A stretch of 36,608 bases of DNA from Bacteroidales bacterium (GTDB taxonomy: Bacteria > Bacteroidota > Bacteroidia > Bacteroidales > PUMT01), in NCBI GenBank assembly GCA_007123885.1, contig SLGC01000162.1, forward strand, positions 1 through 36,608, written 5' to 3'. Made by a program: the position numbers and the translations under genes. Positions 1 through 36,608 of this stretch are shown here, piece by piece. How positions within the stretch are numbered: the stretch's first letter is position 1; the number at the start of each line of letters is the position of its first letter. Under the pieces are notes generated by a model. It did not search any database, was not told the origin of the DNA, and was given only the letters and a program-made list of their open reading frames with translations.

Positions 1-1235
1 CGCTCCCTTGAAGGTACTATTCCGTTAAAATACTTATGTGTCAGAACAATTGCGCGGTTCACGAAATTCCCGTATATGGCTACCAGTTCGTTGTTGTTGC
101 GGGCCTGGAAATCCTTCCAGGTAAAGTCATTGTCCTTTGTCTCCGGGGCATTTGCGCAAAGCACATACCTTAGTACATCCTGCTTGCCGGGAAAATCTTC
201 AAGATATTCATGCAACCATACCGCCCAGTTGCGGGAGGTGGATATCTTGTCGTTTTCCAGATTGAGGAATTCATTGGCAGGGACATTTTCCGGCAATATA
301 TAGCTGCCTTCGGCCCGCAGGATCGAGGGAAAGACAATACAGTGAAAAACAATATTATCCTTGCCGATAAAGTGGATCATACGGCTCTGGTCATCTTTCC
401 AGTATTTTTCCCAGTCGCCTGTCAACTCCCTGGTTGCCGAAATATACCCGATGGGAGCATCAAACCATACATAAAGAACTTTTCCCTGTGCATCATCAAG
501 AGGCACCGGGATACCCCAGTCCAGATCCCTGCTCACAGCCCTTGGCTGCAGGCCCTGGTCGATCCAGGACTTACACTGACCGTAAACATTTGCTTTCCAG
601 TATTTCTTCTCCTCAAGGATCCATTTTTTCAAAAAAGGCTCGTATTTGTCGAGTGGCAGGTACCAATGCCTGGTTTCCCTCAGAACCGGAGCGGATCCGC
701 TGATTGTTGAGCGAGGGTTGATAAGGTCGGTGGCATTTAACGATGTGCCGCATTTTTCACACTGGTCGCCGTAAGCATTTTCATTGCTGCAATGGGGGCA
801 GGTTCCCTGGATATACCTGTCGGCCAGGAACTGGCCGGCCTCCTCATCATAATACTGCGGGGATGTTTTTTCAAGGAATTCTCCTTTGTCATAAAGGGTT
901 TTGAAGATTTCAGAGGCTGTCTGGTAATGTACCTGGTTTGATGTCCGGGAATAGATGTCAAAAGCGATCCCGAATTTTTCGAAGGATGATTTATTTAATT
1001 CATGGTAGTGGTCAACTATCTCCCGCGGGGAAACACCTTCCTGACGTGCCTTGATGGTAATCGGAACGCCATGCTCATCGGAACCGCACACATGGATCAC
1101 TTCCCTTCCGCGAAGACGAAGATATCGGGTGTAAATATCGGATGGTACATAAACTCCTGCAAGATGGCCGATGTGTAACGGACCATTGGCGTAGGGCAGG
1201 GCGGAGGTGACAAGGTGTCTTTTATATTTTTTCAT
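1..1235 (-). CDS. metG: Methionyl-tRNA synthetase, N-terminal part (runs off the window)
   Basis: Cytoplasmic class I aminoacyl-tRNA synthetase that charges tRNA-Met. Translating the minus strand from the ATG at 1235 gives about 411 residues of catalytic domain; the C-terminal part lies beyond position 1. Seen: the HIGH signature as PLHIGHLAG near residue 20; a zinc knuckle with two CxxC pairs (CPHC and CEKC) around residues 140-160; and the second class I signature as KISTS, where many bacteria have KMSKS. To my knowledge the KISTS form with a following [11 protein letters not shown] stretch is usual in Bacteroidota MetG. The gene diverges from mutS2 and has its own promoter at 1309-1340, leaving a leader of roughly 65 nt. 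There is no good Shine-Dalgarno. Identity is secure; only the 3' end is missing. Confidence 0.97.
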
Positions 1236-1286
1236 TGCTGTTACATTATTTTAGCGGGCAATCCGGAAGGCCGGAATATAAGAAGC

Positions 1287-1310
1287 TGTGCCTTTTCAGA
1301 TAGAGGCACA
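1287..1310. repeat. Inverted repeat overlapping the metG promoter
   Basis: TGTGCCT (1287-1293) and AGGCACA (1304-1310) are perfect 7-bp complements separated by 10 nt. The right arm overlaps the last two bases of the metG -7 element and the dyad covers the predicted start of transcription, so it could be an operator or a short 5' hairpin. Its function is an inference. Confidence 0.45.
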
Positions 1311-1340
1311 AAAATACTTTATTTCATCTTAGACCGCAAA
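1309..1340 (-). promoter_or_regulatory. Bacteroidota-type promoter for metG
   Basis: On the minus strand a TTTG (1337-1340) is followed after exactly 20 nt by TATTTTTG (1309-1316), an exact match to the TTTG-N19-21-TAnnTTTG consensus of the Bacteroidota primary sigma factor. The start of transcription would fall near 1302, about 65 nt before the metG ATG. A 7-bp inverted repeat (1287-1293 / 1304-1310) overlaps the downstream box. Confidence 0.7.
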
Positions 1341-1414
1341 CATGGATGCACTATTTTTCTTCAATTGCAGGAATGCCTGATCTTGCTGACCGGGCTTCAT
1401 AAAGCGTGCCATAC

Positions 1415-1445
1415 ATTGGATTATCGCTCATTCATATTAAATTTG
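1415..1445 (+). promoter_or_regulatory. Bacteroidota-type promoter for mutS2
   Basis: ATTG (1415-1418), 19 nt, then TAAATTTG (1438-1445), matching the TAnnTTTG element exactly. Transcription would begin near 1451, about a dozen nt before the mutS2 ATG at 1465. The -33 element is one base from the consensus TTTG. Confidence 0.6.
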
Positions 1446-1464
1446 CAGTTTTAACCCTTTCCCG

Positions 1465-3963
1465 ATGATCTATCCTGAGAGCTTTGACGATAAGACGGGC
1501 TTCGCATCTATACGAAACCAGATTGCCGCTCTCTGCACCTGCAGACTGGGAAGAGAGCTTGTCAATGAGATGTCCTTTCTTGTTTCATTTGAGGATATAA
1601 GGCTGAAGCTTTTGCAGACAGATGAATTCAGGAGAGTTATCCTTTTCGGTGATGAATTTCCCCTGGATTATATTGCAGATTCAACACCCTTGTTGAAAAA
1701 ACTGAAAGTGGAGGGCACCTTTATGGAACCCGGTGAACTTTTCGCGCTCTCCCGCTCCCTTGATACCGCAAGGATGATAATTAACTTTTTCAAGGGTAAA
1801 AACCGCGAAAACTATCCCGAGCTCGGGAAACTTGCCGGAGGCTCAACTGTGCCCACATTTGTCAGGGAAAAACTTTCCGGGCTTCTCACAAAGGAAGGGA
1901 AGCTAAAGGATAATGCCAGTGCAGAACTGTCGAGTATTCGCCGTAACATAAGTCAGAGGCAGGCGGCGGTATCCAAAAAGCTTCTTGCGGTGCTGAGGGA
2001 GGCCCGGAGCGGGGGACTGACGGAGGCCGATGCTGAAATTGCCATACGTAACGGCAGGCCTGTTATACCGGTAAATGCTTCATTGAAGCGGAAAATTGCC
2101 GGATTCGTACATGATGAATCTGCCAGCGGTAAAACGGCATATATTGAACCTTCTGCGGTGGTTGAGCTGAACAACGAGATCAGGGAACTTGAATATGCCG
2201 AGAGGCGCGAAATATTGAAAATACTGAAGGAAACTGCCGATGTCATCAGGCCTTACCTTGAAGAACTGCTATCGGTGTTTGAGTTTATGGGACAGATAGA
2301 TTTTATCAGGGCCAAAGCAATATTTGCCGTAAGGACGGGATCGGTATTGCCCCTTTTACGCAACATGCCTTATATCAAGTGGAAGAATGCGCTTCACCCC
2401 CTGCTTTACCTGGCACTTAAAAAAGAGGGCAGGGAAACTGTGCCGCTTGATATTGAGTTAAATGAACAGGAGAGGATACTTGTTATAAGCGGCCCCAATG
2501 CCGGGGGAAAATCTGTTTGCCTGCAAACGGTGGGTTTGCTTCAGTATATGCTGCAATGCGGAATGCTGGTCCCGATGTCTGAGAATTCCGAAGCCGGGAT
2601 ATTCAAAGGGATATTCATCGATATAGGCGATGAGCAGTCCATCGAGAACGACCTCAGCACATACAGTTCACATCTTGTGAACATGAAAGTTTTTATCCGC
2701 GAAAGCGGAAACAATACCCTGGTCCTGATCGACGAGTTCGGGACAGGCACCGAGCCAATGCTGGGCGGCGCCATTGCCGAGTCTATTCTCGACAGGCTTA
2801 ATCAAAACCGGACCTTTGCTGTTATTACCACTCATTACACTAACCTGAAGCATTTTGCCGCCTCTACCGAAGGTATTATCAATGGGGCAATGCTTTTCGA
2901 TACAGGAAGGATGGAGCCGCTGTTCAGGCTGGAAACTGGCAAGCCGGGAAGCTCGTTCGCATTTGAGATAGCCCGCAAGATCGGCCTGCCCGAAGATATA
3001 CTGAAGGTTGCCGCTTCAAAGGTGGGCGCGGAGCATATTGATTTTGACAGGCACCTGAAGGATGTAATACGTGATAAGCATTACTGGGACAGGAAGCGCA
3101 GGAATATCCGGCAGCTGGAAAAAAAGCTGGAGGAGGATCTCGGAAAATACACTGTCCGTCTGGAACAGGCCGAAAAGGAAAAAAAGGAGATCGTGCTCAA
3201 AGCCAGGGAAGAGGCACGTTTGCTTCTTGAAACCGTGAATCGTAAAATTGAGAACACCATCAGGGAGATAAAGGAGTCGCAGGCTGAAAAGCAGAGGACA
3301 AAAAAGGCAAGGGAGGACCTTGAAAAGATCAAAGGCAGCGTGGAAAAGGATTCCGGGTCAATGTCCGACGGGGAAATTGAAAAAAAGATAGAGCAGTTGC
3401 GGGCCAGGAAAGATAGAATAAAGAAAAGAAAACAGGACAGGGAAAAAGATGCTGCCGCTCCCGTGCAGCCGGCAGAACCCGAAGATCCTGTTATCAGGAA
3501 AGGTGACTGGGTGCGACTTTCAGGTAAAGATGTTGCCGGTGAGGTAATTGATGTAACCGGCAGAAGTATAATGGTTGCATTTGGAAATATGATAACCACC
3601 GTCAGGGAAAGCAAGCTTGAGAAACTTTCCCGCAAAGAAGCAAGACAACTGCAGAAAGATAAATCGGAACCGGTCGCCGGATCAGCTACTGCAAACATAA
3701 GGGACAAAAGGCTGAATTTCAGGGCTGAAAGGGATGTGAGGGGCATGCGTGCCGAGGAGGCTCTGGATGTTGTAAACAGGCTCATCGATGATGCCCTGAT
3801 GGTAAACGCCGGTAAAGTGAGGATACTTCACGGGAAGGGTAACGGAATACTCAGACAGGTAATCCGTGAATATCTTGCCACCATACCCCCGGTCAGATCT
3901 TATCATGATGAGGACATCCGCTTTGGCGGAAGCGGTATCACTGTTGTGGAACTGGGCGACTGA
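1465..3963 (+). CDS. mutS2: Endonuclease MutS2 / ribosome-rescue ATPase (MutS2-Smr)
   Basis: 832-residue MutS2. Proteins of this family are described as suppressors of recombination and, in Bacillus, as splitters of collided ribosomes. Domain order seen: clamp/lever region (about 1-320); ATPase with Walker A GPNAGGKS at 343-350 and Walker B LIDE around 421-424; a highly charged Lys/Glu coiled coil (about 530-680); a small KOW-like segment (GDWVRLSGKDVAGEV, about 676-690); and a C-terminal Smr domain with DVRG and the HGKGNG nuclease motif at 789-794. The N-terminal mismatch-recognition domain of MutS is absent, as expected for MutS2. Length is slightly above the common ~780-830. A predicted promoter ends 20 nt upstream. 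Start chosen as the first ATG in frame after the promoter. Confidence 0.96.
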   Translation: MIYPESFDDKTGFASIRNQIAALCTCRLGRELVNEMSFLVSFEDIRLKLLQTDEFRRVILFGDEFPLDYIADSTPLLKKLKVEGTFMEPGELFALSRSLDTARMIINFFKGKNRENYPELGKLAGGSTVPTFVREKLSGLLTKEGKLKDNASAELSSIRRNISQRQAAVSKKLLAVLREARSGGLTEADAEIAIRNGRPVIPVNASLKRKIAGFVHDESASGKTAYIEPSAVVELNNEIRELEYAERREILKILKETADVIRPYLEELLSVFEFMGQIDFIRAKAIFAVRTGSVLPLLRNMPYIKWKNALHPLLYLALKKEGRETVPLDIELNEQERILVISGPNAGGKSVCLQTVGLLQYMLQCGMLVPMSENSEAGIFKGIFIDIGDEQSIENDLSTYSSHLVNMKVFIRESGNNTLVLIDEFGTGTEPMLGGAIAESILDRLNQNRTFAVITTHYTNLKHFAASTEGIINGAMLFDTGRMEPLFRLETGKPGSSFAFEIARKIGLPEDILKVAASKVGAEHIDFDRHLKDVIRDKHYWDRKRRNIRQLEKKLEEDLGKYTVRLEQAEKEKKEIVLKAREEARLLLETVNRKIENTIREIKESQAEKQRTKKAREDLEKIKGSVEKDSGSMSDGEIEKKIEQLRARKDRIKKRKQDREKDAAAPVQPAEPEDPVIRKGDWVRLSGKDVAGEVIDVTGRSIMVAFGNMITTVRESKLEKLSRKEARQLQKDKSEPVAGSATANIRDKRLNFRAERDVRGMRAEEALDVVNRLIDDALMVNAGKVRILHGKGNGILRQVIREYLATIPPVRSYHDEDIRFGGSGITVVELGD

Positions 3964-4028
3964 TCCGGCATCAGAAGGAAAATGCAAATAATTATAAACA
4001 AAATAATATTAATTGCGGTTCTATATAT

Positions 4029-4036
4029 TAGTTTTG
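4029..4036 (+). promoter_or_regulatory. Possible -7 promoter element for the DUF5916 gene
   Basis: TAGTTTTG matches TAnnTTTG and lies 30 nt before the proposed TTG start. No TTTG lies at the expected 19-21 nt upstream, so the promoter is only half supported. Confidence 0.35.
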
Positions 4037-4066
4037 CCATCTTTCGTATTTAATTCATAGAGAAAA

Positions 4067-6223
4067 TTGAAAAGTTTCATATTTATGATCTTCCTGTTGT
4101 TGATGATTACAGGGGATATCATGTTTTCACAGCCTGAGGCAATAGTTACCCGTATCCACCAGCCTCCTGTTATCGACGGAGTATTATCGGATGATGTCTG
4201 GAAACAAGCCGTGCCGGTAACCGAACTTTTGCAAAGAGAACCTTTCACCGGAGAACCCGTTTCGGAACGGACGGAATTTTATCTGCTGTACGATGACCGT
4301 TATTTGTATATAGGTGTAAGATGCTATGATGAACCCGAAGATATTGTAGCCAGACAGATGGCACGGGATGCAAATCTCGCCAATGATGACAGGGTGCAGT
4401 TTATTTTCGACACCCATCTTGACAGAAGGAATGGCTATTGGTTCCAGATCGGTCCCCGCGGATCCATTGGAGAAGGTATAATAAGCGAGAATGGCCTGGG
4501 TTTTAACAGGGACTGGAAGGGGTTGTGGGAAGGCAGGGCCTCCATCCAGCCCTATGGCTGGGAAGCGGAGTTGAAGATCCCTTTTAATACACTAAGCTTT
4601 AATTCCGGACAGGATATATGGGGAGTTAAATTCATAAGATATATTCGCCGCAAACAGGAAATGGCCATCTGGCCCACGGCCAATATAAATGCTCATCGCC
4701 GGCAGGTGTCAGATGCAGGAATTATGACCGGAATGAGAAATATTTCACAGGGTGTTGGTGTAGATATTAATTCATATGGTATTTCAGGTCATAATTACCA
4801 CATAAATACAGTTGGTTCTTACATGGCTGATGCAGGAGTTGATGTTGTATACCAGGTTACTCCCGGACTGAGGACGTTGCTCACCCTGAATACCGATTTT
4901 GCCGAAACTGAAGTGGATGAAATGCAGATCAACCTGACCCGCTTCAGCCTTCATCTGCCTGAAAAAAGGGATTTCTTTCTTGACGGAATAAATTATTTTA
5001 ATTTCGGAATAAACGGGGAACGTGATAATCCCTATAATAAGAGGATGATACCTTTTTTCAGCCGGAGGATCGGACTTGATGCAGAAGGCCATCCGTTATC
5101 CGTTCATGCGGGCGGCAAGATAACCGGGCAGGCGGGAAACTGGAACATTGGATTTGTAAATATTCTTCAGGGAAGATTATATGATGACAGGAACTTTACC
5201 GCGGCCAGGGTTTCCAGGAATATCGGAAGCCAGTCGTCTGCAGGTATGATCGCCACCCTGGGTAATGCTGTCGGTACCGGCAGTAATTCCCTCTACGGAT
5301 TTGATGCAAGGATTGCAACCTCTACCTTTGCAGGTGACAAAAACCTGTCACTGATCGGATATGGATTGCAGTCGATAACGCAGGTGCCGGTAGGAGGCAG
5401 GAAAATTGACCATACTTTCGGGGCCGAACTGAATTATCCGAACGATCTTCTTTATTTCAGGGCTGGATTTATGCAGATTGGTGAAGGCTTTACTGCCGGG
5501 GTCGGTTTTGTTCCAAGGCCCGGGGTCCGTGAATTTTACCTCTCCGCCGGTGCCGGGCCCAGGCCGGGCAAATGGGGTATCCTGCAGCTCCTTCCTTCCG
5601 GGGCCCTGAACCATATTTCGGATATCGACGGGAACCTGCAGACACGAGAGATAGAACTTATTCCTCTGGAAATCAAATTTACAACCGGAGAGTTGTTCAG
5701 TGCCTCAACAAAAATTCATCATGAACGCCTTTACCTGGATTTTAACTTGTTGAATAAATACCTTATACCACTTGGCAAATACGATTTTACTTCATATAAC
5801 CTGACGGCTGCTTCTGCCAAACACCATAACCTTTGGGCGGAAACATCATTTGAATGGGGAGGGTTTTTTGATGGCTTAAAAAAGACCATTCAGATTGAAA
5901 CCGGCTGGCAGCCATTTATCCATCTTTTTGTAGGCACCGAGATTGAGAAAAGTTATATGGATTTCCATGATGAAAGTTTTGACATCGGTATCTACAGGTT
6001 AATTATGAATGTACTTTTTAGTCCTTCCTTAAATCTCTTCACCCTGGTCCAGTATGATGATATTACCCGGACAATGGGCTGGCAGACAAGATCACAATGG
6101 ATAATCAAACCGGGCAGGGAAATATTGCTTGTCTGGAATTCCAGCATATCTGATCCGCGGGCCAGATTCAGCGTTTCAGAAAGTTCACTCAGGTTCAAGG
6201 CAAAGTACAATATCAGATTTTAA
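4067..6223 (+). CDS. Outer-membrane CBM9-like / DUF5916 protein
   Basis: 718 residues if translation begins at the TTG at 4067; the next ATG (4085) would shorten the signal peptide to a still usable one. A hydrophobic signal (residues 4-20, ending near FSQ) is followed by a carbohydrate-binding-family-9-like domain (about 25-220, starting IVTRIHQPPVIDGVLSDDVW) and then a long beta-rich region typical of DUF5916, ending in the aromatic residue Phe as many outer-membrane barrels do. Proteins of this build are common in Bacteroidota, and their substrates are mostly unknown. The chain is probably an outer-membrane barrel with an N-terminal sugar-binding-like domain facing the periplasm or surface; this topology is inferred. 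There is no SusC/SusD pair or glycosidase nearby to suggest a ligand. Confidence 0.85.
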   Translation: MKSFIFMIFLLLMITGDIMFSQPEAIVTRIHQPPVIDGVLSDDVWKQAVPVTELLQREPFTGEPVSERTEFYLLYDDRYLYIGVRCYDEPEDIVARQMARDANLANDDRVQFIFDTHLDRRNGYWFQIGPRGSIGEGIISENGLGFNRDWKGLWEGRASIQPYGWEAELKIPFNTLSFNSGQDIWGVKFIRYIRRKQEMAIWPTANINAHRRQVSDAGIMTGMRNISQGVGVDINSYGISGHNYHINTVGSYMADAGVDVVYQVTPGLRTLLTLNTDFAETEVDEMQINLTRFSLHLPEKRDFFLDGINYFNFGINGERDNPYNKRMIPFFSRRIGLDAEGHPLSVHAGGKITGQAGNWNIGFVNILQGRLYDDRNFTAARVSRNIGSQSSAGMIATLGNAVGTGSNSLYGFDARIATSTFAGDKNLSLIGYGLQSITQVPVGGRKIDHTFGAELNYPNDLLYFRAGFMQIGEGFTAGVGFVPRPGVREFYLSAGAGPRPGKWGILQLLPSGALNHISDIDGNLQTREIELIPLEIKFTTGELFSASTKIHHERLYLDFNLLNKYLIPLGKYDFTSYNLTAASAKHHNLWAETSFEWGGFFDGLKKTIQIETGWQPFIHLFVGTEIEKSYMDFHDESFDIGIYRLIMNVLFSPSLNLFTLVQYDDITRTMGWQTRSQWIIKPGREILLVWNSSISDPRARFSVSESSLRFKAKYNIRF

Positions 6224-6285
6224 TAAAAGAGTTATATTTATAACATATAAAACCATTATTAACCTGATTGTCAACTTAAATCCTT

Positions 6286-7044
6286 ATGGGGTATTTTATT
6301 TTTTCCATATTTTTCTGGGTATTTGTTGTTGCTTCATGTTTTGTAATTTTTGCCGGCGCCTTATTATTATGGCTGGTTACTTTTCCCTTCGACAAAAGGC
6401 TCTGGCTTCAGCACCGGTACTCATGCTTCTGGGGTTCCGTCTATATATGGCTCAATCCATTCTGGAAGCTGAAGATAGAAGGAAAGGAAAAGATAGATCA
6501 GTCAAAGGTATATGTTGCGGTGTCAAACCACCAGTCGATGCTTGATATTCTTGTTATCCACTCCCTGTTCTTCCATTTCAAGTGGGTATCAAAAAAAGAA
6601 AACCTTTATATTCCTTTCGTTGGCTGGAATATGATGCTCAACAGGTATGTAGTGATAGACCGGGCCAGCAGAAAAAGTTTCCTGAAAATGATGCGCGATT
6701 GCCGCCGTCACATAAAACAGGGCAGTTCCATAATGATCTTTCCTGAAGGTACCCGCTCAACAGACGGAAAAATTAAAAATTTAAAGGACGGGGCCTTTCG
6801 TCTGGCACTCCAGACCAAAACTCCGGTTCTTCCCATCGTTCTTGATGGCACCGGTGAGGCCCTCCCCAAAAAAGGATGGGTTATACGGAAAAGGACCACC
6901 ATCAGGGTCAGGATCCTTGACCCCATAAATCCTCTTGAATTTGAGGATTCAGATTCACGTGAATTAAGCAACAGGGTCAGAAGCATCCTGATACCCGCAC
7001 TTGATGAAATGAGGCATGAATCGCCTGGGGAAGCAAACCCCTGA
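6286..7044 (+). CDS. plsC: 1-acyl-sn-glycerol-3-phosphate acyltransferase (PlsC family)
   Basis: 252-residue inner-membrane lysophosphatidate acyltransferase that would convert lysophosphatidic acid to phosphatidic acid in phospholipid synthesis. Seen: an N-terminal hydrophobic stretch (about 3-32); the catalytic NHxxxxD motif as NHQSMLD at 81-87 (His82, Asp87); and the glycerol-3-phosphate binding motif FPEGTR at 152-157. Length is normal for bacterial PlsC. It follows the DUF5916 gene by 62 nt and precedes the MutS-like gene by 68 nt, all on the same strand, so the three may be co-transcribed. Other PlsC-fold acyltransferases, for instance acting on ornithine lipids, cannot be excluded. Confidence 0.92.
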   Translation: MGYFIFSIFFWVFVVASCFVIFAGALLLWLVTFPFDKRLWLQHRYSCFWGSVYIWLNPFWKLKIEGKEKIDQSKVYVAVSNHQSMLDILVIHSLFFHFKWVSKKENLYIPFVGWNMMLNRYVVIDRASRKSFLKMMRDCRRHIKQGSSIMIFPEGTRSTDGKIKNLKDGAFRLALQTKTPVLPIVLDGTGEALPKKGWVIRKRTTIRVRILDPINPLEFEDSDSRELSNRVRSILIPALDEMRHESPGEANP

Positions 7045-7112
7045 TAATCTATCCGGATGTGGCAATTTATATCTAACTTCGTCATTTTGTATATTCCCAA
7101 AGGAATAATTAT

Positions 7113-8915
7113 ATGAGAGATCCTGCTCTTGGCCATTACAGGAAAAAGTATGCGGAATACTCGGGTCTTCTTCGAAATATAAGGAGGATCCAGAGAAACT
7201 ATGTGTTCGCCAGACTGACATCTTTTTTATTGATGATTTTTGTTCCACTGGCATTTACCGGGTACAGCGGAATACTGGCAGCTGTTTCATTTTTCCTTCT
7301 GCTTGTTGTTTTTCTGATCCTTGTAAAGAAATCTGTGGCCCTTGATAAACGTGCCTCTTACCTCGGCCGGCTGCTTGAGATCAACCTGAATGAAATAGAA
7401 GCATTGCGTGGAAACCTGACCTCTTTTGAAGAGGGGAATGAATTTGTCGATCCTGATCATCCCTATTCATTTGATATGGATATTTTTGGTTCCGGCTCCC
7501 TGTTTCAGTTTATAAACCGTTGTTGTACCTGGCATGGAAAGGAAAAACTAGCAGCAATGATGCTTACCCCCGAAACCAGCATAAAAGAAATATACCGCAG
7601 GCAGGAAACATGCGGCGAACTTGCCGGTTCAATCGATCTATGCCAGGAATATATTGCCACAGGAAGCATGTTCAGGGATCAGCAGACTGATCGCACCTAC
7701 CTGCTCAGCTATATAGATTCGCCTTCCAGATTCAGTAAGAACCGGTGGCTTATAGTTCTTTCAAAAGTACTCCCTGTTATAACTATAGTAATTCTGGTGC
7801 TTGCTTTTTCCGGTGTGCTGCCTTTTTCTTTATTTCTTTTCATGTTCCTTCTTCAGCTGGGAATAACAGGGATTTTGATTAAGAATATAAACGAAGTTCA
7901 TAATATGGTTGGCAGAAGGCTGGAGGCTCTTAAAAAGTACGGGAAGCTTCTTCTTATAATAGAAAACGCCGGTTTTGTTTCCCCGCTACTGAAATCGCTC
8001 AAGGATGGCCTTGAGAGCGACAACCTTAAACCATCCCATCATATCAGGAATCTCGCAAACATTTCTTCGGCACTCGACAACAGGTTGAACATGATTGCCT
8101 CCATCCTTCTTAACGGAATGCTGCTTTGGGATCTGAATTGTGTATTGATGCTCGAATGCTGGAACAGAAGGCATCGCAGGAACCTGCCTTTGTGGCTGGA
8201 GACCATTGCCACACTGGATGCCTTTATCAGTTTCGGGATTTATAGATATAATAATCCGGGATTTGTATTCCCCGTTCCCCGTAAGGAAGGAGGTGTCATT
8301 CAAGCCAAAAACCTTGGACATCCCCTGATCCCGGCAAAAGCAAGAGTGCCCAATGATTTTGAGATTGATCACAGGGGGCGTTTCATAATCATTACCGGAG
8401 CCAATATGGCCGGGAAAAGCACATTTTTGCGCACCGCCGGTGTGGCTATGATACTGGCAATGGCCGGGGCGCCAGTATGTGCTGATGAATTCAGGTTTCA
8501 GATCATGGAATTATATTCAAGCATGAGGACAAATGATTCATTAACTAAACATGAATCATATTTTTATGCCGAGTTGAAAAGGTTGAAGCACCTTACTGAC
8601 CGGATTGCCCAGGGAAAACAGGTTCTTGTGGTTCTTGATGAAATTCTGAAAGGAACAAATTCTGATGATAAACAAAAGGGTTCTGCTGCCCTGCTCGAAA
8701 GATTGATAGGGATGGGCGCCACCGGGATAATTGCAACCCATGATCTTTCCCTGACCCTTATGGAGCAGAAATTCCCTTCCAGGATCAGGAACCAGTGTTT
8801 TGAGGTTGAGATAGAAGGCGAAAAGATCTATTTTGACTACAAACTGCGCGACGGAGTTACACGTAAAATGAATGCCCTGCTGCTTATGAAGCAAATGGGA
8901 CTGCTAACAGGATGA
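7113..8915 (+). CDS. Membrane-anchored MutS-family ATPase
   Basis: 600-residue MutS homologue that is neither MutS1 nor MutS2. Hydrophobic segments are visible at about 33-49, 52-71, 213-232 and 235-257, predicting four membrane helices. Between them lies a MutS core-like stretch (DHPYSFDMDIFGSGSLFQF, about 115-133). The C-terminal half holds the ATPase: Walker A GANMAGKS at 429-436, the ST-rich motif SSMRTNDSL, Walker B VLDEILKGTN and the switch His in IATHDLSLT. There is no mismatch-binding domain and no Smr nuclease. This architecture occurs in many Bacteroidota under the name 'MutS-related protein'; no function is known to me. An AAAGGA lies about 9 nt before the ATG. The last gene of the plus-strand run, it converges on the amidohydrolase pair. 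Confidence 0.88.
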   Translation: MRDPALGHYRKKYAEYSGLLRNIRRIQRNYVFARLTSFLLMIFVPLAFTGYSGILAAVSFFLLLVVFLILVKKSVALDKRASYLGRLLEINLNEIEALRGNLTSFEEGNEFVDPDHPYSFDMDIFGSGSLFQFINRCCTWHGKEKLAAMMLTPETSIKEIYRRQETCGELAGSIDLCQEYIATGSMFRDQQTDRTYLLSYIDSPSRFSKNRWLIVLSKVLPVITIVILVLAFSGVLPFSLFLFMFLLQLGITGILIKNINEVHNMVGRRLEALKKYGKLLLIIENAGFVSPLLKSLKDGLESDNLKPSHHIRNLANISSALDNRLNMIASILLNGMLLWDLNCVLMLECWNRRHRRNLPLWLETIATLDAFISFGIYRYNNPGFVFPVPRKEGGVIQAKNLGHPLIPAKARVPNDFEIDHRGRFIIITGANMAGKSTFLRTAGVAMILAMAGAPVCADEFRFQIMELYSSMRTNDSLTKHESYFYAELKRLKHLTDRIAQGKQVLVVLDEILKGTNSDDKQKGSAALLERLIGMGATGIIATHDLSLTLMEQKFPSRIRNQCFEVEIEGEKIYFDYKLRDGVTRKMNALLLMKQMGLLTG

Positions 8916-8955
8916 CCATCAATATTCAGGGTTGCACCACATAATTATTGATCCT

Positions 8956-8973
8956 GATCTGTCTTTACAGGTC
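8956..8973. terminator. Small hairpin between convergent genes
   Basis: GATCTGT (8956-8962) pairs with ACAGGTC (8967-8973), seven pairs including one G-U, around a CTTT loop, in the 56-nt gap between two convergent genes; it overlaps the stop codon of the minus-strand gene. Neither side has a clear T run, so termination is only suggested. Confidence 0.3.
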
Positions 8974-9757
8974 ATGTCTCTACCAGCATTTTAAGGGCAT
9001 TGGCAGATCGCAGAAGTTCCAGTGAATTTTGATCGGTTCCATTGTTGCCGTGCAGTTCAATGCGCAGTAAACCCGTAAGATAATCAAGGATGGGAGAGTG
9101 CGTTCCAAATGCAAATTTCTCAGCCCCGTACATTTCTGTATGGTTATAAAGATTTGATATTCTTCCGGAAGTATCTACAAGGATATTGATTTTTTTAAAC
9201 AAATTCTTTTCATCCTCATTTAATTGAATATTCCCTGAATTCAGTAAAAAATAGCATGCATCCGGTACTTCTTTAAATACAGGAAAAAGATCCCTTAAAG
9301 TTAATTGCACATTTGTATCCATCCAGTGCCTCGGGCCCCTGGGATCAAACATCCTTGAAGTAAATGCCACGACCATCCCTTTATCCCTGGCAGCCCTGAT
9401 CAGTTCGATACAGGAAGCATCCGAAAGATCATAATCATGATAAACAGGATAGAGACGAATTCCTTTCATCCCAAACTTGTTCCTGCAGATATCGAGATCA
9501 TGTTTCCATCCGGCATACAATGGATTTATGATGCCAAAAGGTATAAAACGATCTTTAAAGCGCCTGTCGGAATTAATTTCATTATATAGTTCTTCATTTG
9601 AAGAGTGGGTGTTTTTATAGAATATACCGTTCATATTACTTACAACAGACAGATCTACTCCGTATCTGTTCATTAAGCCAAGCAGATCCTTACATGAATT
9701 GTTTTCCAATTGCTGGAACGGCCAATGGCCGGTGTTGGAATTAATATCAATCAACAT
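8972..9757 (-). CDS. Amidohydrolase-superfamily protein lacking canonical metal ligands
   Basis: 261 residues from the ATG at 9757, which overlaps the end of the upstream gene by 11 nt and follows a GGGAAG. An upstream ATG (9796) would overlap by 50 nt and adds residues without family resemblance. The fold looks like the amidohydrolase-2 TIM barrel: LIDINSNTGHWPFQ at the N-terminus, GIRLYPVYHDYDL mid-chain and FAFGTHSPILDY near the end. The metal-binding HxH is replaced by NSN and the C-terminal FGTD aspartate by FGTH, so it either binds no metal or uses another set (a DPRGPRHW stretch is conserved-looking). It has no signal peptide. It probably works with the complete enzyme encoded just upstream; substrate unknown. 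Confidence 0.75.
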   Translation of the reverse strand: MLIDINSNTGHWPFQQLENNSCKDLLGLMNRYGVDLSVVSNMNGIFYKNTHSSNEELYNEINSDRRFKDRFIPFGIINPLYAGWKHDLDICRNKFGMKGIRLYPVYHDYDLSDASCIELIRAARDKGMVVAFTSRMFDPRGPRHWMDTNVQLTLRDLFPVFKEVPDACYFLLNSGNIQLNEDEKNLFKKINILVDTSGRISNLYNHTEMYGAEKFAFGTHSPILDYLTGLLRIELHGNNGTDQNSLELLRSANALKMLVET

Positions 9758-10703
9758 GACTTCCCGATTTTCGAAGTATCTCGTTGTAGTTGTCAAAAAA
9801 GATCTTCTTTTTCCGGATTTCGCCGATCCCCGAAGAAAGCACTACTCCCAGCCCCTGGTAATATGAGCCGTCCGTACCAAAGAACAGCCTGTCTTCGCCA
9901 AAATGTTCAAGCGCAAAATTTACAATGCCTGCTTCATTGTTACTGCCTGATAGATCTGCATATACATTTGGATACGGAGCCAACATTTTGCATGCATATT
10001 CCCAGTCGCCTCCCCCGCATAAATGGGCATACTGGAACATCGCTTCCGGATACCTTCCGGCAGCTTCGGCAAAATCTTCAGGAATAGACGCATTTGGCTG
10101 GATGTTGCCATATTTGACCCTATGACCACCAACACCCAGACCACAATGAGAATGTACCAGGATTATCATTTTCAGATCAATAAATTTTTCTATAACCGGA
10201 TAAAACAGGGGGTCGTTGATCTTGACCTGGTTATAGACTTTCAATCCTGCCATTCCCGAATCAATGCACCTGTCTATTTCCCTCAATGATTCCCGGCCAT
10301 AGACCGGGTTTATGAACACCTGGCCCATAAATCTGTCGGGAAATTGTTTCATCGCTCTTAAAACCAGATCATTACATTCCCTGAATTCATCGGGGGAGGC
10401 TAATCTGCCCGGATGGGTAACGGGAGTGGAAATAATCAGTTTTTCTATTTCCATTATATCTGCAATCTCAATAAGAACTGCAGGATCGGCATGCGGCCAG
10501 ACATGTTCATGGGTATTTATTTTCCGGTATCCGGAAATTTCCTTCATGATGTCAAAGAGAGCCGGTTTTGAACCGGCCTGTTCCCGGCAACCCTTTAACG
10601 GGAAACTGCTTGCCAGAGCAATACCGGAGACAGAAAGCGCAATATCCCTTAAAAATTTTCTTCTGTTACCAGATCCTGACATTGGGTTATGATTTGCATT
10701 CAA
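9747..10703 (-). CDS. Tat-exported amidohydrolase (amidohydrolase-2 family)
   Basis: 318 residues. The N-terminus has a twin-arginine motif (NRRKFLRD, Arg14-Arg15), a hydrophobic stretch and a lipobox-like LKGC with Cys39, so export by Tat and possibly lipid anchoring are predicted. The mature part is a metal-dependent TIM-barrel hydrolase/decarboxylase: HxH as THEH (His65, His67), a strand-end His in ILVHSHCGLG, a further His in YAHLCGG and the catalytic Asp in FGTDGSY. Members of this family act on diverse substrates (hydrolysis of amides and lactones, non-oxidative decarboxylation), so the substrate cannot be named. The gene overlaps its downstream partner and is divergent from parE across a 402-nt spacer. 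ATG at 10682 is an alternative start that keeps the Tat motif. Confidence 0.87.
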   Translation of the reverse strand: MNANHNPMSGSGNRRKFLRDIALSVSGIALASSFPLKGCREQAGSKPALFDIMKEISGYRKINTHEHVWPHADPAVLIEIADIMEIEKLIISTPVTHPGRLASPDEFRECNDLVLRAMKQFPDRFMGQVFINPVYGRESLREIDRCIDSGMAGLKVYNQVKINDPLFYPVIEKFIDLKMIILVHSHCGLGVGGHRVKYGNIQPNASIPEDFAEAAGRYPEAMFQYAHLCGGGDWEYACKMLAPYPNVYADLSGSNNEAGIVNFALEHFGEDRLFFGTDGSYYQGLGVVLSSGIGEIRKKKIFFDNYNEILRKSGSHVD

Positions 10704-11105
10704 CTATTTTAAAACCACGGTATTACAGGTAAGGAATTTTATGTTCAAGCCCCGTTTAATGAATTCCTCATCGTTATCCGGTGTCACAAAATACATAATT
10801 ATTACAAGAAAAAAGATTATTTTCAGTTATAACTGCTGTCGCATATTTTCGGAAGCACATCTGTCTTTAATGAAGTTAAGCAGTAAGAAGGCGATAATAA
10901 AAAAGGATGGGGGCAATCATCCCGGATTAGACGGAAAATCCATCATATTTTTATCAACAGGCGAGTGGATACCTTCGATTATCCAACGGTAACATTGACA
11001 AGAGGGTTATTGCCGGGCAGCAGATCGGACCAGGCCCGGTTGTTGATAAATCATTTTCATGCTCAGCCCTGTTTTTATATATATTTGCAGAAATTTAAGG
11101 AAATA
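10704..11105. other. Divergent spacer between amidohydrolase gene and parE
   Basis: About 400 nt. It holds the parE promoter at its right end. An open frame of 83 codons (10741-10992) has no recognisable similarity, no ribosome site and a low-complexity Lys/Ile/Ser-rich content, so I do not call it. A promoter for the minus-strand gene is not evident; a near match (CACAAAATACATA, around 10786) is one base out of register. Confidence 0.5.
11055..11087 (+). promoter_or_regulatory. Bacteroidota-type promoter for parE
   Basis: TATATTTG (11080-11087) matches TAnnTTTG exactly; TTTC (11055-11058), 21 nt upstream, is a near match to the -33 TTTG. The predicted transcript would start near 11094, and a TAAGGA (11096-11101) lies just before the ATG at 11106. 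Confidence 0.55.
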
Positions 11106-12953
11106 ATGTCAACGATATATTCTGAAGATACTATTCGTACGCTTGACTGGAAAGAGCACATCAGGAAAAGGCCCGGTATGTATATCGGCAAACTGGGTGA
11201 CGGATCATCGCTTGATGACGGGATCTATCTCCTGGTAAAGGAGGTGCTTGACAATTCGGTTGATGAGTATATGATGGGATTCGGGAAAACCATTGAGGTG
11301 GAAATAAACGAAAGGGTTGTTGAGATCAGGGATTACGGAAGGGGGGTGCCCCTGGGCAAACTTATCGAGGTAGCATCAAAAATGAATACCGGCGCCAAAT
11401 ATGATTCCAGGGTCTTCAAAAAATCTGTCGGACTGAATGGCGTGGGGATTAAGGCTGTAAATGCCCTGTCCTCAAAATTCATGATCCAGTCTTTCCGCGA
11501 AAGCAATTGCAGGCTGGCAGAGTTCGAAAGGGGCGTTGTACTCGATGAGCAGGAGCTTTCTTCGGCCGACCAGAAGAATGGTACCAGGGTAGTTTTCACA
11601 CCCGACAAGGAAATTTTTGGCAAGTTCCGGTTTATCCCCGAATACCTGGAACGCATGTTCAGGAACTATGTATACCTGAATACGGGGCTGACCATCATGT
11701 TCAACGGTCAGCGCTTTTATTCAAAGAACGGACTTTCAGACCTGCTGGAGGAAAATCTCAGTTCACCCGGATTGTACCCTGTAATCCATCTGAGGGGCAC
11801 TGATATAGAGGTAGCTGTTACCCACGGCAACCAGTACGGCGAGGAGTACTACAGCTTTGTAAACGGCCAGAATACCAGTCAGGGAGGCACCCATCTGATA
11901 GCTTTTAAGGAAGCTTATGTAAAAGTGCTGAGGGATTTTTTCAAGAAGGATTTTGATGCTTCCGATATCCGCACTTCAATCACTGCCGCCGTCAGCATAA
12001 AAGTCGAGGAACCGGTTTTTGAATCTCAGACAAAAACCAAGCTTGGCTCGAAGGATATTGGCCCGGAGGGTCCCTCTGTCAGGAATTTTATCGTGGATTT
12101 TTTGCGGACACATCTCGATAATTATCTTCATAAAAACAGCGGGACTGCCGAGATACTCCTGAATAAGATCATTGAATCGGAAAAGGAGCGAAAAGCGATT
12201 TCAGGAATAAAAAAGATAGCACGCGAGAGGGCGAAAAAAGCCAGCCTGCATAACAAAAAGCTTAGGGATTGCCGTTCTCACTGGAACACTAATGATGAGC
12301 GGCGCCTGGAAACCACCATTTTCATTACCGAGGGAGATTCTGCAAGCGGATCGATCACTAAATCAAGGGATGTTAATACCCAGGCGGTGTTCAGCCTTAA
12401 GGGGAAACCACTGAATACGTACGGGCTGACAAAAAAGATCGTCTACGAGAATGAAGAATTCAACCTGCTTCAGTCTGCTCTCAATATCGAAAACGGCATA
12501 GAAGAACTCCGGTACAACAATGTGGTCATTGCGACTGATGCCGATGTGGACGGCATGCATATAAGGTTACTTCTTATTACCTTCTTTCTTCAGTTCTTCC
12601 CTGATCTTATCAGGAACGGACATCTGTACATCCTGCAAACCCCGCTTTTCAGGGTTCGCAACAAAGCCAGGACAATATACTGTTATTCCGATGCAGAAAA
12701 GGAGAAGGCAAAAAAGAAGCTTGGCGGAAAACATGAAATAACAAGGTTCAAAGGGCTTGGTGAAATTTCACCCGATGAATTCAAGCATTTCATAGGCAAG
12801 GATATACGGCTTGAACCTGTTCAGCTGAAAAAGGAAGATATGGTTGCAGAAATGCTTGCCTTCTACATGGGAAAAAACAGTCCGGAGCGACAGGAATTCA
12901 TTATTGAGAATCTGAAGGTTGAGGAGGATGTTGCAGAGGATGGTTCAATATAA
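11106..12953 (+). CDS. parE: DNA topoisomerase IV subunit B (ParE/GyrB family)
   Basis: 615 residues from the ATG at 11106, which sits after a promoter and TAAGGA; the frame is open further upstream but those residues are not family-like. ATPase subunit of a type IIA topoisomerase that decatenates or relaxes DNA with ParC. Seen: GHKL ATP site with [10 protein letters not shown] (Glu46, Asn50), RDYGRGVP and [14 protein letters not shown]; transducer domain; TOPRIM with EGDSASG (Glu409) and DADVDG (Asp478, Asp480, Asp482). It ends without the extra insertion of proteobacterial GyrB, as expected for ParE. Partner parC begins 19 nt downstream. Bacteroidota normally carry separate gyrA/gyrB, which fits the topo IV call. 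Confidence 0.94.
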
Positions 12954-12972
12954 AAAGCTACTGTGATTTAAA

Positions 12973-15585
12973 ATGGAAGAACTGGAAAAATCGAACGGAC
13001 ATGACGGATATGAATCCGGCAACGGTGAAGAGAGAGCACGTGAAAATGACTTTCCCAAGATAATCCAGCTTTCGGGTATGTACAGAAGCTGGTTCCTCGA
13101 CTATGCTTCATATGTAATTCTCGAACGTGCTGTTCCCCATCTTCATGACGGCCTGAAGCCTGTACACAGGCGGATCCTTCATGCCATGAAAAGACTTGAT
13201 GACGGCCGTTACAACAAGGTTGCCAATATCATAGGATATACCATGCAGTATCATCCACATGGTGATGCTTCAATCGGCGATGCCCTTGTGCAGCTCGGAC
13301 AAAAGGACCTTTTGATAGATACACAGGGGAACTGGGGTAATCTATTAACAGGCGATGGTGCAGCTGCTTCCCGTTATATCGAGGCCAGACTTTCGCCCTT
13401 TGCCCTTGCGGTGGTTTTTAATCCCAAAACCACAAAATGGATACTCTCCTATGATGGAAGGAACAAGGAACCCCTGACACTGCCTGTGAAATTCCCCCTG
13501 CTTCTTGCCCAGGGCGTGGAGGGGATTGCAGTGGGTCTTGCATCAAAAGTGCTGCCACATAATTTCATTGAGCTTATGGATGCCTCCGTGGCATGGCTTC
13601 AGGGTAAAAGCTTCGAACTTTTTCCCGATTTTCCCGGGGGGGGCCTGGTAGATTGTTCCCGGTACAATGACGGATTGCGGGGAGGAGTGGTCAGAATAAG
13701 GTCACGGATCACCAAGCTGGATAAAAAGACACTGGTAATAAATGACATATCCTATGGCAGGACAACCGGCCAGGTGATAGATTCCATACTGAAGGCAAAT
13801 GAAAAGGGTAAGATAAGGATTAAGAAAATCGACGATAATACCGCCGATAAGGTTGAGATCCTTGTACATCTTGCCCCCGGCATCTCGCCTGACAAGACCA
13901 TTGATGCCCTGTATGCCTTTACTGACTGCGAAGTATCGGTATCACCAAATGCGTGCGTGATTGAAAATGACAGGCCCCGGTTCCTGGGTGTGTCGGAAAT
14001 GCTTAGGATCAGTACGGACCATACCAGGGATCTGCTGAAGCAGGAGCTGGAGATAAAGCTTGCCGAGCTTTCGGACGACTGGCATATGTCTTCACTTGAG
14101 AAGATCTTTATAGAAAACCGCATATACCTCGATATCGAGGAATGCGTAACCTGGGAATCGGTTCTGGACACAATAGACAAAGGGCTGGAACCTTTCAAAA
14201 AGCTGCTTGCCAGGGAGGTGACACGTGATGATATTGTAAGGCTCACCGAAATAAAGATCAAGAGAATCTCCAGGTATGACGCTTTCAAAGCTGACGAACA
14301 TATAAAAGCTATTGAAAAAGAAATGGATGAGGTCAGGAATCACCTTGATAACCTGATTGCTTTTGCCATTAATTATTTCAGGCAGATCAAAAAGAAGTAC
14401 GGGCAGGGCAGGGAACGCAGGACCGAGATACGCTGTTTTGATACAATTGAAGCCACAAGGGTGGCTGTGGCAAATGAAAAACTGTATGTTAACCGGGCAG
14501 AGGGATTTGCCGGGACCGGTCTTAAAAAGGATGAGTATGTATGCGAATGCTCGGATATAGATGATATAATAGTTTTCAGGCGGGATGGGACATACATGGT
14601 TACCAAGATAGCTGAAAAACTTTTTGTTGGGAAGAACATCATTCATATAGCTGTATTTAACAAAAATGATAAGCGGACCATTTACAATGTGATATATCGC
14701 GACGGACTTAATGGGGCGATAATGATGAAGCGCTCACCGGTCAGTTCGGTTACCAGGGACAGGGAGTATAACTTTACCAGGGGGAAAAAGGACACAAAAA
14801 TACTTTATTTCAGTGCAAATAATAATGGCGAAGCGGAGATTGTCAAGGTCTATCTAAAGCCGAAGCCGAGGTTGAAAAGCCTGGTTTTTGAGCTTGATTT
14901 CGGGACTCTTGCTATAAAGGGAAAAGGTTCCATGGGCAATATCCTCACAAGGCATGCCATCCACAAAATCGTTCTCAAGGAAAAGGGCTCATCTACCCTT
15001 GGCGGTGCCAGGATATGGTTTGATGAAGATATCAACCGTCTGAACATTGATGGAAGAGGAAAATATCTCGGGGAGTTCAATACTGATGATCGTATGCTGG
15101 TGGCAACCTCCTGCGGCCGGTTCAGGCTTTCTGATTTCGAGATATCCAACCATTTCGAAGATAACATAATGCTGATAGAAAAATACAGGCCCCAAAAAGT
15201 CTTTTCGGCAGTATATTATGATGGTGAAAAAAAATATTACTATCTGAAGCGTTTTACATTCGAGAATGTTGAAAATCTTACCAGCTTCATAGGTGATCAT
15301 GAAGATTCCAGGCTGGTTCGTCTTACAGAGGTAGATTATCCCAGACTGGAGGTTAAATTTGGAGGCAGGAACAAAGACAGGAGCAGCGAAATCATCGAGG
15401 TGGCTGAATTTATTGGAGTAAAAGGCTATAAAGCCAAAGGCAAACGGCTTACTACTTACGAAGTTTCCATAATATCGGAACTGGAACCAATGGTGCATCC
15501 AAAGCAGGAAGAATCCGGATCAGAAGCCGGTGAACTGTTCGAACTGGATGAACCCGACAACAGCCAGATGAAGCTCGAGCTGTAA
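12973..15585 (+). CDS. parC: DNA topoisomerase IV subunit A (ParC/GyrA family)
   Basis: 870-residue DNA-breakage subunit, partner of ParE. After an acidic 25-residue N-terminal tail come the winged-helix/tower region with YHPHGDASIGDALV and the active-site tyrosine Tyr135 in AAASRYIEARL. The C-terminal third is beta-rich, consistent with a DNA-wrapping propeller, but I do not see a GyrA-box (QRRGGKG), which favours ParC over GyrA. The position equivalent to E. coli GyrA Ser83/ParC Ser80, the main quinolone contact, is alanine here (HGDAS); the acidic residue four positions on is retained as Asp. Co-transcribed with parE. Confidence 0.94.
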   Translation: MEELEKSNGHDGYESGNGEERARENDFPKIIQLSGMYRSWFLDYASYVILERAVPHLHDGLKPVHRRILHAMKRLDDGRYNKVANIIGYTMQYHPHGDASIGDALVQLGQKDLLIDTQGNWGNLLTGDGAAASRYIEARLSPFALAVVFNPKTTKWILSYDGRNKEPLTLPVKFPLLLAQGVEGIAVGLASKVLPHNFIELMDASVAWLQGKSFELFPDFPGGGLVDCSRYNDGLRGGVVRIRSRITKLDKKTLVINDISYGRTTGQVIDSILKANEKGKIRIKKIDDNTADKVEILVHLAPGISPDKTIDALYAFTDCEVSVSPNACVIENDRPRFLGVSEMLRISTDHTRDLLKQELEIKLAELSDDWHMSSLEKIFIENRIYLDIEECVTWESVLDTIDKGLEPFKKLLAREVTRDDIVRLTEIKIKRISRYDAFKADEHIKAIEKEMDEVRNHLDNLIAFAINYFRQIKKKYGQGRERRTEIRCFDTIEATRVAVANEKLYVNRAEGFAGTGLKKDEYVCECSDIDDIIVFRRDGTYMVTKIAEKLFVGKNIIHIAVFNKNDKRTIYNVIYRDGLNGAIMMKRSPVSSVTRDREYNFTRGKKDTKILYFSANNNGEAEIVKVYLKPKPRLKSLVFELDFGTLAIKGKGSMGNILTRHAIHKIVLKEKGSSTLGGARIWFDEDINRLNIDGRGKYLGEFNTDDRMLVATSCGRFRLSDFEISNHFEDNIMLIEKYRPQKVFSAVYYDGEKKYYYLKRFTFENVENLTSFIGDHEDSRLVRLTEVDYPRLEVKFGGRNKDRSSEIIEVAEFIGVKGYKAKGKRLTTYEVSIISELEPMVHPKQEESGSEAGELFELDEPDNSQMKLEL

Positions 15586-15689
15586 TTTTGCCGGGCAGTA
15601 CCGGTGTTCTCCCGGTTCCCCTGCAGGGTGATAGTCTTTTTAAGGCCAAAGAAAGATTACGTCAAACAAGAAATAAAAACCAGTAACCT

Positions 15690-16208
15690 GTGCTCATTTT
15701 TCTAATCGGTTTTATGGGAAGCGGGAAAACCACTGCAGGAAAGATGCTGGCAGAAAGGCTGCAATATGATTTTGCAGACACTGACGATCTTATAGAGCAA
15801 CGGGAAAACATGGAAATTACCAGGATCTTTGCGCAGAAAGGCGAAGAGTATTTCCGGAGGGTTGAAGCAGAAGTACTGGAAAGTCTGCTGAAAAATGACA
15901 ATATGGTGATTTCCTGCGGCGGCGGCACTCCCTGTTTCTTTGATAATATGAGAAAAATGAATAATGCAGGAATAACTGTTTACCTTAAAGTATCTTCCAA
16001 AACCATTGCACAGAGAGTGTCAGAACAGCATTCAAACCGCCCCCTGATTGCCGGAATAAAGGGTGACAAGCTTATCACTCATATAAGGAAGCTGCTTTCC
16101 GGAAGGGAAGGATGGTACAGGCAGTCCCGTATAATATACCCGGCCGATAATTTCAATTTGGATGAACTGGCAGGACAAATTGAGGAATTCACCAAGGAAC
16201 AACAATAA
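15690..16208 (+). CDS. aroK: Shikimate kinase
   Basis: 172 residues, starting at a GTG (15690); no ATG upstream gives a better start, and the P-loop begins at residue 7 as usual for AroK. It phosphorylates shikimate with ATP in the cytoplasmic pathway to chorismate and aromatic amino acids. Seen: Walker A GFMGSGKT (7-14), shikimate-binding Asp in ADTDDLIE (30-33), Arg56 in EEYFRR, the GGG triplet (77-79) of the shikimate site, and the lid Arg in SNRPLI. It follows parC by 104 nt on the same strand; that gap contains only a weak GC hairpin. Confidence 0.93.
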   Translation: MLIFLIGFMGSGKTTAGKMLAERLQYDFADTDDLIEQRENMEITRIFAQKGEEYFRRVEAEVLESLLKNDNMVISCGGGTPCFFDNMRKMNNAGITVYLKVSSKTIAQRVSEQHSNRPLIAGIKGDKLITHIRKLLSGREGWYRQSRIIYPADNFNLDELAGQIEEFTKEQQ

Positions 16209-16215
16209 TGACTCC

Positions 16216-16269
16216 CTCAGGCCGCAATAATGTTTGGCCGCAATAATGTCTTACTCAGGCCGCAATAAT
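16216..16269. repeat. Triple short direct repeat
   Basis: GGCCGCAATAAT occurs at 16220-16231, 16236-16247 and 16258-16269; the first and third copies extend leftward to CTCAGGCCGCAATAAT. Spacing is irregular (4 and 10 nt between units). No protein or known repeat family is recognised. Confidence 0.75.
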
Positions 16270-16297
16270 TAACAATCTGTACTTTATCAATTTTACA

Positions 16298-16326
16298 AAC
16301 CCGCATCCTTCGGACGTGGTCATTTC
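16298..16326. repeat. Dispersed hairpin element, copy A
   Basis: A 29-nt stretch matching 34881-34909 at 22 of 29 positions. Both copies can fold: here CCGCATCC (16301-16308) faces GGACGTGG (16312-16319) around a 3-nt loop, with one G-U and one mismatch. The flanking A/T-rich left side is also alike. REP-like nature is an inference. Confidence 0.5.
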
Positions 16327-16499
16327 TTCCCGGTTCCTGAGAGGGCGATGCAGGTCGGGATGAATATCAGGTTGTTATTGATGGATTATTAGTGACAATT
16401 AGCATCGAAAATTGATAATTAGGGGTTTGGCCCTGGGCATAAGTAGCACTTACTGTCATAATGGCAGGCCTGAACGTGCAATTCAGACTTGGCATATCT

Positions 16500-16531
16500 C
16501 TTGATCTAGACACCACCGAAAAGAGATCAAG
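16500..16531. repeat. Inverted repeat upstream of hsp20
   Basis: CTTGATCT (16500-16507) and AGATCAAG (16524-16531) are perfect 8-bp complements with a 16-nt spacer, ending 47 nt before the hsp20 start. Position suits an operator or 5'-leader hairpin. It is not the CIRCE sequence bound by HrcA. Confidence 0.5.
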
Positions 16532-16562
16532 TATCAAATAAAATTATGTCTAACTTCAAAAT

Positions 16563-16570
16563 AAAGGAGG
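16563..16570 (+). promoter_or_regulatory. Strong Shine-Dalgarno of hsp20
   Basis: AAAGGAGG lies 8 nt before the ATG at 16579 and decides this start over an ATG at 16546 in the same frame. Such a strong site is unusual among the genes of this window. Confidence 0.75.
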
Positions 16571-16578
16571 AAAAGGCT

Positions 16579-17013
16579 ATGTTACCAGTATTCAACAGAA
16601 GAGGTTCATTACCGAACATCGTAGATGACTTTTTTGGAAAAGACCTGCTTTCCACTTTTTTCGATGATTATCAGACAGGAATTTCCGTTCCTGCAGTGAA
16701 CATCATAGAAGGCAGGGATAACTTCAGGATTGAAGTTGCAGCCCCGGGGCTGGATAAGAATGATTTTGAGATCGATGTGAAAGACAATGTATTGCTTATA
16801 ACTTGCCGTAAGGAAAGGAAAGAAGAGACTAATGACGAGAAAATCATGAGAAGGGAATTTTCCTATGGGGCCTTCAGCCGTTCCTTTACATTGCCAAATA
16901 CAGTTGAAACCGACAAGATCTCGGCAAAACACAAGGACGGAGTTCTGAATATAACCATTCCCAAGAAGGAAGCAGCAAAAGAAAAACCACCAAAAAAAAT
17001 CGACATAAATTAA
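16579..17013 (+). CDS. Small heat-shock protein (Hsp20/alpha-crystallin)
   Basis: 144 residues from the ATG at 16579, chosen because of the AAAGGAGG 8 nt upstream. ATP-independent holdase chaperone of the cytoplasm. Seen: a short variable N-terminus (MLPVFNRRGSLPNIVDDFF); an alpha-crystallin domain from about residue 40 (NFRIEVAAPGLDKNDFEIDV) to about 135, with EFSYGAFSRSFTLP and the signature HKDGVLNITIPK; and a short Lys-rich tail. Length is typical. It is monocistronic: its own leader with an inverted repeat in front and an intrinsic terminator 21 nt after the stop. Heat-shock control is likely from the family, not shown by the sequence. Confidence 0.94.
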   Translation: MLPVFNRRGSLPNIVDDFFGKDLLSTFFDDYQTGISVPAVNIIEGRDNFRIEVAAPGLDKNDFEIDVKDNVLLITCRKERKEETNDEKIMRREFSYGAFSRSFTLPNTVETDKISAKHKDGVLNITIPKKEAAKEKPPKKIDIN

Positions 17014-17033
17014 TGTTCGGTGAAACCACCGGG

Positions 17034-17064
17034 ATCCGGGTGCCATTGGTACCCGGATTTTTTT
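17034..17064 (+). terminator. Rho-independent terminator of hsp20
   Basis: ATCCGGGTGCC (17034-17044) and GGTACCCGGAT (17048-17058) form an 11-pair stem with one G-U and a 3-nt ATT loop, followed directly by a run of T to 17064. A textbook intrinsic terminator for the plus strand; the converging rfaE1 gene ends at 17097 on the other side. Confidence 0.88.
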
Positions 17065-17096
17065 GGGAAGCCGGCCTCATGGAGCTCCGTGCTATC

Positions 17097-18134
17097 TTAT
17101 TGTTTTGCCGAGAGCTGTTTGGGATTTCTTCTGAAGAGTTTTACGGTTTCCTCATGCAGCTGTCCCCTGTGGACCGGAACTACTCCAACCTTTCCGCAAA
17201 CGAGGCCCCCGGCCAGGTTGGAAATAATTGCCATTGTCTCCGGGTCGGCACCTGCTGCAAGACAGGCAGTAGCCACACTGATTACCGTATCACCTGCCCC
17301 CGAAACATCGGCGACATCCAGTACTTCGGTTGGGAAAAGCTTGCTCATTCCTGCATGCCTGAGAAAAATGCCCATTTCGGAAAGAGTAACCAGCAGGTAA
17401 CGGATATTAAGTGATTCCTGAATTTTCCGGGCCGCAATGGTTATTCCTTCCACATTATTCTTTGAAAGTTCCGTTTTCATGCCTTCTGCAAGTTCCTTCA
17501 AATTGGGCTTGAAAAGATCAACATTCCGGTAGCGGTTGAAGTTTCTCTTTTTTGGATCGGCAGTCACCGGGATATCCATTTTTCCGGCTGTTGAAATTAT
17601 CTCCCTGATGACGCCCGGAGTAAGAACTCCTTTATCATAATCCTCAAAGATAATGGCATCGGGCTTTCCCTGGCTGATGAGCGATCTGATTTTGTCAATG
17701 AATTGATTTTCGGCATCTTTTCCTATTATTTCATTGCTCTCTTCATCCACCCGCAGCAGATGCTGGTTGCTGCCGATGATCCTGGTCTTCAGGGTTGTTC
17801 GCCTGTCATCCCTGATAAGGATCCCATCACCCGACATACCTTTTTCCCTCAGCAGTTCCATGAAAACATCCTTTTTAGCATCATTGCCTGTTATAGAGCA
17901 TAACAGGGGAACCCCGCCGAGGGATTGAATGTTTAAAGCTACATTGGCTGCTCCTCCCAGCCTGTTTTCCCTGTTGATCACGGAAACCACAGGTATAGGG
18001 GCTTCGGGTGAAATCCTGTCGACTTTGCCCCACATATAGGAGTCAATCATCACGTCACCTATTATCATAATGTTCATTCGGCTGAACCGGTCAAAAATCC
18101 TTTTGATCTCTTTATTTGTCACGTTATTTGTCAC
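17097..18134 (-). CDS. rfaE1: D-glycero-beta-D-manno-heptose-7-phosphate kinase (PfkB fold, RfaE1/HldE N-domain)
   Basis: 345 residues from the GTG at 18134; a second GTG at 18122, inside the second unit of a 12-bp tandem repeat, is an equally good start. The enzyme phosphorylates D-manno-heptose-7-phosphate at C1 for ADP-heptose and lipopolysaccharide core synthesis. Seen: IGDVMIDSYMWGKVDRISPEAP (split here as IGDVMIDSY, then RISPEAP, about 25-45), LGGAANVALN (59-68), and the catalytic GAGD at 279-282. Only the kinase domain is present; the adenylyltransferase half of HldE is missing, so a separate RfaE2 is expected elsewhere. Candidate promoter at 18221-18250. Another ADP-sugar kinase role is less likely. 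Confidence 0.88.
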   Translation of the reverse strand: MTNNVTNKEIKRIFDRFSRMNIMIIGDVMIDSYMWGKVDRISPEAPIPVVSVINRENRLGGAANVALNIQSLGGVPLLCSITGNDAKKDVFMELLREKGMSGDGILIRDDRRTTLKTRIIGSNQHLLRVDEESNEIIGKDAENQFIDKIRSLISQGKPDAIIFEDYDKGVLTPGVIREIISTAGKMDIPVTADPKKRNFNRYRNVDLFKPNLKELAEGMKTELSKNNVEGITIAARKIQESLNIRYLLVTLSEMGIFLRHAGMSKLFPTEVLDVADVSGAGDTVISVATACLAAGADPETMAIISNLAGGLVCGKVGVVPVHRGQLHEETVKLFRRNPKQLSAKQ

Positions 18135-18135
18135 G
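18112..18135. repeat. 12-bp tandem duplication at the rfaE1 start
   Basis: TTATTTGTCACG occurs twice in immediate succession (18112-18123, 18124-18135). On the coding strand each unit reads GTGACAAATAA(C/A), so the start codon and four codons are duplicated in frame. Confidence 0.8.
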
Positions 18136-18220
18136 TTCCTGATTTTGGTTGATAAAAATAGCTGCCGGCTTTCCCTGCTGGTGTACCTTCCGGTTTCGTT
18201 ACCACACCTGATTCAAGTTC

Positions 18221-18250
18221 CAAAAATACACAAGACTGCGGTATTACAAT
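18221..18250 (-). promoter_or_regulatory. Candidate promoter for rfaE1
   Basis: On the minus strand ATTG (18247-18250), 18 nt, then TATTTTTG (18221-18228), an exact TAnnTTTG. The spacer is one base short of the usual 19-21. It lies in the 186-nt gap after priA and would give a leader of about 80 nt. Confidence 0.5.
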
Positions 18251-18320
18251 AATTCCTGTCAAATCTAATTATCTGCAGGAAATTCGGCGCTGCAGACCAT
18301 ACAAACGGGATATTCCCAGG

Positions 18321-20786
18321 TTAAGCCGGATCCACATCAGGAATAAAAAAACATGATCTGAAATCGGGCCTGGCCCGGAGAATACCTATTTCATTTCTGA
18401 TCAGCAATCTGGCCCTGGAATGATCTGCTCCTTTTTCAATCTTCAACAATATATTCATTAGAAAACGGTTCTGGATCCGGCCGATTAGCGGGAATTCAGG
18501 TCCCAGAACTCTTGATCCGAATTTTTTTCTCAGCTTATCTGCAAGCTCCGAGGCTGCCTTACGAACAAGTTCCCTGCTTTTGTCCTTGATAGTAATCCTT
18601 ATGAGCCTGACATATGGAGGATACCGGAATTTTTTTCTTTCGGCAAGCAATTCATTGAAATGTCTCTCGGGATTATTATTTAAAATATCCCTGATCACAG
18701 GGTGATCGGGGAAGCCGGTTTGTATAACTACTTTTCCTCTTTTTGCCTTTCTTCCCGCCCTTCCGCTTACCTGGCAGATCAGCTGGAAGCTTCTTTCATG
18801 AGCCCTGAAATCAGGAAAAAAGAGCAGGTTATCTGCATTAAGTATCCCTACCAGGGAAACTTTCCCGAAATCAAGTCCTTTGGCTATCATCTGGGTGCCG
18901 GCAAGGATATCGATATTGCCGGCCTCAAAATCACCAATTATCCTTTCGTGGGCACTTTTTTTCCTTACAGAATCAAGATCAAGTCGACCTACTTTGGCTT
19001 TGGGAAAGAATATGCTGATCTCATCCTCGATTTTTTCGGTTCCGAATCCACGGGGGGCGAGTTCAGGATTGCCGCATTCAAGACAACCGGCACTAATATT
19101 CCCTGTGTCACCGCAATAGTGGCATACCAGCTGACCCGGACTTTTATGCCAGGTCATGCTGACATCACAACTCCGGCACATCGGGATCCAGTCACAGGCG
19201 GTACATTCCATATAAGGTGCATAACCTCTGCGGTTCTGGAAAAGAATTACCTGTTCACCATTGTCAAGTGCTTCTTCAATGGCATCGAGCAGTTGGGTAG
19301 TGAATATAGATTTCATTTTTTTCCTTTTTCTTGCTTCCCTGGTGTTGGCAATGATAATCTCAGGAAGCTCGATCTCCTGGTAACGCTTCTTAAGAGACAC
19401 AAACCCGTATTTCCCGGAAAGAGCATTATAACCCGATTCAACAGAAGGGGTGGCTGTTCCCAGGAGAGTTTTTGCACCTTGCATTGATGCCAGCATTATG
19501 GCAGCATCCCGGGCATGATAGCGCGGGGCAGGATCGAACTGCTTAAAAGTATTCTCATACTCTTCATCGACAATAACAAGGCCCAGATCTGAAAAGGGCA
19601 GAAAAACTGAAGAACGTACACCAAGGATGAGCCTGTAGCTGCCTGACCCTTTTTTCAGGACATTTTTCCATATTTCAACCCTTTCGGCATCTGAAAACCT
19701 GGAGTGGTAAACACCTGCATCATCACCGAACACCTGTTTCAACCTCACTATGATCTGTGTTGTCAGGGCTATTTCAGGAAGAAGGTAAAGAACCTGCCTG
19801 CCTTTTTTAAGCTCCTGGTTGATAAGATGCATATATATCTCGGTTTTTCCTCCCGATGTTACCCCGTTCAGCAGTACTACATCCCTGGTTTTGAATTGCT
19901 CTTCTATTTTTGAAATTGCTTCTGCCTGGAACTTGTTGAGAGGGTTCAGCCCCTTTTTTTCCGTTTCCGGATAAACAAGACGTGAAGTCTGATGACGCAC
20001 TTCCACCAGTATCTTTTTTTTGAGCAGGGCATGTAGTGCGGCGGGTGAAGCCTTTATACCATCCATCAGGAGGGTCTTGGGGATTTCCGGGGCAGGGTCT
20101 GAAAATTTGGAATAACCGGAGATGTGCAGGTAATGGTAAAGAATTTCAAGCTGCCTTGGTGCACGGTTGAGTGAATCGGCTATACTGTTTAGTGACGTGG
20201 CGTTGCAGAGCGGAGAATGTAATTTTATAAAAGTTTCGGTTTTTGGCTTCCAGGAAGTTTTGAGGGATTCTTTGGCCAGAATTGCGTTATGGTCAACCAG
20301 GGATTTAACAATATGATATACAGAGAGCCCGCCTGCAGCAACAGATAGTTGCCTTATGGTGCAATCCGGATTGTTTTCAATCAGGTCAAACAACATTGCT
20401 TCTTTTTCACCCAGCTCTCCGGTTGTTGAGAATTGCGGGTTTACAGCAAGCCTGGTTTCACTTTCCGGTTTCATGCCTGAAGGCATTGCGGCTTTCATTA
20501 CTTCTCCCTCTGCACACATGTAATATGAGGCAATCCATTTCCAGAAAGTCAGCTGGACAGGCAGAACCACCGGATCGTCATCCAGTATGGAAATTATATC
20601 CCTGACCCTGTAACCGGAGGGTTCTTTGTCATGCAGGGCGCATATTATGGCAGGATATATTTTTCTTTTACCGAACTGGACCAGCACTCTTTTACCCGGA
20701 GCTGCATCATTGCTCATTTTTTCAGGTACCGAATAAGTGAAAACACCGGGAAGCGGAAGTGGAAGGATAAGATCGGCGTAAAGCAT
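18321..20786 (-). CDS. priA: Primosomal protein N' / replication-restart helicase PriA
   Basis: 821-residue superfamily 2 DNA helicase that reloads the replicative helicase at abandoned forks. Seen: N-terminal 3'-DNA-binding domain (YADLILPLPLPGVFTYSVP); Walker A GVTSGGKTE near residue 315; motif II as VDEEY (Tyr410) followed by the PriA hallmark RYHARDAA; motif III GTATPS; eight zinc-binding cysteines in four CxxC pairs (CTAC, CRSC, CHYC, CLEC); and C-terminal helicase motifs GTQMIAKGLDF and QVSGRAGR. Motif II is normally DEEH in PriA, so the tyrosine is unusual. It follows ispH by 66 nt and is probably the last gene of the porQ-cmk-ispH-priA run. Confidence 0.96.
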   Translation of the reverse strand: MLYADLILPLPLPGVFTYSVPEKMSNDAAPGKRVLVQFGKRKIYPAIICALHDKEPSGYRVRDIISILDDDPVVLPVQLTFWKWIASYYMCAEGEVMKAAMPSGMKPESETRLAVNPQFSTTGELGEKEAMLFDLIENNPDCTIRQLSVAAGGLSVYHIVKSLVDHNAILAKESLKTSWKPKTETFIKLHSPLCNATSLNSIADSLNRAPRQLEILYHYLHISGYSKFSDPAPEIPKTLLMDGIKASPAALHALLKKKILVEVRHQTSRLVYPETEKKGLNPLNKFQAEAISKIEEQFKTRDVVLLNGVTSGGKTEIYMHLINQELKKGRQVLYLLPEIALTTQIIVRLKQVFGDDAGVYHSRFSDAERVEIWKNVLKKGSGSYRLILGVRSSVFLPFSDLGLVIVDEEYENTFKQFDPAPRYHARDAAIMLASMQGAKTLLGTATPSVESGYNALSGKYGFVSLKKRYQEIELPEIIIANTREARKRKKMKSIFTTQLLDAIEEALDNGEQVILFQNRRGYAPYMECTACDWIPMCRSCDVSMTWHKSPGQLVCHYCGDTGNISAGCLECGNPELAPRGFGTEKIEDEISIFFPKAKVGRLDLDSVRKKSAHERIIGDFEAGNIDILAGTQMIAKGLDFGKVSLVGILNADNLLFFPDFRAHERSFQLICQVSGRAGRKAKRGKVVIQTGFPDHPVIRDILNNNPERHFNELLAERKKFRYPPYVRLIRITIKDKSRELVRKAASELADKLRKKFGSRVLGPEFPLIGRIQNRFLMNILLKIEKGADHSRARLLIRNEIGILRARPDFRSCFFIPDVDPA

Positions 20787-20852
20787 ATTAAAAACTGTTT
20801 GGATTTATTCAACTCCCCATACAATAATCATCTTTATGTGAGATAATTTTTA

Positions 20853-21773
20853 TCATGGCTCGGTTCTTGACACGTTCCCATCTTGGGAGTTTGCTGTCCC
20901 GGTCAGATCCCTGATACGTTCGGCGACTTTTTCCATCAGCCACAATGGAGTGGAGGTGGCACCACAAACACCCGCTGTGGATGCACCTGTCAGCCATTCT
21001 TTTTCCACTTCATCCGGATGTGAAACGAACCAGCTGCGGGGATTGGCATCACGGCACTGGCCGAATAATACTCTTGCATTGGAGCTCTGGCTGCCTCCTG
21101 CAAAGACAATAACATCATGGCTTCCGGCAAATTTCCTGATAAGAGGTGTCCTGCGTGATATCTGACCGCATATTGTCTTATGTACCTTCAATGGCATTTC
21201 ATCCTGACTGAAATGCTGTTGCATTTTTTCCCTTATGTTCTTTTCAAGCCGGCGATACTCTTCAGTGCTTTTTGTTGTTTGTGAGAAAAGCTCAACCGGT
21301 CTTGCCGGGTCAATTTCGGAAATATCCGATGGATCGCTTACTATTATGGCGTGGTTTTCTGCTTGCCCTTGAAGGCCGATTATTTCAGGGTGATCGGGGT
21401 TGCCATATATTACCAGTTGTCCGTTGCATTCACTGAGTGATGCCCATGTCTTTTTTATCCGTTCCTGCAATTTCCTTACAATAGGACATGTGGCATCGAT
21501 CAACGATAATTTGTTTTTTTTGATTATATCATAGCTTGAGGGAGGTTCTCCATGTGCCCTGAACAGGATCTGCCCTGATTTCCGGTTCCTGAAGCTCTTA
21601 CGGTCGGTGGTTACAAGCCCCTTTTCACTTAGTCGTTTTATTTCTGCCTTGTTATGCACTATATCACCAAGGCAATAAAGATCCCGGTTCTGTTCGAGCG
21701 ATGATTCTGCCAGCTCTATAGCACGTTTGACACCAAAACAGAATCCTGAATCTGTATCTATTGTTACCTTCAT
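20853..21773 (-). CDS. ispH: 4-hydroxy-3-methylbut-2-enyl diphosphate reductase (IspH/LytB)
   Basis: 306 residues from the ATG at 21773, which overlaps the cmk stop as ATGA; an earlier ATG at 21821 would overlap cmk by 52 nt and adds non-family residues. Last enzyme of the MEP isoprenoid pathway, an oxygen-sensitive [4Fe-4S] protein making IPP and DMAPP. The three cluster cysteines are in place: Cys12 (SGFCFGV), Cys96 (DATCPIV) and Cys202 (KTICGQI). Substrate-binding His residues are seen in DIVHNKAEI (His40), RAHGEPP (His74) and NPDHPEIIG (His128), and the C-terminal motif is AGVCGATSTP. Translational coupling to cmk is implied by the 4-nt overlap. Confidence 0.96.
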   Translation of the reverse strand: MKVTIDTDSGFCFGVKRAIELAESSLEQNRDLYCLGDIVHNKAEIKRLSEKGLVTTDRKSFRNRKSGQILFRAHGEPPSSYDIIKKNKLSLIDATCPIVRKLQERIKKTWASLSECNGQLVIYGNPDHPEIIGLQGQAENHAIIVSDPSDISEIDPARPVELFSQTTKSTEEYRRLEKNIREKMQQHFSQDEMPLKVHKTICGQISRRTPLIRKFAGSHDVIVFAGGSQSSNARVLFGQCRDANPRSWFVSHPDEVEKEWLTGASTAGVCGATSTPLWLMEKVAERIRDLTGTANSQDGNVSRTEP

Positions 21774-22483
21774 TTCCGGCATTTCATTAAATCGGTTTTT
21801 AATAAAATATTGGAGAACCACTCAAGCTGTTGCTCAGGGGTCATGTAAGAGTTATCCAGAAGAAGGGCATCGGGTGCTTTTTTCAGGGGACTTTCACTGC
21901 GGTTTTCATCCAGCCTGTCCCTTTCGGATATGTTTTCAAGTATATCGTTAAAATCTACATCCATGCCTTTATCCCTGAGTTCACGGTAACGTCGTCCGGC
22001 TCTTATTTCCGGATCGGCAGTCATAAATATCTTTATATCGGCATGAGGGAACACAACCGTTCCGATATCCCTGCCATCCATTACAATACCCTTATCCCTT
22101 CCCATCTCCCGCTGCATAGACACCAGTTTCTTTCTGACAATCCGTGATTTACTTACCAGGCTTACATTTGAAGCTACATCAACTGACCTGATCCTCTCCT
22201 CGACATTGACCCCGTTGAGCCATGTTTCTGTAATCTGCGGCGATGGTTTCTTTTGAAAACATATTTCAATGTTCATGAGAATTTCAGGGAGGCGCTTTTC
22301 ATCCAGATGTCCGTCCCGTATCAGGGAATTCTCCATACAGGCCAGGGTTACTGCCCTGTACATTGCCCCGCTATCGATATAGATGTAATCAAGTTTTGCC
22401 GCTATGGCCTTTGCAAAGGTACTTTTTCCGCATGAGGAATGGCCGTCGATGGCTATAATGATTTTCCTGACCGGAGCAGACAT
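21770..22483 (-). CDS. cmk: Cytidylate kinase
   Basis: 237 residues. Phosphorylates CMP and dCMP with ATP in pyrimidine nucleotide salvage. Seen: P-loop IDGHSSCGKSTFAK (G14-S21), the YIDSGAMYRAVT substrate motif, GRDIGTVVFPHADIKIFM and the lid/Arg region ASPEIRAGRRYREL-like (here TADPEIRAGRRYREL). The usual bacterial sequence has DGPSGSGK; Bacteroidota often show the DGHSSCGK form seen here. Placed between porQ (82 nt upstream) and ispH (4-nt overlap), an order I recall from Porphyromonas gingivalis. Confidence 0.95.
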   Translation of the reverse strand: MSAPVRKIIIAIDGHSSCGKSTFAKAIAAKLDYIYIDSGAMYRAVTLACMENSLIRDGHLDEKRLPEILMNIEICFQKKPSPQITETWLNGVNVEERIRSVDVASNVSLVSKSRIVRKKLVSMQREMGRDKGIVMDGRDIGTVVFPHADIKIFMTADPEIRAGRRYRELRDKGMDVDFNDILENISERDRLDENRSESPLKKAPDALLLDNSYMTPEQQLEWFSNILLKTDLMKCRK

Positions 22484-22565
22484 TTGTAACTGGTTCTATA
22501 TTAAGATATTGCCATGCAGTTTAATATGTAAAGGTAATGAATTTTCAATAATACCCACCATTGCC

Positions 22566-23615
22566 CTAATTGGTGTAGAATGAGGAAAGATTTGTACTGA
22601 CAGAAAAATGATTTGATGATCCTGCCAGATGATACCGTGCCTGGGCAAAACCAAAACGGAACCTGTTTACCTGTAAGCCAAAGCCCCATGAAAATCCGGC
22701 TAAAGAAGCTTTCTTCTCAATTTTGAGCTCATGTCTTCTCATACTGTTATATCCGGCATGAAGAGAAAAACTTGGAACAGGGATAAACTCAGCGCCTATA
22801 ACCAAATGCCTGAGCAACTCGTTACCGGTATTTTCAAGTCTGCTGTTATTTTTTGGTTCTCCGTCAGCCTGTCTGTTACTGACAAGGTTGAAGTCCTGCA
22901 GATGCTGGTATAAAAATGAAAAACGGAAGGGGGCGTGTTCCAGTTGTTTGGTTATACCCAATTGAAGCTCAAAGGGTAACGGTTCTTTTTCGGCTCCCCG
23001 GTACCATGAAGTGACCTGGGTGCCGAGATTTTTCATTACAATAGAAGCTGAAAAAAGCCGGTTTTGATCATAATAATTAATACCGGCATCGAATGCCGCA
23101 CCGGTAGAGCTGTATTGTTCGAATGACGAATTGATCACCTTGAGGGTTGCCCCGGCTGTAAAACGGCTGGCAATAGCTGCCGACCATGAAAGATTCAATG
23201 AATTTTCACTTGCGGAAAAGTTTCCCGTTATTATTCCCGCCTGGTCGGTTTCCGTAAATTTTCCATAGTTGATATAATGAATACCTGCAGAAAGAGTTCC
23301 TGTTTTTTTATTATGAAATGCCCATGATGCATATCCATAGTTGATATCTGCAAAATAACTTACGTAATTTAATACCAGATGGTGGTGCATTGTGCTGTCG
23401 AGAAGGGAAGGGTTATGAAAGACCATATTAAGGTCTCCGTCGCGAAGGGAAATGTTCTTGCCGCCGAGTGAGGCAACACGGGCCGAACTGGTGAGGTTCA
23501 AAAATTCCCACGTATTTCCGCCACCAGGTCCGGCATGAGTTTTAAAACCAGTAATAAGGGTAAAGCTGATGAGCAGCGTAAGCAGGTTTGGAACATATTT
23601 AATTTTCAAGGTCAT
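22566..23615 (-). CDS. porQ: PorQ-like protein of the type IX secretion system
   Basis: 349 residues from the ATG at 23615, which gives a good signal peptide (KIKYVPNLLTLLISFTLITG, cleavage near HAG); an open frame continues upstream but is not signal-like. After the signal: GGGNTWEFLNLTSSARVASLGG and FHNPSLLD, characteristic of PorQ/PorV-like FadL-type outer-membrane barrels. The chain is beta-rich throughout and ends in FYTN. PorQ takes part in C-terminal-domain processing and surface attachment in the T9SS; this is family knowledge. The neighbourhood porQ-cmk-ispH supports the call. An unusual 10-bp inverted repeat abuts its start codon. Confidence 0.87.
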   Translation of the reverse strand: MTLKIKYVPNLLTLLISFTLITGFKTHAGPGGGNTWEFLNLTSSARVASLGGKNISLRDGDLNMVFHNPSLLDSTMHHHLVLNYVSYFADINYGYASWAFHNKKTGTLSAGIHYINYGKFTETDQAGIITGNFSASENSLNLSWSAAIASRFTAGATLKVINSSFEQYSSTGAAFDAGINYYDQNRLFSASIVMKNLGTQVTSWYRGAEKEPLPFELQLGITKQLEHAPFRFSFLYQHLQDFNLVSNRQADGEPKNNSRLENTGNELLRHLVIGAEFIPVPSFSLHAGYNSMRRHELKIEKKASLAGFSWGFGLQVNRFRFGFAQARYHLAGSSNHFSVSTNLSSFYTN

Positions 23616-23644
23616 TATATCTTTTTTCTGACATAAAGATATAA
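23615..23644 (-). promoter_or_regulatory. Inverted repeat abutting the porQ start codon
   Basis: TTATATCTTT (23615-23624) and AAAGATATAA (23635-23644) are perfect 10-bp complements with a 10-nt spacer. In the porQ mRNA this would be a hairpin whose 3' arm ends at the A of the AUG, covering the ribosome binding region. Confidence 0.6.
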
Positions 23645-24078
23645 GACAAATTATTTGTTTGTGTATATTTTTGTTTTTTACCATAAATCGTATTGACAAA
23701 TCATCCTCATTTATTAGTAGACAGATCATGCCTGGCAGAGCGGTTTAAGATTGTCCGCCAATAGGAGTGCCGGGGTATGATGCGGGTTTCATTTGGTAAA
23801 AAGGAAAGAATGTAATGCAAAATTTCTGAATAATAATGGCAACGGAACGGTTTTTTTCATACTTTTACTACAGATCAGTAATAATTGGGGTTGCAGATAT
23901 ATATTCCGGAAGTTTTTATTCCGGCAATATTCAAATACTCTTAAAAGTATGCGCCGGTAACGAATTAAGAATCAATAGATCATGAATACAGCCGGACATT
24001 CTGTGCCTGACTTGTTAACAGCAAATAAAATTATTTCAATAGTTTTAAATCAAAAATTTAACTTAAATTTTCAGAATA
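23616..24078. other. Divergent spacer between porQ and the lipoprotein gene
   Basis: 463 nt with no recognised gene. Besides the porQ hairpin it holds a second small dyad, CCGGAA (23906-23911) with TTCCGG (23919-23924) around a 7-nt loop. No exact TAnnTTTG element was found for either gene; TACTTTTA near 23869 is a near match. Confidence 0.5.
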
Positions 24079-24954
24079 ATGAAAAGAATTGATTACTTAT
24101 CCAGATTTCTATTTCCTGCCCTGATCATGGTTTTGATATTATCTGCCTGTGAAAGGCCGCGGGAAGATAAATTTATTGGTATCCAACTCTGGTCCGTCCG
24201 TGGCGACATGCAGGCAGACCCGGAAGGTACACTCAGAGAGCTGGGCGAGATGGGTTACAGCTATGTTGAAGCTGCCAGTTATGCCAACGGTATGTTTTAC
24301 GGTATGGAACCGGAAACTTTTTCATCCATGGTCCAGGCCAGCGGTATGGAGTTTATCAGTTCCCATGTAAGCCGGGCACTTCCCTCGGAAGAAGAGTATG
24401 ACGAGGCAATGCAATGGTGGGGAACCGCTATAGATGCTCATCAGAGGGCCGGAGCCAACTATCTTGTTGTGCCTTCGTTGCCCAGATCCGCTTTTGAAAG
24501 CAAGGAAGCACTTGGCAGGTGGACTGAATACTTTAATAGAATAGGTGAACTGTGCCGGGAAAGAGGCGCTTATTTCGGATTTCATAACCATGCCATTGAA
24601 TTTACCGAACAGGTCGAGGGACAGGTGGCCTATGATTTCATGCTTGAAAATACCGATCCGGAGCTTGTTTTCTTTCAACTGGACCTGTACTGGATAGATG
24701 ATGCAGGAGCCGATGCAGTAGATTATTTCCATAGATATCCCGGACGATTTCTTATGTACCACGTAAAAGACCATCAGGAAGTAGGTGCCAGTGGAGATAT
24801 GGATTTCAGGCCCGCATTTGAAAATGCCGATCTGGCCGGCATGGAATATATTATTGTTGAAGTTGAGGATTATAATTATGAACCGCTCGAAAGTGTAAGG
24901 ATCAGTCTGGAGTACCTCATGGACGCCGATTACGTTGAGGCAGACTACAGATAG
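24079..24954 (+). CDS. Lipoprotein of the sugar phosphate isomerase/epimerase (TIM barrel) family
   Basis: 291 residues. The N-terminus is a lipoprotein signal with lipobox LSAC (Cys24), so the mature protein is likely anchored facing the periplasm or on the surface. The body is the xylose-isomerase-like TIM barrel (AP endonuclease 2 family): IGIQLWSVRGDM near residue 34, GYSYVEAA, FGFHNHAIEF, QLDLYWIDDAG, MYHVKDH and VEVEDYNYEP, which contain the usual His, Asp and Glu metal-ligand positions. Exported members with this lead-in are common in Bacteroidota and Planctomycetota, and some are linked to keto-sugar or glycoside modification; substrate unknown. It stands alone between long spacers and is followed by a hairpin. 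Confidence 0.87.
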   Translation: MKRIDYLSRFLFPALIMVLILSACERPREDKFIGIQLWSVRGDMQADPEGTLRELGEMGYSYVEAASYANGMFYGMEPETFSSMVQASGMEFISSHVSRALPSEEEYDEAMQWWGTAIDAHQRAGANYLVVPSLPRSAFESKEALGRWTEYFNRIGELCRERGAYFGFHNHAIEFTEQVEGQVAYDFMLENTDPELVFFQLDLYWIDDAGADAVDYFHRYPGRFLMYHVKDHQEVGASGDMDFRPAFENADLAGMEYIIVEVEDYNYEPLESVRISLEYLMDADYVEADYR

Positions 24955-24981
24955 GCAGTTTCAGGAGAAATAGTACACATA

Positions 24982-25003
24982 AGCCGGTCAGAATGGCCGG
25001 TTT
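24982..25003 (+). terminator. Possible terminator of the lipoprotein gene
   Basis: AGCCGGTC and GGCCGGTT form an 8-pair stem (two G-U) around AGAAT, followed by TTATT and then a run of nine C. The T tract is weak, so this is tentative. Confidence 0.45.
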
Positions 25004-25335
25004 ATTCCCCCCCCCAATTCTTTTTAGCGGTTGACATCCTCCATGCCATTGACCTGCTGATCGATCAATAGGTTACCCGGATATCGGCAAAATAGATACA
25101 GCCCCTGTTATATTGAGGATGAATCATTTACCCGGCAACATCCCGGGAGAAAGAATATGGTTCTGGCCAAAGGAGTGAAATTCCCTGAATAAGGTAAAAA
25201 TCCCGTAAATTTCAGGCTGCTTGATAATAAATGATCAGGATTTTTGTTTTAATTTATATTAACTGCATGGATTTGAAAGATTAATTAACTCATTATTATT
25301 TATATAAGTTGGCAAAGAGACCCGGATCTGTTCAA

Positions 25336-25367
25336 TTTGCAATTGTGGCCTGTTTTTTGTAATTTTG
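25336..25367 (+). promoter_or_regulatory. Bacteroidota-type promoter of the GNAT-M20-alr operon
   Basis: TTTG (25336-25339), exactly 20 nt, then TAATTTTG (25360-25367): both elements match the Bacteroidota primary sigma consensus. The start of transcription would be near 25374, giving a leader of about 105 nt. Confidence 0.72.
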
Positions 25368-25402
25368 GGGTGCAGAAAAAATAAATCAAGGTTCGTATAT
25401 CC

Positions 25403-25422
25403 GCCTGCAATCAAAAGCAGGC
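25403..25422 (+). promoter_or_regulatory. Leader hairpin of the GNAT-M20-alr operon
   Basis: GCCTGC (25403-25408) and GCAGGC (25417-25422) are perfect complements around an 8-nt A-rich loop, in the predicted untranslated leader. It may be structural or regulatory; no known riboswitch is recognised. Confidence 0.4.
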
Positions 25423-25479
25423 TATGACCCATAAACCTTTCCGGATATTCAGGAAACCTGCCAAAACATATTATTATTT

Positions 25480-25929
25480 ATGCTTGATTATAAAATTTTT
25501 GATCCATCAAATCCTCCCAAAGAGGACGAGAGAAAAGAGATTATTAAATTTCTTCATACCCACCTGGACCAGTTCCGAGATACACCTGAAGCCATAGGCA
25601 ATGCGGTAGCATATGCACTTGGGGAATCCTCAAAACCCGGGGGATTTATTCTCGAGGGTAAGGAAAAAGGGGAAACCGTAGGAGTAGTCGTGATCAACAA
25701 GACCGGAATGGAAAGCTATATTCCCGATAATATACTGGTCTATATAGCAGTGGATAAAAAGTTCAGAGGCAAAGGCTATGGACGGGAGCTTATGATCAAG
25801 GCCATCGAGATGGCTGAGGGTGATATTAAGCTGCATGTAGAGCACGATAATCCTGCAAGGTTCCTCTACCAGAAACTGGGCTTTACCAACAAGTATATGG
25901 AAATGCGGCTGTTAAGAGGTAAAAAGTAA
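25480..25929 (+). CDS. GNAT-family N-acetyltransferase
   Basis: 149 residues. The acetyl-CoA binding motif is seen as FRGKGYG (95-101), preceded by beta-4 (ILVYIAVDKKF) and followed by the motif B region EHDNPARFLYQKLGF. The first 50 residues are a helical lead-in (IIKFLHTHLDQFRDTPEAIG) that I do not recognise as a named subfamily. It would transfer an acetyl group to an amine, perhaps an amino acid or polyamine, given that an M20D N-acyl amidohydrolase and two amino-acid racemase-fold enzymes follow on the same strand. First gene after the promoter at 25336-25367. Substrate is unknown. Confidence 0.88.
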   Translation: MLDYKIFDPSNPPKEDERKEIIKFLHTHLDQFRDTPEAIGNAVAYALGESSKPGGFILEGKEKGETVGVVVINKTGMESYIPDNILVYIAVDKKFRGKGYGRELMIKAIEMAEGDIKLHVEHDNPARFLYQKLGFTNKYMEMRLLRGKK

Positions 25930-25967
25930 AAAGCCGTTGAATTAGTTGATATTTAAATTAAATCATT

Positions 25968-26076
25968 GATCCTAATAAAACAGATTAACCAGGTTTATAT
26001 TCATTTATGTTTATCAGGCAATTCATGTTCAGTATTTCAAATGGATGCATCCCCTTGTTTTATTAATTTTTGTGAG
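25968..26076. repeat. Dispersed intergenic repeat, copy A
   Basis: Matches 35095-35201. The core 26007-26076 aligns with 35128-35201 with 12 mismatches in 70 positions and one 4-nt gap; the left flank (ATCCTAATAAAACA) is also shared. The right end lies just before the M20 gene. Confidence 0.65.
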
Positions 26077-26086
26077 ACGCAGTATC

Positions 26087-27274
26087 ATGGGGATTAATAA
26101 AAAGACGGCGGCGGTTCCATATTATGAAATTCTGACCGGTTTACGGAAAGAATTGCACAAGTTTCCCGAGTTATCGGGAAAAGAATATATGACGGCCAGT
26201 AAGATATCAGAAGTTTTACTGAAAACCAAACCAGACCGGCTGATAACCGGTCTTGGCGGTAATGGGGTGGCTGCTATATTCAGGGGTACTAAAAAAGGCC
26301 CGCGGGTAATGCTGAGAGCTGAGCTCGATGCTCTTCCGATTAATGAAACAAACGAAGTTGCATACAGGTCGGTTAATCAGGGAATTTCGCATAAATGCGG
26401 ACACGACGGACATATGTCCGTTGCAGTTGGTGTGGCAATGTGGTTTTCTGAAAACCGACCCGGGAAAGGTGAAATGGTAATATTGTTTCAGCCATCGGAA
26501 GAAAACGGGGAAGGCGCCCTTGCTGTCCTTAGTGATCCGGTTTTTGGATCAATAGAACCGGATTATGTGCTGGCAATGCACAACCTGCCTGGTTATGATC
26601 TTCACGAGATTGTTCTGGGTGATGGTGTTTTTGCAGCAGCATCTGAAGGCATGATCATAAACCTGAAAGGAAAAACAGCACATGCAGGTGAACCGGAAAA
26701 AGGGATCAGTCCCTCACTGGCAGTATCCAGGATCTTGAAGGAATTGCCCCTTTTGCCCGGAAACAGTGATTTGACAACTTTCTCATTGATTACGATCATT
26801 CATGCAGTGATAGGGGAAAGAGCCTTTGGAACAAGTCCTGGTCACGCCGTTATAATGGCCACACTAAGGTCATCAGACAACGAGGAGATGAAAAAATTAA
26901 AGGATCTGGCTGCAGGATTGGTAAAAGAAATTTCTTCCCGGGAAAAGCTTGATTTGAAAATAAGCTGGACAGAGCAATTTCCTGCCACTGAAAACAGTTC
27001 TTTTTTAATATCCCAGGCAGGCAGGGTGGCAGAGCAATCAGGATTCAGGACAAGATATATTGAAAACACATTCCGGTGGTCTGAGGATTTCGGGTGGTTT
27101 ACCCGCAAATATCCCGGTATGTTGTTTGGTATGGGTGCAGGAAAAGAACATCCCGAGCTTCACCATCCTGATTATGATTTTCCCGATGAACTGATCAACT
27201 CAGGGGTAAGATTCATACACGATCTCTCCAGTACATTATTAACAGAGCTTAATGGGCGGCGCATCAGTTATTGA
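26087..27274 (+). CDS. M20D-family amidohydrolase (N-acyl amino acid / hippurate type)
   Basis: 395 residues from the ATG at 26087. An ATG at 26045 is in frame but lies inside a repeat that also occurs in non-coding DNA at 35.1 kb, so the later start is preferred. A cytoplasmic dizinc- or dimanganese-type hydrolase that removes acyl groups from amino acids. Seen: LRKELHKFPELSGKE near the N-terminus; LRAELDALPINE; the metal motif CGHDGHM (104-110); PSEENGEGA with Glu138-Glu139; MHN (His165); a dimerisation domain; and C-terminal HHPDYDFPDE with the last metal His. These are M20D (IAA-amino acid hydrolase-like) hallmarks. It overlaps the next gene, alr, by 23 nt. Confidence 0.92.
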   Translation: MGINKKTAAVPYYEILTGLRKELHKFPELSGKEYMTASKISEVLLKTKPDRLITGLGGNGVAAIFRGTKKGPRVMLRAELDALPINETNEVAYRSVNQGISHKCGHDGHMSVAVGVAMWFSENRPGKGEMVILFQPSEENGEGALAVLSDPVFGSIEPDYVLAMHNLPGYDLHEIVLGDGVFAAASEGMIINLKGKTAHAGEPEKGISPSLAVSRILKELPLLPGNSDLTTFSLITIIHAVIGERAFGTSPGHAVIMATLRSSDNEEMKKLKDLAAGLVKEISSREKLDLKISWTEQFPATENSSFLISQAGRVAEQSGFRTRYIENTFRWSEDFGWFTRKYPGMLFGMGAGKEHPELHHPDYDFPDELINSGVRFIHDLSSTLLTELNGRRISY

Positions 27275-28403
27275 AATAAGTGAAAAGGCAATAGCCGGGA
27301 ATATTAAATTCCTCAGGGATCATTTTGGTGAAAAAGTGTTGATGTCCTCTGTGGTAAAAGCTAATGCCTATGGTCATGGGGCGGCTACTTTCGTTCCCCT
27401 TGCCGAAAAAGCCGGCATCGACCATTTCTCGGTTTTCAGTGCAGGCGAAGCCAGAGAAATAATGAAAATAAAGAAATCCGATACCAGGCTGATGATTATG
27501 GGCTGGATGGATGATGTTGATATCCGGTGGGCTATTGAAAACGAAGTGGAGTTTTTTGTTTTCGATCCTGAACGGCTTAGGACTATCATACCGCTTTCAC
27601 ATGCGCTTGGTATTCCGGCCAGGATCCACATTGAAATGGAAACAGGCATGAACCGTACCGGGATGAATATGAAAGAGCTAAGGCAGGTTGCCGGATGTAT
27701 ACTTAAAAATCCTTCATGTTTTTTACTGAAGGGATTATGTACGCACCTTGCCGGAGCTGAAAGTATAGCTAACCATGTCCGCATCCAGAAGCAGATCGCA
27801 CGTTTTACCAGATTATGCCGATGGTTTTCACAGCAGGGGCTGGAACCTGAATACCGTCATGTTGCCAGTTCTGCTGCTGCAATGACCTATCCCTCTGCAA
27901 GATTTGATATGGTGCGTATAGGCATTCTTCAGTATGGCTATTGGCCCAGCGCCGAGGTACTTATTCATTATATTGGCAGGAAAAAGGAGAAAATTGATCC
28001 GCTGTGCCGGGTAATTAGCTGGAAAAGCAGGGTGATGGCTGTTAAAAAGGTCAAACATGGTGAATTTATCAGTTACGGGACGGTTTACCTTGCCCGGGAG
28101 GATAAAAAAATAGCAATAGTGCCGGTCGGTTATTCCTATGGATACAGCAGATCGCTGAGCAATCAGGGGCGGGTGCTGATCCATGGCGAGCGGGTTGCAG
28201 TTATAGGAATGGTCAATATGAACATGCTGATAGCTGATGTTACCAAAATTCCTGATATATCGGCCGGAGATGAAGTAGTGCTGATAGGCTGTCAGAATGA
28301 TATGACAATCTCGGTAGCTTCATTCAGCGAATTCAGCAACCAGCTAAATTACGAACTACTAACCCGTCTGCCTGAAGGTACACAAAGGCTGGTAGTCGAC
28401 TAA
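27252..28403 (+). CDS. alr: Alanine racemase (stand-alone)
   Basis: 383 residues, fold-type III PLP enzyme that interconverts L- and D-alanine. Seen: PLP lysine in VVKANAYGHG (Lys36), METGMNRTG, the THLAGAE loop, the ASSAAAMTYP segment, FDMVRIGILQYGYWPS, and the catalytic Tyr of the second half-site in VPVGYSYGYSR (Tyr294). The start overlaps the M20 gene by 23 nt, implying translational coupling. Many Bacteroidota make D-Ala with a MurF-Alr fusion protein; this copy is not fused and sits in a catabolic-looking operon, so the true substrate may be another amino acid. Some positions differ from the common consensus (for example NMNML where CMDQ is usual). Confidence 0.88.
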   Translation: MGGASVIEISEKAIAGNIKFLRDHFGEKVLMSSVVKANAYGHGAATFVPLAEKAGIDHFSVFSAGEAREIMKIKKSDTRLMIMGWMDDVDIRWAIENEVEFFVFDPERLRTIIPLSHALGIPARIHIEMETGMNRTGMNMKELRQVAGCILKNPSCFLLKGLCTHLAGAESIANHVRIQKQIARFTRLCRWFSQQGLEPEYRHVASSAAAMTYPSARFDMVRIGILQYGYWPSAEVLIHYIGRKKEKIDPLCRVISWKSRVMAVKKVKHGEFISYGTVYLAREDKKIAIVPVGYSYGYSRSLSNQGRVLIHGERVAVIGMVNMNMLIADVTKIPDISAGDEVVLIGCQNDMTISVASFSEFSNQLNYELLTRLPEGTQRLVVD

Positions 28404-28416
28404 AAGAATTACACTT

Positions 28417-29487
28417 ATGGCTTACATGGAATTTCATAAAGAAAAGCTGAAACATAATTATGATTTTTTAAATAATCTTTTTCAAAGTAATAATATTGCC
28501 TGGGGCATCGTTACAAAATTGTTGTGTGGCAACAAGACATATCTGAAAGAGGTGATCGATCTTGGTGCTAAACAGATTTGTGATTCGAGGACAAGTAATC
28601 TCAGGGTAATCAAGAGTATTGATCCTGAAATAGAAACAGTTTACATCAAGCCCCCGGCAAAAAGAGCGGTCTCTTCGGTGGTAAAGTATGCCGATATCAG
28701 CCTGAATACAGAATTGTATACAATTAAGTTACTTAATGAGGAGGCAGAAAGGCAGGATAAGATACACAGGGTCATAATAATGATCGAGATGGGTGATCTG
28801 CGTGAGGGAGTTCTTGGAGATAATCTGATTGAATTTTACGGTAAGATTTTCAATCTGCCCAATATAGAGGTAATTGGTATAGGAACAAATCTTAATTGCC
28901 TTTATGGCATAATGCCCAGCCAGGACAAGCTTATTCAGCTGGGACTCTATAAGCAGTTGATTGAAGCCAAATTCAGAAGAAAGATCCGTTATGTTTCGGG
29001 TGGTTCATCTGTAACAATCCCCTTGCTGGTTAAAGGAATTTTACCTGCCTCCGTAGATCATTTCCGGGTCGGGGAAAGCCTGTTTTTTGGAAAAGATCTT
29101 TTTACAGGGAAGATGATAAAAGGAATGAAGAACGGGATATTTAAGCTTCATGCAGAAATTATTGAATTGATTGAGAAACCTGTTGTTCCGACAGGAGAAA
29201 TAGGAACAAATGTGGCCGGTGAAATGCTTGAGTTTGATGAAAAGAACCTGGGGAAAACTACCTTTCGTGCTATTCTTGATATCGGACTGCTGGATATAGA
29301 CATGGACAGCCTGGAACCGGTTGACAGGAAGATAAATATTTCAGGGGCAAGTTCAGATATGATTGTCGTAGATCTTGGAACCCGAAAACCAAAATACCGG
29401 GTGGGTGATCTGGTTGAATTCAAACTCAGTTATATGGGAACATTGCACGTTATGAATTCAGCATATATAGATAAAAAAATCATTTAA
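28417..29487 (+). CDS. Alanine/ornithine racemase family PLP enzyme
   Basis: 356 residues, starting 13 nt after alr. It belongs to the family typified by the ornithine racemase of Clostridium sticklandii. Seen: PLP lysine in GIVTKLLCGN (Lys34), DSRTSNLRVIK, IMIEMGDLREGV, GIGTNLNCLYG, VSGGSSVT and VDHFRVGESLFFG, all typical of Orr-like proteins. The C-terminal domain is beta-rich with a likely catalytic residue in GEIGTNVAGEM. No ornithine aminomutase or diaminopentanoate dehydrogenase genes, which accompany Orr in the clostridial pathway, are present here, so ornithine as substrate is not established. Last gene of the operon; a 507-nt spacer follows. Confidence 0.88.
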   Translation: MAYMEFHKEKLKHNYDFLNNLFQSNNIAWGIVTKLLCGNKTYLKEVIDLGAKQICDSRTSNLRVIKSIDPEIETVYIKPPAKRAVSSVVKYADISLNTELYTIKLLNEEAERQDKIHRVIIMIEMGDLREGVLGDNLIEFYGKIFNLPNIEVIGIGTNLNCLYGIMPSQDKLIQLGLYKQLIEAKFRRKIRYVSGGSSVTIPLLVKGILPASVDHFRVGESLFFGKDLFTGKMIKGMKNGIFKLHAEIIELIEKPVVPTGEIGTNVAGEMLEFDEKNLGKTTFRAILDIGLLDIDMDSLEPVDRKINISGASSDMIVVDLGTRKPKYRVGDLVEFKLSYMGTLHVMNSAYIDKKII

Positions 29488-29994
29488 ATATAAGTAGCGG
29501 AAAGTATTTGATAAATAGTTAGGAAACAATAAAATAGTTTCAATATCAGGGTGAAAATATAAAAGCGGAAAAAATAATTAATAATTGCATGAACAATCGG
29601 TCAATAATATTGTTGAAAAACATACTGGAAAAACAGCCGAAGATTTTCAAAATGATCAAGTTAAGATGTCTTTTAAAACATGATCCAATTGTGTTCGGGT
29701 CAACGGGGGCCTTGAATAACAGTAAATTGCTTTAATTATGCTGAAGCTTCAGGTTAAATGCAATATTCTTGATAAAATAAAGTTTAATCCATAACAGTAT
29801 GCATGATAATAAACAAGGTATTCGACCTGCGCGGCAATCCAAAATTCAAAATAATTCATATTCATCAATAATCCTTATTGACCGTTGGTTAAGATCACAT
29901 ATGTTATTGCGGCAGATGCCCGGATGCGATCTGTAAGTCAGGTATAAAATATAAACAACAATTGGAGTATCGCTAATAATAAATATACTAGATA
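29488..29994. other. Intergenic region upstream of rpoD
   Basis: 507 nt, strongly A/T-rich. No exact TTTG-N20-TAnnTTTG promoter for rpoD was found; TAATATTG near 29606 is a near match. A 45-codon frame (29799-29936) has no support. No RNA gene is recognised, although a long leader for rpoD is possible. Confidence 0.5.
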
Positions 29995-30855
29995 ATGAGG
30001 CAGTTAAAAATCACGAAGTCGATCACCAACCGTGATTCGAATTCTATTGAGAAGTATTTGCAGGAAATAGGTAAGGAAGACCTGATAAGTCCGGAAATGG
30101 AAGTGGAACTTGCCCAGAGGATCAAAAAAGGAGATCATGCCGCCCTTGAAAAAATGGTAAAAGCCAATTTAAGGTTTGTTGTTTCTGTGGCCAAACAGTA
30201 CCAGTTTCAGGGATTAAGTCTTCCGGATCTTATTAATGAGGGTAATCTTGGACTTATCAAGGCAGCTACCAAATTTGATGAAACAAAAGGATTTAAGTTC
30301 ATTTCATATGCTGTTTGGTGGATCCGTCAGTCAATATTGCAAGCCATATCAGAACAGGCAAGAGTTGTAAGGCTTCCCCTGAACCAGGTTGGTTCTCTTG
30401 GCAAGATCCATAAGATCAGTTCGAAGTTTGAACAGGAAAATGAACGTGATCCCTCCACCGAAGAACTTGCCGAGGAACTTGATATGAGCAAGGAAAAAGT
30501 TGCCGGCACATTGAAGCTAAACGGCCGTCCCATGTCTTTTGATGCTCCTTTTGCCGATGGTGAGGACAACAGCCTGCTTGATGTAATGGAAAACAAGGAT
30601 TCTCCGGTGGCTGATTCTCAATTGATGACCGATTCGCTTCGCAAGGAAATTTCCCGTACTCTTAGCATACTTTCAGAAAAAGAAAGAAATGTTCTTGAAT
30701 GTTATTTCGGCCTTGGAAGGCAGGAGATGTCGCTTGAAGCGATCGGTGAGGAACTGGGCCTGACCAAGGAGCGTACAAGGCAGATAAAGGAAAAAGCACT
30801 CAAGAGATTAAGGCATAAATCAAAAAACAAGCTTCTCAGAATGTATCTTGGGTAA
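29995..30855 (+). CDS. rpoD: Primary RNA polymerase sigma factor (RpoD, Bacteroidota type)
   Basis: 286 residues. Principal sigma-70 factor that directs RNA polymerase to the TTTG/TAnnTTTG promoters seen in this window. Regions in order: 1.2 ([10 protein letters not shown], about 16-25) ; 2.1-2.4 ([29 protein letters not shown] and [13 protein letters not shown], about 60-120); region 3 ([13 protein letters not shown] onward); region 4.2 ([28 protein letters not shown], here in two parts, about 245-275). The long acidic region 1.1 of proteobacterial RpoD is absent, the normal state in Bacteroidota. It converges with rtcB at a strong hairpin. Confidence 0.96.
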
Positions 30856-30900
30856 TATATGCTGTGTCTCCAGGTACCCTGAATTTGAGAAATCCCTTAT

Positions 30901-30942
30901 AATTGCATATTCCCGTCCGTTGCAGGGCAGGAATATGCAATT
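30901..30942. terminator. Bidirectional terminator hairpin between rpoD and rtcB
   Basis: AATTGCATATTCC (30901-30913) and GGAATATGCAATT (30930-30942) are perfect 13-bp complements; after one mismatch a further 4 pairs close a 6-nt loop. It lies 45 nt after the rpoD stop and touches the rtcB stop. The T tracts are short. Confidence 0.75.
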
Positions 30943-32102
30943 TAACCTTTTACTACCGCCAGCGGCTGCAGTTCCGTTACAATTTCTACAAGATCCTCCT
31001 GCAGTTTCATGACCAGGCTGATATCCTTATATGCACCAAGGGCCTCATCCAGGTCCTTTTGCCTGTAAATGCTATGTATTATGCCTTTTTTTTCGAGAAG
31101 GCTTCTTTCATTTTCAAGGTTGAGTGACCGCTGTGCCTGCTTTCGTCCCATTACTCTTCCGGCACCGTGGGAACAGCTGCTGAAACTTTCCGGATTCCCT
31201 TTTCCCCTCGCTATATAACTGTTGCTTCCCTGTGAACCCGGAATAATGCATTGTTCACCCTTCTTTGCCGATGTAGCACCTTTCCGGTGAACAACCAGGT
31301 CCTCTCCGAAATGGTTTTCCATACTTGCATAATTATGAGCAATATTTATGAATTCAGAAAAAGTGACATTTTTAAAATAATCACCTATTATTTCTGAAAT
31401 TACCTCCATCATTCGCTTTCTGTTGGCAAAAGCAAAACTTACACAATACTTCATCTCTTTCAGGTAGCATTGGCCAATTTCCGAGTCAAGGGGCAGGAAG
31501 GCAAGTTGTCTTGGTATCCCCTGTTTTTTCAGGGTATTTTCATTAAGGCTGGCTGCTTTTCTGTAATAATGATCGGCCACCTGCTTCCCAAGGTTCCGGC
31601 TGCCTGAATGCACCATAATCCAGATATATCCGTCTGAACCCATCTGCAGTTCGATGAAGTGGTTTCCCCCGCCAAGAGTCCCGAGCTGGTATGCAGCATT
31701 TTCGAATTCCCTGTCAACAACCGGCAGTTTTTCCTGTATTGCGGGAAGAATATGCCTGCCAACCGGTTTCCTGTGATGCTTGAATCCAAGAGGTACAGTG
31801 CTCCTTATTCTTTCTGTTATCTTCAGAAGATCCCCCCTCGTTGCCTTTTTCAGGCTTGTTCTCAGGGAACACATTCCACATCCGATATCGACTCCCACAG
31901 CATTTGGAATTACCACATCCCTGGTGGCAAGAACACCGCCAATCGGCATTCCGAAACCCTGATGACAATCTGGCATTATAGCAACATGATGCGCAGCATG
32001 AGGCAGGTTGGCAATATCTTTTGCCTGCTGCAACGCTCCGGGCTCAATTTCATCAACCCATAATTTTATCGGGATCCGTTCAGTGGTGATTGTCCGTAAC
32101 AT
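30942..32102 (-). CDS. rtcB: RtcB-family RNA ligase
   Basis: 386 residues. RtcB joins 2',3'-cyclic phosphate or 3'-phosphate RNA ends to 5'-OH ends using GTP and Mn2+. Seen: MPDCHQGFGMPIGGV (45-57); the metal motif GVDIGCGMC (70-78, Cys75); GTLGGGNHFIEL (141-152; His148); VHSGSRNLG (164-172, His165); the His in NIAHNYA (256); KGATSAKKG; and the guanylylated His312 in CSHGAGR. This is the shorter bacterial form; E. coli RtcB is similar in size. No rtcA or rtcR neighbour is present, so its physiological RNA (tRNA or ribosomal RNA repair) is unknown. It converges with rpoD. Confidence 0.95.
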   Translation of the reverse strand: MLRTITTERIPIKLWVDEIEPGALQQAKDIANLPHAAHHVAIMPDCHQGFGMPIGGVLATRDVVIPNAVGVDIGCGMCSLRTSLKKATRGDLLKITERIRSTVPLGFKHHRKPVGRHILPAIQEKLPVVDREFENAAYQLGTLGGGNHFIELQMGSDGYIWIMVHSGSRNLGKQVADHYYRKAASLNENTLKKQGIPRQLAFLPLDSEIGQCYLKEMKYCVSFAFANRKRMMEVISEIIGDYFKNVTFSEFINIAHNYASMENHFGEDLVVHRKGATSAKKGEQCIIPGSQGSNSYIARGKGNPESFSSCSHGAGRVMGRKQAQRSLNLENERSLLEKKGIIHSIYRQKDLDEALGAYKDISLVMKLQEDLVEIVTELQPLAVVKG

Positions 32103-32372
32103 AATTTAAGAGGATTTAATATCATAGTTGTGAAATTAATATTAAAACGGGAATAAATATATCATCCGATCAGTCACAACACGCATTTACAGACCGACTG
32201 ATTAATTCATGCAGCCTCGTGCAATTCTTTGCTAATACTTGTGAATTACCCATTAGCTAAAGACCAATGGGCTTCGGACTTCATAGGCTTGTGCCTCTTT
32301 TCACTTGTGGGTTTTAAAATTGTGACTGTTGCGGATCATCCTGGTAGGGGAAGCCGACTATGGGACTAATAT
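32103..32372. other. Spacer between mtlD-like gene and rtcB
   Basis: 270 nt without a gene. It contains a hairpin at 32249-32271 (CCCATTAG / CCAATGGG region, eight pairs with one G-U) and a 4-bp AGGC-TTGT-GCCT stem followed by CTTTT near 32304-32320. Either could end the minus-strand mtlD-like transcript, but neither is convincing alone. No promoter for rtcB was identified. Confidence 0.4.
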
Positions 32373-33641
32373 TCATGTATTCCGGAATGCACTGGGATCA
32401 TTAATGATAGAATATTCCTTCAATACCTTATCGAATTCAAATTGGTGTATACTGCGGTCAATTTTTAACGCGGCATCGAACAAGGATTTATATTTGGTTT
32501 TGTCAAAGCCCGATACCTCTCCAAGAATGTGAATTACATCACTATCAAACTTTTTTAAAAAACCGGCATCATCACTGAAATATCTGCCTTGTTCATCAAC
32601 TGCCCTGAAGTAGCAGCCACATATCAATACAAATAAGATTTTATAATAGGGCAGGTCAAGTTCAAGCCCGGTTTTAATGGCTCCTGCCAAACGATCGTTT
32701 GCCCCAAGCTTTCGGTGTAAATCACAACCTACCCTGAAAATTGTATCTCCCAGTGCTGTGTTCCCAAATCTGTCAAGGAGGTCATCAATATGTTCATCCA
32801 GTTTTGACCGGGAAAATACACCAGGATGTTTTTTCATCAGAATTTCTGATGCCTCCAGCATGGCATTCCTTGTAAAATCGTATATACTTTTAACCCTTAG
32901 AGTCTCCCATATGTAAACAAAATCCCGGTTAAACAAAAAGCCGGAATAAGCAGTTGTAACATGGCCAAGATTATGAATAAAAAGCTTTCTGTCTACCCAT
33001 GCCCGGATATTATCCTTAGGGGCAATATCCGGGATCTCCGGTATTGGATTTCTAAATCCCCTTTTATCAACAATCAGTGTATTGTAAGGTTCGGCAAAAA
33101 TCCTGAGTCTATCCTCATCAAGATCTCTCTGTTTCATAATCGGAACCATTTTACCGATACTTGTTTCAATCAGCCCGACAAATTGATTGATGGGATAATC
33201 GACCGGTAACAGTTTCCCAAGTTCTTTACGGAAAAGATCTGAACCATCCCTTATATTTTCAGCAATAATAATATCCAGTGGGTATTCCCGGTTATTTAAA
33301 TATCTCCTGAGTAACCCTGCTGCCATAAGAGGGAATACAGATTCCAAACCATTAATTCCGACTGATACTGCCATTATTCCCGCAGTGGATATTTCGTTAA
33401 TAACCTTATCCTTTTCACTTAAATGGACTCCTCTGATATTATTTATTCTTAATGAGGTTTCACCAGCTTCTGATTTGATTATTACATCATAATATTTCCT
33501 GATATTCAGTTCATCAATAAGGTTATTATCTATATCGATAAAGACCAACTCATATCCACCTTTGTAAAAAACCGGGCCAATAAATGAACGACCAATTTTC
33601 CCGGCACCAAAAACCAATACTTTATTTATGCTAACCGCCAT
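32373..33641 (-). CDS. Mannitol-1-phosphate 5-dehydrogenase-like (MtlD family)
   Basis: 422 residues. Member of the polyol-specific long-chain dehydrogenases. Seen: N-terminal NAD-binding loop FGAGKIGRSFIG (about 10-21); and the catalytic pattern K-x4-N-x2-H as KLFIHNLGH (about 218-226), as in E. coli MtlD, which oxidises mannitol-1-phosphate to fructose-6-phosphate. Overall length is slightly above that of MtlD (about 380). Its start overlaps the end of the PfkB kinase gene by 16 nt, so the two are co-translated. Since Bacteroidota rarely have a mannitol PTS, the phosphorylated substrate may be supplied by that kinase; this is inference. Related tagaturonate/fructuronate reductases lack the phosphate-type N-terminus seen here. 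Confidence 0.8.
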   Translation of the reverse strand: MAVSINKVLVFGAGKIGRSFIGPVFYKGGYELVFIDIDNNLIDELNIRKYYDVIIKSEAGETSLRINNIRGVHLSEKDKVINEISTAGIMAVSVGINGLESVFPLMAAGLLRRYLNNREYPLDIIIAENIRDGSDLFRKELGKLLPVDYPINQFVGLIETSIGKMVPIMKQRDLDEDRLRIFAEPYNTLIVDKRGFRNPIPEIPDIAPKDNIRAWVDRKLFIHNLGHVTTAYSGFLFNRDFVYIWETLRVKSIYDFTRNAMLEASEILMKKHPGVFSRSKLDEHIDDLLDRFGNTALGDTIFRVGCDLHRKLGANDRLAGAIKTGLELDLPYYKILFVLICGCYFRAVDEQGRYFSDDAGFLKKFDSDVIHILGEVSGFDKTKYKSLFDAALKIDRSIHQFEFDKVLKEYSIINDPSAFRNT

Positions 33642-34852
33642 TTTTTAATACAGTCCTTTTGTTTGAGAAATTCTTCACGAATAAACCTGACCTGTTGAAG
33701 TTTTTCACCCGGATATTTTTCGGGGTAAACCCCTCCAGGATAAAAACAGGCGAAACCACCAGATGCAATACCCCATGTAGCAGCCTCAACAATATCAAAA
33801 TGTCCGGGCTTAAAGTTTTTTAACTGCCATGAGAGGGAAGCAATTACTCCACCGGCAAAATTATCACCACAACCGGTAGTATCTCCATTCATGTCAGGGC
33901 GGGCAAGCAATTTGTCAATTACGTATTCCGATACGGGGGCTGATAATAAATCTGTTTTTTTAAATACTCCACCCCCGGAATAAAAAACAACATCGTTGGT
34001 CCCATCTGTTATGAAGAAAGATGAAACTTTGGAGGTTTTAAAATATTTAGCTGCCGAATGCATATTATCTGTTCCACTGATCTTTTTAGCCTCCTCTGCA
34101 TCCATAATCAAAACATCGATCAGTTCATAATCGTCTATATTCTTTACCAGAGACCATGGTTTTCCGGGATTTCTTTTTTCCGAAGGGAAATCATAAACAG
34201 TGTTAACCACTGTTATACAATTATTTTTTTTCCCTCTTAATAAAAGTTGCGAAAGGTTTGAATGAAGATTGGGAACCAGCGCTGTTCCTCCGAAACAAAC
34301 AATATCGGACTCAAAGAAGCTATTGTCAAGCATTTCAGGGGTAAAACCCGCAGCAGCTCCTATATTGTTCAAAAATGTACGTTCTCCGGCCACCCTCTCA
34401 TAATCAGGGTCAGAGAACACATGAGTAAAAGGTGTTGGCAAACTCGTGAATTTATGGTAATTGTCTGTATTTAAAGAAGTTTTGCCGATTATCCTGAACA
34501 GGTCAGCGCTGATCTGGTCATCCCCCGCAATCCCATAAAACTTTACATGATGGCCGGTTGTTGAAAGCAGTTGTGAGGCATGGATCAGTGAGACCAGTGA
34601 TGGGCCTCCTGCATTAAAGGAAGTATCCGGGTTATTTCCAACAATCTCTTCTAAAATTTCATGATAAGATTTTCCGGAAAAAGCTTCAAGATCTTCTGTA
34701 AATACCAGTTTCCCGGGACTTAGTCCCCCGTCGCCGGGAATTTCTGACAGGTATTTCATGAAATTTTGGCTTTTGTATGAAACCTGCCCGTAAAGGTAAT
34801 CTCCAAGAGCACATCCTGTGCCGGAAATCAGGATTATATCCGAACTGTTCAT
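33626..34852 (-). CDS. PfkB-family carbohydrate kinase (long form)
   Basis: 408 residues, about 80-100 longer than ordinary ribokinase-type kinases. Seen: N-terminal SGTGCALGDYLYG, substrate loop NAGGPSLVSLIHASQLLS (about 79-96), and the ATP/anion-hole signature DTTGCGDNFAGGVIASL with the catalytic Asp (about 326-342). Extra length lies in the N-terminal lid (PGDGGLSPGKLVFTEDLEAF) and the C-terminus. It phosphorylates an unknown sugar, polyol or nucleoside; the tight link with an MtlD-like dehydrogenase suggests a hexitol or ketohexose. First gene of the pair on the minus strand; preceded by a 447-nt repeat-rich spacer without a recognisable promoter. Confidence 0.87.
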   Translation of the reverse strand: MNSSDIILISGTGCALGDYLYGQVSYKSQNFMKYLSEIPGDGGLSPGKLVFTEDLEAFSGKSYHEILEEIVGNNPDTSFNAGGPSLVSLIHASQLLSTTGHHVKFYGIAGDDQISADLFRIIGKTSLNTDNYHKFTSLPTPFTHVFSDPDYERVAGERTFLNNIGAAAGFTPEMLDNSFFESDIVCFGGTALVPNLHSNLSQLLLRGKKNNCITVVNTVYDFPSEKRNPGKPWSLVKNIDDYELIDVLIMDAEEAKKISGTDNMHSAAKYFKTSKVSSFFITDGTNDVVFYSGGGVFKKTDLLSAPVSEYVIDKLLARPDMNGDTTGCGDNFAGGVIASLSWQLKNFKPGHFDIVEAATWGIASGGFACFYPGGVYPEKYPGEKLQQVRFIREEFLKQKDCIKKWRLA

Positions 34853-34880
34853 TAGTAGTAAATATTTAATTTAACTTTTA

Positions 34881-34909
34881 AACCCGCGTCCTATGGTCGC
34901 GGTAATGTC
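34881..34909. repeat. Dispersed hairpin element, copy B
   Basis: 22 of 29 positions match 16298-16326. CCGCGTCC (34884-34891) faces GGTCGCGG (34895-34902) around TAT, with one T-T mismatch, the same shape as copy A. Confidence 0.5.
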
Positions 34910-34944
34910 CTGGCGGGGCTTTGCCCGAAAGGCATGTGCGATTA

Positions 34945-35023
34945 AAAAAATTCGCGGTGCGAAGAAAAAATCGGGGTTAAAGCCTCCTCCGGTGGTGAAT
35001 AGTCCGATTTTAGCGAATTTTTT
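34945..35023. repeat. Nested inverted repeats
   Basis: Outer arms AAAAAATTCGC (34945-34955) and GCGAATTTTTT (35013-35023), 11 bp perfect; inner arms AAAATCGG (34967-34974) and CCGATTTT (35004-35011), 8 bp perfect. The loop is 29 nt and the left side carries an 11-nt bulge. Confidence 0.7.
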
Positions 35024-35094
35024 ACATTAAGTCATTGGTCTCATGTATCTTACCACGGCATGTCTTCATATTATTTTGTGAAGATATTGAAACC

Positions 35095-35201
35095 ATCCTG
35101 ATAAAACATGTTAATAAAGTTAATATTATGTTTAGCAGGTAATTCATATTCAGCGTTTCAATTGGCAGTATACCTTTGTTTTATTAATCATTTTTTGTCA
35201 G
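35095..35201. repeat. Dispersed intergenic repeat, copy B
   Basis: Second copy of the segment at 25968-26076. Shared blocks include AATTCAT, TTCAG, TTTCAA and an exact TTGTTTTATTAAT. Differences do not follow a codon pattern, so a shared coding remnant is unlikely. Confidence 0.65.
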
Positions 35202-35299
35202 CCGCCGAATCCCTGTACAGAAGATTTCGGCATAATCCGGATGCGCAAAGATTCCTAAAACCGTTTTTTGCATTAAACCAGGTTATCTAAATTCATGTT

Positions 35300-36343
35300 T
35301 CAATCCATTATCTCAACAGTTCGTTTTGTTTCTGCCGATTTATAACAAGCTTCAATAATTTTCATATTCTGGAGCCCAGCATTGCCGTTATTGCGGGGGA
35401 TTGACCCATTTCTAACAGCCTTGCAGAATTCATCAATTTCTCCAAGGTATGTATTGACAGGTTTAGGGTCAATGTTCATGCCGTCACTATTATTTCTCGC
35501 CTGTTGGGCATCATAATCCGAAATATCCTCTTCCAGGTAGGCAATCATCTGGCCTGATTCACCCTGCCCGATCGTCCCCCTTGCAATGATACTTCCTTTC
35601 GATCCGTATAATTCAAGAACATTTTTACTGCTATTATCGGGAATGCAGAAGAAAGCATCAACAGTTGCTAATGCACCATTTTCGAAATATATGGTCACAA
35701 CAGAGCTATCCTCAGATTTATATGGATGAACATTGTTATTTATGAAGCAGCTTACTTCCCTTATATCACCGAAAAACCATTGGAGCAGGTCAATACAATG
35801 ACTACCCATATCCACCAGGGAGCCACCTCCCCCCATAACCGGATCCTGCCTCCATGAATCAGCAATGGGAGGATACCAGCATGATAACTGGGCTCTTCCG
35901 TATACCGGTGTACCCAGCTTACCCTCAGCAATTAATATTTTGGCCAGTTCATGCTGAGCATGAAATCTCATCATAAATCCTGCACACAGGAGAACACCCT
36001 CCTTCTTACAGGTATCGATCATTTGCTCTGCTTCTTTGACTGTCAACCCAAGGGGCTTCTCACATAATACATGCTTTTTTTCCCTTGCGCATTCCATGAC
36101 ATGACTAAGGTGCATATTAACGGGTGAAGCAACATATACCGCATCAATATCAGAATCCAGCAGTTCATTGATGCTTTTTGAAGCGGAAACTCTGAAATCT
36201 GATGCAACAGATTCATTGGCAGCTGTATTGATATCATAAACGGCGACAAGCTCTGCAAGGTCTGATGGAATAATGCCTTCCGGAATTGTCCTTCGTCTTG
36301 CGATTCCGCCCGAACCGATGACTCCCCATTTTATTTTTTCCAT
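35300..36343 (-). CDS. Gfo/Idh/MocA-family oxidoreductase
   Basis: 347 residues, NAD(P)-dependent sugar or cyclitol dehydrogenase family. Seen: Rossmann motif GVIGSGGIA (7-15), acidic ribose-binding end of beta-2 (VAVYD), the signature EKPLG with catalytic Lys96 (95-99), and the second-domain pattern GGGGSLVDMGSHCIDLLQW with Asp and His expected at the active site. There is no signal peptide, so it is cytoplasmic. It begins 14 nt after a DegT-type aminotransferase gene, a combination often used to make amino sugars (oxidise, then transaminate), although such pairs also occur in catabolic loci. Substrate unknown. Confidence 0.92.
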   Translation of the reverse strand: MEKIKWGVIGSGGIARRRTIPEGIIPSDLAELVAVYDINTAANESVASDFRVSASKSINELLDSDIDAVYVASPVNMHLSHVMECAREKKHVLCEKPLGLTVKEAEQMIDTCKKEGVLLCAGFMMRFHAQHELAKILIAEGKLGTPVYGRAQLSCWYPPIADSWRQDPVMGGGGSLVDMGSHCIDLLQWFFGDIREVSCFINNNVHPYKSEDSSVVTIYFENGALATVDAFFCIPDNSSKNVLELYGSKGSIIARGTIGQGESGQMIAYLEEDISDYDAQQARNNSDGMNIDPKPVNTYLGEIDEFCKAVRNGSIPRNNGNAGLQNMKIIEACYKSAETKRTVEIMD

Positions 36344-36357
36344 AATAGTTTTTTACA

Positions 36358-36608
36358 TTATTTTGAATAGGCAAGGATAACCTTTCTTAGGGCATCCCCG
36401 ATTTCTTCACAATTTTCAGTTGTTAATGTAGGAAATGCAAAACAAGTGAAAGTATGCTTTTCATGCCACAGGGCATTAGGCACGAGGACATCAGAATAAT
36501 CAACGCTCTCCGGACTGGCATATTCGCTTGATTTGAAGGGGAATCCGCTTCTGCCAAAAGCGTTGTGTTGTTGAAAAGCCTGTTCAACATGACATTGGGG
36601 CCAGAAAA
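36358..36608 (-). CDS. DegT/DnrJ/EryC1/StrS-type aminotransferase, C-terminal end (partial)
   Basis: The minus strand is open from the window edge to a TAA at 36358-36360, giving 82 C-terminal residues. The sequence ends with LVPNALWHEKHTFTCFAFPTL followed by a helical tail (EEIGDALRKVILAYSK), resembling the end of PLP-dependent DegT/DnrJ sugar aminotransferases. The PLP lysine would lie outside the window, so the family call rests on this short tail and on the Gfo/Idh neighbour 14 nt downstream. Probably the two are in one operon. Confidence 0.62.
   Translation of the reverse strand, partial: FWPQCHVEQAFQQHNAFGRSGFPFKSSEYASPESVDYSDVLVPNALWHEKHTFTCFAFPTLTTENCEEIGDALRKVILAYSK

Follow-up and report, generated by a model that had tools for sequence, protein, structure and literature searches.

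Among the described systems closest to the locus considered here, the ornithine fermentation operon (Ord-OrtAB-OraS-OraE-Or-4-Orr) includes an Orr-family racemase, a PLP enzyme of fold type III. The yxe and ytm operons of Bacillus subtilis combine a GNAT acetyltransferase and an M20D deacylase with a monooxygenase and an ABC transporter; we know of no racemase in them, and a search of the open-licence literature yielded no paper on these GNAT-M20D operons. In the D-glutamate N-acetyltransferase route, an acetyltransferase, a racemase and a deacylation step serve a D-amino acid. Its genes are called DgcN and DgcA, and its racemase, whose substrate is the N-acetylated amino acid, is not known to depend on PLP. 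The activities are named D-glutamate N-acetyltransferase (EC 2.3.1.312) and N-acetyl-D-glutamate racemase (EC 5.1.1.25) in an excerpt of PMC11747546.

The window (the whole stretch of 36,608 nt that was analysed) carries four same-strand genes at 25480-29487 (+), encoding a GNAT acetyltransferase, an M20D amidohydrolase, an alanine-racemase-like PLP enzyme (ALR) and an ornithine-racemase-like PLP enzyme (ORR). A sodium:solute symporter (SSS) is the fifth partner of this module. The module shares the Orr-family racemase with the ornithine operon, but it is without aminomutase, thiolase and Or-4, and its ORR falls below the Orr cut-off; GNAT and M20D are what it has in common with yxe and ytm. 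As in the D-glutamate route, an acetyltransferase, racemase and deacylation step come together, but the module has two PLP racemases, for which the amine must be free, and a GNAT as its acetyltransferase. The first-pass annotation knew of no described pathway with this combination, and searches of the open-licence literature likewise gave no paper on it. RacX of a Flavobacteriales strain was considered as a characterised member and rejected, being a PLP-independent racemase of the Asp/Glu type, and the ornithine racemase of that strain is a KEGG annotation only (both from an excerpt of PMC12838360).

Gene set and promoter

ORF coordinates and family profiles agree with the four genes as first annotated, and the close spacing of the last three stands as described: M20D and ALR overlap by 23 nt (27252-27274), and ALR and ORR are 13 nt apart (28404-28416). 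The gap between GNAT and M20D is 115 nt. Bacteroidota-type promoters follow the consensus TTTG-N19-21-TAnnTTTG. The sequence at 25336..25367 (+), 112 nt upstream of the GNAT start, was earlier called near-perfect and fits this consensus exactly, with TTTG (25336-25339), 20 nt and TAATTTTG (25360-25367). The pattern occurs three times on both strands of the window against 0.57 expected from a Markov-chain control, and the copy at 25336 is not among the matches of a scan for E. coli-type promoters. Between the operon and the preceding gene, an inverted repeat rich in CCGG, with TTTATT after it, was seen by eye (about 24982-25007); it is not among the terminator-scan matches.

The GNAT protein (25480..25929, +; 149 aa) scores 51.2 bits with PF00583 (cut-off 20.7) and exceeds the cut-off of no NCBIfam model; with the RimI model TIGR01575 it reaches 29.9 bits against 86.4. 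Its structural model (pLDDT 91.5) has the GNAT fold, with 129 residues aligned to RimI 2cnm (Z 17.0, rmsd 1.9). A structure search for clues to the acceptor returned generic GNATs of many functions, and no acceptor was inferred from it. The M20D gene (26045..27274, +) encodes 409 aa from its first start. The true start is probably later, for example at ATG 26087 (395 aa), because the family median is 383 aa and members align from at least residue 11 of the 395-aa form. TIGR01891 is the best-scoring model for M20D (210.4 bits, cut-off 153.75), and the best sequence match in the PDB is YxeP (1ysj). The protein is below the cut-off for DoeB2, an N-acetyl-diaminobutanoate deacetylase (176.7 bits against 550), and scores similarly with the CpsA model (152 bits). 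M20D enzymes usually release L-amino acids, and the members characterised so far, to our knowledge, cleave alpha-amides.

The SSS gene lies outside the window, and the earlier description of four genes did not include it. In the window's genome, a similarity match places the copy on another contig (G000:C211:15123-16538, 64% identical). The SSS member at locus L038 is over the cut-off of PF00474 (179.2 bits), while with the PutP model TIGR02121 it reaches 161.2 bits against a cut-off of 515.5.

Recurrence across Bacteroidota

If the gene order were unique to this genome, the proposed association would fail; the set recurs in many genomes of Bacteroidota, in 17 families of Bacteroidia and also in other classes. 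Among 198 Bacteroidia genomes, drawn evenly, ORR occurs in 30, GNAT in 31, M20D in 22, ALR in 20 and SSS in 19. Every ALR-positive genome (20/20) and every SSS-positive genome (19/19) is also ORR-positive, GNAT is found in 28 of the 30 ORR-positive genomes, and all five partners occur together in 16/198, from 11 families; the Fisher p-values for co-occurrence treat genomes as independent, ignoring phylogeny. The association extends to unlinked genes, as ALR is on a different contig from ORR in seven of the 20 ALR genomes, and M20D adjoins ALR in six of these seven. The module splits into GNAT-ORR and M20D-ALR as sub-pairs. The former is the most widespread core; in 6/198 genomes it is found without ALR, M20D and SSS, so that it has a role for which deacylation and import through this symporter are not required.

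Neighbourhoods were read from gene calls made by a simple longest-ORF script. In 76 of 80 named loci (the 80 best among 580 relatives of the query, a choice that favours the module), GNAT is less than 5 kb from ORR on the same strand; in the four misses the contig extends less than 1.5 kb upstream. Cultured carriers include Flavobacterium frigidarium DSM 17623 (L134) and Salibacter halophilus (L115). A MarR-like regulator is present in 11 of these best 80. In other classes, a gene for an M23 peptidase is situated between ORR and M20D. An M23 gene is linked in seven loci (L122, L124, L262, L268, L271, L279 and L285; three scanned with Pfam, four recognised by eye). As a general member of the module the M23 peptidase was rejected, since it is not enriched in ORR-positive Bacteroidia (5/22, about 3 expected, p = 0.22). 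A gene of the M15 D-Ala-D-Ala-dipeptidase family adjoins a distant ORR homologue, and in one genome (G067) a DUF1611 gene does so. No recurring exporter or biosynthetic partner was found in the locus flanks.

Two distinct racemase subfamilies

ALR (27252..28403, +; 383 aa) passes the cut-offs of TIGR00492 (288.3 bits, cut-off 168), PF01168 (167.4 bits) and PF00842. Like Alr/DadX, including MurF-Alr, it has the fold, the PLP Lys (Lys36 by alignment to solved alanine racemases; codon 27357..27359, +), the catalytic Tyr, Arg136, His166, Arg219 and the Tyr354 gate. In the alignment of 62 module ALR rows these residues recur in 60 to 62, two rows being gapped at Lys. The rows comprise the window, 42 sequences of the named loci and 19 of the class sample, with one pair more than 98% identical and G172, which has only a partial ALR, excluded. 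In contrast to Alr/DadX, the Asp285/Asp313/Arg363 group, Leu137 and the Lys129 position are all replaced throughout the subfamily. All three residues of the group are missing in 60/62 module rows and all three are kept in 31/31 housekeeping rows (the 30 best PF00842 matches and the window genome's own), and the loss of the complete group suggests altered specificity. The position of the near-invariant Asp313 is Asn in 61/62 rows, among them the window ALR (Asn324; codon 28221..28223, +). Asp313 of GsAlr is equivalent to Asp322 of MtAlr, and D322N renders the M. tuberculosis Alr resistant (both from an excerpt of PMC10288493). In the lysine racemases Lyr and Bar, Tyr354 is replaced by Thr or Ala, according to an excerpt of PMC3485190. 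The module ALRs do not belong with these, keeping Tyr354 in 60/62 rows, the window ALR among them, which makes lysine or ornithine a less likely substrate. The window genome encodes its housekeeping Alr separately, as a MurF-Alr protein (850-aa frame), and ALR is therefore not likely to be the supplier of cell-wall D-Ala.

ORR (28417..29487, +; 356 aa) is a fold-type III PLP racemase by PF01168 (50.4 bits, cut-off 24.1) and by its model (pLDDT 92.4), which has the alanine-racemase fold (Z 28.1, rmsd 3.0, 330 residues aligned to 4luy). The predicted PLP Lys34 (codon 28516..28518, +) is invariant in a 27-row alignment that leaves out the partial ORRs of G121, G174 and G086. A sequence search of the PDB gave no relative. 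The lysine-preferred or broad-specificity racemases Lyr, Bar and BsrV rank near the top in structural similarity to the model, but their identity to ORR is about 14-16%. Profile comparison of ORR with ALR aligns ORR residues 2-160 only and does not place the second catalytic base. NF040742, the Orr model, is the sole NCBIfam match, at 325.2 bits against a cut-off of 480, which is passed in none of the 198 Bacteroidia genomes. By comparison, the Orr of G331, a positive control from a true ornithine fermentation operon of Bacteroidota, scores 505.7 bits and is adjoined by Or-4, OraE, OrtB and Ord, none of which occurs in the module. A fully supported branch, in a tree with only two outgroup rows, splits module ORR from the G331 Orr. 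All 30 ORR-positive genomes, the window genome included, are devoid of D-ornithine or D-lysine aminomutase, and PF16554, the family of D-ornithine 4,5-aminomutase, appears in 2/198 genomes, both ORR-negative. ALR and ORR are distinct subfamilies with intact PLP residues, and the annotation names, ornithine racemase and alanine racemase, are unsupported here; pathway predictions resting on them may well be wrong.

Possible roles of the module

Acylation, deacylation and racemisation are all within reach of these parts, as had been proposed, but the dibasic substrate put forward with them gains no support, given the missed Orr cut-off, the lack of aminomutases and the Tyr kept in ALR. We infer the direction (scavenging over synthesis), the GNAT acceptor and every substrate. 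Our preferred reading, to which we give a probability of about 0.4, is a five-part amino-acid stereochemistry module for uptake and interconversion of D- or N-acyl-amino acids. The SSS Na+ symporter would import a D-amino acid or an N-acyl or peptidyl amino acid, and M20D would release the amino acid from its amide. ALR would then racemise a small amino acid of about the size of alanine or serine, and ORR would act on another, perhaps a dibasic one; both would bring D forms into L metabolism. GNAT may N-acetylate what ORR takes in or releases, and its most likely task would be to cap D-amino acid present in excess; PLP racemases require a free alpha-amino group, so that an intermediate acylated at the alpha position could not serve them as substrate. 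The transporter, the MarR-like regulator, the M23 gene of other classes and the M15 gene near a distant ORR homologue suggest the uptake role. Counting against this reading are the genomes with GNAT-ORR alone, the lack of M23 enrichment in Bacteroidia and the usual release of L-amino acids by M20D enzymes, after which a role for ALR is hard to explain. D-amino acids make up a large share of dissolved organic matter and are poorly used; Bacteroidota are major degraders of such matter. If they have a conserved module of this kind, with two racemases dedicated to it and a transporter of its own, their handling of D-amino acids could be tested along that route. More doubtful is the fuller claim of a new Bacteroidota pathway, one in which D-amino acids or N-acyl derivatives of them are imported by SSS and inverted through an acyltransferase, a deacylase and two racemases whose specificities are new. 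ALR would then be the first member of a racemase subfamily that has ceased to be an alanine racemase or has a natural insensitivity to D-cycloserine.

The standing of GNAT-ORR as the most widespread core, alone in six genomes, would also suit biosynthesis, with ORR converting an L-amino acid to its D form, GNAT trapping the N-acetyl-D form as a solute, signal or excreted effector, and M20D, ALR and SSS recovering it later. DUF1611 proteins include a D-glutamate N-acetyltransferase, and the G067 case would make two unrelated acyltransferase families each paired with an ORR-like racemase, but it is a single genome; moreover, the flanks hold no recurring exporter or biosynthetic partner and the conserved transporter belongs to an import family, which leaves biosynthesis rather unlikely. 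Less probable still is a side-chain route, in which GNAT would acetylate a diamino acid at its omega-amino group, ORR would act on the alpha-amino group left free and M20D would deacetylate. This fits PLP chemistry, the nearness of ORR to Orr and the DoeB2 score of M20D, but that score is below the cut-off and similar to the one with CpsA, the generic TIGR01891 scores best, and characterised M20D members cleave alpha-amides.

The remaining explanations are much weaker contenders. A genuine ornithine racemase that supplies D-ornithine 4,5-aminomutase would agree with NF040742 as the only NCBIfam match of ORR (325 bits), but such a role is contradicted by the cut-off, the absence of the aminomutase and the G331 control, and is highly improbable. 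An accident of neighbourhood, with unrelated enzymes side by side, is hardly credible: the genes are small, their families common and the GNAT-M20D gap 115 nt wide, yet the set recurs in Bacteroidia families and other classes, and its parts co-occur even when unlinked. Defence of the cell against D-cycloserine or a comparable analogue of D-Ala, by a drug-insensitive ALR and a GNAT that inactivates the drug, is very improbable. The Asn at the D322N resistance position points towards it, but ORR, M20D and SSS would be left without a role, and the Asn accompanies loss of the whole Asp-Asp-Arg group, as if specificity had changed, while housekeeping MurF-Alr keeps the Asp (31/31). The residue signature provides a simple genome-level test that separates module ALR from cell-wall Alr.

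Conservation of the operon as a module

The gene combination of the operon is conserved, and every family in it is already known; no description of the combination turned up in searches of open-licence literature. Its four genes encode a GNAT acetyltransferase (25480-25929), an M20D amidohydrolase (26045-27274), an alanine-racemase-like PLP enzyme (ALR, 27252-28403) and an ornithine-racemase-like PLP enzyme (ORR, 28417-29487). The order, 23-nt overlap and 13-nt gap described by the first-pass annotation are exact in the gene calls and sequence, and the promoter it proposed (25336-25367) has zero mismatches to the Bacteroidota consensus; the window contains three copies of the pattern, where 0.57 would be expected. 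M20D probably starts at ATG 26087 rather than 26045. GNAT belongs to PF00583 (Pfam profile search), and M20D and ALR exceed the NCBIfam cut-offs of TIGR01891 (M20D amidohydrolase) and TIGR00492. Upstream of the operon, past the end of a TIM-barrel gene (24079-24954), a run of nine C (25007-25015) comes directly after a CCGG-rich inverted repeat. No gene is called in the roughly 500 nt (29488-29994) that separate ORR from a sigma-70 factor gene (29995-30855). On the reverse strand, two genes overlap within 32373-34852, one resembling mannitol-1-phosphate dehydrogenase and the other a PfkB-like kinase; both score below NCBIfam cut-offs.

Every part was searched for in 198 evenly sampled Bacteroidia genomes: ORR is present in 30, GNAT in 31, ALR in 20 and M20D in 22. 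When the neighbours of ORR were clustered, a sodium:solute symporter (SSS) emerged as a further recurrent partner, the fifth part, present in 19; the SSS search also located it in the window's own genome (G000, C211:15123-16538), unlinked to the operon. ORR is found in all 20 ALR genomes, all 19 SSS genomes and 20 of the 22 M20D genomes; GNAT accompanies ORR in 28 of its 30 genomes. Exceptions are GNAT without ORR (G046, G095, G155), M20D without ORR (G095, G141) and ORR without GNAT (G067, a distant homologue, and G121, whose ORR frame misses its first residues). All five parts occur together in 16 of the 198 genomes, from 11 families, bearing out the conservation in Bacteroidota raised by the first-pass annotation; six genomes hold GNAT-ORR only.

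Linkage was read around named relatives; these are the best 80 out of 580, a selection biased towards the module. Among these best 80, GNAT lies within 5 kb of ORR on its strand in 76, and the four loci without GNAT have less than 1.5 kb of contig upstream. Of these 80 loci, 51 are flanked by 5 kb or more in each direction; they contain GNAT (51), ALR (25), SSS (22) and M20D (21), with the order M20D-ALR-ORR in 20. Seven of the 20 ALR genomes have ALR and ORR on different contigs, and in 6 of the 7 M20D adjoins ALR. The module thus consists of two sub-pairs, GNAT-ORR and M20D-ALR, which keep company in a genome even where they are not linked. In 11 of the best 80 of 580 loci a MarR-like gene lies upstream of the module; the one member profile-scanned gave matches below cut-off. 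On one MAG contig (L077), two ORR copies face each other, one with GNAT only and the other with ALR, M20D, SSS and GNAT.

The module also occurs outside Bacteroidia: a 198-genome sample of the phylum gave 28 ORR-family matches, 17 of them from other classes. GNAT is present in 15 of these 17 loci, read over a short stretch; the two without it are an ornithine-fermentation control (G331) and a locus cut by its contig end (G297). In other classes an M23 peptidase gene (198-242 aa, no obvious signal peptide by eye) lies between ORR and M20D (L262:2552-3151, L268:2596-3198, L271:841-1485, L279:2668-3264, L122:11068-11796). By eye, a 1011-aa protein (L307:166-3201, reverse strand) combines phosphotransferase-like, M23 (close to that of the module) and class III aminotransferase-like parts.

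Substrate clues in the enzymes

The sole NCBIfam match of ORR is the ornithine racemase (Orr) model racem_Orr (NF040742), at 325 bits, below the cut-off of 480. None of the 198 Bacteroidia genomes reaches this cut-off; Orr of G331, the positive control from the same phylum, scores 505.7 bits and lies, outside Bacteroidia, in what looks like a complete operon for ornithine fermentation (Ord, OrtB, OraE, Or-4 and Orr over cut-offs; L308:3114-11024). The D-ornithine/D-lysine aminomutase dimerisation family occurs in 2 of the 198 Bacteroidia genomes, neither ORR-positive, and in a 37-row tree a fully supported branch splits module ORRs from the outgroup rows G331 and G067, both long. Because the cut-off is missed, the aminomutase family is absent from ORR-positive genomes and the tree separates G331, ORR is an Orr-like enzyme rather than a proven ornithine racemase. 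Its AlphaFold model (pLDDT 92.4) has the alanine racemase fold, nearest at low identity to alanine, lysine and broad-specificity racemases; no sequence-related solved structure was found. All rows of a 27-row alignment share Lys34, the PLP lysine.

For ALR, 62 module proteins were aligned with 31 housekeeping (cell-wall) alanine racemases (Geobacillus numbering). Module ALRs conserve the PLP Lys, catalytic Tyr, Arg136, His166, Arg219 and Met312. Asp313, present in 31/31 housekeeping enzymes, is replaced by Asn in 61/62 module ALRs and by Ser in the remaining one; the GYAD aspartate and Arg363 are each kept in 1/62 versus 31/31; Leu137 is Thr or Ser in 61/62 versus Leu in 31/31; and the carbamylated-Lys position is Glu in 61/62 (housekeeping: Lys 26, Glu 4, Asp 1). 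According to PMC10288493, ordinary Alr has a salt bridge between an aspartate pair and an arginine, and D322N of the Mycobacterium tuberculosis enzyme (equivalent to Asp313) confers D-cycloserine resistance; Asp285 of that source is equated with the GYAD aspartate by alignment, a direct count differing by one residue. Lysine racemases have Thr or Ala in place of Tyr354, according to PMC3485190. Judged by its residues, ALR has a rebuilt site with the small-substrate gate retained, since Tyr354 is kept (60/62) and other site residues are replaced.

M20D carries the usual metal-site motifs, its best solved relative being YxeP. The GNAT model has an ordinary GNAT fold, and its structural neighbours span many functions, so no acceptor is assigned.

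Possible role in D-amino-acid metabolism

The module is read as part of D-amino-acid metabolism. SSS would mediate uptake, M20D would cleave amides, ALR and ORR would racemise two amino acids, and GNAT would N-acetylate. Scavenging of D- and N-acyl-amino acids is the favoured reading, on the strength of the importer, the MarR-like regulator and a separate housekeeping Alr (in G000 a MurF-Alr protein, 850-aa open frame), as well as the M23 gene inside the module in other classes and an M15 D-Ala-D-Ala-dipeptidase-family gene beside the G067 ORR homologue. Against it count the six genomes with GNAT-ORR alone and the M23 gene, which shows no enrichment in ORR-positive Bacteroidia.

The G067 homologue lies between that M15 gene and a DUF1611 gene (L063:8424-11240), DUF1611 standing in place of GNAT. 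One DUF1611 protein is a D-glutamate N-acetyltransferase, so the racemase-acyltransferase pairing may have arisen twice, G067 being one genome only. A double origin would fit both GNAT N-acetylating excess D-amino acid and ORR making a D-amino acid that GNAT traps.

A likely second D-amino-acid operon of G000 (C376; L003:26-2541) encodes a GntP-like permease and a RidA-like protein, both named by eye, and a 371-aa PLP protein of PF01168 (profile search) resembling, by eye, D-threonine aldolase/D-serine dehydratase.
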